Assembly (NCBI GenBank): GCA_902583075.1
Contig: CACHUN010000001.1
Location: forward strand, 186,001 to 250,000
Reading direction: 5' to 3'
DNA: 64,000 nt
Origin: an uncultured Pelagibacteraceae bacterium
Lineage (GTDB): Bacteria > Pseudomonadota > Alphaproteobacteria > Pelagibacterales > Pelagibacteraceae
Shown here: positions 1 through 64,000 of the stretch, one piece after another
Layout of the letters: each line of letters begins with the position of its first letter
Numbering within the stretch: position 1 is the first letter of the stretch
The notes under the pieces: generated by a model
What the model saw: the letters and a program-made list of their open reading frames with translations, nothing else
Database searches by the model: none
What the model was told of the DNA's origin: nothing
Position numbers and translations under genes: made by a program

Positions 1-2
1 AA

Positions 3-281
3 AAAATTGAAAAAAAATTAGGGAGAACTAAGTCAAAAAGAAATTATCCAAGAGTGTGTGATATTGATATAATTGATTTTAATGGTGATATAATCAATAG
101 AAAACTTATAAATCATAAGCTAAGTATTCCACATAAAAGAATGCATAATAGAAATTTTGTTCTATTTCCTTTATATGAATTAGATAAAGATTGGGTTCAC
201 CCAAAACTTAATCGAAATATAGTCATTTTAATGTCAAATTTAACTAATGAGCAGTTATTGGGTATTAAAATTGCTCAATAA
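3..281 (+). CDS. folK: FolK, 2-amino-4-hydroxy-6-hydroxymethyldihydropteridine pyrophosphokinase (3' part)
   Basis: Only the C-terminal 92 codons lie in the window; the frame is open to the left edge, so the gene starts upstream. FolK transfers pyrophosphate from ATP to hydroxymethyl-dihydropterin in folate synthesis. The readable part shows the family's C-terminal pattern: GRT, then PRVCDIDIIDFNG (the PRxxDxDxxxF/YG metal- and ATP-binding motif), then IPHKRMHNRNFVLFPL and a W-x-HP tail. A GTG at 54 could be mistaken for a start, but it falls inside the conserved PR-CDID motif. The stop is 16 bases before spoT. Confidence 0.88.
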   Translation, partial: KIEKKLGRTKSKRNYPRVCDIDIIDFNGDIINRKLINHKLSIPHKRMHNRNFVLFPLYELDKDWVHPKLNRNIVILMSNLTNEQLLGIKIAQ

Positions 282-297
282 AATGATATAAATAGTA

Positions 298-2040
298 ATG
301 CTTAAATCTGAAGAATTAATTAATAAGGTTAAAAATTATAACAAATTTCTTAATCCAGAAACTTTAACAAAAGCTTATGACTTTGCTTTAAAGGCCCATG
401 AAAAACAAAAAAGAGATGAGGGCTCTCCATATATCATTCATCCAATAGCTGTAGCAAATATATTAACTGAACTAAAATTAGATAGTGCAACTATAGCCAC
501 TGGTTTACTTCATGATACAATTGAAGATACTCATGCAACTTATAAAACTATAGAGTCAGAATTTGGAAAAGAAGTTGCAGATTTAGTTGAAGGTGTTACA
601 AAAATTTCTGAGTTTGAAAATCAGGCCATATCAAATTCTAAGGCAGAAAATTTTAGAAAATTAATACTAGCGACATCAAAAGATATCCGAGTTTTACTGG
701 TAAAATTAGCCGACAGACTTCACAATATGCGTACAATCAAAGTTGTTGATAAAGAAAAGCAGGTTAGAAAAGCAAAAGAAACTATGGAAATTTACGCTCC
801 ACTTGCAGATAGAATGGGTATGCATCGTATAAGAGATGAATTGGAAGACCTTTCTTTTGAAGTTCTAAATGAAGATGCAAGAAAACTGATTAAAGATAGA
901 TTAGATAAAATTAAAGAAAATAATCTTATAAACTTTAATAATATTTCTGATGAGTTTTTTGAGATACTTAAAACAAAAAATATAGAACCAAAAATAGTTG
1001 GGAGAGAAAAAACACCTTTTTCAATTTGGAGAAAAATCCAAAAAAAAAGAACTTCTCTTGAACAAATAACAGATATAATTGGTTTTAGAATTATTTTGAA
1101 TAATGTTGATGATTGCTATAAAGCGTTAGGAATTTTTCATAGCAAATGGAATTGTATACCAGGTAAATTTAAAGATTATATTTCATCACCTAAGATTAAT
1201 AAATATCAATCATTACATACAGCAATTATTGGACCAAATAAAAGACCAATTGAAATCCAATTAAGAACAAAGCAAATGCATGAGTTCGCAGAAAGAGGTA
1301 TTGCTTCTCACTGGAAATACAAATCATCAGAAAAATTTAATTCATTGACTTGGAAAGAGTATGATTGGTTAGCAGATTTAGTTGAAATTATTGATAAAAA
1401 TGAGAATCCAGATGACTCTTATGAATATACAAAACTTCAAATGTTTCAAGAAAACGCCTTTTGTTTCACACCAAAAGGATCAATTATAAAACTACCTAAA
1501 AATGCTACACCAATAGATTTTGCCTATGCTGTCCATACTCAAATCGGAGATGCTGCTGTTGGTTGTGAAATAAATGGAAATGAAAGCGCTTTACAATCTA
1601 TATTAAGAAACGGGGATGTAGTTAAGATAATCACCTCTAAAAAAGCCTCCCCCTCATTACATTGGTTAACGAGCACTAAAACAGGGAAAGCTCGTGCTGC
1701 AATTAGACGTTATTGGCAGTACCGTGAAAACAGCAAGCCGATTAAGGAAAAAAGATATAATACTACACTTTGGATTTCTCTGCCTGATGAACCTGGAAAA
1801 ATGGGTGATGTAACAACCATGATTGGTGAAAACTTTGTTAATATTTCAAGTGTAGAAATGGTAGAAAAACTTAATGGAAGGATTAATTTCAAATTTAATT
1901 TAATCATACATGACCTTAAGAACTTTACAAAATTGATAAGTGAACTAAAACAAAAAGAATATAAATTTAAAATTATAAGACACAAAAACAAAAAATATGC
2001 TTTCTTCAAAAAACTCTTTAGCAGTTTTAAGAAAAACTAA
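298..2040 (+). CDS. spoT: RelA/SpoT-type (p)ppGpp synthetase/hydrolase, short form
   Basis: 580 residues. This is the bifunctional RSH enzyme that makes and degrades (p)ppGpp. The hydrolase HD pair lies in LLHDTIEDT near residue 72. The synthetase half has GREKTPFSIWRKIQKK near 235-250, DIIGFRIIL, and YQSLHT through ERGIASHWKYK near 303-340. A TGS domain covers about 386-446 (AFCFTPKGSIIKLP) and a terminal ACT-like domain about 490-560. The usual length is about 700-740; the conserved-cysteine/zinc-finger segment between TGS and ACT is missing. It heads a tightly packed operon, and its last 44 bases overlap pyrE. It is probably the only RSH protein of the cell, but that cannot be shown here. 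Confidence 0.93.
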   Translation: MLKSEELINKVKNYNKFLNPETLTKAYDFALKAHEKQKRDEGSPYIIHPIAVANILTELKLDSATIATGLLHDTIEDTHATYKTIESEFGKEVADLVEGVTKISEFENQAISNSKAENFRKLILATSKDIRVLLVKLADRLHNMRTIKVVDKEKQVRKAKETMEIYAPLADRMGMHRIRDELEDLSFEVLNEDARKLIKDRLDKIKENNLINFNNISDEFFEILKTKNIEPKIVGREKTPFSIWRKIQKKRTSLEQITDIIGFRIILNNVDDCYKALGIFHSKWNCIPGKFKDYISSPKINKYQSLHTAIIGPNKRPIEIQLRTKQMHEFAERGIASHWKYKSSEKFNSLTWKEYDWLADLVEIIDKNENPDDSYEYTKLQMFQENAFCFTPKGSIIKLPKNATPIDFAYAVHTQIGDAAVGCEINGNESALQSILRNGDVVKIITSKKASPSLHWLTSTKTGKARAAIRRYWQYRENSKPIKEKRYNTTLWISLPDEPGKMGDVTTMIGENFVNISSVEMVEKLNGRINFKFNLIIHDLKNFTKLISELKQKEYKFKIIRHKNKKYAFFKKLFSSFKKN

Positions 2041-2587
2041 TGCTTTGTTAGATGGACATTTTGTATTGTCATCTGGACTACATTCACCTTCATATGTGCA
2101 ATGTGCAAAATTATTAAGTTTTCCACACAAAGCTGAAAAATTTACAAAATCTTTAGCAAGTAAAATTAAAAAAACATTTAAAAATATTGATTTAATTCTT
2201 TCGCCAGCGATGGGTGGAATTGTAATTGGTTATGAAATCGGAAGAATTTTAAAAAAAGAAACAATTTTTTGTGAACGTGTTGAAGGAAATTTTAAGTTAA
2301 GAAGAGGTTTTTATATTAAAAAAAAAACAAGAGTTTTAATTATTGAAGATGTTATAACTACAGGAAAATCAAGTTTAGAATGTGCTAAATTAATAAAGAA
2401 ATCTGGCGCAATTTTATTAGGATTTGCATGTTTAATTGACAGATCTAATAAGCAAACTTTAAAAATAAAAAGAAAAAATATAATTTCACAAGTAAAATTA
2501 AAAATTCCAACTTTTACAAAAAAAAATATTCCAGAAAGTCTAAAAAAAATTCCAATTACCAAACCTGGAAGTAGATTTTTAAAATGA
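1997..2587 (+). CDS. pyrE: Orotate phosphoribosyltransferase
   Basis: 196 residues. It joins orotate to PRPP to give OMP in pyrimidine synthesis. The N-terminal GHFVLSSGLHSPSYVQ (residues 20-35) is the orotate-site signature of the family. VLIIEDVITTGKS at 113-125 is the PRPP-binding loop. The start was chosen so that about 20 residues precede GHF, as in relatives; it lies 44 bases inside spoT in another frame, an unusually long overlap. The stop overlaps the pdxJ start by four bases (ATGA). Confidence 0.94.
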   Translation: MLSSKNSLAVLRKTNALLDGHFVLSSGLHSPSYVQCAKLLSFPHKAEKFTKSLASKIKKTFKNIDLILSPAMGGIVIGYEIGRILKKETIFCERVEGNFKLRRGFYIKKKTRVLIIEDVITTGKSSLECAKLIKKSGAILLGFACLIDRSNKQTLKIKRKNIISQVKLKIPTFTKKNIPESLKKIPITKPGSRFLK

Positions 2588-3303
2588 AAAAGAGACTAGG
2601 GGTTAATATTGACCATGTTGCAACGTTGAGAAATGCTAGAGGTGAAAAACATCCTGATCCTTATACTGTAGCTTTAGATGTTTTAAAGGCTGGTGCAGAC
2701 TCTATTACAGTTCATTTAAGAGAGGATAGGCGACACATTAATGATATGGATTTAAAAATTCTCTCATCAAATAAATCAATCCCTATCAATTTGGAAATAG
2801 CTTCAGATCCAAAAATGATTAATATTGCACTTAAAAATAAACCCTCTTTTATTTGTCTTGTTCCTGAAAAAAGAAATGAAATTACCACAGAAGGAGGATT
2901 AAATTTAAAAAAGAATAAAAATAAAATCAAAAAAATATTAGAAATTTTTAATAGAAATAATATTAGAACAAGCTTATTTATAAATCCATCTCTTCAAGAT
3001 ATAAAATTATCAAAAACTCTTGGAAGTAAATGTATAGAGATACATACAGGTAAGATTTCTAATAAAATAAAGGAGAAAAAAAATTACTCAAGAGAACTAA
3101 ATAAAATTAAAAAATGTGCCATTTATGCAAAAAAAATAGGTTTAGAGGTTCATGCTGGACATGGTATGGATTATAAGACAACAAAAATACTAAATAGGAT
3201 AAAACAAATTGAGGAATTTAATATAGGCCATTTTATAATTGGAGAGTCTATTTCACATAGCATTTCAAAAGTAGTTAAACAATTTATTAAAATATTAAGA
3301 TAA
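2584..3303 (+). CDS. pdxJ: Pyridoxine 5'-phosphate synthase
   Basis: 239 residues. It condenses 3-amino-2-oxopropyl phosphate with 1-deoxyxylulose 5-phosphate in DXP-dependent vitamin B6 synthesis. The N-terminus RLGVNIDHVATLRNARG followed by HPDP is the PdxJ signature. VHAGHGMDY and the FNIGHFIIGES end match the phosphate-binding C-terminal part of the TIM barrel. Coupled to pyrE (4-base overlap) and acpS (1-base overlap, TAATG). Confidence 0.95.
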   Translation: MKKRLGVNIDHVATLRNARGEKHPDPYTVALDVLKAGADSITVHLREDRRHINDMDLKILSSNKSIPINLEIASDPKMINIALKNKPSFICLVPEKRNEITTEGGLNLKKNKNKIKKILEIFNRNNIRTSLFINPSLQDIKLSKTLGSKCIEIHTGKISNKIKEKKNYSRELNKIKKCAIYAKKIGLEVHAGHGMDYKTTKILNRIKQIEEFNIGHFIIGESISHSISKVVKQFIKILR

Positions 3304-3692
3304 TGCATATAATAGGGAATGGTGTTGATATTATTAAAAACAGTAGAATTAATAATTCATTAAAAACTAAAGGTTTTTTAAATAGAATTTTTACAGAAAA
3401 AGAAATTCAACAAGGAACAAAATTAAAAAATAAAATTAATTTTTATGCAAAAAGGTTTGCTGCAAAAGAGGCATTTGTTAAAGCAATTGGAACCGGCTTT
3501 AGATCAGATATAAATTTTATAGATATTGAAATTAAGAATTACAAGAATGGAAAGCCATATATTTCACTATCAAAAAAATTAAACAATTTTTTGCAAAAAA
3601 AATTTAAAATACAAAAATATAAAGTCTTTTTATCGCTCTCTGATGAAAAAGATTATTCAATAGCGTTTGTTGTTATAGATAAAAAAATATGA
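3303..3692 (+). CDS. acpS: Holo-[acyl-carrier-protein] synthase
   Basis: 129 residues. It transfers the 4'-phosphopantetheine arm of CoA to ACP. GNGVDIIKNSRI at the N-terminus carries the Mg-binding Asp, and FAAKEAFVKAIGTGF (near 53-67) carries the second conserved acidic and Lys residues. The length is normal. The stop overlaps lepB by four bases, keeping the pdxJ-acpS-lepB order common in proteobacteria. Confidence 0.93.
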   Translation: MHIIGNGVDIIKNSRINNSLKTKGFLNRIFTEKEIQQGTKLKNKINFYAKRFAAKEAFVKAIGTGFRSDINFIDIEIKNYKNGKPYISLSKKLNNFLQKKFKIQKYKVFLSLSDEKDYSIAFVVIDKKI

Positions 3693-4417
3693 GAAAAATA
3701 ATTATTGAAAATATTAAAACTATAATTTATGCACTTATCATTGCAGTTTTAATTAGATCAATTTTGTTGCAACCTTTTTATATTCCTTCATCGTCAATGG
3801 AACCAAATTTATTAGTTGGGGATAGACTTTTTGTAACTAAATTCACATATGGTTATAGCAAGCATTCCTTCCCATTTAGTCCACCTATTTTTGAAAATCG
3901 AATTTTTACTGATAATCCTAAAAGAGGTGATGTTGCTGTATTTAAAACGCCGGCCGATAATAGAACCGACTATATAAAGCGTGTTATTGGTTTACCAGGT
4001 GATACAATTCAGTTTATTAATGGTGATCTTTACTTAAATGGTAATCAAATTTTAAAAACAATTAAATCAAAAAATATCACTAATTATTGTGGCAAATCAA
4101 AAATAAAAGTTAACACATTTGAGGAAAAACTTCCAAACGGTAAAGTTTATTTGGCATCATACAGAACAGATATTACTTTTGCTAACACGGATAAATACCT
4201 AGTGCCAAAAGACCATTTATTTTTCTTAGGAGATAATAGGGATTGCTCAAAAGATAGTAGATTTTTATCTGAGGTTGGGTATGTGCATAAAAATAATCTT
4301 GTGGGTAAAGCTCAAATATTGTTTTTTTCATCAGATCCAGTTGTAGGAAGTATTGTTAAATTTTGGAATTGGACTGAAATATTAAGGTTAAATAGATTTT
4401 TCAGACTTATTGATTAA
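3689..4417 (+). CDS. lepB: Signal peptidase I
   Basis: 242 residues; the inner-membrane endopeptidase that removes Sec and Tat signal peptides. One hydrophobic N-terminal anchor spans residues 11-30. The catalytic Ser36 lies in PSSSMEP and the general-base Lys97 in DYIKRVIGLPGD. A box E-like FFLGDNRDCSKDSRF follows near 184. A single membrane span is usual for alphaproteobacterial LepB. Two bases separate it from rnc. Confidence 0.95.
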   Translation: MRKIIIENIKTIIYALIIAVLIRSILLQPFYIPSSSMEPNLLVGDRLFVTKFTYGYSKHSFPFSPPIFENRIFTDNPKRGDVAVFKTPADNRTDYIKRVIGLPGDTIQFINGDLYLNGNQILKTIKSKNITNYCGKSKIKVNTFEEKLPNGKVYLASYRTDITFANTDKYLVPKDHLFFLGDNRDCSKDSRFLSEVGYVHKNNLVGKAQILFFSSDPVVGSIVKFWNWTEILRLNRFFRLID

Positions 4418-4419
4418 TT

Positions 4420-5085
4420 ATGAGCACTCTTAAAAACCTTCAAAAAAAGATTAAAATAAATTTCAAAAACGAGCAAATCCTTTTGCAAGCTATTACTCAT
4501 AAAAGTTATGATCCAATTAATAATTATGAAAATCTTGAATTTTTAGGAGATAGAGTACTAGGACTTGTTGTTTCAAAAAAATTGTATGAGCTTTATCCAA
4601 ATGAAAAAGTAGGGTCATTAGATAAAAAATTAGCCTCATTAGTCAATAAAAATAAGTGCCTAGAAATTGGAAATTCATTAAACCTTAAAGAATTTGTAAT
4701 TACAGGTAATTCTAAGACGAGCAAAAATGTAGTAGAAAATAAAATTATCTCGGATTGCTGTGAGGCATTAATTGGAGCTATTTATTTGGATAAAGGTTTT
4801 GAGGTTTCTAAAAGTTTTATTCTTAAATTATGGAAAAATTTAATAAATAATGCCGAAACAACTTTCATCGATGCCAAAACACGAATTCAAGAGTATTCTT
4901 TAAAAACTTTTAAAGTATTACCTGTCTATAAATTAGTCTCTAATACAGGACCAAGACATAAACCTAATTTTAAAGTAGGAGTAAAACTTAAAAATAGTAA
5001 ATATATTTATGCCGTGGGATCTTCAAAGAAAAATGCAGAACAATCTGCAGCCTCAGAACTACTAAAAAAAATTAATCAAGAATGA
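4420..5085 (+). CDS. rnc: Ribonuclease III
   Basis: 221 residues. It cleaves double-stranded RNA in rRNA processing and mRNA decay. The signature ENLEFLGDRVLGLV (near 37-50) and the later CCEALIGAIYLDKG carry the acidic metal-binding residues. A double-stranded-RNA-binding domain occupies about 150-219. It follows lepB as usual and overlaps recO by four bases. The era gene that commonly separates rnc from recO is not here. Confidence 0.95.
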   Translation: MSTLKNLQKKIKINFKNEQILLQAITHKSYDPINNYENLEFLGDRVLGLVVSKKLYELYPNEKVGSLDKKLASLVNKNKCLEIGNSLNLKEFVITGNSKTSKNVVENKIISDCCEALIGAIYLDKGFEVSKSFILKLWKNLINNAETTFIDAKTRIQEYSLKTFKVLPVYKLVSNTGPRHKPNFKVGVKLKNSKYIYAVGSSKKNAEQSAASELLKKINQE

Positions 5086-5756
5086 ATTGGCAAGATAAAG
5101 GATACTTGTTATCTTTAAATAAATATAATGAAAATTCATCAATAGCTGAATTCTACACTGAAAATAATGGAAAAATAGTAGGTGTAATTTTTGGTTCAAC
5201 ATCAAAAAAGATTAAGAGTTATTTGTTAATAGGTAATAAATTTCACATAAATTCGAAAATAAGAGAGGATGGCAGACTTAGTTATCTAAAAGTTGAAATA
5301 GATGAAATTAAAACGCCTATTTATTTAGAAAATAAAAAAAAATTATTTTGCATTATATATTGTATGAATTTGATTAAAATTCTCACTGCTGAAAATGAGA
5401 ATAATATTGAAATATATAATCTTTTAGAAAAATTATTCAAAATAATTGAACATGATAATTGGCTTGTTGAATTTTTATATTTAGAGCTAAATATACTAAA
5501 GTCTATTGGATATGATATTAATTTTAAAGATTACGTGGTTGATAAAAATATTAATGGCCAAACCAAATATATTGTAGACTCTAGTCAAAAAATTATACCT
5601 AATTTTTTAATAGATAAAAATATTAGTCCTGAAAATTTAAAAGATATATGCATTGGTTTTTCCATAGTTGGTGATTTTTTGGATAAAACAATTATCAAAC
5701 CTAATAACAAGAATTATCCTTCTTCAAGGAATGATTTTGTTAATTTGTTGAAATAA
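5082..5756 (+). CDS. recO: DNA repair protein RecO
   Basis: 224 residues. RecO acts with RecR to load RecA onto SSB-coated single strands. The N-terminal part (WQDKGYLLSLNKYNENSSIAEFYTENNGKI..GVIFGSTSKK) has the RecO OB-fold pattern. The remainder is weakly conserved and has no obvious zinc cysteines. Position directly after rnc supports the call. The stop abuts the stop of the convergent hemB with no spacer. Confidence 0.82.
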   Translation: MNWQDKGYLLSLNKYNENSSIAEFYTENNGKIVGVIFGSTSKKIKSYLLIGNKFHINSKIREDGRLSYLKVEIDEIKTPIYLENKKKLFCIIYCMNLIKILTAENENNIEIYNLLEKLFKIIEHDNWLVEFLYLELNILKSIGYDINFKDYVVDKNINGQTKYIVDSSQKIIPNFLIDKNISPENLKDICIGFSIVGDFLDKTIIKPNNKNYPSSRNDFVNLLK

Positions 5757-6737
5757 TTAAAGATCAATTTGATCTGCAAAATAAGTTACAATACTGTTTG
5801 CTCCAGCTCTTTTTAATGAAATAAGAGACTCTTTTATTGAAGCTTTGTCTATCAATTTTTTATTAATTCCATTCATTATTAAACTATATTCACCAGAAAC
5901 TTGATATGCAAATACTGGTATTTTGAAATTGTCTTTTACTCTTTTTATTATATCAAGATAGGGCATACCAGGTTTAACCATGACCATATCAGCACCTTCT
6001 TTTATGTCTAATGAAACTTCTCTTAAAGACTCATCTGAATTTCTAAAATCCATTTGGTATGTTTTTTTGTCACCTTTTAATAATTTTTTTGATCCAACTG
6101 CGTCTCTAAATGGTCCATAAAAGCTAGATGAAAATTTAACTGCATATGACAATATTTGTACGTCATTTAAATTATTTTTATCTAAAGCTGATCGAATTTT
6201 ACTAATTCTGCCATCCATCATATCTGAAGGCGCGATCACATCACATCCCATTTTTGCTTGTAATACTGCTTGCTTGGTAAGTATTTCTACAGTTTCATCA
6301 TTTAGAATATTGCTTTTCTTTAATAATCCATCATGGCCATGAGAAGTATATGGATCTAGGGCCACATCACACATAATACCAATTTTATTCTTAAATTTCT
6401 TTTTAATGAACTTTATTCCTCTGCAAACTAAATTGTCTGGATTTAAAGCTTCAGAACCTTTTTCATCTTTTTTTGTGGTGCTTGTGTATGGAAATAAGGC
6501 AACCATGGGTATCCCTTTTTTTATTGCTTTACCCACAACTGTATTTAGTTTGTCTACGCTATACCTAAATACATTTGGCATAGATTTTATTGATTCTTTT
6601 TTATTTTTTCCTTCAATCAAGAAAATTGGAAGAATCAAATCACTATAAGATAAAGAACTCTCTTGGACTAATTTTCTAGACCATGCATATTTTCTAGATC
6701 TTCTAAGCCTTAAATTTGGGTATTTACCTGTAATCAT
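5757..6737 (-). CDS. hemB: Delta-aminolevulinic acid dehydratase (porphobilinogen synthase)
   Basis: 326 residues from the ATG at 6737. It condenses two 5-aminolevulinates to porphobilinogen in haem synthesis. The start was chosen because MITGKYPNLRLRRSRKYAW matches the family N-terminus; a further 21 upstream codons are open but AT-rich and unlike the family. The metal segment reads CDVALDPYTSHGHDG, where zinc enzymes have cysteines, so this is the Mg2+-type enzyme typical of alphaproteobacteria. The Schiff-base lysine lies in MVKPGMPYLD. Confidence 0.95.
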   Translation of the reverse strand: MITGKYPNLRLRRSRKYAWSRKLVQESSLSYSDLILPIFLIEGKNKKESIKSMPNVFRYSVDKLNTVVGKAIKKGIPMVALFPYTSTTKKDEKGSEALNPDNLVCRGIKFIKKKFKNKIGIMCDVALDPYTSHGHDGLLKKSNILNDETVEILTKQAVLQAKMGCDVIAPSDMMDGRISKIRSALDKNNLNDVQILSYAVKFSSSFYGPFRDAVGSKKLLKGDKKTYQMDFRNSDESLREVSLDIKEGADMVMVKPGMPYLDIIKRVKDNFKIPVFAYQVSGEYSLIMNGINKKLIDKASIKESLISLKRAGANSIVTYFADQIDL

Positions 6738-6805
6738 ATTGTATTTTATTATGCGACAAAATCTATTATACAAATATATATATAAATGAGTAGAAAACAA
6801 TCTTC

Positions 6806-7450
6806 ATGATGGACAATAAAAATAAAATCGTAAACTTAAACTTACATAATAAAACTGATAGAGTTTTAGACTTTAGCGATTTTCAAAAACAAACTATACA
6901 ATTTGATATTGATAAGCTTCAAGATGCATATAACCAAATCATACAAATTAAAAAATTCGATGATGGAGGTGGTGTAACTAATTTTGGTGCAATTTCATTA
7001 ACGCAAATACCAGGAGACCCAGACTCAATAAAAGGTAGTAAAGCTCGAGGTGTTTATTGGACCAAACCTGATAAATCTGGGAAAGAAGTTTCAAGGGATG
7101 TGGATATAGATGAGTCAAAGTACAGTGAATTCATAAGAGATTATGAAAATACTTATTTTAAAGAAGTTTATGATGTTCTGTCATCCAAATATAAATTAGG
7201 CAGAGTAAGAATTTTATTAAAAGAACCAAGATCAACATTGAGCTGGCATAGAGATCCAGAACCTAGATTGCATATACCAATTATAACAAATCCAGGTTGC
7301 TTGATGGTTATTGATAATGTAGCTAAGCATATGCCTGCTGATGGATCAGTTTGGGTTACTAACAATACAAAATATCACAATGCATTTAATGGTGGAGAAG
7401 AAAACAGAATACACCTTGTTGCTTGTGTTTTAGATTATAAATTTAATTAA
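6806..7450 (+). CDS. Aspartyl/asparaginyl beta-hydroxylase-like 2-oxoglutarate/Fe(II) oxygenase
   Basis: 214 residues. The C-terminal half has the jelly-roll pattern of the Asp/Asn hydroxylase family. WHRDPEPRLHIPI supplies the H-x-D iron ligands, a GCLMVID strand follows, and the distal His lies in KYHNAFNGGEENRIHLV, whose Arg would hold 2-oxoglutarate. The N-terminal 80 residues (DDGGGVTNFGAISLTQIPGDP) are not recognised. The substrate is unknown and could be a protein or a small molecule. It is divergent from hemB and two bases upstream of rpiB. ATG codons at 6806 and 6809 are both possible starts. Confidence 0.7.
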   Translation: MMDNKNKIVNLNLHNKTDRVLDFSDFQKQTIQFDIDKLQDAYNQIIQIKKFDDGGGVTNFGAISLTQIPGDPDSIKGSKARGVYWTKPDKSGKEVSRDVDIDESKYSEFIRDYENTYFKEVYDVLSSKYKLGRVRILLKEPRSTLSWHRDPEPRLHIPIITNPGCLMVIDNVAKHMPADGSVWVTNNTKYHNAFNGGEENRIHLVACVLDYKFN

Positions 7451-7451
7451 T

Positions 7452-7871
7452 TTGAAAAAAATCTTTATTGCATCAGATCACGCTGGTTTTAAATTAAAAG
7501 AAAGTATTAAAAAAAATTTTTCTACAAAGTTTGATGTTTTAGATTTAGGACCAAAAAATTCAAAAAAATCAGTAAACTACCCAGATTATGCCCATAAATT
7601 ATCAAAAAAGATAAAAAAAGAGAATGTTGGTATTTTAGTATGTGGTTCAGGTATGGGTATGGCAATGACTGCAAATAAGCATAAAAATATAAGAGCCGCA
7701 TTATGTTATTCAGTAAAAAACGCTAAATTATCTAGATTGCATAATGATGCAAATGTTATTACATTAGGAGAAAGGTTGATTAGTAAGAATTTAGCCTTTA
7801 AATGTATAAATGCATTTTTAAATACAAAGTTTGAGGGTGGGAGGCACTTAAAAAGAGTTAAAAAAATATAA
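7452..7871 (+). CDS. rpiB: Ribose-5-phosphate isomerase B
   Basis: 139 residues. It interconverts ribose 5-phosphate and ribulose 5-phosphate. The start is a TTG; no ATG precedes the conserved [17 protein letters not shown]-terminus. Family motifs are [28 protein letters not shown] (active-site Cys and the GSG phosphate loop) and [12 protein letters not shown]. It sits four bases before glyA, a neighbour pair frequent in alphaproteobacteria. Confidence 0.94.
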
Positions 7872-7875
7872 ACTT

Positions 7876-9186
7876 ATGTCTAGTGAAACAAAATATTCTA
7901 ACAGTGAGTACAAAGATTTTTTTGAAAAAAGCTTATTAGATAGCGATCCAGAAATTTATAAAGCAATTAATGATGAGTTAGTAAGACAACAAAATCATAT
8001 TGAACTAATTGCATCTGAAAATATTGTATCTCAAGCAGTCCTTGAAGCTCAAGGCTCTGTATTAACAAATAAGTATGCCGAAGGCTATCCTGGTAAAAGA
8101 TATTATAATGGCTGTGAACATGTGGATGTAGCCGAACAATTAGCTATAGACAGACTTAAAGAATTATTTAATTGTAAATTTGCTAATGCTCAACCTCATT
8201 CAGGAGCACAGGCAAATGGAGCTGTGTTTTTAGCTTTGTTAAAACCTGGTGATACTTTTATGGGAATGAGTTTGAATTCAGGAGGACACATTACTCATGG
8301 TTTAAAAATTTCTATGTCAGGTAAATGGTTTAATGCAATTGGCTATGAAGTTGATAAAGAGTCTGAACTTATTGATTATGACAATGTTGAAAAACTTGCA
8401 CTTGAACATAAACCTAAACTTATAATTGCTGGTGGAAGCGCTTATTCGAGAGTAATTGATTTTAAAAGATTTAGAGAAATTGCTGATAAAATTGGAGCAT
8501 ATCTGATGGTTGATATGGCTCATTTTTCTGGTTTAGTTGCTGGTAAGGGATATCCAAATCCTTGTGACTATGCTCATGTAGTTACATCAACTACCCATAA
8601 AGTTTTTAGAAGTGCAAGAGGTGGAATAATATTAACTAATCACGAAGACTTATCTAAAAAATTTAATACTGCAGTTTTCCCTGGATACCAAGGGGGACCA
8701 CTTATGCATATTATAGCTGCAAAAGCTGTTGGATTTAAAGAAGCATTAAAACCTGAATTTAAAGATTATATTAAAACTGTTTTAGCAAACGCAAAAATTT
8801 TAGCTGAGACTTTAAAAAATAATGGTTTTAAAATTTATTCAGGCGGGACAGATACACATCTAATGTTAGTTGACTTAAGACCTTTTAATGTAAAAGGTAA
8901 CGTCGCTGCAGAAAGCCTTTCTAGAGCCAACATTACATGCAATAAAAATGGTATTCCATTTGACACAGAAAGCCCAATGATAACTTCTGGAATAAGACTT
9001 GGATCGCAGGCTGCTACAACAAGAGGATTTGGGTTAAAAGAATTTCAAATAGTAGGTGATTTAATAACAAAAACTATAAAAGGGTTAGCCGAAAACCCTG
9101 AAGATAACTCTAAAACTGAAGATGAAGTAAGAAAAGAAGTTGTGAGCCTTTGTTCTAATTTCCCTATCTATAAACACTTAGGCTAA
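7876..9186 (+). CDS. glyA: Serine hydroxymethyltransferase
   Basis: 436 residues. This PLP enzyme converts serine and tetrahydrofolate to glycine and methylene-THF, the main one-carbon source. Motifs include [41 protein letters not shown], the PLP region [16 protein letters not shown] with the Schiff-base Lys, and [14 protein letters not shown] near the C-terminus. Full length. The gap to rpiB is only four bases, so no glycine riboswitch can precede it directly; it must be transcribed from upstream. Confidence 0.97.
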
Positions 9187-9194
9187 ATTAATTT

Positions 9195-9653
9195 ATGATT
9201 TGTCCATGTAGTAAAAAAGGTGACACTTCAGTTGTTGACTCAAGACCCACAGAAGATGGAACGGCAATTAGAAGAAGAAGACTATGTAGCTGCGGCGAAA
9301 GGTTCACAACATTTGAAAGAGTTCAATTTAGAGAACTTACTGTAGTTAAAAAAAATGGCAGAAAATCATCTTTTGATAGGGAAAAACTTTCAAAATCAAT
9401 TTATGTCGCTTTAAAGAAAAGACCTATTGATACTGAGACAGCAGAAAAATTTATCTCAAAAATAAGTCGAGCCCTAGAAGAATTAGGCCAAAGTGAAATT
9501 TCATCTAATACTATTGGAACAATGGTTATGGAGGGCTTAAAAGAGCTTGACCCTGTAGCATACGTGAGATTTGCATCAGTCTATAGAAACTTCAGAGAAG
9601 AAAAAGACTTTGTTCAATTTGTGGATAGAATAGATGTCTTTAAAAAAAGATAA
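9195..9653 (+). CDS. nrdR: Transcriptional repressor NrdR
   Basis: 152 residues. NrdR represses ribonucleotide reductase genes in response to dATP/ATP through an ATP-cone domain. [20 protein letters not shown] then [10 protein letters not shown] is the family signature, and the ATP-cone follows at about 48-138 ([16 protein letters not shown]). Oddly, both zinc knuckles are C-x-C (C3/C5 and C31/C33) where the family has C-x-x-C. The last 20 bases overlap the start of ribD. Confidence 0.94.
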
Positions 9654-10731
9654 TTATAAATCATCAGATAAAAAAATTATGAATTTTGCTATAAATTTAG
9701 CGGAGAATAATAAGTATTTAACCGGCACAAATCCATCAGTTGGATGTGTAATTGTAAAAAATAATAAAATCTTATCTTTTGCAACTACTAATAATGGTGG
9801 TAGACCACATGCAGAAAGCATTGCTTTGAATAAAAATAAATATAATAAAGGAACATCGCTTTACTCGACACTTGAGCCTTGTTCTCATCATGGGGTAACA
9901 CCTCCTTGCACAAATGCAATAATAAAAAATAAAGTTAAGAGAGTGTATTACTCAATTGAGGATAAAGATTTACGAACATTTAATAAAACTAAAAAAATTT
10001 TAAAGTCTAAAAAAATAGTTGCAATATCAGGACTTCAAAAAAGAGACGTTAAGAGTCTTTACAATGAATATAATTTTATAAGATCTAACAAAGCCCCATA
10101 TATAATAGGAAAAATTGCAAGTTCATCAAATTTAAATATTTTAAGAAACAATTCTCAAATAACAAATGAACATTCAAAAAGTGTTTCACATATTTTAAGA
10201 TTTCAAAATCATGCAATTTTAACTTCTTACAAAACAATTAACATGGATAATCCTAAACTAAATTGTAGATTAAATGGATTAGAGAAATTTTCACCTACTG
10301 TAGTGGTAATCGATAAGAATTTAAAAATAAAAATTAACTCTTATGTTATTAAAAATTCAAAACAAAGTAAGTTAATTATATTTCACCACTCTAATAATAT
10401 TTCAAAAATCAAATTGCTTAAAAAGAGGGGTGTTAAACTTATCTGTCAAAAACTAGAAAATAAGACTAACTTTAGTCTCAGGAAAATCACTCAAACACTT
10501 TATACATTGGGTCTACACAGACTTTTAATAGAGTCGGGTAAGGATTTGATGACTAATTTTCTCAATGAAAATTTGTTAAATGAATTTTACTTTTTTAAAA
10601 GCGACAAAATAATCTCTAATGGCGATAAAATTAATATATCATCATTAGTAAAAATGATTAATAAAAGCTACAAAAACAAGAAAAAAATAAATACATATCT
10701 CGATAGAGATATAATTACTCACTATTATTAA
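9634..10731 (+). CDS. ribD: Bifunctional riboflavin biosynthesis deaminase/reductase RibD
   Basis: 365 residues. The N-terminal zinc deaminase domain (about 12-145) has HAES and [11 protein letters not shown], which bind Zn. The C-terminal reductase domain (about 150-350) starts with [13 protein letters not shown] and ends with [17 protein letters not shown]. It carries out the second and third steps of riboflavin synthesis. The first ATG overlaps nrdR by 20 bases; an in-frame ATG at 9679 ([11 protein letters not shown]) is an alternative start. It opens the ribD-ribE-ribB-ribH series. Confidence 0.93.
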
Positions 10732-10732
10732 G

Positions 10733-11326
10733 ATGTTTAATGGAATTATATTTAATAAAGGCAAAGTTAATAACATTAAAAAAAGACCCAAAGGTATAAA
10801 CTTATTTATAAAATCTTCATTGAAGATTTCAAACAAAAATCTTGGCATTTCTATTTCTTGTGATGGGGTTTGTCTTACATTAATTTCCTATAAAAATAAG
10901 ATTTTAGAATTCTACCTATCAAATGAAACCTTAGCTAAGTCAAAATTTAGAAATATTAAAATTGGAGATGAAATTAATTTAGAAAAACCTTTAAAATTTG
11001 GGGATAATATTTCAGGACATATTTGCCAGGGTCATGTTGATACAGTTTGTTCTGTAAAAAGTATTAAGAAAGTTGATAAGTCAAATATTTTTGAATTTAA
11101 AATATCAAAATTACTCAAGAGGCAATTAGTAGAAAAAGCTTCTATATTAATAAATGGAGTATCACTAACAATATCAAAGATAAAAAAGAATTCCTTTGAC
11201 ATATGGATTATTCCTCACACATTAAAACTAACTAATTTAATCAAATTAAAAAAAAATGATTTGGTTAATGTCGAGATTGACATTATGTCAAAATATGTAA
11301 AAAAATTTATCAATGAAAAAAAGTAA
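10733..11326 (+). CDS. ribE: Riboflavin synthase alpha chain
   Basis: 197 residues. It dismutates two 6,7-dimethyl-8-ribityllumazines to riboflavin. The two repeated lumazine-binding barrels are visible. The N-terminal one starts MFNGIIFNKGKVN and contains GVCLTLIS; the C-terminal one starts near GHICQGHVDTVCSV and contains INGVSLTISKI. One base separates it from ribD and it overlaps the next gene by 14 bases. Confidence 0.93.
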   Translation: MFNGIIFNKGKVNNIKKRPKGINLFIKSSLKISNKNLGISISCDGVCLTLISYKNKILEFYLSNETLAKSKFRNIKIGDEINLEKPLKFGDNISGHICQGHVDTVCSVKSIKKVDKSNIFEFKISKLLKRQLVEKASILINGVSLTISKIKKNSFDIWIIPHTLKLTNLIKLKKNDLVNVEIDIMSKYVKKFINEKK

Positions 11327-12428
11327 TTTTAGCTCAATAGAAAGTATAATTAAGACAGTTAAGAAAAATGGAATGTATATTCTTGTTGATGATGAGAGCA
11401 AACATGAAGAAATGGAAAACGAAGGTGATTTAGTAATTTCAACATCAGCTGTTAATCCTAATCATATTAATTTCATGGCCAAACATGCAAGAGGATTAAT
11501 TTGTTTAGCAATAGATAATGCACAATCAAAAAAAATTGGATTAACTTTGGCTTCACCAATAAATCAATCCAGAAGCAAAACTGCCTTTACTTACTCTATA
11601 GAAGCTAAAAAAGGTGTTACAACAGGTATATCAGCCTATGATCGTGCTAAAACAATTAAAGCTGCATCAAATAAAAATGCAAAAAAAAATGATATTGTAT
11701 CTCCTGGACATGTTTTTCCAGTTATAGCAAGAGATGGAGGTGTACTTGTTAGAGCAGGACATACTGAAGCTTCAGTTGATATATCAAAACTTGCTAAAAA
11801 AAATAATTCAGCTGTTATTTGTGAAATCATGGCAGACGATGGAAAAATGGCAACAGGCAAAACATTGTTTAATTTTGCTAAAAAACATAAACTTAAAATA
11901 GGTAAGATTGAAGATTTAATTGCTTATAGGTTAAAGAGAGAGAAACTTGTTAAATTAAAAAAAACTTCTTCAATAATTGTTCAAAAACAAAAATTTCAAA
12001 TAAAAGTATTTGAAAATGTACTTGATGGATCAGAAAACTTTGCACTGATAAAGGGATCCTTAAAGAAAGGAGTTGTCCCTAGATTAAGAGTAATATCATC
12101 TAACGTAGTTCAAAATTATTTAATTAATCAAAAACTGCCAAATTCATTTGATAAAACAATCTCATATTTCAAAAAATATAATAACTGTGTTCTTGTATTT
12201 ATAAGAGACCCTAATTTAAAATCTGTAACTCAAACACTTAAACAGTATAAAAGTAAAACTTTTTATAAAAAAGGTCATGACAAATTGATTAGAAACTATG
12301 GTATAGGTGCTCAAATTATTAAATCTTTAAATATTAAAAATATGATACTTGTTACTAGATCAAAAAAAAAAGTGATAGGTTTAGAAGGTTACGGAATAAA
12401 AATTAAAAAACAGGAAATTATAAAGTGA
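11313..12428 (+). CDS. ribB: 3,4-dihydroxy-2-butanone-4-phosphate synthase fused to a degenerate GTP cyclohydrolase II domain
   Basis: 371 residues. The N-terminal half (1 to about 210) is an intact DHBP synthase: VDDESKHEEMENEGDLV holds the acidic metal site, followed by RGLICLAI, GVTTGISAYDRAKTI, SPGHVFPV and RAGHTEASVD. The C-terminal half (about 215-371) has GTP cyclohydrolase II length and ends NYGIGAQIIKSLNIKNMIL.. but lacks the zinc cysteine cluster (C..TGD..RCDCG) and the QEGRGIG loop. It therefore should not hydrolyse GTP. Alphaproteobacteria commonly carry such inactive fusions. Another GTP cyclohydrolase II should exist elsewhere in the genome. Confidence 0.9.
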   Translation: MKKSNFSSIESIIKTVKKNGMYILVDDESKHEEMENEGDLVISTSAVNPNHINFMAKHARGLICLAIDNAQSKKIGLTLASPINQSRSKTAFTYSIEAKKGVTTGISAYDRAKTIKAASNKNAKKNDIVSPGHVFPVIARDGGVLVRAGHTEASVDISKLAKKNNSAVICEIMADDGKMATGKTLFNFAKKHKLKIGKIEDLIAYRLKREKLVKLKKTSSIIVQKQKFQIKVFENVLDGSENFALIKGSLKKGVVPRLRVISSNVVQNYLINQKLPNSFDKTISYFKKYNNCVLVFIRDPNLKSVTQTLKQYKSKTFYKKGHDKLIRNYGIGAQIIKSLNIKNMILVTRSKKKVIGLEGYGIKIKKQEIIK

Positions 12429-12811
12429 AAAAAAAAATTTTAATTGTTGTTGCAAACTATTATGAAAATATTGCTAGGTCTTTATTAAATAGCGCAAAAT
12501 CTAGAATTAAAAATAAATATAACATAAGAGTGATTAACGTACCTGGTGCATTTGAGATACCTGTAACAATATCAAAAAATTTAAATAAATTTAACGGATT
12601 CATTGCCTTAGGATGTGTGATTAAAGGTCAAACACCTCATTTTGATTTTATATCTAAAGCAACTACTGATGCATTAATGACATTATCAATTACATCTAAG
12701 AAACCGATAGGAAATGGTGTAATTACCTGCTTAAACAGAAAACAGGCTAATCAACGTGGTAGAAAAGGTTCAGAGGCTGCTAAAGCAGTTTTATCTGTCC
12801 TTTCTCAATAA
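12425..12811 (+). CDS. ribH: 6,7-dimethyl-8-ribityllumazine synthase
   Basis: 128 residues with a GTG start overlapping the upstream stop (GTGA). It joins 5-amino-6-ribitylaminouracil with DHBP. NVPGAFEIPVTI and LGCVIKGQTPHFDFISKATTDALM are the family's substrate-site segments. It is slightly shorter at the N-terminus than most RibH. It is the last of the four riboflavin genes and sits three bases before nusB, as in many alphaproteobacteria. Confidence 0.94.
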   Translation: MKKKILIVVANYYENIARSLLNSAKSRIKNKYNIRVINVPGAFEIPVTISKNLNKFNGFIALGCVIKGQTPHFDFISKATTDALMTLSITSKKPIGNGVITCLNRKQANQRGRKGSEAAKAVLSVLSQ

Positions 12812-12814
12812 ATT

Positions 12815-13219
12815 ATGACAGTTCAATTTTCACCACAACGAAATCCTAGAGTAATAATTATACAAAAGCTTTATGGGAAACTTTTTAATAATGAGGAAAA
12901 TATTACTTTTCCTAAACATAGATTTAAAAAATTTATAAAAGATATTGTGAATGGAACTATCGAGAGGGAAGAGTTAATTAATACAGAAATTAATAACCAT
13001 TTGGAGCAAGATTTAAAAATTAAAAATATGGATAAAGTTTTTCAAATTATTATTAAAAGTGCAATCTTTGAATTCCTATATAAACCAAATACTTCAATCA
13101 AAATTATTATTAACGAATATTTGAAAGCATCAAATTTTTTTATTGATGACTCTCAAACTAAATATTTAAATGCATTATTAGACAAAATTTCAAAAAAAAT
13201 TAGAATTATAAATGAATGA
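12815..13219 (+). CDS. nusB: Transcription antitermination factor NusB
   Basis: 134 residues. NusB with NusE/S10 binds boxA RNA in rRNA antitermination. The pattern matches the all-helical NusB fold: SPQRNPRVIIIQKLYGKL at the start, IIIKSAIFEFLYKPNTSIKIIINEYLKASNFF near 87-117 (family: R..a.YEl....P..v.inE.v.lak.f), then a K-x-LNALLDKI end. Position after ribH strongly supports it. It overlaps thiL by eight bases. Confidence 0.88.
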   Translation: MTVQFSPQRNPRVIIIQKLYGKLFNNEENITFPKHRFKKFIKDIVNGTIEREELINTEINNHLEQDLKIKNMDKVFQIIIKSAIFEFLYKPNTSIKIIINEYLKASNFFIDDSQTKYLNALLDKISKKIRIINE

Positions 13220-14171
13220 ATTTACTCTAATTCAAAAGTACTTTAAAAAATTAACTTATAAAAACCCGTCAGCATTAGACCTCAATGATGATGTTTTTTT
13301 TGACAAAAAACGTAACATTGTTGTTTCCACAGATACTTATGTAGAAGGTGTTCATTTTATTAATTTTAGAAATCCTGATTTAGTAATAAAAAAAATAGTA
13401 AGATCTTCAATATCAGATTTATATTGCAAAGGTGTAAAACCAAAATTCATTTTTATAGGTGCAAGTGGAAACAATAATTCTTTCTCAAAAAAAAATCTTA
13501 ATATTATTTCTAAAAGTCTTCAAGAAGAACAAAAGAAATATCATATTAAACTATCTGGTGGAGATACTACAAAATCAAATAAAACTATCTTTACAATAAT
13601 GTCACTAGGTTATTCAAAAAAAATAGTTCAAAGAAATAAATGTAAGAACGGTGATGATATATATGTAACTGGAAACATTGGTGATAGCTACTTAGGATTA
13701 CAAATCTTACAAAGAAATATTTTATTAAATAGAAAAAAGTATAACTATTTCATTAAAAAATACTATTTACCCGACTTGCCTACTAAAATTAGCTCTAACC
13801 TTTTAAACTTTGCAAATTCCTCAATCGATATTTCAGATGGTTTATTCGGAGATTTGAGTAAGTTAATCAACAAAAGTGAATTATTTTACAAAGTTGAACT
13901 AAATAAAATTCCAATTTCAATAAATTTGAGAAAATATCTTTCTAAATCAAAAAAAAGGAAGATTAATTTCGTCTCAAAAGGCGATGACTATCAAATTATA
14001 TTTACATCCCCAAAGTCAAAGAGAAATTATATTCAAAAATTTTTCAAAAAGATGAATCAGAAAGTAACACTAATTGGCAATTTAACTAAAGATGCAAAAA
14101 ATAATGAAATTATTGATGGTGATAATCTAATAAAACATAGAAATAATGAAGGATATTCGCACAATTTCTAA
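13212..14171 (+). CDS. thiL: Thiamine-monophosphate kinase
   Basis: 319 residues. It phosphorylates thiamine monophosphate to the active diphosphate. Family segments are LNDDVFFD, VVSTDTYVEGVHF (Mg/ATP Asp), IVRSSISDLYCKGVKP, LSGGDTTKSN, GNIGDSYLGL and SIDISDGLFGDLSKL. It closes the rib-nusB-thiL operon. A 74-base gap with promoter-like sequence follows before hppA. Confidence 0.92.
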   Translation: MNEFTLIQKYFKKLTYKNPSALDLNDDVFFDKKRNIVVSTDTYVEGVHFINFRNPDLVIKKIVRSSISDLYCKGVKPKFIFIGASGNNNSFSKKNLNIISKSLQEEQKKYHIKLSGGDTTKSNKTIFTIMSLGYSKKIVQRNKCKNGDDIYVTGNIGDSYLGLQILQRNILLNRKKYNYFIKKYYLPDLPTKISSNLLNFANSSIDISDGLFGDLSKLINKSELFYKVELNKIPISINLRKYLSKSKKRKINFVSKGDDYQIIFTSPKSKRNYIQKFFKKMNQKVTLIGNLTKDAKNNEIIDGDNLIKHRNNEGYSHNF

Positions 14172-14183
14172 CAAAGTTAAATA

Positions 14184-14211
14184 TTGCGTTTTATATCATA
14201 TTTTGTATTAC
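14184..14211 (+). promoter_or_regulatory. Possible promoter for hppA
   Basis: In the 74-base gap before hppA, TTGCGT (14184-14189) is followed after 16 bases by TATTAC (14206-14211). These give reasonable -35/-10 matches in a genome where almost any sequence is AT-rich. A GGA-type ribosome site (AAAGGAACC) precedes the ATG at 14246. The box choice is inference. Confidence 0.3.
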
Positions 14212-14245
14212 ATATTTTTCATAACTTTAATTAACAAAGGAACCA

Positions 14246-16351
14246 ATGAACACATCAACTGAAACAATAATGTATTATATCATAGCGGCTGGAATATTAT
14301 CCATCGTTTACGGTTTTATAACAGGAAGAAATATTTTAAATTCAAGCTCAGGTAATGCTAAAATGCTAGAGATCGCATCTGCAATTCAGGAGGGTGCTAG
14401 AGCATATTTAAATAGACAGTACAAAACTATTGCAATTGTTGGTGTTGTAGTTCTAATTGTTATTACAATATTGTTCAGTCCTTTAGTTGGATTAGGTTAT
14501 TTCATTGGAGCTGCATTATCAGGTATTGCAGGTTACGTAGGTATGATTGTATCTGTTCAAGCAAACGTCAGAACTGCTGAAGCATCAAGAAAAAGTTTAG
14601 CTAGCGGTTTATCAATTGCATTTAAATCAGGTGCCGTTACTGGTATGTTGGTAGCTGGATTAGCTTTACTTGCAATAGCTGTATATTATTATTTTTTAGT
14701 AAAGAATGGAGTTGATGAGAGAGAAATAGTTAATGCTTTAGTCGCATTAGGCTTCGGTGCCTCATTAATCTCAATTTTTGCTAGACTAGGTGGAGGAATT
14801 TTTACAAAGGGAGCAGACGTTGGTGCTGATTTAGTAGGCAAGGTTGAAGCTGGTATACCTGAGGACGACCCAAGAAATCCAGCTGTCATAGCTGATAATG
14901 TTGGTGATAATGTTGGAGATTGTGCTGGTATGGCAGCTGATCTTTTTGAAACTTACGCTGTCACTATTGTTGCTACAATGGTTCTTTCATCTATTTTCTT
15001 TGTAAATGATTTTAATATGATGATCTATCCTTTAGCAATTGGTGGTGCTTGTATTTTAACATCAATTCTTGGAACTTTTTTTGTTACTCTTGGAAGCGAT
15101 AAAAATATTATGAAAGCAATGTATAAAGGATTTGTAATAACAGCTATTAGTTCATTGGTAATTCTATTTCCAATAACCAAGCATGTTATAGGATTTACGA
15201 CAGAATATGTAGCTAACGGAAAGTCATTCAATGGTTTAAGTCTTTATTTTTGTGGAATTATCGGTTTAGTTATAACAGGATTAATAATTTGGATTACAGA
15301 ATATTATACAGGGACTAATTACAGACCTGTTAAAAGTGTGGCTCAATCATCAACAACAGGCCATGGTACAAATGTTATTCAAGGGTTAGCAGTTTCTATG
15401 GAAGCTACTGCCATTCCGGCATTAATAATTGTTGGAGGAATTTTATGGACTAATCAGATAGCGGGCCTTTATGGTATTGCTATTGCTGTCACTACAATGC
15501 TGGCGCTAGCTGGCATGGTTGTTGCTTTAGATGCTTATGGACCTGTCACGGACAATGCTGGCGGTATCGCTGAAATGTCAAATTTGCCTAAAAATGTACG
15601 TAAAACAACTGATGCTTTAGATGCAGTTGGAAACACTACAAAGGCTGTAACGAAAGGTTATGCTATTGGTTCGGCCGGTCTTGGAGCCTTAGTCCTTTTT
15701 GCAGCATATACAGAAGATATAAAACATTTTTCAAAAGTTGCAGGTTCAAATTTAGAAGGTATAGCTGTTACATTTGATTTATCTAACCCATACGTAGTTG
15801 TTGGATTACTTATTGGTGGAATGCTTCCTTATCTTTTTGGATCAATGGGCATGCAAGCAGTTGGTAGAGCAGGTGGTGCAGTTGTGATAGAGGTTAGAAG
15901 ACAATTTAAAAAAATACCTGGAATAATGAAAAGAAAAGCAAAACCTGATTACGGTAAACTTGTGGATTTACTAACAAGAGCTGCAATTAAAGAAATGGTA
16001 ATCCCATCATTGTTACCAATTTTATCACCTATAGTTTTATACATAGTAATTTATTTTATAGGTGGACAAGTGGCAGCATTGTCGTCTCTTGGAGCAATGT
16101 TACTTGGTGTTATAATAACAGGTCTATTTGTTGCTGTTTCAATGACAGCAGGAGGTGGTGCTTGGGATAATGCTAAGAAATATATTGAAGATGGAAAATT
16201 TGGAGGAAAAGGTTCAGAGGCACATAAAGCAGCAGTAACAGGTGATACTGTTGGTGATCCCTATAAAGATACGGCAGGACCAGCAGTTAATCCAATGATC
16301 AAAATAACAAATATTGTTGCGCTACTATTATTGGCTGTTATTGCAGGATAA
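14246..16351 (+). CDS. hppA: Membrane-bound K+-independent H+-translocating pyrophosphatase
   Basis: 701 residues and about 16 hydrophobic segments. It couples pyrophosphate hydrolysis to proton export. The catalytic loop [20 protein letters not shown], then [25 protein letters not shown], binds Mg-PPi; a second set lies in [14 protein letters not shown] and a third in [34 protein letters not shown] carries Lys where K+-dependent enzymes have Ala, marking the K+-independent class. It stands alone between two gaps and probably has its own promoter. It lets the cell recover energy from biosynthetic PPi. Confidence 0.96.
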
Positions 16352-16355
16352 ATAT

Positions 16356-17318
16356 TTATAACTTATATTTAGTTGCGTTTGTTTGCCAAACTTTCAACCA
16401 GTTTTCTGTGACGGCAGGTATTCCTCTAGAGATATGATGTGATAGAGAACCCACTGGTGACATACATGGTGCAATCTTATAAATATTGTGTAATGGTTTT
16501 TCAAAAGGATTATTTTCTTGATCACCAACTTGTCTTATTTGTTTTCTAAATTTATTTAGTATTTTTTTAGAAAATAGGAATGTTAATAAGGTCTCATATA
16601 CAATTCGCCACCTTTGCTCATAACCAATAAACAAGGAAGTTTCATAATTTGAATCATAATAAAAAGGGTAATCGCTTGGGCACAAAAATAAATCTTCTTT
16701 AAATATTGTTGAAAGTCTTGAATAAGAATAAATCATTTCCTCAATACAATTTGGTTCGAATAAATAATCATCTTCAATAAAAAAAATTAGATCTTCTGAA
16801 TGTTCAGCTTGATCGCAGCACTCAAGATATGTACCTCTATTACCTTTGACTTTTGATTTTATAAATTTTACATTGATATTTTTAAATTCAAGGATTTCTG
16901 TAATTTTTTTATCGAACAAGTTGTCTGATTCATCAGAAATACAATTTATTTCAAAATTTATATCATTATTTTTTAAAAAATTTGCAATACTCACCTTTAA
17001 ACTTTTCAGACATGTTAAAATTAAATCATGTTTATTAATATTAGGAATTATTCTTTTCCATCTATCTGTTGAGTTCCAAAGCTGATTATTTGGAGCATAT
17101 CTAAAAAAAATATCTATTTTATTTATTTTTCTATCTAAATCTAAATACCCATTTGATAAAATTATTGATTTATCATTTAATGCAAAAATATTTTTACTAT
17201 CATTTCTATAATTAGGTCGAACTAAATTAAAAGTTTCTTTATCAATACCATATATATTTAAAATTTTTAAAAGAAGTCTCTTTAATTTACTTTGTTTTTT
17301 ATATTTTCTTGAGAACAT
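16356..17318 (-). CDS. Glycosyltransferase, GT-A type
   Basis: 320 residues, not assigned to a named enzyme. DLIFFIEDDYLFEPNCIEEMI near 190-210 is a D-x-D-type nucleotide-sugar/metal motif in a GT-A context. ILTCLKSLKVSIANFLKN..FEINCISDES resembles the first Rossmann strands of GT2-like enzymes. The basic N-terminus (KKQSKLKRLLLKIL) may aid membrane binding. It faces hppA (4-base gap between stops) and is divergent from the GIY-YIG gene. It is probably a member of the surface-polysaccharide cluster that continues to 22509. Confidence 0.65.
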   Translation of the reverse strand: MFSRKYKKQSKLKRLLLKILNIYGIDKETFNLVRPNYRNDSKNIFALNDKSIILSNGYLDLDRKINKIDIFFRYAPNNQLWNSTDRWKRIIPNINKHDLILTCLKSLKVSIANFLKNNDINFEINCISDESDNLFDKKITEILEFKNINVKFIKSKVKGNRGTYLECCDQAEHSEDLIFFIEDDYLFEPNCIEEMIYSYSRLSTIFKEDLFLCPSDYPFYYDSNYETSLFIGYEQRWRIVYETLLTFLFSKKILNKFRKQIRQVGDQENNPFEKPLHNIYKIAPCMSPVGSLSHHISRGIPAVTENWLKVWQTNATKYKL

Positions 17319-17363
17319 TGAAATTGTATTTTGTCATATATTTTTATAAATATATAAAATATA

Positions 17364-17624
17364 ATGAAATATTATGTATATTTAATTTTATCAAAAAATT
17401 GTAATAAATATACATCCTATGTGGGATACACAAATAATGTAAGAAAAAGGTTATATTTACACAATAACTCAAAAGGTGCTAAATTCACTAAGGGTAAACA
17501 CTGGTTATTAGCTTACACAAAACAATATAAAAACAAAATTCTTGCAATGAAAGAGGAGTATAAATTAAAAAAAGATATTAAATTAAGATCTAAAATTAAA
17601 AGAGATTTCATAAATAATAACTAA
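17364..17624 (+). CDS. Single-domain GIY-YIG endonuclease family protein
   Basis: 86 residues. The motif pair appears as YYVYLI..(GIY) and SYVGYTNNVRKRLYLHN (YIG plus the catalytic Arg), then AKFTKGKHWLL and an EEYKLKKD segment with the metal-binding Glu. This is the small UPF0213/YhbQ-like form with no extra DNA-binding domain. Its stop overlaps the start of the following glycosyltransferase by one base, so the two are probably co-transcribed. The role is unknown; repair or DNA-exchange functions are guesses. Confidence 0.8.
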   Translation: MKYYVYLILSKNCNKYTSYVGYTNNVRKRLYLHNNSKGAKFTKGKHWLLAYTKQYKNKILAMKEEYKLKKDIKLRSKIKRDFINNN

Positions 17625-19738
17625 TGAAAATTGTAACACTCCTACCTTACAAAGAAGATTATACTCCCAGATATTCTGGCGCTGTATCAATACATGTTTC
17701 AAGTCTTATTAAATTTTCTAAATTTAAAAAATCAATGTATGTTTACGGTAATACCACTAATAGAAAATTTTTATCAGATAATTATAATAATGTTAAAATT
17801 AAAAAAAGTTTACTAAAAAGTAATAATAAAGCATATTTAGAAAAATTTATTAAACTCAATATTAATAATCCACCTGATATTATTGAGATTCATAATCGAC
17901 CTTCTTACATAGCTTTATTAAAGAAAAAATTAAATTCAAAAGTAATTATTTATTTCCATAATAATCCATTACTTTTATCGGGATCAAAAACTAAAACAGA
18001 ACGCTTATTTTTGTTAGAAAATTGTGATTATATTTTTTTTAATAGTAATTGGACAAAAAATAAATTTTTTGATGATATTTCTGAAACTCAACATATATCA
18101 AAATTTGGAATATGTTATCAATCTACTAAAAAATCTTTAGTTAATCTAAAAAATAAAGAAAAAATTATTTCTTTTGTTGGTAAGCTTAATTCAGCAAAAG
18201 GTTATGATATTTTTGGACAATCAATAGTAAAAATTTTAAATGAATTTCCAGACTGGAAATGCATTATTGTTGGAGATGAACCTAGAGAAAAACATATATT
18301 TAAAAATAAAAATTTAAAAATTTATAATTTTAAAGAAAATAATTTTGTTTTAAATCTTTTAAAAAAAACTAGCATATTTGTTGCATGTTCTAGATGGGAA
18401 GAGCCTTTTGGTAGATCAAGTCTTGAGGCTTGCAGTATGGGTTGTGCCACAATTATTACTAATAGAGGTGGCTTAATAGAGACTACCAAACATCCTATAA
18501 TAATTGATAGTTTAGATGTCTATACACTTTATAAATCAATAAAAACTTTAATAGTTAATCCAAAAATAAGAAAGAAAGCTCAAAAGCTAAATTATAAATC
18601 TTTCTATTTAACACACGAATACGTATCAAATATAATTGATAGTGTTAGAGAAAAAATACTATCTAATAATGATATTAAAAAAATAAATATTGATAAAAAA
18701 AGTAAGCTTAAAATAATACATGTTACAAATTTTAACTACAGATATTTTGGCAGACTTCAATACAACACCGGTGTTAGGATCAATAATGGTTTAATAAAGA
18801 ATGGCCATAATGTCCTAAGTTTATCAGATAGAGATTTAATCAGTTATACAAAATCTTTCAGGGATCCAACAGGTGAGAAATATTTAAATAAACTTTTAGC
18901 TAAAACTATTGAGAATTTTAAGCCAGACTTACTTCTTATGGGCCATGCGGATCGTATTAATAGTGAAACGTTAAGTTCTGCAAAATTAAAATATCCATAT
19001 TTAAAAATAAGTCAGTGGTTTTTGGATCCTCTATCAAAAAAGGGGCCTGATTATGAAAAAAATAAATTAAGAGTTTCCAATAAAAGCAAAGAATGTGATA
19101 CAACATTTATAACTACCAGTCCCGATGCATTAGATTTTAAGCTTAAAAATTCCTTTTTTTTACCTAATCCATGTGACAAGTCATTAGACAACCTTCAAAA
19201 CTTCAGAAATGATAAAGATTATGATATTTTTTATGCCATTAGCCACGGAGTTCATAGAGGAAATCTTAGAATAGGAAAAAAAGATGAAAGAGAGCAATTT
19301 ATAAATAAACTCGTAAAAAAGTGTGATGGAATAAAATTTGATCTTTATGGATTGTTTGGAAGGCAACCTGTCTGGGGAAATGAGTTTTTAAATAAATTAT
19401 CAAATTCAAAAATGGCTCTTAATTTAAGTAGGGGTAAACCGATTAAATATTATAGTAGTGATAGAATAGCCCAATTAATGGGAAATGGATTGTTAACTTT
19501 TATACACAATGACACTAAATTTAACGATTTTTTTACTGAAAAAGAAATGATTTTTTATAAAAATATTTCTGATTTATCAGAAAAAATTAAAAAATTTAAA
19601 AGAGATAAAAAAAAAGCATCAGAAATAGCTAAAAGAGGATATGAGATATACCACAAACATTTTAATTCATCTGTGGTCTCAAATTACATTATTAATACAA
19701 CATTCGGAATAAATTCTAAATTTTATTGGGATAAATAA
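17624..19738 (+). CDS. Two-domain glycosyltransferase: GT4 fused to a CgeB-like domain
   Basis: 704 residues, about twice the size of one GT-B enzyme. Residues 1 to about 345 form a GT4 protein: YSGAVSIHVSSLIKF at the start, FVGKLNSAKGYDIF, and the donor-site EEPFGRSSLEACSMGCATIITNRGG. Residues from about 360 look like the CgeB/Glyco_trans_1_2 family: IIHVTNFNYRYFGRLQYNTGVRI, DLLLMGHADRI, LNLSRGKPIKYYSSDRIAQLMGNG. It would add two sugars or bring two activities together in cell-surface polysaccharide assembly. The acceptor is unknown. Confidence 0.78.
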   Translation: MKIVTLLPYKEDYTPRYSGAVSIHVSSLIKFSKFKKSMYVYGNTTNRKFLSDNYNNVKIKKSLLKSNNKAYLEKFIKLNINNPPDIIEIHNRPSYIALLKKKLNSKVIIYFHNNPLLLSGSKTKTERLFLLENCDYIFFNSNWTKNKFFDDISETQHISKFGICYQSTKKSLVNLKNKEKIISFVGKLNSAKGYDIFGQSIVKILNEFPDWKCIIVGDEPREKHIFKNKNLKIYNFKENNFVLNLLKKTSIFVACSRWEEPFGRSSLEACSMGCATIITNRGGLIETTKHPIIIDSLDVYTLYKSIKTLIVNPKIRKKAQKLNYKSFYLTHEYVSNIIDSVREKILSNNDIKKINIDKKSKLKIIHVTNFNYRYFGRLQYNTGVRINNGLIKNGHNVLSLSDRDLISYTKSFRDPTGEKYLNKLLAKTIENFKPDLLLMGHADRINSETLSSAKLKYPYLKISQWFLDPLSKKGPDYEKNKLRVSNKSKECDTTFITTSPDALDFKLKNSFFLPNPCDKSLDNLQNFRNDKDYDIFYAISHGVHRGNLRIGKKDEREQFINKLVKKCDGIKFDLYGLFGRQPVWGNEFLNKLSNSKMALNLSRGKPIKYYSSDRIAQLMGNGLLTFIHNDTKFNDFFTEKEMIFYKNISDLSEKIKKFKRDKKKASEIAKRGYEIYHKHFNSSVVSNYIINTTFGINSKFYWDK

Positions 19739-19740
19739 TA

Positions 19741-20730
19741 ATGAAAGTATGTTTTATAGATAAAACAGAATTTCAATATAATTGTAACGATATTAATAAA
19801 CCATTCATACGTGGAGCTGAAAATGTTTTAATAAATCTATCACTAAGTATAAATAAATTAGGTCATAAAGTCGTTGTTTTTAATAATTGCGCACGTGAAT
19901 ATAATTTTAAAAATTATTCATGGTTAAATATTAAAAAAATTAATCCAAAAAATTTTAACTTTGATATTGCAATTTCAAATAATGATACAAAGCTTCTTGA
20001 TTATGTATCGTCAACAAAAAAATATGTGCTATCACACAGTTTACAAAGTATTGAAAAGTTTATAAGAAAAAATCAATTAAAATCATACTTAAAAAATAAA
20101 CCTACTTATTTATTGCTTGGTGATTATCACAAATCAAAAATGTCAAAGTTATTTTCTATATATGGAACTATGATTATAGATTATGGATTAGATGAGATTT
20201 TTACAAATATTTCCATTGAAGATAATGTCGATAATAATCTAGGGATGTTTACTTCAAGAACAGACAGAAATTTAGATATGTTGTTAGATATATGGAAATC
20301 AAATATTTTTCCCAAAAAAAAAGATTTAAAACTTTATATTAGTCCAATTAATGAAAATCTTGAAAATTTTAGGATTTTTAATAGAGAATATGTTGAAAAA
20401 AATGAGTATATAAATCAAATAAATAAATCCAGAGTTATTATACTTCCTGGGCATAAGGCTGAATTATACTGCTTGGCAGCTTCAGAAGCACAAGAGCTTT
20501 GTATACCAGTAGTTACAATGGGCATTGGATCTTTATCAGAAAGAGTAGAGCACAATGTTACAGGGTTAATTGCTAAAAACAAAGATCAGTTTAGTGATTA
20601 TATTATTGATATCTTTTCTAATGATAATTTATGGCTGACTTTTAGAAAAAATCTTCTTTCTAAGAGAGGTGAGAAAACTTGGCATAACGCCTCAAAAAAG
20701 TTTTTGGAAAAAGTAACAAATAATGTGTGA
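19741..20730 (+). CDS. GT4-like glycosyltransferase
   Basis: 329 residues. The N-terminal part has a GT-B-like acceptor domain (FIRGAENVLINLSLSINKLGHKVVVFNN). The C-terminal part has SRVIILPGHKAELYCLAASEAQELCIPVVTMGIGSLSERVEHNVTGLIA, the GT4 donor site with the E-x7-E pattern weakened to KAELYCLAASEA. Two bases after the previous gene and an 8-base overlap with the next put it in the same operon. Donor and acceptor cannot be read from the sequence. Confidence 0.7.
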   Translation: MKVCFIDKTEFQYNCNDINKPFIRGAENVLINLSLSINKLGHKVVVFNNCAREYNFKNYSWLNIKKINPKNFNFDIAISNNDTKLLDYVSSTKKYVLSHSLQSIEKFIRKNQLKSYLKNKPTYLLLGDYHKSKMSKLFSIYGTMIIDYGLDEIFTNISIEDNVDNNLGMFTSRTDRNLDMLLDIWKSNIFPKKKDLKLYISPINENLENFRIFNREYVEKNEYINQINKSRVIILPGHKAELYCLAASEAQELCIPVVTMGIGSLSERVEHNVTGLIAKNKDQFSDYIIDIFSNDNLWLTFRKNLLSKRGEKTWHNASKKFLEKVTNNV

Positions 20731-21748
20731 CAAAATTTTAATATTAAAAAACGATAGAGCAGGTGATCTATTTACATCTTTAAAACTAATATCTTCACTA
20801 ATTAGTAGATACAGTAGTATAAAAATATATTTATCAGAATTAAATGCAGGCTTTTCTTTTTTTTTTAAAAATAAAAGAGTCGAAGTAGTAAATTTTAATT
20901 TATCTATAATTGATAAAATATTAATTTTTCTTGATATTTTAATGAATAATTATAATAAAGTTTATATATTAACACCGAAGAGTTTCTATTTCATTTTACC
21001 TTTTATATTTCGTAATATTAAATTTTATTCGATTGTTTATGAAAGTGAAAAGAAATTAAGACCATCAAAATATCTAAGAAAATATTTATATAAATACAAA
21101 ATTATTTATAGAAATAAAATAAATTCTAAAAGTTATCGAGATTTACAATTAGATCTGTTAGAAAATAAAGAGAAATATGATGAAAATTTTTTATCCTTAA
21201 ATATTCCCAAAATTAATAAAAACCTTAAAAATATTCTCCCTAAAAAATTTATTTTCTTTCAATTTAGATATCAGTTTTTTAATAAATTAGGTTGGGGGAC
21301 AAAGGAATTCGATTATCTTATATCTGTAATCCATAAAAAATATGAATACGTTTTGTTTTCCTCAGATATAGAAAGCAATAAGGTTTCTGAAAATTTTGAT
21401 TCTTATTTTAAAAAAAATTATTCAATTATAGACACAAAAAATTATTTACAGACTAAAAATTTAATTAATCAAAAAACATTCTATCTTGAAAAAGTAAATG
21501 CACTCAATTTGTTCTACATTCTAAAAGAGTCAGAAATAAATGTAGCTAAAGAAGGTATAATTGGACATTTATCATATTTCCATAAAAAAAAATGTCATAA
21601 TTTATTCAATTTTGAGATTAAAACTAAAAGAGATGTTTATCACCAAAAAATAAGTTATTCTGAATGGTGCAAAGGTATGAATTTTACTTTTTCATTTTTA
21701 AATAATGATATAGAAAAATCAGCAAGGAAAATTTTTAAACATATTTAA
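20723..21748 (+). CDS. GT9/heptosyltransferase-like protein
   Basis: 341 residues. The start CDKILILKNDRAGDLFTSLKLISSLISRY matches the ADP-heptose:LPS heptosyltransferase N-terminus (ILI-x4-D-R-x-GD-x2-x-S-L). A late KEGIIGHLSYFHKKKCHNLF resembles the family's donor-site G-x-SH-x-A region. The middle is poorly conserved and very AT-rich. The context of neighbouring glycosyltransferases fits lipopolysaccharide core or O-chain work. No sugar specificity can be claimed. Confidence 0.6.
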   Translation: MCDKILILKNDRAGDLFTSLKLISSLISRYSSIKIYLSELNAGFSFFFKNKRVEVVNFNLSIIDKILIFLDILMNNYNKVYILTPKSFYFILPFIFRNIKFYSIVYESEKKLRPSKYLRKYLYKYKIIYRNKINSKSYRDLQLDLLENKEKYDENFLSLNIPKINKNLKNILPKKFIFFQFRYQFFNKLGWGTKEFDYLISVIHKKYEYVLFSSDIESNKVSENFDSYFKKNYSIIDTKNYLQTKNLINQKTFYLEKVNALNLFYILKESEINVAKEGIIGHLSYFHKKKCHNLFNFEIKTKRDVYHQKISYSEWCKGMNFTFSFLNNDIEKSARKIFKHI

Positions 21749-21753
21749 TTACA

Positions 21754-22509
21754 ATGTTTTTTATTAATAAATCTTTAGAACGACTTAGTAGACTATTTAG
21801 ACATTTTATTTCCTATGATTTTTCTCTTAATCATAAGTATCAAAACAAGAATCAAGTTACAGATTCCAATACTGTTTTAAGATTGCTTAAGTATAATAAA
21901 TTTGTACCTGAGTATATTATTGATGTTGGTAGTGGTTATGGGCAATGGACAAATAAACTTCTTGAAGTATATCCTTCTTCAAATTTTTTTTTATTTGATG
22001 CTGATATAAGCAATAAACCTAGTTTGGAAAAACTAAAATTAAAATATAAAAACCTAAATTATGAGATATGTCTTTTAACAAATAATGTTGAATATTATAA
22101 TTTTTATAATATGGGTTACGGTTCTTCAATTTTTGAAGAGAATACTAACCACGCTAGAAAAATAGAGAAGATAAAATCAACTACCTTAGATATTGTACTG
22201 CCTTTAGAATTAAAAAATTATTCAAATAATTTGATTAAAATTGATGTACAAGGAGCTGAATTAAAAGTAATTGATGGTTTAAAAAATAATTTAAATTATT
22301 TCGAGGTAATTATATTAGAAGTATCAGTTCATAATTATAATAAGGGTTCACCTCTTTTTAACGAGGTCATGAATTACATGAAAGCGAAGAATTATAGGTT
22401 ATATGATATATTTGATTTAAAAAGACTTGGTGATAATAAGTCTTTTCTTTTACAGTTTGACTGTATTTTTGTCAGAGAAGGATCAAATTTGCTAAATGTT
22501 AAATTTTAA
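21754..22509 (+). CDS. FkbM-family SAM-dependent methyltransferase
   Basis: 251 residues. IIDVGSGYGQWTNKLLEVYP is the SAM-binding motif I. FFLFDADISN is motif II, and LIKIDVQGAELKVIDGL with VIILEVSVHNYN is the FkbM signature. Proteins of this family O-methylate sugars in surface glycans. It ends the glycosyltransferase operon. Its last 11 bases overlap the convergent recombinase gene. Confidence 0.85.
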   Translation: MFFINKSLERLSRLFRHFISYDFSLNHKYQNKNQVTDSNTVLRLLKYNKFVPEYIIDVGSGYGQWTNKLLEVYPSSNFFLFDADISNKPSLEKLKLKYKNLNYEICLLTNNVEYYNFYNMGYGSSIFEENTNHARKIEKIKSTTLDIVLPLELKNYSNNLIKIDVQGAELKVIDGLKNNLNYFEVIILEVSVHNYNKGSPLFNEVMNYMKAKNYRLYDIFDLKRLGDNKSFLLQFDCIFVREGSNLLNVKF

Positions 22510-23416
22510 TGTTATTTAATGCATTATTTTTAAATAAATTTGCCTCTTGTATATATCTTCTTACCATTTGAGTAGTCTTATGACCTGTCATAGCCATAAT
22601 ATTCCTTTCTTCCGCACCTGCTTCTGCTGCTGACGTTGCGAAACCTGATCTTAGGCTATGACCACCATATTTATTTGGATCTAATCCTGCTATTGATATG
22701 TATTTTTTTATTATTAGTGCAACTGATTTATCAGATATATCAAAAATTTTATCTTTTTGAATATTTTTAAAATTAAGCCAATTTTTAAGGTTTATTACTG
22801 GGCAATATTCTGAATTTTTAAAATAGGGGATTGCTTTTATATGTCCTTCTCCCGATTGATCTGTTTTTGATTTTTTAATAAATATTTTTAAACCTTCAGA
22901 AACAAATTCAAGATCTTCATAGTCTATATTTACCAGCTCAGACCTTCTAAAGCCGCCTGAAAACCCAATAAGTATCAAGGATTTATTCCTTATTTTTAAT
23001 AAATCTTTAGTTTCATATTCATCTATTACTTTAATTAACATTTTTAAATCATTGATTAATATAGGTTTTTTTGCTTTTTGATATGAACCATAAACCCTTT
23101 TTATCCCTAACAGATTTTCCATAATTATTGGGTGTTTTGAATCTAAATAATGACCTTTCATTTTGTGAACCACTTTTATAGAAGCAATTTTTCTCTTTAA
23201 AGTGCTGAATTTAGAAGTTTTAGACAAATGAGTTAAGTAAATAGATAATACTTTAGGCTCTGTTGGTAGTGGATTAAGACCATTATTTCTGCAGAATAAT
23301 GTAAAACTTCTAAAATCAGATTCATAAGCTCTTATTGTGTTATTTGACTTTGAATTCTTTAAATTTTTGAGCGTTTCAATTTCTAGCTTTTTAACATCTG
23401 TGATAAGATCTTTCAT
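22499..23416 (-). CDS. Tyrosine recombinase (phage-integrase family)
   Basis: 305 residues. An N-terminal SAM-like core-binding domain (about 10-110) is followed by a catalytic domain with all active residues: Arg157 in GGFRRSEL, Lys184 in SKTDQSG, His253 and Arg256 in GGHSLRSGF, His279 in TGHKTT and the nucleophile Tyr288 in VRRYIQE. It looks functional. It is not the usual XerC/XerD neighbourhood. A perfect 10-bp inverted repeat lies 4 bases upstream of its start codon. It overlaps the 3' end of the FkbM gene, marking the boundary between the polysaccharide cluster and an accessory segment. Confidence 0.93.
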   Translation of the reverse strand: MKDLITDVKKLEIETLKNLKNSKSNNTIRAYESDFRSFTLFCRNNGLNPLPTEPKVLSIYLTHLSKTSKFSTLKRKIASIKVVHKMKGHYLDSKHPIIMENLLGIKRVYGSYQKAKKPILINDLKMLIKVIDEYETKDLLKIRNKSLILIGFSGGFRRSELVNIDYEDLEFVSEGLKIFIKKSKTDQSGEGHIKAIPYFKNSEYCPVINLKNWLNFKNIQKDKIFDISDKSVALIIKKYISIAGLDPNKYGGHSLRSGFATSAAEAGAEERNIMAMTGHKTTQMVRRYIQEANLFKNNALNNIKI

Positions 23417-23419
23417 AAA

Positions 23420-23446
23420 TTTCCGATAACCATTAATTATCGGAAA
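23420..23446. repeat. Perfect 10-bp inverted repeat with 7-bp spacer, possible recombinase core site
   Basis: TTTCCGATAA (23420-23429), spacer CCATTAA, TTATCGGAAA (23437-23446). Two arms of about 10 bp around a 6-8 bp spacer is the layout of tyrosine-recombinase crossover sites. It lies immediately upstream of the recombinase gene, in its 5' leader. It could instead be an operator for that gene or an mRNA hairpin. The repeat is seen in the sequence; the role is inference. Confidence 0.5.
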
Positions 23447-23497
23447 CTATAATATAACACATTTTACAAGTCAAGCATTTAATGTAAAAGTATCTCA

Positions 23498-23662
23498 ATG
23501 CCTAAATATGTATTAATCGGTCTGATTGTTGTTATTGGAACATTTCTAATTATGAATTACTGGCCAAAATTAAAAGAACAAACAAAAAATCGTATTTTAA
23601 TGATTATTTTTGGCATATTTTTTATAAGTATTTTTGTTTTGCTATTTTTATTAATGTTTTGA
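23498..23662 (+). CDS. Small two-span membrane protein
   Basis: 54 residues starting MPKYVLIGLIVVIGTFLIMNYW. Two hydrophobic helices (about 4-20 and 34-54) are joined by a basic loop (PKLKEQTKNR). No family is recognised. The GAGG that would serve the next gene as ribosome site overlaps this gene's TGA stop, so the two are probably translationally coupled. That coupling and the helix-turn-helix hydrophobicity pattern are the main reasons to regard it as real. Confidence 0.55.
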   Translation: MPKYVLIGLIVVIGTFLIMNYWPKLKEQTKNRILMIIFGIFFISIFVLLFLLMF

Positions 23663-23668
23663 GGTTAA

Positions 23669-24142
23669 TTGATAGATATTATTAGTATTTTAGTTGCTGG
23701 GATATTTTCATGCATAATTCTTGATATTCTAGGTTATTTACTCAAATTGATGGGTATTCCAGAACCATCGTGGGGAATTGTTGGAAGATGGACTTATTAT
23801 ATGCTTAAAAATGCTACTTTTTATAACCCAAATATTGCTCATATGCCTAATTTTAGGTATGAAGTTTTACTTGGTTGGATTTTTCACTATTATGTATCGA
23901 TTTGTTGGGCTGTAATCTATTATTTTTGTTTTTTAATGGTAGGTATAAAAATGACATATTTTTCAGGCTTTATATTTGGAGCTCTCACAACACTAGCTCC
24001 ATTACTGATATTTCTACCATTTACAGGACAGGGAGTGTTTGCAAATAAGACTGGAATACCCATTAAAACATCAATTATGTTTCTAATCAGACATTCAATT
24101 TATGGAATTGCTATGTATGAAGGTTTTAGATGGTTTAGTTAA
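23669..24142 (+). CDS. DUF2938-like integral membrane protein
   Basis: 157 residues from a TTG start preceded by GAGG. It has about four hydrophobic segments, with conserved-looking PEPSWGIVGRWTYYM near 29-43, a VLLGWIFHYYVSICWAVIYY segment and FGALTTLAPLLIFLPF. This pattern resembles the DUF2938 membrane family, whose function is unknown. The 54-residue membrane gene just upstream may be a partner. Confidence 0.6.
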   Translation: MIDIISILVAGIFSCIILDILGYLLKLMGIPEPSWGIVGRWTYYMLKNATFYNPNIAHMPNFRYEVLLGWIFHYYVSICWAVIYYFCFLMVGIKMTYFSGFIFGALTTLAPLLIFLPFTGQGVFANKTGIPIKTSIMFLIRHSIYGIAMYEGFRWFS

Positions 24143-24201
24143 AGCTTTAGATTAAGTTATCCCCATTATTCAACCCTGTGAAAAACTAAGTATATTCAAC
24201 G

Positions 24202-24215
24202 ATAAAGTGATACAT
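24202..24215. repeat. 14-bp direct repeat, left copy
   Basis: ATAAAGTGATACAT occurs here and again, identical and in the same orientation, at 25208-25221, about 1.0 kb apart. The two copies bracket the structured RNA, ogt and the long non-coding stretch. The left copy also overlaps the weak -35 candidate of the RNA gene. Element ends, duplicated insertion sites or chance are all possible. Confidence 0.4.
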
Positions 24216-24243
24216 ACAACCTACTCTATCTGATATTTTCTAA

Positions 24244-24433
24244 AATGAATTAAGAGGCAACTCTTAACTGACCATCTGGGGAAAAACCGAGAGGTTCAAG
24301 CCCAGAGGGCAGAAAGCCTTGCAGAGTAGCGCTAAAATTGTAAGGTGGACGGCATGGCGGTAGCGCATACAACGACGTGCCAAAAACTACTGTTCTTTGT
24401 ACCTGAAAAGGTGCAAGGAAACAGGGTTTTTTT
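24244..24433 (+). ncRNA. Unidentified structured RNA gene of about 190 nt
   Basis: No reading frame explains this stretch, which is clearly richer in G and C than its surroundings. It contains: a 7-bp hairpin with a GCAA loop (24250-24267); a 5-6-bp stem (275-280 with 301-306 of 24xxx) enclosing an AACC/GGTT hairpin with a GAGA loop; a GGC-AGAAA-GCC hairpin (24308-24318); and two helices that cross each other, TTGTA 24338-24342 with TACAA 24368-24372 and GGCAT 24351-24355 with GTGCC 24377-24381, which is a pseudoknot. It ends in a strong intrinsic terminator. Diagnostic motifs of RNase P, tmRNA, SRP, 6S or common riboswitches were not found. The 5' end is estimated; a weak promoter (GATACA 24209, GATATT 24232) fits it. 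Confidence 0.7.
24390..24433 (+). terminator. Intrinsic terminator of the structured RNA
   Basis: A stem of 15 pairs with one bulged A (24390-24404 with 24409-24424, including two G-U pairs) is capped by a GAAA tetraloop. It is followed by GG and seven T (24427-24433). It is the strongest hairpin-plus-U-tract seen in the window. The ATG of ogt begins only five bases after the U-tract. Confidence 0.85.
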
Positions 24434-24438
24434 CATTT

Positions 24439-24714
24439 ATGATCCTTAAAGGTACAAAATTTCAATTAAAAGTATGGAAATACCTTAAATCTATCCCTAA
24501 AGGTGAATTAAGGACATATTCTCAAGTAGCAATAGCAATCAAAAAGCCAAAAGCAGTAAGAGCTGTAGCAAATGCCATAGGAAAAAATCCTTATGCTCCA
24601 AAAATACCTTGTCATCGGGTAATAAGGTCAGATGGCTCTTTAGGTGGTTATTCAGGTAAAGGCGGGATAAATACCAAGAGAAAATTGCTAAAATTAGAAG
24701 GTATTTTGCTCTAA
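24439..24714 (+). CDS. ogt: Methylated-DNA--protein-cysteine methyltransferase, minimal form
   Basis: 91 residues, only the DNA-binding/active-site domain. It reverses O6-alkylguanine by moving the alkyl group to Cys58 in PCHRVI; presence of Cys, not Trp, separates it from alkyltransferase-like ATL proteins. FQLKVWKYLKSIPKGELRTYSQVA and GGYSGKGGINTKRKLLKLEG are family segments. It lacks the N-terminal domain of Ada-C/Ogt. The ATG at 24439 was chosen because the family motif starts there. No Shine-Dalgarno is visible, and a terminator lies directly upstream, so its expression is puzzling. Confidence 0.88.
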   Translation: MILKGTKFQLKVWKYLKSIPKGELRTYSQVAIAIKKPKAVRAVANAIGKNPYAPKIPCHRVIRSDGSLGGYSGKGGINTKRKLLKLEGILL

Positions 24715-25238
24715 AAATGTCAAATACCAACGTTTTTTTATAAATATACAATATTTAGTATTGATTTTATAATATCGCCTATAAGTTGCACTGCAAAATT
24801 ACAAATGCTTAAAATAGACCCAATTTTGGGCTTTTAAACGGTATATTCGAATATTGCAGAGCTATTTCAAAATCTCCTTTTTCCCCTAAAAATTTAATTA
24901 TGATTATTTAAAAAAACTTTAAAAAAATCTCTTTGAAACATGTAATTATCAAAATATTGGCATATTTGCTTGTTTTTTAGTTATTTATCACTAAATTTTA
25001 GTAATTCTAATTTTATTTTAAAACTGGTATTTATTCCCCACTCTATTCTCATCAGATCTTATTTAATTTGGAAAAATTTATGAATTAATCTATTAAAAAT
25101 AAGACTTTTTTTAAGGTATTAATTGCTAAGATAAAAAAATGAAAAATATTCTATAATATAATCAATTTTAAAAAAAGTATGAAATTTCAATTATATATAA
25201 TATAAACATAAAGTGATACATTAATATATTAGTAAATG
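24715..25238. other. Long non-coding, very AT-rich stretch
   Basis: About 520 bases without a convincing gene on either strand, the longest such gap in the window. It holds a 12-bp perfect palindrome ATATTCGAATAT (24843-24854), a weak CCCA/TGGG hairpin before CTTTT (24819-24835) that may terminate ogt, a TTGCA-C-TGCAA repeat near 24785, and the right direct-repeat copy near its end. Nothing else is recognisable. It may be decayed DNA left by an insertion or hold an unseen RNA. Confidence 0.6.
25208..25221. repeat. 14-bp direct repeat, right copy
   Basis: Identical copy of ATAAAGTGATACAT at 24202-24215, located 18 bases before the stop of the DMT transporter gene. The flanks differ on both sides, so the identity ends at exactly 14 bases. 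Confidence 0.4.
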
Positions 25239-26099
25239 TTACTTACCTAAATAAAGTCTTGATAAGTAATACTCTCTTCTAGAAATATAAATACCACAAA
25301 GGACTATTATAGAAAGACCTAAATATGTCCAATTATCAGGCAATTCTTTAAATATATAATAACTGAGCAAAATATTGGTAATAATTTCAGTATAGCCAAG
25401 GGGAGCTAATTTAGAAGCATCAGCGTATTTAAGAGACAGAATGATAAAAAGATGGGCAATAGCTGCTATAAAGCCAATTAAAGCCATCATAATCCACTGA
25501 ATATTTGATGGCTGTATCCAAACACCGGGCATAAATAAAGACATGACAATAGTCCCTACTGTGCCAGCAAATAATAAAGTTAATAAAGTATTATCAGAGG
25601 TACTTAATTTTCTTGTAATAATTAAATAAAAACCATAGCAAATACCATTACCCAAGGCTGCTAATGTAGCTAAATTAATCTCTATAAATCCAGGTCTAAT
25701 AACAATTAAGGTACCAATAAATCCCATGGATACAGCTGTCCACCTTCTTAGGCCTACTTTTTCGTTTAAAAAAAATGGGGACATTGCGGTTACACAAATT
25801 GGGGCTACAAATGCTAGTGTTAAGGCCTTAGGTAAAGAAATCTCAGATATTGCAAAAAAAAATAAATATGTTGAAAATACAAAAATTAATCCTCTTATCA
25901 ATTGAAGCATAGGTTTTTTACTCCAAACCATGGATTTTCTATCAAAAAAAAGCATTATGGAGAGTGCAAAAACAACTGTAAAAAAATATCTAGCCCAAGT
26001 AATTTGCAAAACATCCATAGATGAACTTAAATATTTTGCCAAAGCATCCATAAATGGAACAATCATCCAAGCTGATGCATTTAGAATAACAGCCTTCAT
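25239..26099 (-). CDS. DMT-superfamily (EamA) transporter
   Basis: 286 residues with about ten hydrophobic segments and the two-repeat EamA layout. The first repeat ends LPKALTLAFVAPICVTAMSPFFLNEKVGLRRWTAV, and the second has DASKLAPLGYTEIITNILLSYYIFKELPDNWTYLG. Such proteins usually export amino acids or other metabolites. It is last in the hom-AEC-DMT run, so homoserine or threonine export is possible but unproven. Confidence 0.85.
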   Translation of the reverse strand: MKAVILNASAWMIVPFMDALAKYLSSSMDVLQITWARYFFTVVFALSIMLFFDRKSMVWSKKPMLQLIRGLIFVFSTYLFFFAISEISLPKALTLAFVAPICVTAMSPFFLNEKVGLRRWTAVSMGFIGTLIVIRPGFIEINLATLAALGNGICYGFYLIITRKLSTSDNTLLTLLFAGTVGTIVMSLFMPGVWIQPSNIQWIMMALIGFIAAIAHLFIILSLKYADASKLAPLGYTEIITNILLSYYIFKELPDNWTYLGLSIIVLCGIYISRREYYLSRLYLGK

Positions 26100-26115
26100 A
26101 TGAAAATCTTATCTC

Positions 26116-27015
26116 TTAATTAAAGTATTTTAAAGCAAAGAATACTGTTATAGGTACAGTTACAAGAGACATTAAAGTTGAAACAACTATTGTGCTAGAT
26201 ATATTATCAACAATTTCCTTAGGTGAATACATTGAAGCAACAAGATAACAAAGTATTGCACTTGGCATAGATGACTGAATTAAAAGAACACCAGCAGCAA
26301 ACCCAGAAAGGTTAAAAAAAGAAATCAGCGAAAAGCCAATTAGTGGCCCTATAATAACTCTTCCAGTAGATGTAATTAAAGCATCCTTAAAGGAGAAAAC
26401 TTTCATTTGTGTTAATGAAACACCTAAAGACATTAAAATCATTACTATCATTCCATAAGCAAGAAGCATAACAGTATTTAATACAAATATTGGCAAAGGT
26501 ATTTCGTAATATAGAAAAATAATGGTAGCAATTATTGCATAAAATGATGGACTTTTTATTATAACCTTTAAATCAAACTCACGTTTAGCCAAAAAAATAT
26601 TAAGAGTAAAATGAAGAAGAACGACCAAAGAAGATATAGCTGCCGCAATGCCCATACCCAATTTACCATATGCAAATAAGCATATTGGAATACCCATATT
26701 GCCTGTATTGGGTAAAAAAAATGTTGGTAGTTCTCTCAAATAATCCTTCTTCATCAAAATTAAAAAAATTAGCCCAACTATTAAAAAAGAGGATAAAAGA
26801 ATTACTGCATATAAAAAATACTCTGAAAACATTGCAAAAGTTACACCGCTTGCCGAAATAGAGAATATAACTATAGATGGCGTTCCAAAATTAGCAGAAT
26901 AAGTAGTTATAAATGATGTATCAAAATTTGGATTTTTTTTACCTAAAAAATATCCGATACCAACTATAAAAAAAACTGGAAAAAGAACTTCAAATAATTT
27001 TAAATAAAGTTCCAT
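26116..27015 (-). CDS. AEC-family (auxin efflux carrier-like) transporter
   Basis: 299 residues with about ten membrane segments. VLFPVFFIVGIGYFLGKKN at the start, LPNTGNMGIPICLFAYGKLG in the middle and QSSMPSAILCYLVASMY near the end are the AEC-family pattern. Bacterial members move dicarboxylates or amino-acid-like anions. The start overlaps the stop of hom by one base, indicating one operon. Confidence 0.85.
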   Translation of the reverse strand: MELYLKLFEVLFPVFFIVGIGYFLGKKNPNFDTSFITTYSANFGTPSIVIFSISASGVTFAMFSEYFLYAVILLSSFLIVGLIFLILMKKDYLRELPTFFLPNTGNMGIPICLFAYGKLGMGIAAAISSLVVLLHFTLNIFLAKREFDLKVIIKSPSFYAIIATIIFLYYEIPLPIFVLNTVMLLAYGMIVMILMSLGVSLTQMKVFSFKDALITSTGRVIIGPLIGFSLISFFNLSGFAAGVLLIQSSMPSAILCYLVASMYSPKEIVDNISSTIVVSTLMSLVTVPITVFFALKYFN

Positions 27016-28304
27016 TAAAATAATCGAATAAGAACAGGATTTTTAATAATATTTTTATTTGATTTAAATGATTTAATGGATCTTTGAGCGTCTAATTCAT
27101 TTGCATTATGAGTAATAAGAACAATCGTAGCTGTCTTACTTTTATGATCAGGTATTTGTATTAATCTTTGAATAGAAATTTTATACTTCGCCAGAATCTT
27201 AGTTATGGAAGATAAAACACCTGGTTTATCCTTAACTTCTAATCTTAAATAAAGAGAATTTGATGATTGGTATTTATTAAATATTTTAGGTTTTAATCTT
27301 TTATTTTTAGATATACCAAAAGGATATTTTATATTTCCTCTCAATATAGATAATAAATCAGACATTAAAGCAGAGGATGTTGGTCCTGGTCCAGCCCCCT
27401 CTCCTTGCAATACAGACTCTCCAATAGGTGAACCATTTAATATAACAGCATTCATTACACCATCTACATTTCCTATATAAGAATTTTTTTTAACTAAACA
27501 TGGATGAACTCTTTCAAAAATACTATTATTTATAATCTCAGTTATACCTAATAATTTTATTCTAAAATCTAACTGATCAGCAATTTTAATATCTGCATAA
27601 TCGATGTTTTCAATACCTTCCATTAAACATTCAGATTTTGAAATTTTCTTATTGAAAGCTAATGATGTCAAAATTTTTATTTTAGCTAACGCATCATAAC
27701 CGTTAAGATCTAATTTTGGGTTTCCAGGTTCAGCATAACCTAGTTTCTGTGCCATCTTCAGAACATTTTTGAAACTATCTTTAGTTCTCTCCATTTCTGA
27801 CATGATATAGTTACAAGTACCGTTAAGTATGCCATAAACTTTTGTGATTTTATTTGTAGCCAAACCTTCTTTGATTGTTCTTACAATAGGAATACCACCT
27901 GCAACAGATGCCTCAAATTCTAAATTAACTTTATTTTTTTCAGCTAATTCTCCCAGTTTATCACCATGTTTTGAAATTAATGCTTTATTTGGAGTTATAA
28001 CATGAATTTTATTTTTAAGAGCTGTCTCAATAATTTTTTTTGATATACCATCTGATAAACCTATAGCTTCGATTACTATATCTAAGTTTTTAATCTTCAA
28101 AATATCTAGAGGATTTGAATAAAAAATTTTCTTATTAATTTTAAATTTTCTTTTCTTGTTTTTATTTTTAGCCGATATAGCTATAACTTTGATTCTCTTT
28201 CCAGTTTTAGTTTCAATATCTTTCTTTTTTGAATTTAACTCATTTAGAACATATGATCCAATTTGTCCAAGTCCAATAACAGCAATATTTATATTTTTAT
28301 TCAT
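27015..28304 (-). CDS. hom: Homoserine dehydrogenase
   Basis: 429 residues. It reduces aspartate semialdehyde to homoserine, the branch to threonine and methionine. The order is an NAD(P) domain (AVIGLGQIGSYVLNEL), a catalytic domain with EASVAGGIPIVRTIKEGL, KVYGILNGTCNYI and EGAGPGPTSSALMSDLL, and a C-terminal ACT domain from about 350 (LYLRLEVKDKPGVLSSITKIL) for feedback control. It lies downstream of argC and a lipoprotein gene on the minus strand. Confidence 0.95.
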   Translation of the reverse strand: MNKNINIAVIGLGQIGSYVLNELNSKKKDIETKTGKRIKVIAISAKNKNKKRKFKINKKIFYSNPLDILKIKNLDIVIEAIGLSDGISKKIIETALKNKIHVITPNKALISKHGDKLGELAEKNKVNLEFEASVAGGIPIVRTIKEGLATNKITKVYGILNGTCNYIMSEMERTKDSFKNVLKMAQKLGYAEPGNPKLDLNGYDALAKIKILTSLAFNKKISKSECLMEGIENIDYADIKIADQLDFRIKLLGITEIINNSIFERVHPCLVKKNSYIGNVDGVMNAVILNGSPIGESVLQGEGAGPGPTSSALMSDLLSILRGNIKYPFGISKNKRLKPKIFNKYQSSNSLYLRLEVKDKPGVLSSITKILAKYKISIQRLIQIPDHKSKTATIVLITHNANELDAQRSIKSFKSNKNIIKNPVLIRLF

Positions 28305-28308
28305 TAAA

Positions 28309-28515
28309 TTAATCTAATTTAGGAAAATTGCTGATCTTACCATATTTAATAACATTTTTTTTAAATTCTTCAAAAGATGTTTCATTTTCAAAGTTTAATT
28401 TCGAAATATCTTTGTCGGTACTGTCTTCCTCAATATTCCACATAGAAACAGGATGATTTAGTGAACAATGTGATAATGAAAATATTAATAAAATTATAAA
28501 AATATATTTAAACAT
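28309..28515 (-). CDS. Small lipoprotein of unknown function
   Basis: 68 residues. A short hydrophobic signal (FKYIFIILLIFSLSHC) ends in a lipobox with Cys17, and the mature part of about 50 acidic and polar residues (EEDSTDKDISKLNFENETSFEEFKKNVI) has no known domain. The start overlaps argC by eight bases, and four bases separate its stop from hom, so it is likely to be translated within the argC-hom run. Confidence 0.7.
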   Translation of the reverse strand: MFKYIFIILLIFSLSHCSLNHPVSMWNIEEDSTDKDISKLNFENETSFEEFKKNVIKYGKISNFPKLD

Positions 28516-29533
28516 TTAGACCTTCGCTCTGATTAAAGCCATAATAATTATTCATATTTTGTACAGCTTGACCACCACCACCTTTAATCAAATTATCAAT
28601 TGCAGACAATATTATTATTTTATCTTTATATTTGCTTTTACAGACAGAAATAAAGCAATTATTGGTGTTGATAACATCATTAGTACTTAAGAAAGTATTT
28701 ATTTTACAGATTTTTATAAATTTATGATTCTTATATTGGACATTTAGAACATTAATTATTTTGTTTATGTTAATACCCTTTTTTAAATCAACATAAATAG
28801 TACTTAAAATTCCTCTAAACATCGGTGTAAGATGTGGAGTGAAATGAAATTTATTTTTTTTACCAGTTTTAAGATCAAGCTCTTGTTGAATTTCAGAATT
28901 ATGTCTATGATTTGCTAATCCATAAGCACTCAAAGACTCATATAAATTTTTATCTTTATATTTTTTATGTACACCTCTACCCGCTCCTGAATAACCAGAT
29001 TTCGAGTCAATAATAATTGATTGATTATTAATTAAGTTTTTTTTTATTAGCGGAATTAATGGAATTAATACAGATGTAGGGTAGCATCCAGGACAAGATA
29101 CTATTGGAAATTTTTTAATTAATTGACCACTAATTTCGGGTATAGAGTAAATACTTTTTTTGATTTGATTTAATGCTTTGTGTTTGATTTTATACCATTT
29201 TTCATAATCATTTTTATTGTTAAGTCTAAAATCAGCTGCTAGATCAATTAGCAAATTATTTTTATTTAAAAATTTTGAAATAGATTGTGCCTCACCATTT
29301 GGCAATGCTGTAAATATTATATCCACATCTGATAAATATTCTTTTTTAAATTTTGAAATTTTTGGTAATTTATATTTTTTTAATTCTTGTTCAAAGGAAT
29401 CTATTTTTTTTCCAACAGAAGTACTTCCACATAAATATTTAATATTTATTTTTTTATGTGTACAAAGAAGTTTAGTTAATTGTAACCCTATATATCCAGT
29501 AGCACCACATATAAGAACGTTTTTCTTTCCCAT
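28508..29533 (-). CDS. argC: N-acetyl-gamma-glutamyl-phosphate reductase
   Basis: 341 residues. It catalyses the third step of arginine synthesis. The NADP site is LICGATGYIGLQLTKLL and the catalytic Cys lies in VSCPGCYPTSVLIPLIPL. SKSGYSGAGRG and FTPHLTPMFRGIL are family motifs, as is the terminal NLIKGGGGQAVQNMN. It is the long (type 1) form. It follows rpsI on the same strand with a 33-base gap. Confidence 0.95.
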   Translation of the reverse strand: MGKKNVLICGATGYIGLQLTKLLCTHKKINIKYLCGSTSVGKKIDSFEQELKKYKLPKISKFKKEYLSDVDIIFTALPNGEAQSISKFLNKNNLLIDLAADFRLNNKNDYEKWYKIKHKALNQIKKSIYSIPEISGQLIKKFPIVSCPGCYPTSVLIPLIPLIKKNLINNQSIIIDSKSGYSGAGRGVHKKYKDKNLYESLSAYGLANHRHNSEIQQELDLKTGKKNKFHFTPHLTPMFRGILSTIYVDLKKGININKIINVLNVQYKNHKFIKICKINTFLSTNDVINTNNCFISVCKSKYKDKIIILSAIDNLIKGGGGQAVQNMNNYYGFNQSEGLNV

Positions 29534-29566
29534 AATTTAATATAACAGTTGAAATTTAAAAAGAAA

Positions 29567-29998
29567 TTATCTTTTAGAAAACTGGTAACTTTTTCTAGCT
29601 TTTGCTCTGCCAGGTTTTTTTCTCTCTACAGATCTTGAATCTCTTGTCGTAAGTTTTTCTTTACGTAACGTTGATTTTAATGTTTCATCAAATTTAAGTA
29701 AAGCTCTTGAAATACCATGTACTAAAGCTCCAGCTTGACCAGTTTGTCCTCCACCTACAACTTTAGATCTAACATCGTAATCAGTTGATTGATTAATTAT
29801 TTCAAAAGGTCTTAAAATTTGCATTACATGATTAGCTCTTGGAAAATAGTCGTTTAAAGATTTACCATTTACATAAAATTTACCCGAACCTTTTTTTAAC
29901 CAGACTTTAGCTACAGATTTTTTTCTTCTTCCTGTTGCGTATTTACTATCTTTAAAGTCTAATTTTATTTTTGGTGTAGATGTTTGGGAAGATTCCAT
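29567..29998 (-). CDS. rpsI: 30S ribosomal protein S9
   Basis: 143 residues. YATGRRKKSVAKVWLKKGSG at about 19-38, the QAGALVHGISRALLKFDE segment and the terminal RKKPGRAKARKSYQFSKR are S9 signatures; the last Arg contacts P-site tRNA. One base after rplM, the usual rplM-rpsI pair. About 15 extra N-terminal residues precede the conserved part. Confidence 0.97.
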   Translation of the reverse strand: MESSQTSTPKIKLDFKDSKYATGRRKKSVAKVWLKKGSGKFYVNGKSLNDYFPRANHVMQILRPFEIINQSTDYDVRSKVVGGGQTGQAGALVHGISRALLKFDETLKSTLRKEKLTTRDSRSVERKKPGRAKARKSYQFSKR

Positions 29999-29999
29999 A

Positions 30000-30458
30000 T
30001 TAATTTCTTACAACGTTTTTTTGATTAAGCTTACCGATTTCAATTATTTTTGGATTTTGAGCAGTGTGAGGGTGTTCTTCTCCGGAATAAATCTTTAGTT
30101 TAGTTAATTGTTTTTTCCCTAGAGCACCTGAAGGTAACATTCTTTTAACAGCTAACTTTAATACCTCACCCGGTTTTTTTTCGCTCAATTTTTCAGGTGT
30201 TATTTCTTTAATACCACCAGGGTATCCAGTGTGTCTGTAATATTTTTTATTTTGAAATTTATTTCCCGTAAATTTAATTTGGTCTACATTTTTGATTACA
30301 ACAAAATCTCCATGGTCCATGTGAGGAGTATATGTTGTTTTGTTCTTCCCTCTTATAATTTTTGATACAACTGTTGCTAGTCTGCCTACAACGGCACCTG
30401 TGGCATCGATTTCAAACCACTCGCAATTTATCTCATCTTTTTTAACAAACTTTGTCAT
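30000..30458 (-). CDS. rplM: 50S ribosomal protein L13
   Basis: 152 residues. WFEIDATGAVVGRLATVVSKIIRGKNK, YTPHMDHGDFVVIKN, KKYYRHTGYPGG and LKLAVKRMLPSGALGKK are L13 signatures. It is the first gene of a minus-strand run through rpsI and argC. The putative promoter is so close that the mRNA leader may be only a few bases. Confidence 0.97.
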   Translation of the reverse strand: MTKFVKKDEINCEWFEIDATGAVVGRLATVVSKIIRGKNKTTYTPHMDHGDFVVIKNVDQIKFTGNKFQNKKYYRHTGYPGGIKEITPEKLSEKKPGEVLKLAVKRMLPSGALGKKQLTKLKIYSGEEHPHTAQNPKIIEIGKLNQKNVVRN

Positions 30459-30468
30459 GAATGCGGGA

Positions 30469-30497
30469 TTAATACTTATAATTACTTATATTGTCAA
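30469..30497 (-). promoter_or_regulatory. Putative promoter of rplM-rpsI
   Basis: On the minus strand a consensus -35 TTGACA (30497-30492) is followed after 17 bases by TATTAA (30474-30469). Transcription would begin about 4-6 bases before the rplM ATG at 30458, giving a nearly leaderless mRNA. No Shine-Dalgarno is visible. The -35 is seen directly; activity is inference. Confidence 0.45.
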
Positions 30498-30514
30498 ATT
30501 ATTATATTTTGGTT

Positions 30515-30604
30515 GGACTGAATGGTTGATTGAATTATCACCATTTATTAGTAATAATAACGTGATAAAAACGAACTCACAAAATTATAAATTAAAGGAG
30601 TCTA
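30515..30604 (+). promoter_or_regulatory. Candidate SAM-responsive leader (SAM-V/SAM-II-like) of metY
   Basis: The leader has a hairpin ATGGT/ACCAT with an inner GAT/ATC (30522-30544), then CGTGATAAAAACG (30561-30573). ACTC (30575-30578) can pair with GAGT (30598-30601) inside the ribosome site AAAGGAG. Masking of the Shine-Dalgarno by a pseudoknot next to a GTGATAAA core is the layout of SAM-II/SAM-V riboswitches. SAM-V control of metY is known in Pelagibacter. The class call is from memory of the family, not from a covariance search. Confidence 0.5.
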
Positions 30605-31936
30605 ATGAGTGATAAAAAAAAAGAATTAAAACCAAATACTTATAAATTTGATACCCTTAGTTTACATGCTGGTTATCAGCCACACAAAAATGCTGGCTCA
30701 AGACAAGTACCAATATATCAAACCACATCATACCTTTTTGATGATGTTGATCACGCGGCTGCTCTTTTTAATTTAGAAAGAGGCGGACATATTTATAGTA
30801 GAATTTCAAATCCAACTGTTGGTGTATTAGAAGAAAGGGTTGCATCACTTGAGGGTGGTACAGCAGCATTAGCTACATCTTCAGGAATGAGTGCAATATT
30901 TTTGACAGTTATGACATTATGTGAAGCAGGAGACCATTTAGTTGTATCATCTCAACTTTATGGAGGAACTGTAAACTTATTTAGATTAACTTTACCTAAA
31001 TTTGGAATTAAATGTACATTTGTTAAACCGAGAGATACTGAAGGATTTAAAAAAGCAATTCAAAAGAATACAAAAGGTATTTTTGGAGAACTTGTTGGAA
31101 ATCCAGGCAATGAAATAATGAACATGCCTGAAATTGCAAAAATTGCTCATGACGCTGGAATTCCATTGATGGTTGATGCAACTTATCAAACTCCTTATTT
31201 ATGTAAACCGTTTGAGCATGGCGCTGATATAGTAATTCATTCACTAACAAAATGGATGGCAGGTCATGGATCTTCTATGGCGGGAATATTAGTTGAAGGT
31301 GGAAAATTTGATTGGATGCAAAATGATAAATTTCCAACAATGACAAAACCTTATGAGGGATATCATGGATTATCTTTTGCAGAGGAATTTGGCCCAACTG
31401 CTTTTACAATGAAAGCACGAGCTGAGGGTATGAGAGATTTTGGTCCTTGTTTAAGTCCTCAAAATGCATGGAATGTTTTACAAGGCATAGAAACTTTGTC
31501 AGTAAGAATGAAAAAACATTGTTCAAATGCAGAAGAAATGGTTAAATATTTATCAAACCATGAAAGTGTTGCTTGGGTATCACATCCAAGTGCACCTAAT
31601 CATCCAGATGCTGAGCTTGCTAATAAGTTACTTCCAAATGGTAAAGGTTCTATGATTGCATTTGGTATTAAAGGTGGAAAAGATGCTGGTGTTGCATTTA
31701 TTAATAACGTAAAATTAGCATCACATTTGGCAAATGTAGGCGATACAAGAACTTTAGTTATTCATCCTGCATCTGGAACCCACTCACAAATGGATGAAGC
31801 AACTTTGAAGTTTGCTGGATTATCCCACGACATGATTAGATTATCAGTAGGTATTGAAGATATTGATGATATAAAAAATGATTTCGAGATTGGTTTTAGA
31901 GCAGCAAGAAAACCAAGGCTTGTTTCAAATCAATGA
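30605..31936 (+). CDS. metY: O-acetylhomoserine sulfhydrylase-type PLP enzyme
   Basis: 443 residues of the Cys/Met-metabolism PLP family. TLSLHAGYQPHKNAGSRQVPIYQTTSY at the start, GHIYSRISNPTVGVLEERVASLEGG, and the PLP lysine in VIHSLTKWMAGHG are diagnostic; ERI-type S-adenosyl or cystathionine enzymes are usually about 40-60 residues shorter. It should form homocysteine or methionine from O-acetylhomoserine and a sulfur donor. It is preceded by a SAM-riboswitch-like leader and overlaps the hydrolase gene by four bases. Confidence 0.85.
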   Translation: MSDKKKELKPNTYKFDTLSLHAGYQPHKNAGSRQVPIYQTTSYLFDDVDHAAALFNLERGGHIYSRISNPTVGVLEERVASLEGGTAALATSSGMSAIFLTVMTLCEAGDHLVVSSQLYGGTVNLFRLTLPKFGIKCTFVKPRDTEGFKKAIQKNTKGIFGELVGNPGNEIMNMPEIAKIAHDAGIPLMVDATYQTPYLCKPFEHGADIVIHSLTKWMAGHGSSMAGILVEGGKFDWMQNDKFPTMTKPYEGYHGLSFAEEFGPTAFTMKARAEGMRDFGPCLSPQNAWNVLQGIETLSVRMKKHCSNAEEMVKYLSNHESVAWVSHPSAPNHPDAELANKLLPNGKGSMIAFGIKGGKDAGVAFINNVKLASHLANVGDTRTLVIHPASGTHSQMDEATLKFAGLSHDMIRLSVGIEDIDDIKNDFEIGFRAARKPRLVSNQ

Positions 31937-32751
31937 AATTTAAAGTAAATGGACATGAGGCATTTGCCTCTACAGGTGGAAGACCATTTGATAAAAAAAA
32001 ACCATTAATAATCTTTGTGCACGGAAGTGGCTTAACCCATATGACCTGGGTTCTTCAAACAAGATATTTTGCTTTTCATGGATATAACTCTTTAGCGGTT
32101 GATCTACCCGGTCATGGGCTTTCAGGTGGTAAAAGTCTCAAATCAATCGAAGAAATGGCAGATTGGGTAAGTGATGTAATTGATGCTGTTGGTCATAAAG
32201 AAGCTTCGTTGGTAGGACACTCACAAGGATGTTTGGTAACAGTAGAATGCACATCAAGGTATCCTAATAAAATTAAAACTTTGAGTTTGATGGGTGGAGC
32301 TGGTGCTATACCTATGAACCCAGAGTTACTTTCATTAGCTGAAAATAATGATCCTAAGGCAGTAGATTTAATGATGGATTGGGCGCATGGTCCAGCGGGG
32401 CACTTTGGAGGACATCCAGTGCCTGGACTTTACCATATTAACACAGGGACAATGCTTGCAAAATCGAGAACAATAGAAAATACATTAGGCGTAGATTTTA
32501 GAGCTTGTGATAATTATAAAAATGGATTTGAGGCAGCTAAAAAAATTAAATGCCCTACTCTATCAATATTAGCGACGGACGATAAAATGTGTCCTGTTAA
32601 AGAGGGAAAAAAACTAGCTAATTTAATTGATGGTAGTCAAGTTGATATAATTGATAACTGTGGTCATATGATGTTGTTAGAAGAGGCAGATAGAGTATTA
32701 ACTGTTCTTAAAAAATTTATAACTACAAATTATCCCCCATTATCAAGTTAA
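31933..32751 (+). CDS. Alpha/beta-fold hydrolase
   Basis: 272 residues. FVHGSGLTHMTW holds the oxyanion HG, VGHSQGCLV the nucleophile Ser, ILATDDKMCPV the acid and NCGHMMLLEEADRV the His of the catalytic triad. The substrate is unknown. Its 4-base overlap with metY suggests a role near methionine or sulfur-compound metabolism, for example ester or thioester cleavage, but it does not look like homoserine O-acetyltransferase. Confidence 0.8.
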   Translation: MKFKVNGHEAFASTGGRPFDKKKPLIIFVHGSGLTHMTWVLQTRYFAFHGYNSLAVDLPGHGLSGGKSLKSIEEMADWVSDVIDAVGHKEASLVGHSQGCLVTVECTSRYPNKIKTLSLMGGAGAIPMNPELLSLAENNDPKAVDLMMDWAHGPAGHFGGHPVPGLYHINTGTMLAKSRTIENTLGVDFRACDNYKNGFEAAKKIKCPTLSILATDDKMCPVKEGKKLANLIDGSQVDIIDNCGHMMLLEEADRVLTVLKKFITTNYPPLSS

Positions 32752-32781
32752 ATTTAAGCTTGATTGTATTTTTTCATTTTA

Positions 32782-32800
32782 GTTTAATACATTATTAAAC
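32782..32800. promoter_or_regulatory. 19-bp palindrome upstream of the second metY-like gene
   Basis: GTTTAATA-CAT-TATTAAAC, perfect 8-bp arms with a 3-base spacer. It ends directly against the strong ribosome site AGGAGGG (32801-32807) of the gene at 32813. It overlaps a TTTAAT that could be a -10 box. It could bind a dimeric repressor or fold in the mRNA next to the ribosome site. Confidence 0.45.
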
Positions 32801-32812
32801 AGGAGGGAAAAT

Positions 32813-34138
32813 ATGAGTAAAAATAAAAATCCAGAAACAATAGCATTACATGGCGGAGATTATAGAAGTGATCCGGCTACAACAGCAGTAGCAGTTCCGC
32901 TATATAGAACAACATCTTATCAATTTAATGATACAGACCATGCTGCAAATTTATTTGCACTAAAAGAATTTGGAAACATATACACAAGAATTATGAATCC
33001 AACAAATGACGTACTTGAAAAAAGAGTTGCTGCTCTTGAAGGAGGGCTTGCAGCTGTAACCGTTGGTTCAGGACAAGCAGCATCAACGTTTGCCATAATG
33101 AACGTGTGTCAATCAGGTGATAACTTTATTAGTTCAACTGATCTATATGGGGGAACGGTTAACTTATTCACTCACACACTTAAAAAATTAGGTATCGAAT
33201 GTAGATATGCAGATCCCTCAGATCCAAGTAATTTTGAAAAATTAATTGACGATAAAACTAGATGTTTTTATGCAGAGACCTTGCCAAATCCATACTTAAG
33301 AGTATTTCCAATTAAGGAAGTTTCAGATATTGGAAGAAAGCACAATATTCCATTGATTATGGATAACACAGCGGCACCAATTATTTGTAAACCTCTAGAA
33401 CATGGTGCAGCAGTAGTAGTTCACTCACTTACTAAATTTATTGGAGGTCACGGTACGGTCATTGGTGGAGCTCTTGTTGACGGTGGTAATTTTGACTGGA
33501 CAAAGGATCCAAAAAGGCAACCATTATTTAACGAGCCAGATGCTAGTTATGGTGGAGCAAAATGGGGTGAAGTCGTACCACAATTAACAGGTGCAAATGT
33601 TTCATTTGCTGTAAGAGCTAGAGTGTGTCTATTAAGAGATTTAGGAGCCCCTTTAGCGCCTGATAATGCTTGGGGAATTATTCAAGGTCTAGAAACTGTT
33701 CCATTAAGAATGCAACAACATTGTTCTAATGCAGAGAAAGCTGTTGCATTTTTACAAAAACATAAGAATGTAGAGAGAGTAATCTACCCAACTCTTCACA
33801 AAGGTGAAATTGGTGAAAGATCTAAAAAATATATGAAGGGTGGTAATGGAGCTCTTGTAGGTATCGAGGTTAAAGGTGGTGTTGAAGCAGGTAAAAAATT
33901 TATAGAATCATTAAAAATGTTTTACCATGTTGCAAATATTGGAGATGCTAGAAGTCTAGCTATACATCCTGCAACTACTACTCACAGTCAATTAACTGAA
34001 GAGGAACTTTTAGCAGCAGGTGTAACACCTGGATATGTAAGATTATCTATCGGTATAGAACACCCGGATGATATTATAGCTGATCTAGATCAAGCTTTAG
34101 GCGCGTCTGGAAAGCCTAGTTTGAAAGCTGTAAGTTAG
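32813..34138 (+). CDS. Second O-acetylhomoserine sulfhydrylase-type PLP enzyme
   Basis: 441 residues, paralogous to the product at 30605-31936. TIALHGGDYRSDPATTAVAVPLYRTTSYQF, GNIYTRIMNPTNDVLEKRVAALEGG, the PLP lysine in VVHSLTKFIGGHGTVIGG and RLSIGIEHPDDIIADLDQAL are MetY-type features. It is closer to typical MetY around the lysine than its paralogue. The unusually strong AGGAGGG ribosome site suggests high translation. Substrates could be O-acetylhomoserine or another activated amino alcohol. It overlaps convergent ctaA by 23 bases. Confidence 0.82.
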   Translation: MSKNKNPETIALHGGDYRSDPATTAVAVPLYRTTSYQFNDTDHAANLFALKEFGNIYTRIMNPTNDVLEKRVAALEGGLAAVTVGSGQAASTFAIMNVCQSGDNFISSTDLYGGTVNLFTHTLKKLGIECRYADPSDPSNFEKLIDDKTRCFYAETLPNPYLRVFPIKEVSDIGRKHNIPLIMDNTAAPIICKPLEHGAAVVVHSLTKFIGGHGTVIGGALVDGGNFDWTKDPKRQPLFNEPDASYGGAKWGEVVPQLTGANVSFAVRARVCLLRDLGAPLAPDNAWGIIQGLETVPLRMQQHCSNAEKAVAFLQKHKNVERVIYPTLHKGEIGERSKKYMKGGNGALVGIEVKGGVEAGKKFIESLKMFYHVANIGDARSLAIHPATTTHSQLTEEELLAAGVTPGYVRLSIGIEHPDDIIADLDQALGASGKPSLKAVS

Positions 34139-35147
34139 GTTTTGTATTTATAAATAAAAAATAGATACAAGACGCAACTAAAAAAATAGAACTTATTTGG
34201 TGCATAGATGCAATTAATATCTGTGCACCATATAATAGAGTAAATATTCCTAAAACAATCTGTAAAATAATAAAAAATCCTAAAATGTTGACTGATTTAT
34301 ATAAATCAGTTTTTTTATTCCTATAAATGTAAAATAATAGATACAGATAAAATAATCCGATTAAATAAGCTAATTTTCTATGTATAAATTGTACCAAGGA
34401 AGGATCGCTGAATGCAGATAATTTAAATAAATTAATAATACTATTATCATTTGGAAAAATTGAGTTGCCCATTAACGGCCAAGAATTATAAATTTTACCT
34501 GCATCCATTCCTGAGACAAATGCACCAATAGAAATTTGTAAAAAAACTAAGAATAGGAAACTTAAGGGGAATATTATACTGATAGTATTTTGAAAATTAT
34601 TTTTAACTTTTATTTTTAAATAATTCCAAAAAATTAAAGATAAAATAAGAAAAGCTACTAATAAATGTACTGATAATCTAAAATGACTAACATCTACTCT
34701 ATCAATTAAACCACTGCTTACCATATACCATCCTATAAATCCTTGAAAACATATCAAGGCAAAGATGAAATAAAGGTTCAATAATTTTTTAAATTTAATT
34801 TTAAATGTGAAATAAATTAGTGGTATTAGAAAAGCTAAACCTATTAACCTTCCCATAAATCTATGAGCCCATTCCCACCAAAAAATAACTTTAAATTCTT
34901 GCATACTCATATCATAATTTTGTAATTTAAATTCAGGTATCTCTTTGTATAAATCAAAATACATAATCCATTGAGAATTATTAAGCGGTGGAAAGAAACC
35001 AGAAAATAATTGCCATTGAGTAATTGATAAACCAGAATCAGTTAATCTCGTTAAACCTCCAACAACAATCATTGCTGAGATTATCCAAAACATGCTTATA
35101 AGCCATATTGATATTTGATTATTAACCTTTAGATTTTCAGTATACAT
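34116..35147 (-). CDS. ctaA: Haem A synthase
   Basis: 343 residues with about eight membrane segments. It oxidises the C8 methyl of haem O to give haem A for cytochrome c oxidase. VVGGLTRLTDSGLSITQWQLFSG is the first repeat signature, FWWEWAHRFMGRLIGLAF carries a haem-ligand His, and a second set lies in GAFVSGMDAGKIYNSWPLMG and VQFIHRKLAYLIG. It is convergent with the second metY-like gene. Confidence 0.93.
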   Translation of the reverse strand: MYTENLKVNNQISIWLISMFWIISAMIVVGGLTRLTDSGLSITQWQLFSGFFPPLNNSQWIMYFDLYKEIPEFKLQNYDMSMQEFKVIFWWEWAHRFMGRLIGLAFLIPLIYFTFKIKFKKLLNLYFIFALICFQGFIGWYMVSSGLIDRVDVSHFRLSVHLLVAFLILSLIFWNYLKIKVKNNFQNTISIIFPLSFLFLVFLQISIGAFVSGMDAGKIYNSWPLMGNSIFPNDNSIINLFKLSAFSDPSLVQFIHRKLAYLIGLFYLYLLFYIYRNKKTDLYKSVNILGFFIILQIVLGIFTLLYGAQILIASMHQISSIFLVASCIYFLFINTKPNLQLSN

Positions 35148-35190
35148 AAAGGGATAAATATAATAATTTTTGAATTATCCAAATATATAA

Positions 35191-35484
35191 ATGTCGCCAT
35201 TAAAAAAACAAAAACTCAGTGAAATAAGAAAAGAACTAGATAAATTAGACAATATATTAATAAAAATTATCAAGAAAAGAACCAACTTAGTTAAGAGAGT
35301 TTTGGCACTTAAAGAAAGAAAAAATCAAATAGTTGATCAGAAAAGGATTAAATTAATCCTTAAAAATATTAAACATAAATCAATTAAAAATAATATTGAT
35401 CCTAAAATTACTAATAAAATTTGGAAAAATATGATTTACGCCTATATTGATTTTGAGCGCAGAAATTTTAATAAAAAAAAATAG
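35191..35484 (+). CDS. Chorismate mutase, AroQ class
   Basis: 97 residues, all helical. LSEIRKELDKLDNILIKIIKKRTNLVKRVLALKERKN is the AroQ helix 1 with the Arg, Asp and Lys substrate contacts. It should convert chorismate to prephenate for phenylalanine and tyrosine. It is not fused to prephenate dehydratase. Single gene divergent from ctaA, stop one base from the convergent rpmG stop. Confidence 0.82.
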   Translation: MSPLKKQKLSEIRKELDKLDNILIKIIKKRTNLVKRVLALKERKNQIVDQKRIKLILKNIKHKSIKNNIDPKITNKIWKNMIYAYIDFERRNFNKKK

Positions 35485-35485
35485 T

Positions 35486-35677
35486 TTACTTGCTATAAGG
35501 TGGTAATTTTTTTTCTATGAAAACTTCATGTTTCCTTGTTGAAGGATTGTATTTCTTAGCTTTTAATTTTACCTTAGCTTTTTCACCACCTGCTGGTTTT
35601 TTAACATAATAAAAAAAAGGACTATCGGGTTTTGCTTCAGGTACTAATCTAACTTTAATATGTGTTTTTTTTGCCAT
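35486..35677 (-). CDS. rpmG: 50S ribosomal protein L33
   Basis: 63 residues, against about 55 usually. AKKTHIKVRLV, FFYYVKK, KKYNPSTRKHEVFIEKKL follow the family. There is a short insertion (AKPDSP..PAGGEKAKV) and an extra PPYSK tail. No zinc cysteines, so it is the Zn-independent type. The start lies 23 bases inside the merR-like gene. Confidence 0.9.
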   Translation of the reverse strand: MAKKTHIKVRLVPEAKPDSPFFYYVKKPAGGEKAKVKLKAKKYNPSTRKHEVFIEKKLPPYSK

Positions 35678-36050
35678 TTTGATTCTTAATATCTTTTATT
35701 ATATTTTTAATGTTATTAACTTTTGATTTAATAATATTATTTCGTCTTATAGTCGTATTGTAAATTTCGTCAACATCAGAGTCGTCAGAATTTAAAACTT
35801 TTTTAGCACCTTTTAACGTCATGCCTTTCTCTTTTAGTAAATATTTGATTTTTTTTAGAACATTTACTGAATTTTCATCATAATATCTTCTATTTCCCGA
35901 AAATATTTTTGGTTTAATTTGTTTGAATTCTTTTTCCCAAAAGCGAATTGTATGAGTAGATAATGATCCTTTTCTCTTATCAATAAGATTTAGTATTCGA
36001 GCAACTTCCCCAATAGTTTTATATTTACTGTTTTGATTTGAGCTACGCAT
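35655..36050 (-). CDS. MerR-family transcriptional regulator
   Basis: 131 residues. TIGEVARILNLIDKRKGSLSTHTIRFWEKEFKQIKPKIFSGNRRYYDENSV is a MerR winged-helix domain, followed by a short helical tail without metal-binding cysteines. It is the regulator usually found after ihfA in alphaproteobacteria. The target is not known. It overlaps ihfA by eight bases and rpmG by 23. Confidence 0.87.
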   Translation of the reverse strand: MRSSNQNSKYKTIGEVARILNLIDKRKGSLSTHTIRFWEKEFKQIKPKIFSGNRRYYDENSVNVLKKIKYLLKEKGMTLKGAKKVLNSDDSDVDEIYNTTIRRNNIIKSKVNNIKNIIKDIKNQNGKKNTY

Positions 36051-36336
36051 TATTATTAATATAGTTTTTAAATTCTTTTGAAGCTTTAAAAATAATTACA
36101 TTTCTTTCAGAAATTATTTTTGTTTCTTTAGTTTTGGGATTTCTTCCTATCCTTTGTTTTTTTTTTCTTAAAGAAAATGTGCCAAATTTAGAAATCTTAA
36201 CTTTTTTATGTTTAATTATATTTTTAAGAATAATCTCAAATATATCCTCTAATAGTGTTTCACTAATTTTTTTTGAAAATCCAATCTGCATATAGATGGA
36301 ATTGATAATATCTTTTTTTGTTAAATTAACTCTCAC
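36043..36336 (-). CDS. ihfA: Integration host factor alpha-type DNA-bending protein
   Basis: 97 residues with a GTG start directly against the plsX stop. LTKKDIINSIYMQIGFSKKISETLLEDIFEII is the dimer part. KKVKISKFGTFSLRKKKQRIGRNPKTKETKIISERNVIIFKAS is the beta-arm with the R-x-GRNP-x-T tip. Position after plsX and before a MerR gene fits IhfA rather than HU. Confidence 0.9.
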   Translation of the reverse strand: MRVNLTKKDIINSIYMQIGFSKKISETLLEDIFEIILKNIIKHKKVKISKFGTFSLRKKKQRIGRNPKTKETKIISERNVIIFKASKEFKNYINNNA

Positions 36337-37344
36337 TTATTTAATATTTTCTTTAATTTGATCTATTAAATTTCCTCTAATAGTTTTTTCGCAAACTTTT
36401 AATGAATTAGCAAAACCAACTGAGTCAGTTGAACCATGGCTTTTAATAACGGGTTTATCAAGACCTAGTAATATAGCACCATTATATAATCTTGGATCAA
36501 GTTTATTTTTAAAATTCTTTAAATTATTAAAGTTAATAAAAGATGAAATTTTACCGAGTATTGAAGAAGTTAAAGCTTTTTTTAACTCACCTATAATGAA
36601 ATTTGATGTTCCCTCAGCTGTTTTAAGTGCAATATTGCCTGTAAAACCATCAGCTACAATTACGTTTACATTACCTTCCATAATATAATTTCCCTCTATA
36701 TATCCTTTAAAATTAAATAGTTCATATTTTTTTTCACTAAGGAGTTGGTAGGTGTCCTTTATCATTGCATTACCTTTTAATTCTTCTGAACCAATATTTA
36801 ACAATGCTACATTTGGTCTTTCATTTGGAAATAAAGCTTTTAATAATGCAGAACCCATTATTGAAAAATCAATTAAGTTTTTTGAACTACATTCAATATT
36901 TGCCCCTAAATCTAAAACAACGTTCATTCCATTTTTACTTGGCCAAACAGCAGATAGTGCAGGCTTGTCAATATTTTCAATCATTCGTAAATTAAGTTTG
37001 GATATTAAGAAAAGTGCACCAGTATTGCCAGCTGAAACTATTGCGTGTGCTTCATTTTTTTTTAATGATTCAATGGCTAACCATAAACTTGTATCCTTTC
37101 CTCTTTTTGCAGCCTTTAAAGCTGAGTCTTCTCCTTCAACAATTTTATCTGTATGTACTATGTTAAATTTTTCTCCAGACAGTTTATTTTTTAACATTAT
37201 TGGGTTTATAAGATTTTTGTCACCAAAAATCTTATAACTAACATCCTTAGATGATTTGGAATGTAAGCTGATACCTTCAATTATTTTTTTTGGTGAATCA
37301 TCACCCCCCATTGCATCAACAGCAATTATTATAGGGTTTTTCAT
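36337..37344 (-). CDS. plsX: Phosphate acyltransferase PlsX
   Basis: 335 residues. It makes acyl-phosphate from acyl-ACP for phospholipid synthesis. IAVDAMGGDDSPKKIIEG at the start, VSAGNTGALFLISKLNLRMI and VIVADGFTGNIALKTAEG are PlsX signatures. It follows rpmF as usual. fabH, which commonly follows plsX, is absent; ihfA starts in the next base. Confidence 0.95.
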   Translation of the reverse strand: MKNPIIIAVDAMGGDDSPKKIIEGISLHSKSSKDVSYKIFGDKNLINPIMLKNKLSGEKFNIVHTDKIVEGEDSALKAAKRGKDTSLWLAIESLKKNEAHAIVSAGNTGALFLISKLNLRMIENIDKPALSAVWPSKNGMNVVLDLGANIECSSKNLIDFSIMGSALLKALFPNERPNVALLNIGSEELKGNAMIKDTYQLLSEKKYELFNFKGYIEGNYIMEGNVNVIVADGFTGNIALKTAEGTSNFIIGELKKALTSSILGKISSFINFNNLKNFKNKLDPRLYNGAILLGLDKPVIKSHGSTDSVGFANSLKVCEKTIRGNLIDQIKENIK

Positions 37345-37350
37345 AAATGA

Positions 37351-37530
37351 CTACTCTTTAGGATCTAAAACCTGTCTACCTTTATAAAAACCAGTTTTTA
37401 AATCTAAATGGTGAGACAATCTATATTCACCTGATTTTTTATCTTCAATTATATTTTTCGGTGACACTTTAATATGAGAACGTCTTTTACCAGCTCTTGA
37501 TCTCGTTATTTTACGTTTTGGTACAGCCAT
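37351..37530 (-). CDS. rpmF: 50S ribosomal protein L32
   Basis: 59 residues starting [19 protein letters not shown] and continuing [22 protein letters not shown], with a [13 protein letters not shown] end. This is the classic alphaproteobacterial L32 without zinc cysteines. It sits between the bc1 chaperone gene (2-base gap) and plsX (6-base gap). Confidence 0.96.
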
Positions 37531-37532
37531 AA

Positions 37533-38006
37533 TTAAAATTTAGTTTCTAATATATCTTTTGTAAAGTTTTTTAAAGGATTTTTTAATAAATATTCAACAT
37601 ATTTATCAAAGTAATTTACTAAATAAACATTATTCTCTTTAATATTCATCAAATCTGCCATTATTGTAATTTTATTATTTACATCAAGGTTCTCCCATTT
37701 GTCAATTTTATCTAAAATGGAAAAAAACATATTAACATAATCTTTCATTTTTTTATTAACTGATACATCACCATAACCAATTTCTCTTATTGATAGTTCT
37801 ATTTGTCTAATTACAAAATCAAATAATTCTTGAGCATTGTCTTTATGATGTTGATTTTTATAAATTTTAAGAAAAAAACCAAAATGAAATAACAATATGA
37901 TTAGTCTATCAGAAAATGTATCTTTATTTTTTAAGCTTAAATAGATTTTTTTATTTCTAGTTAATTTTATTAAATTATTGTAAATATTTAAATAATTTGT
38001 TTGCAT
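37533..38006 (-). CDS. Ubiquinol-cytochrome c chaperone (CBP3-like)
   Basis: 157 residues. The segment [56 protein letters not shown] follows the Ubiq_cyt_C_chap pattern (F-D-x-M..D-x-S-L-R-E-x-G-x-G-D). The family helps assembly of cytochrome bc1. It lies upstream of rpmF-plsX and divergent from bamE, the usual alphaproteobacterial arrangement. Its start codon abuts that of bamE (CATATG). Confidence 0.82.
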
Positions 38007-38465
38007 ATGAAAAATATAATATTTATATTTATTTTTTTTCTTACACTGAATTGCTCAATAAATAAAGTTTCTAATACTCATGGCTCAAGATTCATTGAAA
38101 AAAAATATGAAATTATCAAAATCAATAAGACAAATAAAAATGATGTAAGGCAATTACTTGGTCCTGCATCATCTGAAAGTAAATTTGGTAACACCTGGTT
38201 TTATATTGAAAGTAAAAAAACTAATCAGTCATTAATTAAATTAGGAAAAAAAAAAATAGAAAAAAATAATATTTTAATATTAGAGTTTAATTCGATGGGT
38301 CTAATCAAGGATAAAAAACTTCTTGATTTAAACAATATGAATGATTTGAAAATTGCTGAAATAAAAACAGAGAAAAAATTTTCACAAGATAATTTTGTAT
38401 ATAATATTTTAAACACTTTAAGGGAAAAAATTAACGCTCCGACAAGACGTAACAGAGAAAAGTAA
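38007..38465 (+). CDS. bamE: BamE/SmpA-OmlA-family outer-membrane lipoprotein
   Basis: 152 residues from the ATG at 38007. A signal peptide MKNIIFIFIFFLTLNC ends in lipobox Cys16. The motif INKTNKNDVRQLLGPASSESKFGNTWFYIES is the BamE fold signature (G-x-T..V..LLG.P......G..W.Y). It would help the BAM complex insert outer-membrane proteins. An in-frame TTG at 38001 is less likely as start because it adds nothing to the signal. The stop touches the tRNA-Glu 3' end. Confidence 0.83.
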   Translation: MKNIIFIFIFFLTLNCSINKVSNTHGSRFIEKKYEIIKINKTNKNDVRQLLGPASSESKFGNTWFYIESKKTNQSLIKLGKKKIEKNNILILEFNSMGLIKDKKLLDLNNMNDLKIAEIKTEKKFSQDNFVYNILNTLREKINAPTRRNREK

Positions 38466-38540
38466 TGGCGGTCCCTAGGGGAATCGAACCCCTCTTTCAT
38501 GGATGAAAACCATGTGTCCTAACCGATAGACGAAGGGACC
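38466..38540 (-). tRNA. tRNA-Glu (TTC)
   Basis: 75 nt including an encoded CCA. GGTCCCT pairs with AGGGACC in the acceptor stem. The anticodon loop TTTTCAT reads TTC, and the T-arm contains GGGGTTCGATTCCCC. The gene is downstream of glpX on the same strand. Confidence 0.97.
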
Positions 38541-38584
38541 AGTGCTGGATCTTTTATTGTAATTTTTAAAATTAATCAAGTAAG

Positions 38585-39520
38585 TCAAATAACTTTTTTT
38601 ACAAGTACTAATTCAGATTTATTGTGTGCAACAATTGTCTCAGTAATATATTTATTATTCTCTCTAATTACTCCATTCATTAAATCTCCTGACGTTATTC
38701 CTGTTGCACAAAAAATACTTTCACCTTTCACGATATCATTAATTTCATATTTCTTATTTAAATCTTCTATCCCCATTTTTTTTGCACGAATTATATCGTT
38801 TTTAGTTTTGAATAAAAATCTACCTTGAAAATTACAATTTAATGTATCTAAAGCAGCTGCTGTGATTACTCCTTCTGGACCTCCGCCAATACCCATAAAA
38901 ATATCTACATTAAATTTTTTATTTGTAACTAGTAATGCTCCAGATATATCTCCATCGGTTATAAATTTTATGTTAACATTTAATCTTTTTAATTCTTCTA
39001 TAACCTTCTTGTGTCTTGGTCTTGATAAAATACAAACCGTTATCTCTGAATTTTTCTTATTTGTAATTTCTGAATAAATTTGGATATTTTTTTCGACAGT
39101 AAAATCAATATCAATAGATCCTTTTGGAATATGTTTCCCAGTCGCAATTTTATCCATGTACGTTTCTGGAGCATTTAATAAATTACCTTTTTTAGCTACC
39201 GCAAGAACAGACATTGATCCAGGTAAATTTTTTGCAACAAAATTTGTACCTTCAACGGGATCAACAGCTATATCTATTTCAGGCCCCATACCATTACCAA
39301 GTATTTCACCAATATAAAGCATTGGTGCGTCATCCAACTCACCTTCACCTATTACAACCTTGCCAGAAATATTTAATCTATTTAATTGGTCTCTCATAGT
39401 ATCAGTAGCAGCTTTATCAGCTAAAATTTTTTCATTCTTACCAATGTAAGGATAGCAAGCTATTGCTGAGTTCGATGTTATTTCAATAAGATTATTTAAT
39501 AATTCTTTTGATAATTTCAT
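38585..39520 (-). CDS. glpX: Class II fructose-1,6-bisphosphatase
   Basis: 311 residues. It hydrolyses fructose 1,6-bisphosphate in gluconeogenesis. GKNEKILADKAATDTMRDQLN, VIGEGELDDAPML (metal-binding acidic residues), IAVDPVEGTNFVAKN and GIGGGPEGVITAAAL are GlpX signatures. It is a single minus-strand gene between the SbmA-like gene (3-base gap) and tRNA-Glu. Confidence 0.95.
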   Translation of the reverse strand: MKLSKELLNNLIEITSNSAIACYPYIGKNEKILADKAATDTMRDQLNRLNISGKVVIGEGELDDAPMLYIGEILGNGMGPEIDIAVDPVEGTNFVAKNLPGSMSVLAVAKKGNLLNAPETYMDKIATGKHIPKGSIDIDFTVEKNIQIYSEITNKKNSEITVCILSRPRHKKVIEELKRLNVNIKFITDGDISGALLVTNKKFNVDIFMGIGGGPEGVITAAALDTLNCNFQGRFLFKTKNDIIRAKKMGIEDLNKKYEINDIVKGESIFCATGITSGDLMNGVIRENNKYITETIVAHNKSELVLVKKVI

Positions 39521-39523
39521 TAA

Positions 39524-40525
39524 TTATGTTTTTAATTCACTTTTGCTTTCACTATCTTCAGTCTGCAATTTATATTCAAATTCTCTCAATCTTTTATATA
39601 CACTTGCTAGTTCAATAATTGTTGGCCATGCTTTCAAAATATATTGCATTGATCCTTCAACCCGTCCAAAAGCTCTTATAATTTGTTGCATAACACCAAG
39701 TGTAACTGCACCAGCAACAATTGCAGGAGCTAAAAAAACATAAGCAGACAATACATTTGCTTGTAAGTAAGCAATTCTACCAATATTAAAATAAAGATAT
39801 CTAATATAACTCAGAAAATGAATACTTCTCACGTCGTTAAATAATTCATCAATTGACTTTGGTCTTACTGTTCCATCATCTTCAGCTATAACTAAAATTT
39901 TTCTATAAGCGGCCTCTTTTTTTTGAAGATCATATTCAACACCAACCAATCTTAAAATTAAACCCAAGATAATTAAAAAAATTGTTCCTCCTATAGACCA
40001 AATTAAAGCTCCTACAATCAATCCATATTCCCAATCTCCAAAAAAAAATATTGGTATACCTATACTTAAACCAAACAAAATTGGCATAAACTCAACTAAT
40101 ATCATTATTGCTTCAATAAGACTTGTTCCCAATGACTCCATTATTCTTGAAAATTTAATTGTGTCTTCCTGAACCCTTTGTGATGCACCTTCAATTTTAC
40201 GAGCTTTTTCATATACACTATGATAGTATTCAACCATTGCTGTTCTCCATCTAAATAAATAATGTGATGTAAAGTAACTTACAATAACAGCAACTCCCAC
40301 ATACATTGCTGCAAGTACAATAAATGAAAATAAGCTTGCCCAGTACTCTTCAATTGTAATAGCATTTGGAGTTCCAAGTGCTTTTTGGATCATATCGTAG
40401 AATTCACCAAACCACTCATTTATTTTAACATCAATTTTTACTTGTACCCAAAGTGATGATAAAATTATAAATGAACCTATCCAAGACCATAAATACCATT
40501 TTTTGATTGTAAAGAATCTAAACAT
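39524..40525 (-). CDS. SbmA/BacA-like peptide transporter
   Basis: 333 residues and about seven hydrophobic segments. It contains WRTAMVEYYHSVYEKARKIEGASQRVQEDTIKF, the characteristic SbmA/BacA segment after the second pair of helices, plus LYFNIGRIAYLQANVLSAYVFLAPAIVAG. The family imports peptides or modified compounds across the inner membrane, driven by the proton gradient. It is shorter than E. coli SbmA (about 400). It overlaps the NDUFS4-like gene by one base. Confidence 0.85.
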   Translation of the reverse strand: MFRFFTIKKWYLWSWIGSFIILSSLWVQVKIDVKINEWFGEFYDMIQKALGTPNAITIEEYWASLFSFIVLAAMYVGVAVIVSYFTSHYLFRWRTAMVEYYHSVYEKARKIEGASQRVQEDTIKFSRIMESLGTSLIEAIMILVEFMPILFGLSIGIPIFFFGDWEYGLIVGALIWSIGGTIFLIILGLILRLVGVEYDLQKKEAAYRKILVIAEDDGTVRPKSIDELFNDVRSIHFLSYIRYLYFNIGRIAYLQANVLSAYVFLAPAIVAGAVTLGVMQQIIRAFGRVEGSMQYILKAWPTIIELASVYKRLREFEYKLQTEDSESKSELKT

Positions 40526-40806
40526 TATTTTATAAAGTTATCAGCATATGACTTTTTATTAATTTTTCGTGATTTAGGTTCAATAACCTCATAATCAATT
40601 TTGTTTTTTTTAGCATACTCTATAGCTAAATTTTTAGATTTAAATTCTAATTTTAATTCTGAGTAAGTGTCTGAGGAACTTTCCCATCCCATTAGTGGAT
40701 TTTTACCTGGGTCATCAGTCAAAAATTCTATAATCCATTTGTTAAATTTTTTAATGCCTGATTGCATTGCAGTTTTAGAGGGTTTATAGATTTTAGCTTT
40801 TCTCAT
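40525..40806 (-). CDS. NDUFS4-like accessory subunit of respiratory complex I
   Basis: 93 residues. [51 protein letters not shown] and [17 protein letters not shown] match the ETC complex I conserved-region family found in alphaproteobacteria and mitochondria. It would sit on the peripheral arm of NADH dehydrogenase. It lies just downstream of tRNA-Pro on the same strand. Confidence 0.9.
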
Positions 40807-40812
40807 AAATTA

Positions 40813-40889
<77 letters not shown>

Positions 40890-40984
40890 ATTGCAGTACT
40901 AATACAGCAGATAAAACAAAATTCAAAGGTTATATTGTTTACAAATTTCTCATAAATTTGTTATTTAATGCTATAAGAGATCAT

Positions 40985-41494
40985 ATGATCATAGAATGTC
41001 CCGAATGTAACAAAAAATTCAATCTTGACGAAAAATTAATACCTAAAAATGGTAGAGCACTTCAGTGCAGTAATTGTGACCATGTATGGCACTACAAAAT
41101 TACCTTAAATAAAAACACAAACTTACAAAAAATATCTGAGGACAAAGACACTGAGTTAGATATAGATAAGTTTGAAAAAGTTGATGAAATTAAGATAAAA
41201 ATCAACGATGATAATACTTCAGATATAAATGAAAAAGTTATATCAGAAATAAAAGCTGATGATACAGAAATTAAAAAAAATGAAGACAAAATAGATTATG
41301 AACAAGGTATAAAATTTAAGATGATATTTATATATTTTGTTATTTTAATAATATCCATTTTGGGACTGATCTTTTTATTAGACACATTTAAATATAATTT
41401 ATCTAATGTATTTCCAGGTATTGTACCATTATTTGATAGTCTTTATGAAACTCTACTTGATTTAAAACTTTTTTTTAAAGACCTTACTAACTAA
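40985..41494 (+). CDS. Zinc-ribbon membrane protein (MJ0042-type)
   Basis: 169 residues from the ATG at 40985, where the family begins. IIECPECNKKFNLDEKLIPKNGRALQCSNCDHVWH is a two-knuckle zinc ribbon. It is followed by an acidic low-complexity linker (about 45-105), one membrane helix (about 112-133, MIFIYFVILIISILGLIFLL) and a short tail. The reading frame is open further upstream but would run through tRNA-Pro. Function unknown; the topology suggests a cytoplasmic zinc ribbon tethered to the membrane. Confidence 0.82.
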   Translation: MIIECPECNKKFNLDEKLIPKNGRALQCSNCDHVWHYKITLNKNTNLQKISEDKDTELDIDKFEKVDEIKIKINDDNTSDINEKVISEIKADDTEIKKNEDKIDYEQGIKFKMIFIYFVILIISILGLIFLLDTFKYNLSNVFPGIVPLFDSLYETLLDLKLFFKDLTN

Positions 41495-41497
41495 AGA

Positions 41498-42670
41498 ATG
41501 ATTCAAAAAATTACAAAAGGGTTTATATCGTTTTTTAAACTTGAAGCTGCAAGTGGAATAGTACTTCTTTTTGCAGCTGTAATTGCATTGGTTATAAGTA
41601 ATTCTGAATTATCTAATCTATATTTCTCGACATTAGAGAGATATTTGTTTATTGGGATAAATAATTTTGGACTTAAGCTTTCTGTTTTACATTGGATAAA
41701 TGATGCACTAATGGCAATCTTTTTCTTTTTTGTAACACTTGAAATTAAAAGAGAATTTTTACAGGGAGAGTTATCTAATATTAAACAAGCTTTGCTTCCT
41801 ATAATTGCAGCAGTTGGTGGAATGGTAGTTCCTGCATTAATATATGTATTTATAAACTTAGGAGATGGAGAAACATTAAAAGGTTGGGCAATCCCTTCAG
41901 CTACAGATATAGCCTTTTCATTAGGTGTATTATCATTATTGGGCAAGAGAGTGCCTCTATCTCTAAAAGTTTTTTTAACAGCATTAGCAATTATAGATGA
42001 TTTGGGAGCAATAGTTATAATAGCTCTATTTTATTCTGGCGATTTAAGTATTAAATATTTATCTTTGATGCTGCTAGCGTTTATAGTTCTATTAGTTATA
42101 AATAAATTTAACATAAAAAAATTTCTACCTTATTTGATAGTTGGAATTTTCCTTTGGGATTTTACGCATAATTCAGGTATTCACGCTACTATTGCTGGTG
42201 TATTACTTGCAATGACAATTCCTCATAGGAAAAAAGATAAAGATTTTTCACTTTTAATTAAAGTGGAACATGCAATAAGTCCTTATGTTGCATTTGGAAT
42301 AATGCCTATATTTGCGTTTGCAAATGCAGGTGTATCTTTGGAAGGTTTATCTTTTTCATCATTACTAGATAAGGTTCCATTAGGAATAGTTTTAGGTTTA
42401 TTTATAGGGAAACAATTAGGAGTTTTTATTTTTTCATACATATCAATTAAATTAAAAATTGCCCAAATGCCAAGTAATACAAGCTGGTATAATTTTTATG
42501 GTGTCGGTGTTTTAACTGGAATTGGTTTCACAATGAGTTTATTTGTTGGAAATTTAGCATTTGCTGAAAGTATGCAGTACATGGATGGTGTAAAAATTGG
42601 AGTTCTAACTGGGTCATTATTATCCACTTTATTTGGTTACTTTTTAATACTACTTACACCAAATAAGTAA
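41498..42670 (+). CDS. nhaA: Na+/H+ antiporter NhaA
   Basis: 390 residues, 12 hydrophobic segments. It expels Na+ in exchange for H+. LAIIDDLGAIVIIALFYS near 163-180 holds the adjacent Asp pair that carries the ions. IPSATDIAFSLGVLSLLGKRVP contains the Thr-Asp of the unwound helix, and GIGFTMSLFVGNLAF carries the conserved Lys-equivalent region. Suits a marine organism. Three bases after the zinc-ribbon gene. Confidence 0.96.
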   Translation: MIQKITKGFISFFKLEAASGIVLLFAAVIALVISNSELSNLYFSTLERYLFIGINNFGLKLSVLHWINDALMAIFFFFVTLEIKREFLQGELSNIKQALLPIIAAVGGMVVPALIYVFINLGDGETLKGWAIPSATDIAFSLGVLSLLGKRVPLSLKVFLTALAIIDDLGAIVIIALFYSGDLSIKYLSLMLLAFIVLLVINKFNIKKFLPYLIVGIFLWDFTHNSGIHATIAGVLLAMTIPHRKKDKDFSLLIKVEHAISPYVAFGIMPIFAFANAGVSLEGLSFSSLLDKVPLGIVLGLFIGKQLGVFIFSYISIKLKIAQMPSNTSWYNFYGVGVLTGIGFTMSLFVGNLAFAESMQYMDGVKIGVLTGSLLSTLFGYFLILLTPNK

Positions 42671-42678
42671 TTAAAATA

Positions 42679-43227
42679 ATGAAAAAACTACAAATAATTG
42701 GAGCAACTATAATTATGTTTTTTTTTACAAGTTCATCACATGCAGATTATAAAAAAATCTTCTATGAATTTAAAATAAATAGTATTTCGGGCGAAGTAAT
42801 AGATTTAAATGATTTTAAAGGTAAGCCTGTTTTAGTTGTAAATACTGCTAGTTACTGTGGATTTACTAAGCAATATGATGATATGCAAGAATTATGGGAT
42901 AGATATCGAGATAAAGGGTTAATTGTACTTGGTATACCATCAAATTCTTTTAACCAGGAAAAGAAAAATAATAGTGATGTTAAAGAATTTTGTGAGGTTA
43001 AATTTAATATTAATTTTCCACTTACAGAAATAACCGAAGTAAAAGGTGATAATGCACATGAAATTTACAAATGGGCTAAAGCAAACCATGGAAAATCTGC
43101 AGTTCCAAAATGGAATTTTTATAAAATATTAATAAATAAAGAGGGTAAAATTGAAGATACATATGCATCTTTAACAAACCCAACATCAAATAAAATTATT
43201 AAGAAAATAGAAAGTCTATTAAATTAA
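42679..43227 (+). CDS. Glutathione peroxidase family protein, exported
   Basis: 182 residues. A Sec signal peptide MKKLQIIGATIIMFFFTSSSHA precedes the thioredoxin-like domain. VLVVNTASYCGFTKQYDDM has catalytic Cys60 in place of selenocysteine. GIPSNSFNQEKKNN supplies the Gln and VPKWNFYKILI the Trp of the active site. It should reduce peroxides in the periplasm, probably with a thioredoxin-like partner. It overlaps the convergent MBL gene by nine bases. Confidence 0.93.
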   Translation: MKKLQIIGATIIMFFFTSSSHADYKKIFYEFKINSISGEVIDLNDFKGKPVLVVNTASYCGFTKQYDDMQELWDRYRDKGLIVLGIPSNSFNQEKKNNSDVKEFCEVKFNINFPLTEITEVKGDNAHEIYKWAKANHGKSAVPKWNFYKILINKEGKIEDTYASLTNPTSNKIIKKIESLLN

Positions 43228-43992
43228 TATAGTCATTCCATCATGAGCAGGAGTTACATTTTTAGGTAACAATTTTTTTACTTCATTATAATCAATTTCG
43301 TTACTTAAATTTGTTAGAATTGTATTTTTGGGCTTAATTTTATTAATTAATTTCAAAACATCCTCTAAATTAAAATGAGTTGGATGAAAATTATATCTTA
43401 AACAATCTACAATAAGATATTTTAAATTTTTAAGATATTTTAAATCTTTGTTATCAATCTTATTAACATCAGGTGCATAAGCACATTTGTCATTAATTAT
43501 ATAACAAATACTTTTTATAAATCCATGATGAACCTTTAAGGATTTAATAATAATTTGTGTTTTTAAATCTTTAAGTAAATGTTTTTTTTTTAATGTTTTG
43601 GCATGAAGTATAGATGGATAATTTTTGTAATCTTTAAAACAATAACTAAAAGTATTTTTAAGATTTTTCTTTGTAATTTCATCGGCATAAATTGATATTT
43701 TCTTTCTATTTTTTAAAGAAAAAACTCTTAACTCATTAATTCCATGTGTTTGATCAGCATGAGAGTGAGTATAAAAAACTGCATCAATATTTTTAACTTT
43801 ATTTTTTAATAATTGAGATTTTAAATCTGGAGATGTATCAATAAGAATATTTAAGTTTTTAGAACTTATTAAAGCTGAACATCTTGATCGTATATTTTTT
43901 TTATTCTTAGGATCACAATTTCCATAGTATCCATCAATTCGAGGTATACCTAAAGAGCTGCCACAGCCCAAAATGGTAAATTTTGTACTCAT
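43219..43992 (-). CDS. MBL-fold metallo-hydrolase, PhnP-like
   Basis: 257 residues. The start FTILGCGSSLGIPRI and the metal motif YTHSHADQTHG (76-84) define the PhnP-like group, which cleaves cyclic phosphodiesters. The His after Asp80 is Gln81. The last ligand region reads LTNLSNEIDY where relatives have THLSHELDY, so the second metal site looks weakened. VHHGFI and AYAPD retain the other ligands. It overlaps tatD by four bases, a common pairing after metG. Confidence 0.85.
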   Translation of the reverse strand: MSTKFTILGCGSSLGIPRIDGYYGNCDPKNKKNIRSRCSALISSKNLNILIDTSPDLKSQLLKNKVKNIDAVFYTHSHADQTHGINELRVFSLKNRKKISIYADEITKKNLKNTFSYCFKDYKNYPSILHAKTLKKKHLLKDLKTQIIIKSLKVHHGFIKSICYIINDKCAYAPDVNKIDNKDLKYLKNLKYLIVDCLRYNFHPTHFNLEDVLKLINKIKPKNTILTNLSNEIDYNEVKKLLPKNVTPAHDGMTILI

Positions 43993-44759
43993 TTATTAAA
44001 AAATAATTTATTAAAATTATCAGTAGTTATTTTATCAAGTTCTGGAGCTTCAATATTTTTTAACTCCGACAGTTTTTTTAAAGTGTAACGGACAAAAGAT
44101 GGTTCATTTTTCTTACCTCTCATTGGCTCAGGTGCTAAAAAGGGGCTGTCTGTTTCAATTAGTAATCTATCTAAAGGTAATTGCTTAAATGTATTTTGAA
44201 GATCAGTGCTATTCTTAAATGTAATGATGCCACTGGCTGAAAAATAAGAATTAAGCTCCATTAATTTTAAAGCTAATGTAAGAGAGCCTGTAAAACAATG
44301 CATGAGTATTTTTAAATTCTTATCTGAATTTTTTAATATTTCATACGTTTCATCTTCAGCATTTCTTGAATGAACAATTAAAGGAAAGTTTAATTCTAAT
44401 GCAGCATCTATATGATTTTTAAAACTTGTTATTTGTTTATCTTTATCACTAATATTGTAATAAAAGTCTAAACCTGTCTCTCCCACTCCAATAATTTTAT
44501 TATTTGATTTAATTTTACTTATGATTTCATCTTTAGAAATTTGATCATTATTTGTTTCATGAGGGTGTATACCAAAAGTTCCAAATATCATTTCATCTTT
44601 ATCAACAATATCCAAAATTTTTGGGAAACCACTTAATTTTGTTGAAATTGTTAATACTTTATTAATTCCTTCTTTTTTGCATCTTGATAAAACATCATGG
44701 ATATTACGGGCTAAATGTTCGTGATCAAGGTGGCAATGTGAATCAATCATTTTTTTCAA
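43989..44759 (-). CDS. tatD: TatD-family metal-dependent DNase
   Basis: 256 residues. MIDSHCHLDH (H-x-H), GETGLDFYYN (Glu), HSRNAEDETYEIL (His), HCFTGS (His) and ETDSPFLAPEPMRGKKNEP (Asp) give the full amidohydrolase-type metal site. TatD proteins act as 3'-5' exonucleases or DNA quality-control enzymes. The start lies 17 bases inside metG. Confidence 0.93.
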   Translation of the reverse strand: MKKMIDSHCHLDHEHLARNIHDVLSRCKKEGINKVLTISTKLSGFPKILDIVDKDEMIFGTFGIHPHETNNDQISKDEIISKIKSNNKIIGVGETGLDFYYNISDKDKQITSFKNHIDAALELNFPLIVHSRNAEDETYEILKNSDKNLKILMHCFTGSLTLALKLMELNSYFSASGIITFKNSTDLQNTFKQLPLDRLLIETDSPFLAPEPMRGKKNEPSFVRYTLKKLSELKNIEAPELDKITTDNFNKLFFNK

Positions 44760-46281
44760 TCTTTTTAAATAAAATGTCTAATTTATTCAATTTGAGACCT
44801 TTTTTAAGATAATTGTTTTCTTTTATAGTTTCAAAATTAATTTTTTCTTCGTTTATACCGAATATACTTAAAACTTTTAGAGATGATGATGGTATAATAG
44901 GATAAAGTAATATGGTTACTTTTCTAATTAGTTCCAAAGCAACATAAATAATTGTATTCATCCTTGATTTATCATTCTTTTTTTTCCACGGTTCTTGATC
45001 ATTAAAATACTTATTTGCTGAAAATAGCTGCTCAACAATAAAATTTATGTATGAATTTAAGTCTTGATTATCTGAATACTTTACTAAATCATCATAATAT
45101 TTAGAGTATTGATCTAAAATAATCTTATCATCCTCTGTTAAATTATCTATATCAGGAACTTCTAAGTTAGCATTCTTATCACAAAATGCCAAAACTCTTT
45201 GACACAAATTTCCATAATTATTAGCTAAATCACTGTTAATACAAGTTTCTAATTTTTCTTGTGAGATGTTTCCATCATTACCAAATGAAACTTCTTTGAT
45301 TAAATAATATCTTAAAGGGTCTAGACCATAATTTTCTATAATCTCAAGTGGATCTAAAATGTTACCTTTGGATTTAGACATTTTTTCATCACCAGAAAGT
45401 ATCCAACCGTGGCCAAATACTCTTTTTGGAGGTTCTATATCTGCAGCCAATAAGAAAGCTGGCCAATAAATAGCATGAAATCTTAATATATCTTTTCCAA
45501 TTAGATGTAAATCTGCAGGCCAAAAAGATTTATATAAATCATCGTTTTCATTTGGGTAATTTAAAGCACTTAGATAATTTGTTAATGCATCCAACCAAAC
45601 ATAAATAACATGGTCTTTATTAGATGGAACTTTTATACCCCAATTAAACGATTTTCTACTTACAGATAAATCTTTTAATCCTGATTTAACAAAACTGATA
45701 ACTTCATTTTTTCTTGTTGCAGGTAGTATAAAATCTGGATTTTTATTATAAAACTCAATTAATTTATCTTGCCAATTTGATAATTTAAAAAAATAAGATT
45801 CTTCCTCTACCCACTCTACTTTTGAACCTGAACTAATTGATTTTTTTATACCGTCTAAATCTTCAATTTCACTTTCTGTGTAAAATGCTTCATCTGATAC
45901 GGAATACCAACCAGAGTACTTGGATAAGTAGATTTCACCTTTTTTTTCTAAAATATTCCATAGATTTTCAACAGATTTCGAATGTCTTTTCTCAGTAGTT
46001 CTTATGAAATCATTATTAGATAAATTTAATGTACCAGATAAATCTCTAAAGGTTTTACTTATTTCATCACAAAATAACAACGGATCCATTTTTTTCTCTT
46101 CTGCAGCTCGTTGTATTTTTTGTCCATGCTCATCTGTGCCAGTTAAAAAATAGACTTTAAAACCCTGTATTCTTTTTAATCTTGCAAAAAAATCAGCAAT
46201 AATACTTGAATAAGCATGGCCCATATGCGGTTTTGCAGATGGATAGTAAATTGGTGTTGTAATGTAGTAATTTTTATTCAC
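44743..46281 (-). CDS. metG: Methionyl-tRNA synthetase
   Basis: 512 residues, the short form without the C-terminal tRNA-binding extension. TTPIYYPSAKPHMGHAYS holds the HIGH-like HMGH, FLTGTDEHGQKIQ follows, and EKMSKSKGNILDP is the KMSKS loop. WLDALTNYLSALNYPN is typical of the group without zinc knuckles. The start overlaps holB by eight bases in the tmk-holB-metG-tatD-MBL order shared by many alphaproteobacteria. Confidence 0.95.
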   Translation of the reverse strand: MNKNYYITTPIYYPSAKPHMGHAYSSIIADFFARLKRIQGFKVYFLTGTDEHGQKIQRAAEEKKMDPLLFCDEISKTFRDLSGTLNLSNNDFIRTTEKRHSKSVENLWNILEKKGEIYLSKYSGWYSVSDEAFYTESEIEDLDGIKKSISSGSKVEWVEEESYFFKLSNWQDKLIEFYNKNPDFILPATRKNEVISFVKSGLKDLSVSRKSFNWGIKVPSNKDHVIYVWLDALTNYLSALNYPNENDDLYKSFWPADLHLIGKDILRFHAIYWPAFLLAADIEPPKRVFGHGWILSGDEKMSKSKGNILDPLEIIENYGLDPLRYYLIKEVSFGNDGNISQEKLETCINSDLANNYGNLCQRVLAFCDKNANLEVPDIDNLTEDDKIILDQYSKYYDDLVKYSDNQDLNSYINFIVEQLFSANKYFNDQEPWKKKNDKSRMNTIIYVALELIRKVTILLYPIIPSSSLKVLSIFGINEEKINFETIKENNYLKKGLKLNKLDILFKKIEKND

Positions 46282-47194
46282 TTAATAATTTATCATTAAA
46301 TTCTAGAAAAAAAGACTCAAAATCTAAGTTATATTTTTTAACTAAAGAAAGTTTTAGGTAAAAATATTTTTTTATTTTAAATGAAATTTTCTTATTCACG
46401 TTTATATTTTTATAGAAAAAAAGTTCAATAAATAAATTCAAATATTCTTTTATAAAATCATTAGATGTATATGATTTATTTTTGATGATATAGGACAATA
46501 GATCATCAATAGAGTTGTCTTTAATTGATAAATCGTTACTTTCTAAAAAGTTTATTAATGATATTAAAAAAGATGGAGAGTTATAATTGTTTACAAAATC
46601 TAAATTAATATCTTTATATATATCATTATTAAAGTGGTAATTCACAATCTCCATTACTTCTGAATTTAGTAAATTTAATTTAAATTCTAAACATCTTGAT
46701 TTAAGAGTTTCCAAAGTTCTAAACTCTGAATTATTGATTAAAATGAAGAATATTTTGCTATTAGGTTCTTCAATTGATTTTAATAAAGCATTAGCAGAGT
46801 TAATTCCCAATAAATTAACATTTTCAATAATTATAAACCTTCTATCATTATTGAAAGAGGTTTGATTAGTGAATTGAATCATCTCTCTAATTTGATCTAT
46901 ATCAATTATTTTTTTATCATTTTTTTTATAAATCCTTAGAACATTGGGATATGAGTTAGAGGATATAAGTTTAGATATATTGTTACTCAAATTATATTCA
47001 TAATTTTTTAAATTATAAAATTCTTTATTATCTTTAGAATAAAAATAATTTAAAAAGTGATTTACAAATAGCTTTTTTCCAATTCCCTTTGGACCATTTA
47101 ATAAAATTTTATTGGGAAATTTTTGTATCTGATCAAGATAAATAAAGTCATTAAAAAGTGACTTATGACCAATCATTTTACTTATCTCACTCAT
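46274..47194 (-). CDS. holB: DNA polymerase III subunit delta'
   Basis: 306 residues. LLNGPKGIGKKLFVNHFL is the degenerate P-loop, DRRFIIIENVNLLGINSANALLKSIEEP the Walker B-like segment, and TLKSRCLEF the SRC motif. It belongs to the clamp loader. The zinc-binding cysteines seen in many delta' proteins are absent. It follows tmk with no gap. Confidence 0.9.
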   Translation of the reverse strand: MSEISKMIGHKSLFNDFIYLDQIQKFPNKILLNGPKGIGKKLFVNHFLNYFYSKDNKEFYNLKNYEYNLSNNISKLISSNSYPNVLRIYKKNDKKIIDIDQIREMIQFTNQTSFNNDRRFIIIENVNLLGINSANALLKSIEEPNSKIFFILINNSEFRTLETLKSRCLEFKLNLLNSEVMEIVNYHFNNDIYKDINLDFVNNYNSPSFLISLINFLESNDLSIKDNSIDDLLSYIIKNKSYTSNDFIKEYLNLFIELFFYKNINVNKKISFKIKKYFYLKLSLVKKYNLDFESFFLEFNDKLLSE

Positions 47195-47818
47195 TTACTT
47201 TAAAATTTTCTTAATTTTATCGATTAATTTATTCTCAATTATTTTTATATTATCTTTATTTGTATCTAAAATTAGATATTTGGATTTATTTTTATTAGCA
47301 ATTTTTAAAAAACCTCTTTGAACTTTGTTATAAAAATTATAATCAAAATTATCGTATTTATTTTTATTTTTTCTCAACTTTAATCTATTCAGCATATTTT
47401 TTTTATTTACAATACTTAAGAAAGTAAAGTTTGGTCTTATATTGCCTAACAAAAAATTGTTCATTTTTAAAATTAAATCTTTATCTAGTTTCATTCCATA
47501 ATGCTGATAAGCTAATGTTGAGTCTATAAATCTGTCAATTAATATAACTTTTTTTTTGTAGTTTTCTTTTAGAATTTTATCTATATTTTCTGATCTAGAA
47601 GCCATTATTAAAAATAAATCTGTTTTATTGCTTAATGCTGATTTTTTATTTAGCATTAAAGATCTTAATTTCTCAGATAGATTTGTGCCGCCTGGTTCTC
47701 TAAATGTTAAATAATTAATTTTGTTTACTTTTAAATATTTAATTACATTTTTTAAGCTAGTAGATTTTCCAGAAGCCTCTATACCTTCAAATACTATTAT
47801 GGGATATTTAGACATCAC
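47195..47818 (-). CDS. tmk: Thymidylate kinase
   Basis: 207 residues. FEGIEASGKSTSLKNV is the P-loop, FREPGGTNLSEKLRSLML binds the base, and LIDRFIDSTLAYQHYG is the DR motif. It phosphorylates dTMP to dTDP. The start lies 11 bases inside dacF. Confidence 0.95.
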   Translation of the reverse strand: MMSKYPIIVFEGIEASGKSTSLKNVIKYLKVNKINYLTFREPGGTNLSEKLRSLMLNKKSALSNKTDLFLIMASRSENIDKILKENYKKKVILIDRFIDSTLAYQHYGMKLDKDLILKMNNFLLGNIRPNFTFLSIVNKKNMLNRLKLRKNKNKYDNFDYNFYNKVQRGFLKIANKNKSKYLILDTNKDNIKIIENKLIDKIKKILK

Positions 47819-48962
47819 CCCAGATTAGGAAATTTATAGAGGAAATAAACCTAGAGAAAATATTTTGTCTTTTTACATCTTCAAAAGCTAATAGATCGTA
47901 TTCTCCTATTTGTTCGTCTTTAAATAATATTTTAACTTTGCCTATTATTTCATTTTTTAATATTGGAGCTTTTATGGGTCCTTGATAATTAATTAGCACC
48001 TTTAAATATTTTTTTTTAGCTTTTGGAATTGTTTGATATACATCTCGATTGATATACGTTTTAATTTTTTTTTGTGTTCCTTGCCAGACATCTAATTCAT
48101 CAAATATTTCCTCTTTTTTCGCAATATTGATAGTATCAAAATTTGTTAGACCATATGTTAGTAATTTAAGTGACTGTTTTGATCTTTGATTTTTCGAGAC
48201 AAAACCACTTCCAACTGCAATTATTCTCCTATCATTTCTTTTGATTGTTGAGGCAAGTGAATATTTTTCATAAGCAAGATATCCCGTCTTTATTCCGTCA
48301 ACTCCTATATTTTTATAAAGTAAAGGATTTCTATTACCTTGTTTAATTGGTTCTCCACCTGTTCTGTCCCAAGTAAATTCAGTTTCTTTGTAATAGTCAT
48401 AATAATTTGGGTAATTTTTTATCAAATAATTTGACATAATTAATATATCTCTTACTGTTGATAAATTGTCAGGAGCATTTATTCCTGATGAATTTGAAAA
48501 GTTAGTGTTATCCATACCTATTTCTTTTGCCTTTTCAGTCATCATAATAGCAAACTCCTCTTCTGTTCCTGCAATACCTTCAGCAAGAGCAATACATGCA
48601 TCATTGCCTGATGAAACAATAATGCCTCTTAATAAATTTTCTACAGATATTTCATCTCCAACCATAATAAACATAGAAGAATATCCTGCTTGTGATAATC
48701 TCCACGCATTCTCAGAGACTAAAAACTTATCATCTAACGATAATTCACCACTTTTAAGTAAATCAAAAGCTATAATCGAAGTCATAATTTTCGTCATAGA
48801 TGCAGGAAAAATTTTTCGGTCAGCATCTTTTTCATACAATATTTTTCCAGATAAATAGTCTTGTACAATAGCAGTTCTCGCATTTACATCAAAATTAGCA
48901 AATACTGGTTTTATAAAAAAAAATAAAAATATTAAAATTAATGATAAATTTTTTATTCTCAT
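47808..48962 (-). CDS. dacF: D-alanyl-D-alanine carboxypeptidase (DacF/PBP5 type)
   Basis: 384 residues. A signal peptide (about 1-22) is followed by the penicillin-binding fold with Ser55 and Lys58 in SMTK, SGN in VSSGNDACIALAEG and KTG in GIKTGYLAYE. It trims peptidoglycan pentapeptides in the periplasm. A C-terminal beta domain lies at about 275-360. It overlaps the RlpA-like gene by four bases. Confidence 0.94.
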   Translation of the reverse strand: MRIKNLSLILIFLFFFIKPVFANFDVNARTAIVQDYLSGKILYEKDADRKIFPASMTKIMTSIIAFDLLKSGELSLDDKFLVSENAWRLSQAGYSSMFIMVGDEISVENLLRGIIVSSGNDACIALAEGIAGTEEEFAIMMTEKAKEIGMDNTNFSNSSGINAPDNLSTVRDILIMSNYLIKNYPNYYDYYKETEFTWDRTGGEPIKQGNRNPLLYKNIGVDGIKTGYLAYEKYSLASTIKRNDRRIIAVGSGFVSKNQRSKQSLKLLTYGLTNFDTINIAKKEEIFDELDVWQGTQKKIKTYINRDVYQTIPKAKKKYLKVLINYQGPIKAPILKNEIIGKVKILFKDEQIGEYDLLAFEDVKRQNIFSRFISSINFLIWGDV

Positions 48963-49786
48963 AGTTTTATTATTTCTATGCTATCAAAATCAAGATTTTC
49001 GATATTATGAAATCCTTTCTTTAATTTTTCAAAATCTTTATAAGGGCCTTTATAAACTCTAAAATTATTTTGTGACAACTTTTTGATTAGAATATTCTCA
49101 ATATTATACTCTTCAAATAACCTATTTTTTAACATAATCGCAGAATCTTCAAAATAAAAATCTGCAAATTTAATTATATAATTAAAATTTGTTGAAAAAT
49201 TATTAGTCTTAGATTCTTTAATTTCAGCTTCTAAACTTATACTCTGAACCATTATATCATCAACCGGAGCTTTATTAGCGATCTCTTTCTCTTCATCAAA
49301 TGTTTTTACATCATTTGCAACATATAAATTTTTAGAATTAATAGTTTCAATATACACATAAGGTTCATTAGGATTGATTGATAGTTCACTAACAATCCTC
49401 TTTGTTATCACTGAATTATAAAAAGCAGGCAAAACAGTTTTGTTTTTAACAATAGTCATTAAAGATTTTCCATTAATTATATTTGTTATTCTAACTGGTG
49501 TACCATTAGGTAGGTTAGGACTTAATATGCTTAGTGATGTATTATCTAAATTATTTTCCAAAGATTTATCTACATCCGCATCATATATCAATGCAAAACC
49601 TTTATTAGAATAAACAATGTTAATTATTTCCTTTCTTTCATTATTATCTGATGACACTTTAATTTTATCTTTTTGGACAACAATTTTTTTATCTTCAGGT
49701 TTATTTTTAATATTTATATTTTCTGAATGATGCTCACAAGCAAATAAAATTAAAAATAAAAGATATAAAATATATTTAAAGTACAT
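48959..49786 (-). CDS. rlpA: RlpA-like lipoprotein with SPOR domain, catalytic site lost
   Basis: 275 residues. A lipobox ends at Cys17 (LILFAC). A double-psi beta-barrel region lies at about 60-150 (PNLPNGTPVRITNIINGKSLMTIVKN), and a SPOR peptidoglycan-binding domain at about 203-272 (YIIKFADFYFEDSAIMLKNRLFEEY). The RlpA catalytic segments (SWYG, TA-x-H and NDRGPF) are absent, so it probably binds denuded glycan without cutting it. Gene order between mltB and dacF supports the identity. Confidence 0.75.
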   Translation of the reverse strand: MYFKYILYLLFLILFACEHHSENINIKNKPEDKKIVVQKDKIKVSSDNNERKEIINIVYSNKGFALIYDADVDKSLENNLDNTSLSILSPNLPNGTPVRITNIINGKSLMTIVKNKTVLPAFYNSVITKRIVSELSINPNEPYVYIETINSKNLYVANDVKTFDEEKEIANKAPVDDIMVQSISLEAEIKESKTNNFSTNFNYIIKFADFYFEDSAIMLKNRLFEEYNIENILIKKLSQNNFRVYKGPYKDFEKLKKGFHNIENLDFDSIEIIKL

Positions 49787-50774
49787 TTTTAAATTTGTTT
49801 TTTAGTGTGCATACAGCTAATGCAAATCTTAAAGATCTATTCCATTTTAAAATTAATTCATAATTATCAAAGACTAAATAAGCTGGATTTAATTTTTGTG
49901 CGTCAGGTATAATGTCATAATCAGGGGTCACAATTGCAGCTTTCAAATTATCAAGGTTATTAAGTTTTTCATTATTTTTAATATATTTTTTTAAATAGGA
50001 TACTTTGTTTTTATGCTTTATTTGTTTTGCTGATGTATTTAGATATTTATGTGGTGTTTCGTTGATAAGTTCAACTTTGTAAAAACATGGTGTTTTATTA
50101 TCCCACCCTATCTTATTCAAGTAATTAGCAGCAGAAGCAAATGAGTCTTCAATATTTTTCAAGTTTATAATTTCATCTTCATTGTAATCAATTGCATAAT
50201 TTTTAATTGTAGAAGGCATAAATTGAAAATTACCAAAGGCTCCTGCCCATGATCCTAAATAATTATTTGGATTTATAATTCCTTTATCAAATAAAATTAA
50301 AAGTGTAAGTAGTTCTGATGTGAAGAATTCACTTCTTCTTTTATCATAACTTAAAGTGGCTAATGATGAGACTATATCCATTTTGCCTAAATAATTACCA
50401 AAGTTTGTTTCGATACCCATAAGTGATAAAAGTAAACCTTTATCAACAGAAAATTCTTGAGTGATTTTGTCAATTTTTGTTTTGTTAATTTTGTAAATTT
50501 TTAAACCAGAATTTACTTTTTTATTATTAGCTCTTTTTGAAATATATGTTTTAGTATCCTCATAGAATTCTGGTTGGTATCTATCATATTTTATAACATT
50601 CTTTAAAAAAATAGATTTATCAATGGTGCTCTCGATTATTTTTAAACTCACCCCTTTTTCTATTGCAATTAATTTAAAATTTTTTTTCCATTCATTAAAT
50701 TCAGAGTCATTTGCATGAGCATTAAAGTTAATTAAAATAAAAAGAAAAAAAACATAAATTTTAATTTTTTTCAT
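49776..50774 (-). CDS. mltB: Lytic murein transglycosylase B-type
   Basis: 332 residues. A signal peptide (about 1-21, IYVFFLFILINFNAHA) precedes the MltB domain. The catalytic Glu lies in LSLMGIETNFGNYLG, followed by VSSLATLSYDKRRSEFFTSELL, GSWAGAFGNFQFMPSTIKNYAIDYN and ASAANYLNKIGW. It cleaves glycan strands to anhydro-muropeptides. No lipobox. It overlaps the RlpA-like gene by 11 bases and the rarD-like gene by 14. Confidence 0.93.
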   Translation of the reverse strand: MKKIKIYVFFLFILINFNAHANDSEFNEWKKNFKLIAIEKGVSLKIIESTIDKSIFLKNVIKYDRYQPEFYEDTKTYISKRANNKKVNSGLKIYKINKTKIDKITQEFSVDKGLLLSLMGIETNFGNYLGKMDIVSSLATLSYDKRRSEFFTSELLTLLILFDKGIINPNNYLGSWAGAFGNFQFMPSTIKNYAIDYNEDEIINLKNIEDSFASAANYLNKIGWDNKTPCFYKVELINETPHKYLNTSAKQIKHKNKVSYLKKYIKNNEKLNNLDNLKAAIVTPDYDIIPDAQKLNPAYLVFDNYELILKWNRSLRFALAVCTLKNKFKNVL

Positions 50775-51642
50775 AAATATCTTTCAGATATATAAATACA
50801 GCAATCCATATTAAAATAAAACTAACTAACTGATTTAGATTAAATTGCTCATTATAAATGAAAAATCCAAGAATAAATTGCAAAGTTGGAGTAATATAAA
50901 AAATCATTCCAGCGGGTCCTAGGCCCGCCAATTCAACGCCTCTTACATACAAAAAAAGAGGTATGACCGTCATTGGGCCCGCCAACATTAATAATGGCAT
51001 CAAAGAGGGATTTGATAAACTGAAATCGTTGTAATTATTTATAGTTATAAAATAAAATGCAACTAATACAAAAGGAAGTATATACAAACTTTCTATAAGA
51101 AGCCCAGTATCAGTTTCTACGTTAATTTTTTTTCTAAATAAATTATAAAAACTCCAACTTAAGGCTACAATTAAACCTACCCATGGAATTGAATTAAAAT
51201 CTATTATAAATAAATAACTGACAGAGATAATTACTATCAAGATCGAAATTTTTCCTTTTTTTGTAACAGGTTCTTTAAAAAAAAAATTACCTAGAAAAAC
51301 ACTGATGATTGGCATGATAAAATAGCCAAAGCTTGCATCAATTATTTTGTCAACGCTAACAGCATAAATCCATACACCCCAATTTATAAAAATTAAAAAC
51401 CCAGAAATAAATAGAATAAATAATTTCTTTTTATTATTAAAAATTTTTTTTAAAATGCTCCACTTAGAAAATAAAAAAGTAGTAACTATTAATACAAAAG
51501 TTGTCCAAACACTTCTATGGATTAATACTTCTACGTGTCCTGCAAAAGAAATATATTTGAAGTAAATAACACCTAAAAAACCCCACCAAAAAGAACCAAA
51601 GGAAGTAAGTAAAACTCCTTTATTAAAATTTTTTTTGTTCAT
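50761..51642 (-). CDS. rarD: RarD/EamA-family transporter
   Basis: 293 residues, ten hydrophobic segments. LLTSFGSFWWGFLGVIYFKYI and VEVLIHRSVWTTFVLI are the RarD N-terminal signature. GLGPAGMIFYITPTLQFILGFFIYNEQF is the conserved second-repeat end. The transported compound is not known. It heads the minus-strand cell-wall and replication run that ends with the MBL gene. Confidence 0.88.
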   Translation of the reverse strand: MNKKNFNKGVLLTSFGSFWWGFLGVIYFKYISFAGHVEVLIHRSVWTTFVLIVTTFLFSKWSILKKIFNNKKKLFILFISGFLIFINWGVWIYAVSVDKIIDASFGYFIMPIISVFLGNFFFKEPVTKKGKISILIVIISVSYLFIIDFNSIPWVGLIVALSWSFYNLFRKKINVETDTGLLIESLYILPFVLVAFYFITINNYNDFSLSNPSLMPLLMLAGPMTVIPLFLYVRGVELAGLGPAGMIFYITPTLQFILGFFIYNEQFNLNQLVSFILIWIAVFIYLKDIYEKN

Positions 51643-51663
51643 ATTTTAAGTATCTGAATATTT

Positions 51664-51682
51664 TGACTTAATACTTAAGTCA
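51664..51682. promoter_or_regulatory. 19-bp palindrome between rarD and tRNA-Ser
   Basis: TGACTTAA-TAC-TTAAGTCA, perfect 8-bp arms and a 3-base spacer, lies in the 85-base gap between divergent rarD and tRNA-Ser. It overlaps a TTGACT that could be the -35 of the tRNA promoter. Since no gene reads into it, a terminator role is unlikely. An operator or leader hairpin is possible. Confidence 0.4.
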
Positions 51683-51727
51683 TTTTATTGTTGAAATATA
51701 TATTAATAATAATAAAACCTTGCACAC

Positions 51728-51817
51728 GGAGAGATGGCTGAGCGGTTGAAAGCATCGGTCTTGAAAACCGACAAAGGGGCAACTCTTTCCTGGGTTCGAA
51801 TCCCAGTCTCTCCGCCA
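51728..51817 (+). tRNA. tRNA-Ser (TGA)
   Basis: 90 nt including an encoded CCA, with the long variable arm of class II tRNAs. GGAGAGA pairs with TCTCTCC. The anticodon loop CTTGAAA reads TGA, and the T-arm has CTGGGTTCGAATCCCAG. Its 3' end is one base from the convergent sdhE stop. Confidence 0.98.
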
Positions 51818-51818
51818 T

Positions 51819-52064
51819 TCATTTAAAATCAATCAGCAATGTTGATATTTTTTTATTTATAAATATCATTTCATTTTTTGAAATTTTAATAATATCTTCA
51901 TCATTCATATTTACTAATTTATCTAGATCCACTAAATCATCATATGATAATGAAGCAATAACAGATTTAACAAAACCACTGACATATATATCCATTTCTT
52001 TTGTACCTCGATATTGAGATCTATAAATAATTTTATTAATTAAATTTTGTTTGTTTGAATTCAT
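51819..52064 (-). CDS. sdhE: Succinate dehydrogenase assembly factor SdhE
   Basis: 81 residues. IIYRSQYRGTKEMDIYVSGF is the SdhE/SDHAF2 signature with the RGxxE motif that helps attach FAD to SdhA. The remaining helices (LSYDDLVDLDKLVNMNDEDIIK) fit the five-helix bundle. It is divergent from recG, the usual neighbour in alphaproteobacteria. Confidence 0.92.
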   Translation of the reverse strand: MNSNKQNLINKIIYRSQYRGTKEMDIYVSGFVKSVIASLSYDDLVDLDKLVNMNDEDIIKISKNEMIFINKKISTLLIDFK

Positions 52065-52092
52065 TGTTTATAAACATATATATATATATTTA

Positions 52093-54135
52093 ATGAGTAA
52101 TTTTGAATATTTATTGTCACCTATAAATACAATTAAAGGTGTTGGTAAAAAAACATTAAGTTCATTCAACAAAAAAAAGATTTTTACAATTTTTGATCTA
52201 CTATGGCATTTACCTATATCAAGAATTGAAACGGCTGAAGATACAGAGATTGATGATTTGCAAGTAGGGAAAAATTATAATATTAAAGTTATACCAATTA
52301 AATATAATTTTCCAAGAATTAGAAATTTACCCAATAAAGTAATATGCGAAAAAAACGGAGTAAAATTAGACTGCATTTTTTTTAATAGTTACGAAGGATA
52401 TATAAAAAAATTATTACCCTTAAATGAAGAAGTAATAATACATGGAAAGGCAAACAACTTTAGAAATAAATTTCAATTTGTAAATCCAACAACAAAAAAG
52501 ACTAATAATTTAAATACTATAAATGTAGACAGTAAATATAGTCTTTCTGATGGGTTAACATTAAATAAATATAATAAAGTAATAAATAATGTTTTTCAAA
52601 ATTTACCTGAATTAGAGGAATGGTTGCCAAAAGAAGTATTGGGTTTATTTGATAATGTATCATGGAAAGAATGTATTATCAAAATTCATAAGGAGGAAAT
52701 TACAAAAATTAGAGATACAAAATATTTTAAAAGACTTGTTTTTGATGAGATATTTGCAAATTTCTTACTTTCATCTGATATAAGAAATAAAATTAAAAAA
52801 ATAAAAAAAAAAAATAAAATTTTAGACTTAAAATATCAAAATAAACTAATTAGCAATTTAAAATTTAGACTTACAACCGATCAAATAACTTCGTTAAAAA
52901 ATATAAATAAAGATATGGAGTCAAAACAAAAAATGTTTAGATTATTACAAGGTGACGTGGGATCTGGAAAAACAATAGTATCTGTAATAGCAGCATTAAA
53001 TGCTATAAAAGCAGGCTATCAAGTTGCAATAATGGCTCCAACTGAAATATTAGCTATTCAACATTATAATTTTATATTAGATAATTTTAATACTTTTTGT
53101 AATCCTGAAATATTAACTGGTAAAACTGAATATAAAAAAAGAAAAAATATTTTAACTGGTCTCTTAAATAATAAAATTGATATTTTAATTGGAACACATT
53201 CTCTCTTTCAGGAAAAAATTACTTACTTTAATTTGGGTTTAATAATTATTGATGAACAACATAAATTTGGTGTTAATCAAAGAAAAAAACTATCAGATAA
53301 AGGAGGTAAAGATTGCGATGTACTAGTTATGTCCGCAACCCCAATTCCAAGAACTATGATGATGACTATTTATGGGGATATGGATATTTCTTTAATAAAA
53401 TCTAAACCAAAAAATAGAAAGCCAATTAAAACATATAGTAAAAATGAAACTAAAATTAATGAAGTTATTAATTTTATTAAAAGTGAAATTTTAAAAAAAA
53501 ATCAGGTATTCTGGGTTTGTCCACTTATCAAAGAATCAAAAAAGATTGACCATCAATCTGCTATAGAAAAATATAAATATTTAAGCAAAATTTTTAAAGA
53601 CAGAGTTGATATTGTTCATGGAGCAATGAGTAAGGAAGATAAGGATAAAGTATTAAATAAGTTTAATGATAGAGAGATAGATATATTGGTTTCAACGACA
53701 GTGATTGAGGTTGGCATCGATTTTCCAAACGCTAATGTTATCATCATTGAAAACTCAAATAAATATGGTTTATCTCAGTTACATCAATTAAGAGGACGAG
53801 TTGGCAGAGGTAACAAAGAATCATCGTGTATACTTATGTTTAAAGCAGGATTGAGTGAAAATGCTCGTAAGAGAATAACAATTCTCAAAAATACTAACGA
53901 TGGTTTTAAAATAGCTGAGGAAGACTTAAAAATCAGAGGATATGGTGATATTTTAGGATTTAAGCAAAGTGGTTTAAAAAAATACAACTTAGCAGATCCA
54001 ATTCAACATGAGGATCTTTTCGATATTGCAGAAAAAGAGATTAAAAAAATTGAAAAAAACAAAATTAAAATAAATAATTTTAATAGGCTTATAAAACTTT
54101 ACGACAAGGTTTCTGTAATTAATGATACTATTTAG
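52093..54135 (+). CDS. recG: ATP-dependent DNA helicase RecG
   Basis: 680 residues from the ATG at 52093; 14 further codons upstream are open but run into an AT repeat and are unlike the family. The wedge/OB domain covers about 55-150. The helicase motifs are RLLQGDVGSGKTIVS, MAPTEILAIQHYNF, IIDEQHKFGVNQR, VMSATPIPRTM, VSTTVIEVGIDFPNA and QLHQLRGRVGRG. RecG remodels stalled forks and branched DNA. Its start is 28 bases from sdhE. Confidence 0.95.
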   Translation: MSNFEYLLSPINTIKGVGKKTLSSFNKKKIFTIFDLLWHLPISRIETAEDTEIDDLQVGKNYNIKVIPIKYNFPRIRNLPNKVICEKNGVKLDCIFFNSYEGYIKKLLPLNEEVIIHGKANNFRNKFQFVNPTTKKTNNLNTINVDSKYSLSDGLTLNKYNKVINNVFQNLPELEEWLPKEVLGLFDNVSWKECIIKIHKEEITKIRDTKYFKRLVFDEIFANFLLSSDIRNKIKKIKKKNKILDLKYQNKLISNLKFRLTTDQITSLKNINKDMESKQKMFRLLQGDVGSGKTIVSVIAALNAIKAGYQVAIMAPTEILAIQHYNFILDNFNTFCNPEILTGKTEYKKRKNILTGLLNNKIDILIGTHSLFQEKITYFNLGLIIIDEQHKFGVNQRKKLSDKGGKDCDVLVMSATPIPRTMMMTIYGDMDISLIKSKPKNRKPIKTYSKNETKINEVINFIKSEILKKNQVFWVCPLIKESKKIDHQSAIEKYKYLSKIFKDRVDIVHGAMSKEDKDKVLNKFNDREIDILVSTTVIEVGIDFPNANVIIIENSNKYGLSQLHQLRGRVGRGNKESSCILMFKAGLSENARKRITILKNTNDGFKIAEEDLKIRGYGDILGFKQSGLKKYNLADPIQHEDLFDIAEKEIKKIEKNKIKINNFNRLIKLYDKVSVINDTI

Positions 54136-54751
54136 TTTTAGTATCTGATGTCCCAGCTGAAACAATAAATTTTGATGCCTCTTCAAATGTCATATCTAGA
54201 TATACAATCTCACTTTTAGGAAACATTAATAAAAAACCACTAGTTGGATTTGGCGTTGTAGGAACAAAAACATTTACTAATTCTGTGTTAGTTTTTTTGG
54301 AAATTTCACCTTTATTTTCTTTTGTAGCAAAACCAACTGCCCATGTACCTTTTCTGGGGTATTGAATCAGAACTACACTTTTTTTTGATCCCTTTTTAGG
54401 AGCAAATGTTTCTGTCATTTGTCCAATAGCAGAATATATGGTTCTTAAAATTGGAATTTTTTTTAATAAATCATTGAACAGCTGTAAAAACTTTTTACCA
54501 ATAAAAGATAGTGACAAACCTCCTACAAGAGTAATAAAAATTACTGAAAGTAAGATTTCTAAACCTGGTATTGCAAAAGGTAAATAGCTATTTGGATTTA
54601 TTCCTTGTGGAATTAATTTTGATGAAATTGATATAAAAAATGTTGTGAGATATAATGTAATTCCAATTGGGACTAAAACAACAATTCCAGTAATAAAATA
54701 GTTTCTCAGTCTTGCAATAAATGAAATTCTTTTTCTTTTTATTTTAGACAT
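54128..54751 (-). CDS. DUF502-family membrane protein
   Basis: 207 residues. LRNYFITGIVVLVPIGITLYLTTFFI is the first membrane helix and ILLSVIFITLVGGLSLSFIGKKF the second. KIPILRTIYSAIGQMTETFAP, VLIQYPRKGTWAVGFAT and NVFVPTTPNPTSGFLLMFPK are the DUF502 signatures. Function unknown. It overlaps the recG stop by eight bases; the sdhE-recG-DUF502 group is common in alphaproteobacteria. Confidence 0.88.
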   Translation of the reverse strand: MSKIKRKRISFIARLRNYFITGIVVLVPIGITLYLTTFFISISSKLIPQGINPNSYLPFAIPGLEILLSVIFITLVGGLSLSFIGKKFLQLFNDLLKKIPILRTIYSAIGQMTETFAPKKGSKKSVVLIQYPRKGTWAVGFATKENKGEISKKTNTELVNVFVPTTPNPTSGFLLMFPKSEIVYLDMTFEEASKFIVSAGTSDTKTK

Positions 54752-54797
54752 ATCTTTAATTGATTATAAATTACATGTAATATAAATATTAAGAAAA

Positions 54798-55619
54798 GTG
54801 AATAGAAGAAATTTTATATATTTAATGGGTTGTGGCTGTCTTTCTGCAGGCTTACACGCATGTACTACTGCTCCGATCACAGATAGAAGGCAATTAAAAT
54901 TAATTCCAGAATCAAAATTAAATGCTCAAGCCGCCCAATTGTATGAAAAAGTAAAACAAAAAGCTAAATTAAGTGATGATAAAGAGAGTTTAGATAAAAT
55001 TATTGGAATTGGATCAAAAATAGAAACATCAATATCAGAGTATTTTTACAAGAATAATATGGATGACCCGACTGTGAACTTTTCATGGGAGTATATTTTA
55101 ATTGATAACAAAAAAGTTAAAAATGCATGGTGCATGCCTGGAGGAAAAATTGCTGTTTATACTGGTATGCTAGATATTACTAAAAACGATGATGGTTTAG
55201 CAGCGGTAATGGGTCATGAAATTGCTCACGCTGTTGCAAAACATTCAGTTGAAAGAGCAAGTAGAACAGTATTATTAAATACAACAACTGGAATAATAGA
55301 TATTGCTACTGGTGGAAAGCTATCTCAAGTTAATAGAACAACAGGTATGAATACAGTTGGCTTGTTATCCCAAATTGGAATAATGAATCCTTTTACAAGA
55401 AAACAAGAGAGCGAAGCTGATTATTTAGGATTAATTTTTTCTTCTTTGTCTGGTTACGATATTAGAGAAACTACTAAAATATGGGAAAGAATGAAGAAAG
55501 CCAATAAAGGGAAAGAACCACCTGAGTTTATGAGTACACATCCATCAAATGACAGAAGAATTGACCAAATTAACAATTGGATGAACGAAATTATTTTAAA
55601 ATATCCACCTATCGCCTGA
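54798..55619 (+). CDS. M48-family metallopeptidase, lipoprotein
   Basis: 273 residues with a GTG start. The N-terminus NRRNFIYLMGCGCLSAGLHAC has a twin-Arg-like pair and a lipobox at Cys22. VMGHEIAHAVAKH holds the zinc motif H140-E-x-x-H144, and RKQESEADYLGLIF supplies the third-ligand Glu. STHPSNDRRI is typical of the LoiP/BepA-like M48 group. It probably works on periplasmic or outer-membrane proteins. It is convergent with tRNA-Lys. Confidence 0.9.
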   Translation: MNRRNFIYLMGCGCLSAGLHACTTAPITDRRQLKLIPESKLNAQAAQLYEKVKQKAKLSDDKESLDKIIGIGSKIETSISEYFYKNNMDDPTVNFSWEYILIDNKKVKNAWCMPGGKIAVYTGMLDITKNDDGLAAVMGHEIAHAVAKHSVERASRTVLLNTTTGIIDIATGGKLSQVNRTTGMNTVGLLSQIGIMNPFTRKQESEADYLGLIFSSLSGYDIRETTKIWERMKKANKGKEPPEFMSTHPSNDRRIDQINNWMNEIILKYPPIA

Positions 55620-55624
55620 TGCGT

Positions 55625-55700
<76 letters not shown>

Positions 55701-55750
55701 AACACGAAAATTCTTATATTGATTTTTTGATATTTGGCAATGGTTAAAAT

Positions 55751-56869
55751 TTACAAAATATTAATATACTTGTCATGAAATTCCTCAAAAGTTCCCATTT
55801 TGATATTTTTTCGAATTTCGTACATAAGTTCTTGATAAAAGTTTATATTATTTAATGTTAAGATCATAGAAGACAACATTTCATTAGTATTGTGAAGATG
55901 ATTCAAATAATTTTTAGAGTATTTGTTTAAATCAAATTTAGTAACACTACTATCTAGAGGTGTATTATCTAATTTATTTTCAGAATTTCTTATTTGAATT
56001 CTGCCATTCCAAGTGAAAGCTAATCCAGTTCTTCCTGATCTTGTTGGAAGGACACAATCAAACATGTCTATTCCTCTTTTAACTGCTCCCAAAATATCAG
56101 ATGGAGTTCCTACCCCCATTAAATATCTTGGTTTATCAATCGGTAAATTTTCTTTTATGCCATCTAATACATCAAACATTTCTTTTTGAGTTTCTCCAAC
56201 TGCAAGACCACCAATAGCATATCCATCAAATTCTATATCTATTAATTTATTAAGAGACTCATTTCTTAAATCTTTAAAAAGTCCTCCTTGAACTATACCA
56301 AACAAAGCTTTGTGCGGATTTTTTCCAAATTCTGCTTTAGATCGTTTAGCCCAATCTGTAGATAAATCCATAGAAGTTTTAATTATATTATAATCATTAG
56401 TATTTTTTGGACACTCATCCATTACCATAACAATGTCTGAATTGAGTTTTTTTTGAATTTTAATACTTTCCTCGGGACTTAAAATAAAAGTTTTTCCATC
56501 TATATGAGATTGAAAAATTGCCCCTTTATCTCTATCGATTTTGTTAAATTTTGATAAAGACATCACTTGATAACCGCCAGAGTCAGTCAAAATAGGAAGT
56601 TTACAATTCATAAATTTATGTAATCCACCAACTACTTCGATCCTATCTGTTCCAGGTCTAATCATTAAGTGATAAGTATTTGCAAGAATTATTTCACTTC
56701 CTGTTTTAATAATATCATCAATAAAAACACCTTTCACTGTGGCTTGAGTACCAACAGGCATAAACGCAGGCGTATTAATTTCTCCACGATGTGTTTGAAT
56801 TAATCCAACACGATAATTTTTATTTTTATGTTTTACACTAAAAGAAAAATTACTTTTTATGTCCTTCAT
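55751..56869 (-). CDS. tgt: Queuine tRNA-ribosyltransferase
   Basis: 372 residues. It exchanges guanine 34 for preQ1 in GUN tRNAs. PAFMPVGTQATVKG, LANTYHLMIRPG, LTDSGGYQVMSL (nucleophile region), GIVQGGLFKDLRNES, YAIGGLAVGE and MFDCVLPTRSGRTGLAFTWNG are all present. The zinc motif C-x-C-x2-C near the C-terminus is not evident: the region reads LDSSVTKFDLNKYSKNYLNHLHNTNEML, so some ligands are replaced. Confidence 0.95.
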   Translation of the reverse strand: MKDIKSNFSFSVKHKNKNYRVGLIQTHRGEINTPAFMPVGTQATVKGVFIDDIIKTGSEIILANTYHLMIRPGTDRIEVVGGLHKFMNCKLPILTDSGGYQVMSLSKFNKIDRDKGAIFQSHIDGKTFILSPEESIKIQKKLNSDIVMVMDECPKNTNDYNIIKTSMDLSTDWAKRSKAEFGKNPHKALFGIVQGGLFKDLRNESLNKLIDIEFDGYAIGGLAVGETQKEMFDVLDGIKENLPIDKPRYLMGVGTPSDILGAVKRGIDMFDCVLPTRSGRTGLAFTWNGRIQIRNSENKLDNTPLDSSVTKFDLNKYSKNYLNHLHNTNEMLSSMILTLNNINFYQELMYEIRKNIKMGTFEEFHDKYINIL

Positions 56870-56879
56870 TCATTAAATT

Positions 56880-57437
56880 CTACTCAGATTTGAAGCTAAT
56901 TATTTTATCTGGGTTAGAAACAGATCCATTTGGGCCATCCCCTTTTGTAATCATGTCAACAAACTCCATACCCTCAATAACTTTTCCAAATACTGTATAT
57001 TGTCTATCGAGATGTGGTGTTGGACCAAAACAAATAAAGAACTGACTATTTGCACTATTCGGATCTGAAGATCTTGCCATTGATAACGTTCCTCTTTCAT
57101 GAGGTAAATCATTAAACTCTTCTTTAAGATCTGGCATATCTGAACCACCCATGCCAGCTCTACTTAAGTTAAAGCTATCAGAAGATGAATTCCCAAATTG
57201 AACATCTCCTGTTTGAGCCATAAAACCATCGATTACTCTGTGAAAAACAACTCCATCATACTTTCCACTATTAGCTAGTTCGGTTATTCTTTTAACATGG
57301 TTTGGCGCCACGTCTGGAAATAATTCGATTTTTAAATCTCCATCTTTTAATTTAAGTATCATTGTATTCTCCTTTGCATTTAAAGCTGTTGTTAATAAAA
57401 ATATTGATAAAAATAAAATATTAATTTTTTTAAGCAT
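56880..57437 (-). CDS. Peptidyl-prolyl cis-trans isomerase, cyclophilin type, exported
   Basis: 185 residues. A signal peptide LKKINILFLSIFLLTTALNA precedes the cyclophilin domain: GVVFHRVIDGFMAQTGD, ERGTLSMARSSDPNSANSQF, FICFGPTPHLDRQYTVFGKV. It should speed proline isomerisation in the periplasm. It overlaps coaD by eight bases and follows it on the minus strand. Confidence 0.95.
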   Translation of the reverse strand: MLKKINILFLSIFLLTTALNAKENTMILKLKDGDLKIELFPDVAPNHVKRITELANSGKYDGVVFHRVIDGFMAQTGDVQFGNSSSDSFNLSRAGMGGSDMPDLKEEFNDLPHERGTLSMARSSDPNSANSQFFICFGPTPHLDRQYTVFGKVIEGMEFVDMITKGDGPNGSVSNPDKIISFKSE

Positions 57438-57924
57438 AAACTTCTTTCAGTGACTTAATAGTACTTTTGGTTGTAAATTTTCTTAAATCACCTTTGTGTA
57501 AAGCTATTTCTTTAACAAATCGTGATGAAATGATCTGATTTTCAACGTCTGACATAAGAAAAATTGTTTCAACTTTATTATTTAATTTTCTATTCATTCC
57601 TGCTAGTTGGAATTCGTATTCAAAATCTGACACAGCTCTCAAGCCTCTAAGAATTAAATTTGATTTATATTTTTTACATAGCTCAGTTGTTAGAGAGTTA
57701 AATTTTATCACTTGAATTTTATTTTTTGAAAGTTTTAGATCTCCAAACAAAGCTTTTGTAACAATTTTTAATCTCTCATCTATTGGAAATAAAAAATTCT
57801 TTTCATTACCATCAGAAATACCTACAATGATTTTATCTGTCAATTTTAAAGCTTTTTTTATAACATCAATATGTCCATTTGTTATTGGATCAAATGTCCC
57901 TGGATATATAGCAATATTTTTCAT
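57430..57924 (-). CDS. coaD: Phosphopantetheine adenylyltransferase
   Basis: 164 residues. It is the penultimate enzyme of CoA synthesis. IYPGTFDPITNGHIDVIKKAL carries the T/H-x-G-H nucleotidyltransferase motif, LILRGLRAVSDFEYEFQLAGMN and NQIISSRFVKEIA complete the signature. One base overlaps gyrA, a gene order typical of alphaproteobacteria. Confidence 0.95.
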   Translation of the reverse strand: MKNIAIYPGTFDPITNGHIDVIKKALKLTDKIIVGISDGNEKNFLFPIDERLKIVTKALFGDLKLSKNKIQVIKFNSLTTELCKKYKSNLILRGLRAVSDFEYEFQLAGMNRKLNNKVETIFLMSDVENQIISSRFVKEIALHKGDLRKFTTKSTIKSLKEVYA

Positions 57925-60506
57925 TAAACTAAATTATCGTCTAATTTAATTGAGGAGACAACTTTTTCATCGCCAGTTAATTTTATAATCCTTACTCCCT
58001 GCGTATTTCTTCCAGCAATTCTTATTTCCTTTACAGCTGTTCTTATAACTCTACCTTTATTTGTTGAAATTAATATTTGATCACCCTCAAATACAGGGAA
58101 GGATGATGAGACATTGCCGTTTCTTGGGGAATTCACAATGCCGATTATCCCTTTACCTCCTCGATTTGTAACTCTAAAATCATAATGAGATGTTCTTTTG
58201 CCATAACCATTTTCTGTGATTGATAAGATAAATTTTTCTTTAGCTTTAACTTCAGATTTTTCATCTATAGTTTTGCTTTTATTTTTTTTTATATCGTCTT
58301 TATCAATTATAGATAATGAAACAATTGAATCCTTATCTAATAGGTTAATACCTCTTATGCCCTTAGAAGATCTGCCTTTGAAAACTCTAAGTTTTTTCGA
58401 TTCAAACCTTATGCATTTACCAAATTTTGTATTTAGCATTATATCTTGATCATCTGTACATATTTTTACCCCAACAATTTTATCATCAGAATCTAGTTTC
58501 ATTGCAATTTTACCAGAGGTATTAATAGATGAAAAATCCTCTAAGTTATTCTTTCTTATTTTGCCTTTACTTGTTGCAAATATGATATGCATATTTTTCT
58601 TATCAACGTCTTCATCTGGAAAGGGCATAATTGAACTTATAGATTGATGATTTTTTAAAGGTAAAATATTGAAGAGTGATTTACCTTTAGATGAGGAAGA
58701 TCCCTCTGGTATTTTCCAAGCTTTAACTTTATAGGCTAAGCCTTCAGTAGAAAAAAATAATAATGATGTATGTGTATCTACAGACAATGTTTGAACAACA
58801 GAGTCTTCTTCTCTTGTTTTAATACCTGTTTTTCCTTTTCCGCCTCTTTTTTGTTGTTTAACACTACTTAGAGCTCCTCTTTTAATATATCCTTGAAGTG
58901 TTATTGTTATAATTACAGTTTCTTTTTGAATAGTTTCTTCTATATCATAATTTAAAACAGCATCTATAATTTTTGTTCTTCTAGGAACTGAAAATTTATC
59001 TTTTATCATTTGCAAATCGTTGCTTATCACGCTTAACAATTCATTTTTTGAATTAATAATTTTTTTATATTTAGAAATTTCAGTCGCTAATTTTTTGATT
59101 TCTATCTCTATGTCATTAATTCCTATGGCAGTTAATTTTTGAAGTCTAAGTTCTAATATAGAAATTACTTGATCGTTAGATAATACATATTTTCCTTTAT
59201 AATTTTTACTATCAACTAATTTAATAAGTTTTGATGATTGGTTAATTTGCCAAGTTGTTTTTAAAAGTGAATTTTTTGCTTCTTCAGGATTTTTAGATGA
59301 TCTGATTATTTTAATAACTTTATCAATATTCTCAACACTTACTGATAATCCAAGCAAAATATGAACCCTATCTTCTGCTTTTTTTAAATCGAATTTAGTT
59401 CTTTTTATAACTACATCTTCTCTAAACTTTAAAAAATTTTCTAAAAAATCTTTTAAATTACAAGTCTTAGGTTTTTGATCAACAATAGCCAAAGAGTTAA
59501 AACCAAAAGATGATTCTATTGAAGTATATTTATATAATTGTCTTTTGACGGTTTCAGGTTCAACATTTCTCCTTAGATCAATTGACACTCTAATACCCTC
59601 ACTATTTGATTCATCTCTTATATCGCTTATACCTTCAATTTTTTTATCTCTTACTAATTCTGCTATTCTTTCGTTCAAATTAGACTTATTAATTTGATAA
59701 GGTATGGATGAAACTACCAGTCTATCTTTACCATTTTTCAAATTTTCTACTGAAATTTCTCCACGTATTTTAAAGGATCCTCTTCCAGTTTTGTATCCTT
59801 GCTTAATGATATCTTTTCCAATTATTAATCCTCCTGTTGGAAAATCTGGTCCAGGGATATGTTTCATTAACTCATTAATTTTAATATCTTTGTTTTTAAT
59901 TAAAGCTAAAGTTCCATCCACAACCTCACCTAAATTATGAGGTGGTATACTTGTTGCCATACCAACAGCAATTCCTCCAGCTCCATTAACGAGAAGATTT
60001 GGATATTGAGCAGGCAATACAACAGGTTCTTGCTCTGTTTCATCGTAATTACTTTTAAAGGATACAGTATTTTTTTCTATATCATCAATTAAAAACTGTG
60101 AAACTTTTGCAAGTTTAGTTTCAGTGTATCTCATTGCAGCAGGAGGATCACCATCTATAGAACCAAAATTACCTTGTCCATCCACTAAGGGTAAGCTCAT
60201 TGAAAATTCTTGAACCATTCTAACTAAAGCATCATAAACTGCTTGATCTCCGTGTGGATGATATTTACCAATTACATCTCCAACAATTCTTGCGGATTTT
60301 CTAAATTGCTTTGACCAATCAAAACCACCTTTGTGCATTGCATATATAATTCTTCTGTGAACAGGTTTTAATCCATCTCTAATATCAGGTAGCGCCCTAC
60401 TCACTATAACGCTCATAGCGTATGACAAGTATGATGAGCTCATCTCATCATACATTGAGATTGGTTTAATATTACTATTTATTTTTGGAATTTCGTTCTT
60501 TTCCAT
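57924..60506 (-). CDS. gyrA: DNA gyrase subunit A
   Basis: 860 residues. [30 protein letters not shown] is the winged-helix start, the catalytic Tyr127 lies in [11 protein letters not shown], and the C-terminal beta-pinwheel from about 510 begins with the GyrA box region [11 protein letters not shown] (Q-x3-GGKG-x2-G). The GyrA box separates it from ParC. Residue 88 (E. coli Ser83) is Gln in [10 protein letters not shown], while Asp92 (Asp87) is kept. ssb lies five bases upstream. Confidence 0.96.
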
Positions 60507-60511
60507 ATTAA

Positions 60512-60961
60512 TTAAAATGGAATATCGTCGTCTAAACCACTTTGATCTAGTGCCGGTGTATCATCAAAATTTTGTTTATTATCTTGAGATGCAATATTAT
60601 TTTGGTTACCACCACCAAGCATTGTTAAAGACGAGTTGTAACCTTGAATTAATATTTCAGTTGAGTATTTATCTTGTCCACTTTGTTCGTCCTTCCATTT
60701 TCTTGTTGAAAGTTGTCCTTCAACGTATACTTGTGCACCTTTTTTTAAATATTGTTGAACGACATTTACCAAACCTTCATTAAAAACCACTATTCTATGC
60801 CATTCAGTCTTTTCTTTTTTTTCTCCTGTATTTTTATCTTTCCAGGACTGGCTAGTAGCAAGACTTAATCTTGCAACATTTTTTCCATTCACCATTTGCT
60901 TGACCTCAGGGTCTGCGCCCAAACGACCAATTAATAATACTTTATTTAAACTTCCAGCCAT
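60512..60961 (-). CDS. ssb: Single-stranded DNA-binding protein
   Basis: 149 residues. An OB-fold at about 4-112 ([24 protein letters not shown]-like [32 protein letters not shown]) is followed by a short Asn/Gln-rich linker and the acidic tip DDDIPF that recruits repair proteins. It is divergent from uvrA, the common SSB/UvrA arrangement, with an 81-base AT-rich gap that must hold both promoters. Confidence 0.97.
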
Positions 60962-61042
60962 AATATTTTAATATTTAAGAATGTTTATTATATCACTTAT
61001 TAACTTGAATATTAATATTATTAATTTAAAGCAACAAAAATT

Positions 61043-63919
61043 ATGCTTAAAAAGATAGTTATTAAGGGTGCAAAAGAGCACAACTTAAAGAATATAACAC
61101 TAGAGATTCCAAAAGAAAAATTTGTAGTAATCACAGGTCTCTCTGGATCAGGAAAATCGTCTTTAGCGTTTGATACTGTTTATGCAGAAGGACAGAGACG
61201 TTACGTTGAGAGCTTGTCTGCTTATGCAAGACAATTTTTAGATAAAATGAAAAAACCAAATGTTGATTTAATTGAAGGATTAAGTCCTGCAATCTCAATC
61301 GAACAGAAAAATACATCAAAAAATCCAAGATCTACAGTTGCAACTGTTACAGAAATTTATGATTACATGAGGGTTCTTTATGCAAGAGCCGGCATCCCTT
61401 ATTCACCATTTACTGGACTGCCAATAACTTCTCAAACTATAAGTCAAATTGTTGATAAAATTAAAACACTCCCAAAAAAATCAACAATTTTTTTATATGC
61501 ACCAGTTGTTAGAGGAAGAAAAGGAGAATATAGAAAAGATATACTTGGTTATAAGAAAAGAGGATTTAGAAAAATTAAAGTTGATAATAAACTTTATGAT
61601 ATAGATGAAGTCCCAGAGCTGAATAAAAAATTAAAACACGATATAGCAGTTCTAGTTGATAGAATTGTTTTAAACGCTTCATTAGGAAATAGATTGGCTG
61701 AAAGTGTTGAAACTGCTGTTAATCTAGCAAATGGACTAATGTTTGTAGAATATGAAGACGAAACGCTTCCAAAAAAATTTAGAAAAACTGAAAATTTAAT
61801 CTTTTCAACTAAATTTGCTTGTCCTGAAAGTGGTTTTACAATTGAAGAAATAGAACCGAGACTTTTTTCTTTTAATAGTCCGTACGGTGCATGTGAAGAG
61901 TGTGAAGGCATAGGTGTTAAATTAAACGTAGATCCAAAATTAGTTGTGCCAGATGAAAAGAAAACTATAGCAGATGGAGCAATAGAGCCTTGGTCAAAAT
62001 CATCTTCTCTATATTATGCACAAACTTTAGCTTCTATTGCAAAACATTACAGTTTTTCATTAAATGATAGATGGTCAAGACTTTCAAAAAAAATTAAAGA
62101 TGTAATATTATTCGGATCTGATGAGGAAGAAATCAAATTTTCATATGATGATGGATATGAAAAATATTCTCATAAAAAAACATTCGAAGGTGTGGTAAAT
62201 AATTTAGAAAGAAGATTTTTAGAAACAGATAGTGATTGGAAAAGAGAAGAAATATCTCAATATCAATCAGATACAAAGTGCGAAAGGTGCAATGGGCACA
62301 GACTAAAAGATGAAGCTCTATGTGTTAAAATTAATGACCTTAATATAAGTGAAGTAACTGAAAAATCTATATTTGATGCAAAAGAATGGTTTAAATCACT
62401 CGAGACAAAATTAGATAAGCGTCAACTTAAAATTGCTCAGCACATTTTAAAAGAAATTAATGAAAGATTAAATTTTCTACTTAATGTCGGTCTTGACTAT
62501 TTAACTTTATCGAGAGAATCTGGAACTTTATCAGGTGGTGAAGCACAAAGAATAAGACTTGCTTCGCAAATAGGTTCTGGATTGACAGGAGTATTATATG
62601 TGCTTGATGAACCATCTATTGGTCTACACCAAAAAGATAACGTCAAATTAATAAACGCATTAAAAAGACTTAGGGACTTAGGAAATACAGTCATAGTTGT
62701 AGAACATGATACTGAAACCATGGAAAATGCAGATCATATAATCGATCTTGGTCCAGAAGCTGGAAACAAAGGTGGCGAAGTAATCGCTCAAGGATCTTAT
62801 AATGATATATTAAATAATAACGATAGTATTACAGGAAGATACTTATCAAACAAAAGCTTCATACCAATACCAAGGACTAGAAGATTAGCCAAAAATGGAA
62901 GATTTTTGGAAATTAATGGGGCAAGTGGAAATAACTTAAACAACGTAAATCTTAAAATTCCACTTGGAAGTTTTACCTGTGTAACGGGTGTTTCAGGAAG
63001 TGGTAAATCAACATTAATACTTCAAACTCTTTATAACGCTTTAAACCTTACACTTAATAATAATAAATCGAGAAAAATTCCAAAACCATTTAGAGGATTT
63101 AAAGGTATTGAGTTAGTTGATAAAATTATTGATATAGATCAATCCCCTATTGGTAGAACTCCTAGATCTAATCCAGCCACTTACACGGGTGCATTTGGTC
63201 CAATAAGAGACTGGTTTACTAATTTACCGGAGTCAAAAAGCAGAGGTTATAAACCTGGAAGATTTTCATTTAACGTCAAAGGAGGCAGATGTGAAGCTTG
63301 TGAAGGTGATGGAGTAATTACATATGAAATGCATTTTTTGCCTGATGTTTATATAACTTGCGATGAATGCAAAGGAACTAGATATAATAGAGAAACACTA
63401 GAAATTAAATTTAAAGACAAAAGTATTGCAGATGTTTTGAATATGACAGTTGATGAAGGTTGTGAGTATTTTGAAAATATTTCTAATATAAAAACTAAAT
63501 TGCTTACACTTAAGAAAGTGGGATTAGGATACATAAAAATTGGTCAACAAGCTACTACTCTATCAGGTGGTGAAGCTCAAAGAATTAAACTAGCAAAAGA
63601 ATTATCTAAAAGGTCAACTGGAAGAACAATATATATATTAGATGAACCAACAACAGGACTGCATCAACATGATATTAAAAAATTATTGGAAATTTTACAC
63701 ACATTTGTTGCAACTGGAAATACTGTCGTTGTTATTGAGCATAATTTAGATGTTATAAAAACTGCTGATTATATAGTTGATATGGGTCCAGATGGTGGTG
63801 TAAAGGGAGGAAATATCATAGCTGAAGGTAAACCTGAGGAAATTATTAATGTGAAAGATAGTTATACAGGAAAATTTTTGAAACCAATGTTGGACAATAA
63901 GTTTAAAAAAACTGCTTAA
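61043..63919 (+). CDS. uvrA: Excinuclease ABC subunit A
   Basis: 958 residues. It recognises DNA damage in nucleotide excision repair as a dimer with UvrB. It has two ABC modules: Walker [11 protein letters not shown] near 33 and [10 protein letters not shown] near 648; signatures [15 protein letters not shown] near 494 and [15 protein letters not shown] near 838; Walker [13 protein letters not shown] and [12 protein letters not shown]. The zinc finger CEAC..CDEC in the second module is intact. In the first module, one knuckle reads CPESG with only one Cys. Confidence 0.97.
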
Positions 63920-63953
63920 ATTTTTATTAAAAATGTTATAAATTAAAATTATT

Positions 63954-64000
63954 ATGACTTCGATTCTTCAATCATTATCTAAAACAGTTCATATTTCTTT
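63954..64000 (+). CDS. Possible start of the next gene, cut by the window edge
   Basis: An ATG at 63954 opens MTSILQSLSKTVHIS and stays open to the end of the window. It is 34 bases after the uvrA stop. Fifteen codons are too few to identify a product or to be sure it is a gene. Confidence 0.25.
   Translation, partial: MTSILQSLSKTVHIS

Follow-up and report, generated by a model that had tools for sequence, protein, structure and literature searches.

IMES-2 RNA of SAR11 bacteria: an RNA gene with a probable loop–loop kissing contact and a predicted promoter carrying DnaA-like sites

SAR11 bacteria rank with the most abundant marine cells and have few regulators, and the RNAs known as IMES are said to be abundant in marine metatranscriptomes. 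Another free-standing structured RNA, 6S RNA, is about 180–190 nt in length and folds as a long rod with a central bubble. The IMES-2 RNA motif (Rfam RF02035) was reportedly described by Weinberg et al. in 2009 (Nature 462:656). Our literature search for IMES-2 and IMES-1 returned no paper on the RNA, the term 'IMES-2' appearing in PMC6962438, and searches on 6S RNA in Pelagibacter and on DnaA in SAR11 gave no title on IMES-2 among the matches listed. For Candidatus Pelagibacter ubique, the accessible part of a structured-RNA survey (PMC2704228) reports tmRNA, SRP RNA, and RNase P RNA, together with candidates such as the SAR11_0636 element, a three-stem junction RNA; IMES-2 is not named in Table 1 of that source. 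Kissing loops, some of them covarying, are found in the bacterial non-coding RNAs GOLLD, ROOL, and OLE, according to the available portion of PMC12286853.

The locus described here lies in a window of 64,000 nucleotides, the whole stretch of DNA that was analyzed, from an uncultured Pelagibacteraceae bacterium; coordinates are collected in Table 1. An initial sequence-only reading of the window had called the locus an unidentified structured RNA gene with its own terminator, and the gene and the terminator both stand; it is identity that has changed. The Rfam comparison that this reading had suggested gives a clear match to a known family, RF02035, the very outcome it had named as refuting the label 'unidentified'; the match is complete over model positions 1–141 of 141, and its 164 bits far exceed the gathering threshold of 54.7. 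Over the full model, the motif and the window RNA share their sequence and the four stems, no feature of the window RNA excludes membership, and we regard the assignment to this already catalogued family as practically certain. A scan of the whole window at gathering thresholds yielded IMES-2, four tRNAs, and nothing else, in agreement with the earlier reading, which saw no hallmarks of RNase P, tmRNA, SRP, 6S, or common riboswitches; the window has no Rfam match to 6S, tmRNA, RNase P, or SRP RNA, and these identities were rejected. Additionally, the Rfam matches to 23500–25000, taken up to E 10, include no ribozyme family. The reported G+C enrichment of the roughly 190-nt stretch is borne out, at 46% for the RNA region vs 26.7% for 1 kb on each side. 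The minimum free energy is −72.6 kcal/mol (z −6.8; equally stable shuffles, 0/200), and the predicted fold contains hairpins 1, 2, and 3, the outer part of hairpin 4, and the GAAA-capped terminator, which is contained in the last 50 bases of 24244–24433 and lies beyond the Rfam model. What the present analysis adds to IMES-2 is a predicted promoter, a terminator, a kissing contact, the neighboring genes, and three diverged members (L031, L032, and L114).

Table 1. Features of the IMES-2 locus and its neighbors (window coordinates)
Feature	Position	Strand	Basis or remark
Tyrosine recombinase, PF00589	22499–23416	−	neighbor in window
DUF2938 gene	23669–24142		neighbor in window
Two abutting DnaA-box-like 9-mers, TTATCCCCA + TTATTCAAC	24157–24174	+	13/16 defined positions of doubled TTATNCACA
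Predicted promoter box, CAAC-n4-AAGTGATAC	24197–24213	+	conserved letters in 79 distinct loci
Predicted extended −10 (TG-n-TATTTT overlap)	24231–24239	+	G24232 in 75/79, T24234 in 79/79
IMES-2 RNA, conserved part	24243–24383	+	RF02035 match, 164 bits, E 6.7e-45
Hairpin 1, 7 bp, GCAA loop	24250–24267	+	100% of cells paired; 5/7 pairs changed on both sides
Hairpin 2, A-rich internal loop, inner GAGA-capped stem	24268–24312	+	both-side changes in 7/11 outer and 4/4 inner pairs
Hairpin 3, 8 bp, 15-nt loop	24316–24346	+	both-side changes in 8/8 pairs; 95.5% of cells paired
Kissing helix, loop 3 strand GCGCU	24329–24333	+	complementarity, covariation
Hairpin 4, 9 positions	24351–24381	+	both-side changes in 5/9 pairs
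Kissing helix, loop 4 strand AGCGC	24362–24366	+	complementarity, covariation
Intrinsic terminator, 15-bp hairpin, GAAA loop, T7 at 24427–24433	24390–24433	+	predicted fold
Methyltransferase gene (ogt type), O6-methylguanine methyltransferase DNA-binding domain, PF01035	24439–24714	same strand as RNA	

The consensus secondary structure of IMES-2 is kept with compensatory changes among the relatives of the window RNA. A plain MAFFT alignment of 45 sequences has 25 of the 45 named pairs changed on both sides, a count that becomes 32/45 among 30 sequences that include diverged ones. With these 30 sequences, none of 500 shuffles attains the nested structure on any of five measures, and sliding the structure drops the paired cells from 92% to 33–43%; with 90 distinct sequences, the outcome is the same (32/45 pairs changed on both sides; 0/500 shuffles on any measure). 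Fitting of both the 30- and the 90-sequence alignments was guided by the nested structure, which favors the nested stems; the kissing pairs lie outside that model. Most of the stems read from the single sequence hold up in this comparison: the GCAA-capped 7-bp hairpin, the nested stem with a GAGA loop, and the helix 24351–24355/24377–24381, which is part of hairpin 4, are all present, and so is the GAAA-capped 15-bp terminator with its run of seven T, which lies outside the alignment. In the covariation check proposed with that reading, every consensus stem within the alignment has compensatory changes. One position of hairpin 4 never forms a standard pair, being G-A in the window and A-G in three other copies (L033, L137, and L177).

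Two of the proposed elements fare differently. A pseudoknot had been drawn from crossing helices, and a crossing interaction does exist, but between loops 3 and 4 and not at 24338–24342/24368–24372. The latter helix pairs in 62.9% of cells among 30 sequences, which 42/500 shuffles equal; its double changes and covariation score are equaled by 218/500 shuffles, and its 5′ bases are already used in hairpin 3. A small GGC/GCC hairpin (taken as 24308–24310/24316–24318) was likewise given up: 88/500 shuffles equal its 85.6% of paired cells and 49/500 its covariation score, slid versions covary equally, and the GGC pairs in the barely variable closing stem of hairpin 2.

Complementarity between loops 3 and 4 extends over four to six pairs in 93/93 aligned sequences that hold both loops. 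Pair counts were taken from 90 distinct sequences, which became 87 once three with missing letters had been set aside. The first of the five core pairs is GC in 71 sequences and UA in three, and is unpaired in 13/87; the second is CG in 83 and UA in four; the third is GC in 80 and AU in seven; and the last two are invariant. In other words, three kissing pairs change on both sides, and two of them, the second and third, do so with no mismatch and no one-sided change. A possible sixth pair is formed in only 7/87 sequences. Scored alone in 30 sequences, the kissing helix beats 500/500 shuffles on paired cells, double-change cells, and covariation score, while shuffles reach it in 13/500 cases on double-change pairs and in 375/500 on pair types. 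The variant loop words are AGCACU/AGUGCU (L031, L032, L069, and L114), GUGCU/AGCAC (L111), AGUACU/AGUACU (L033, L137, and L177), and UCGCU/AGCGA (L112, L164, and L187), and the GCAC/GUGC, GUGC/GCAC, GUAC/GUAC, and UCGCU/AGCGA forms are spread over different genera; GCGC stands in both loops of most copies, so it is a minority of lineages that supplies the covariation. We are confident of a kissing contact between hairpins 3 and 4, and it may not be new relative to the original IMES-2 description. The fold of IMES-2, as deduced from these comparisons, is thus four hairpins plus a helix between loop 3 and loop 4. One copy (L165, 263–380) stops within loop 3 and is followed by unrelated DNA, through either an assembly join or a broken gene.

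Molecular questions follow from such a contact; does loop 3 meet loop 4 of its own molecule, or that of another copy? Self-complementarity is lacking in the GCAC/GUGC forms, and in those lineages the partner of loop 3 is loop 4 rather than its own copy. The complementarity found in every sequence with both loops also suits a contact that joins molecules, in which one copy offers loop 3 and a second copy loop 4, in a closed two-fold dimer or a ring, and copies of GOLLD, ROOL, and OLE are joined by kissing loops in the accessible portion of PMC12286853. We consider such joining of IMES-2 copies possible but somewhat unlikely. In a rough rigid-helix calculation, crude as it is and containing no dimer, the contact within one molecule was sterically possible in 58/60 runs, so a dimer is not needed, and this rigid-body geometry produced nothing against a monomer. 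The likeness of GOLLD, ROOL, and OLE to IMES-2 is that of non-coding bacterial RNAs with kissing loops; they are, however, far larger and form cages or dimers (PMC12286853, accessible portion).

The neighboring genes bear on whether IMES-2 is a gene in its own right or an appendage of something else. In the window's genus, the methyltransferase gene follows directly downstream on the same strand in 63/63 fetched loci, an arrangement that would fit a 5′ regulatory leader of that gene. In three other genera, a gene of opposite strand lies downstream (15/16 loci of g5/g6 and 2/2 of g2, hence 17/18), while the RNA and its predicted promoter persist; this excludes a leader as the general role and leaves the leader reading of the window's gene very improbable. 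The same downstream gene across the family, as would mark a riboswitch or cis-leader, was not found. Because the promoter and, for the most part, the terminator are kept beside differing neighbors, we conclude with high confidence that IMES-2 is a free-standing RNA gene and not a leader. In the window itself, the first ATG of the methyltransferase gene comes 5 nt past the terminator T run (24427–24441), so expression of that gene would depend on read-through or on a promoter inside the RNA gene.

The sequence-only reading had also offered an element-encoded RNA as one of its possibilities. An integrase is present in the fetched stretch at 54/63 loci of the window's genus, several of whose other stretches, including the window's own (L001), are short, and at 0/18 in other genera. 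No repeat of at least 15 nt of 24151–24440 occurs elsewhere in the window, where the only repeat noted is one 14-mer at 25208, and blastn against phage and plasmid collections gave no IMES-2 match. An integrase-linked element or attachment site was rejected on the missing repeat and on the restriction of the integrase neighbor to one genus, and phage or plasmid carriage on the lack of a match in either collection; a mobile-element origin of IMES-2 is unlikely. The glycosyltransferase and FkbM-methyltransferase genes of 17624–23416 end at the tyrosine recombinase that adjoins IMES-2, and this stretch resembles the border of a variable surface-polysaccharide island of the window's genus.

Conservation upstream of the RNA was followed in 79 distinct upstream regions of 81 loci. 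C24197, G24207, G24209, A24210, and T24211 are invariant among them, and the consensus consists of an extended −10 (TG in 75/79, then T in 79/79) and a box, CAAY-n4-ARGTGATAC. The distance from the start of GTGATA to the start of TGnT is 24 bp in 60/75 loci and 23 bp in 8/75. The box pattern has 10 matches in 12 genomes, nine of which bear IMES-2; seven matches are at IMES-2 (those of G048 and G090 are missed), and the three others are inside coding frames of 429–525 codons. At the other end of the gene, a T run preceded by a strong hairpin (at least as stable as −15 kcal/mol) is present in 63/80 distinct 3′ regions and in 0/210 controls, this rule failing in 17/80. A simple pattern scanner run over 24100–24500 reported neither a sigma-70 promoter nor a terminator. 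From the conservation, we predict a dedicated promoter at 24157–24239, a transcription start near 24246–24248, and termination at 24433, which would give a transcript of about 187 nt. Fourteen bases of the promoter region (ATAAAGTGATACAT) recur at 25208–25221 in non-coding DNA, there without the CAAY half, either by chance or as a second site of the same regulator.

Farther upstream are the two abutting 9-mers, which resemble TTATNCACA, the DnaA box consensus as given in the accessible part of PMC5835720. Six of the 81 loci were left out of the scoring (duplicates, no recognized box, or too short); the 75 distinct regions that remain score at least 11 of 16 in 75 cases, at least 12 in 69, and at least 13 in 44, vs 129, 16, and 0 of 2647 random control stretches of the same loci, a contrast that is not a clean probability because the doubled consensus was picked after reading these upstream regions and because the regions are related. 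The matches are degenerate, with A or C at position 7 and a variable position 9. Measured from the start of the tandem to GTGATA, the spacing is 41–43 bp in 25 loci and 49–53 bp in 50, with none in the gap; the two spacings differ by roughly one helical turn, as expected of a protein facing the polymerase, and they count as few events rather than 75, since related loci inherit their spacings by descent. Near-matches to the DnaA box thus stand as candidate sites, judged by their letters, at 75/75 distinct loci in two phased spacings. A strict form of the tandem pattern has seven matches in 34 genomes vs two for the pattern read backwards; the seven are IMES-2 promoters in 5/10 bearers and two places in frames of 405 and 549 codons, so in these genomes IMES-2 has the only promoters at which the strict, helically phased box occurs.

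What might such a gene do? We propose that IMES-2 acts in trans via its fold, either holding a protein or pairing with its own copies, and that a DNA-binding regulator at the tandem site would time its synthesis. A trans-acting folded RNA is suggested because the unit is free-standing and its conserved loops are used in the kissing contact; the use of the most conserved loop letters in that contact also argues against a role as an mRNA leader or by simple antisense pairing. Action through the fold we hold to be fairly probable, and timing by a regulator bound to the tandem boxes is likewise probable. Since the two 9-mers both fit TTATNCACA, DnaA heads the candidates, and it would link IMES-2 to the replication cycle; our naming of DnaA as the regulator is tentative. 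A still fuller picture, in which a DnaA-gated promoter would time the kissing fold, possibly as a dimer, to replication and make it a global signal in SAR11, appears unlikely. Taken as a whole, an IMES-2 gene with a kissing fold, a dedicated promoter, action in trans, and a regulator at the tandem site would be the best explanation of the locus, and we place it just on the probable side.

The tandem boxes could have another purpose, namely replication control by titration or reactivation of DnaA, with the RNA gene a mere neighbor or its transcription their switch. DARS1 and DARS2 of Escherichia coli came to light among DnaA-box pairs and are located in promoter regions (PMC5835720, accessible part). 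The phased spacing to the IMES-2 core promoter, kept in 75/75 loci, points instead to control of that promoter, and we judge the replication-control role decidedly improbable. Sampled GC skew near the gene, used as a test for a replication origin, gave no clear pattern and decides nothing. IMES-2 is conserved in about half of the sampled SAR11 genomes, and a promoter that suggests a regulator, together with a loop contact open to mutation and compensation, makes this orphan Rfam entry testable in cultured strains.

IMES-2 is present as a single copy in the window's own genome, which is 84% complete. Within the order, RF02035 matched 81/197 genomes, all 81 above the cut-off, and R1, our own model derived from 45 sequences, found IMES-2 in 197/397; each genome among the hits of these searches gave a single match. 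A class-wide search found it in 3/385 genomes, all three of the window's family; that search scored only eight candidates per genome, and its misses include two genomes of the window's genus. Among named contigs, an 18-base core pattern occurs in at least 120 stretches; among the matches listed (80 of 120), 80/80 are titled Pelagibacteraceae, Candidatus Pelagibacter, or Pelagibacterales, that is, SAR11, in keeping with the occurrence of IMES-2 in marine bacteria. A second model, R2, matches all 80 listed contigs, with L138, L165, and L176 cut or broken. The one viral contig (L256) that also holds the 18-base pattern was rejected, having no R2 match; the pattern there falls within a long opposite-strand frame, a gene that we take to encode a tail sheath.

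The diverged members of the family are those of G001 and G007 (L031 and L032) and of G301 (L114). Further diverged copies were sought in genomes without a hit by R1, R2, and a promoter-plus-core pattern. The pattern matched in 7/40 genomes, including three known copies and missing one known bearer, and R2 matched in 8/40, including two known copies; the remaining candidates were rejected as lying in open frames of at least 250 codons, vs 46–64 codons at four true copies, the exceptions (L131, L133, and L135) straddling the end of the gene to which L132 also belongs. The first step of the genome search is lossy, R1 having failed to report the true copies of G001 and G007, so the absence of IMES-2 from a genome is not proven; with about half of the searched genomes lacking a detected copy, IMES-2 is not needed by all. 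In an rpoB tree of 29 chosen genomes, 13 with IMES-2 and 16 without (G144 yielded no rpoB and G032 a partial one), the presence label requires six changes, and starred branches impose at least five of these. Several deep branches of the family carry IMES-2, and 13 of the 16 rows without it fall within one terminal clade of 16 rows. This tree favors an ancestral IMES-2 gene with repeated loss; diverged copies may have been missed, and gains are possible.

The comparison with 6S RNA can now be made. The 6S model RF00013 has no match in the window and none in 40/40 genomes of the order, while it responds in 5/14 control genomes, including Caulobacter vibrioides, four of the five being over the cut-off; the SAR11 order may lack 6S RNA or carry a very diverged one. 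Could IMES-2 stand in for it, binding RNA polymerase or another central machine? Both are free-standing structured RNAs of about 180–190 nt, and '6S RNA' is absent from the accessible part of the Ca. P. ubique survey (PMC2704228), just as it is undetected in our 40 genomes. The folds differ, however, IMES-2 being four short hairpins with a kissing contact and quite unlike the 6S rod, and many genomes without a 6S match are also without a detected IMES-2, where IMES-2 accordingly is no replacement. We consider the stand-in role quite improbable, and the missing 6S match in 40/40 genomes is not evidence for it. The SAR11_0636 element and other Ca. P. ubique candidates resemble IMES-2 as candidate free-standing RNAs between variable neighbors, although SAR11_0636 is described as a three-stem junction at a different locus (PMC2704228, accessible part). 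In Table 1 of the same source, 626974–627168 of Ca. P. ubique is an unlabeled, relatively GC-rich intergenic region of 195 bp beside recA with 1168 metagenome matches, possibly another RNA gene.
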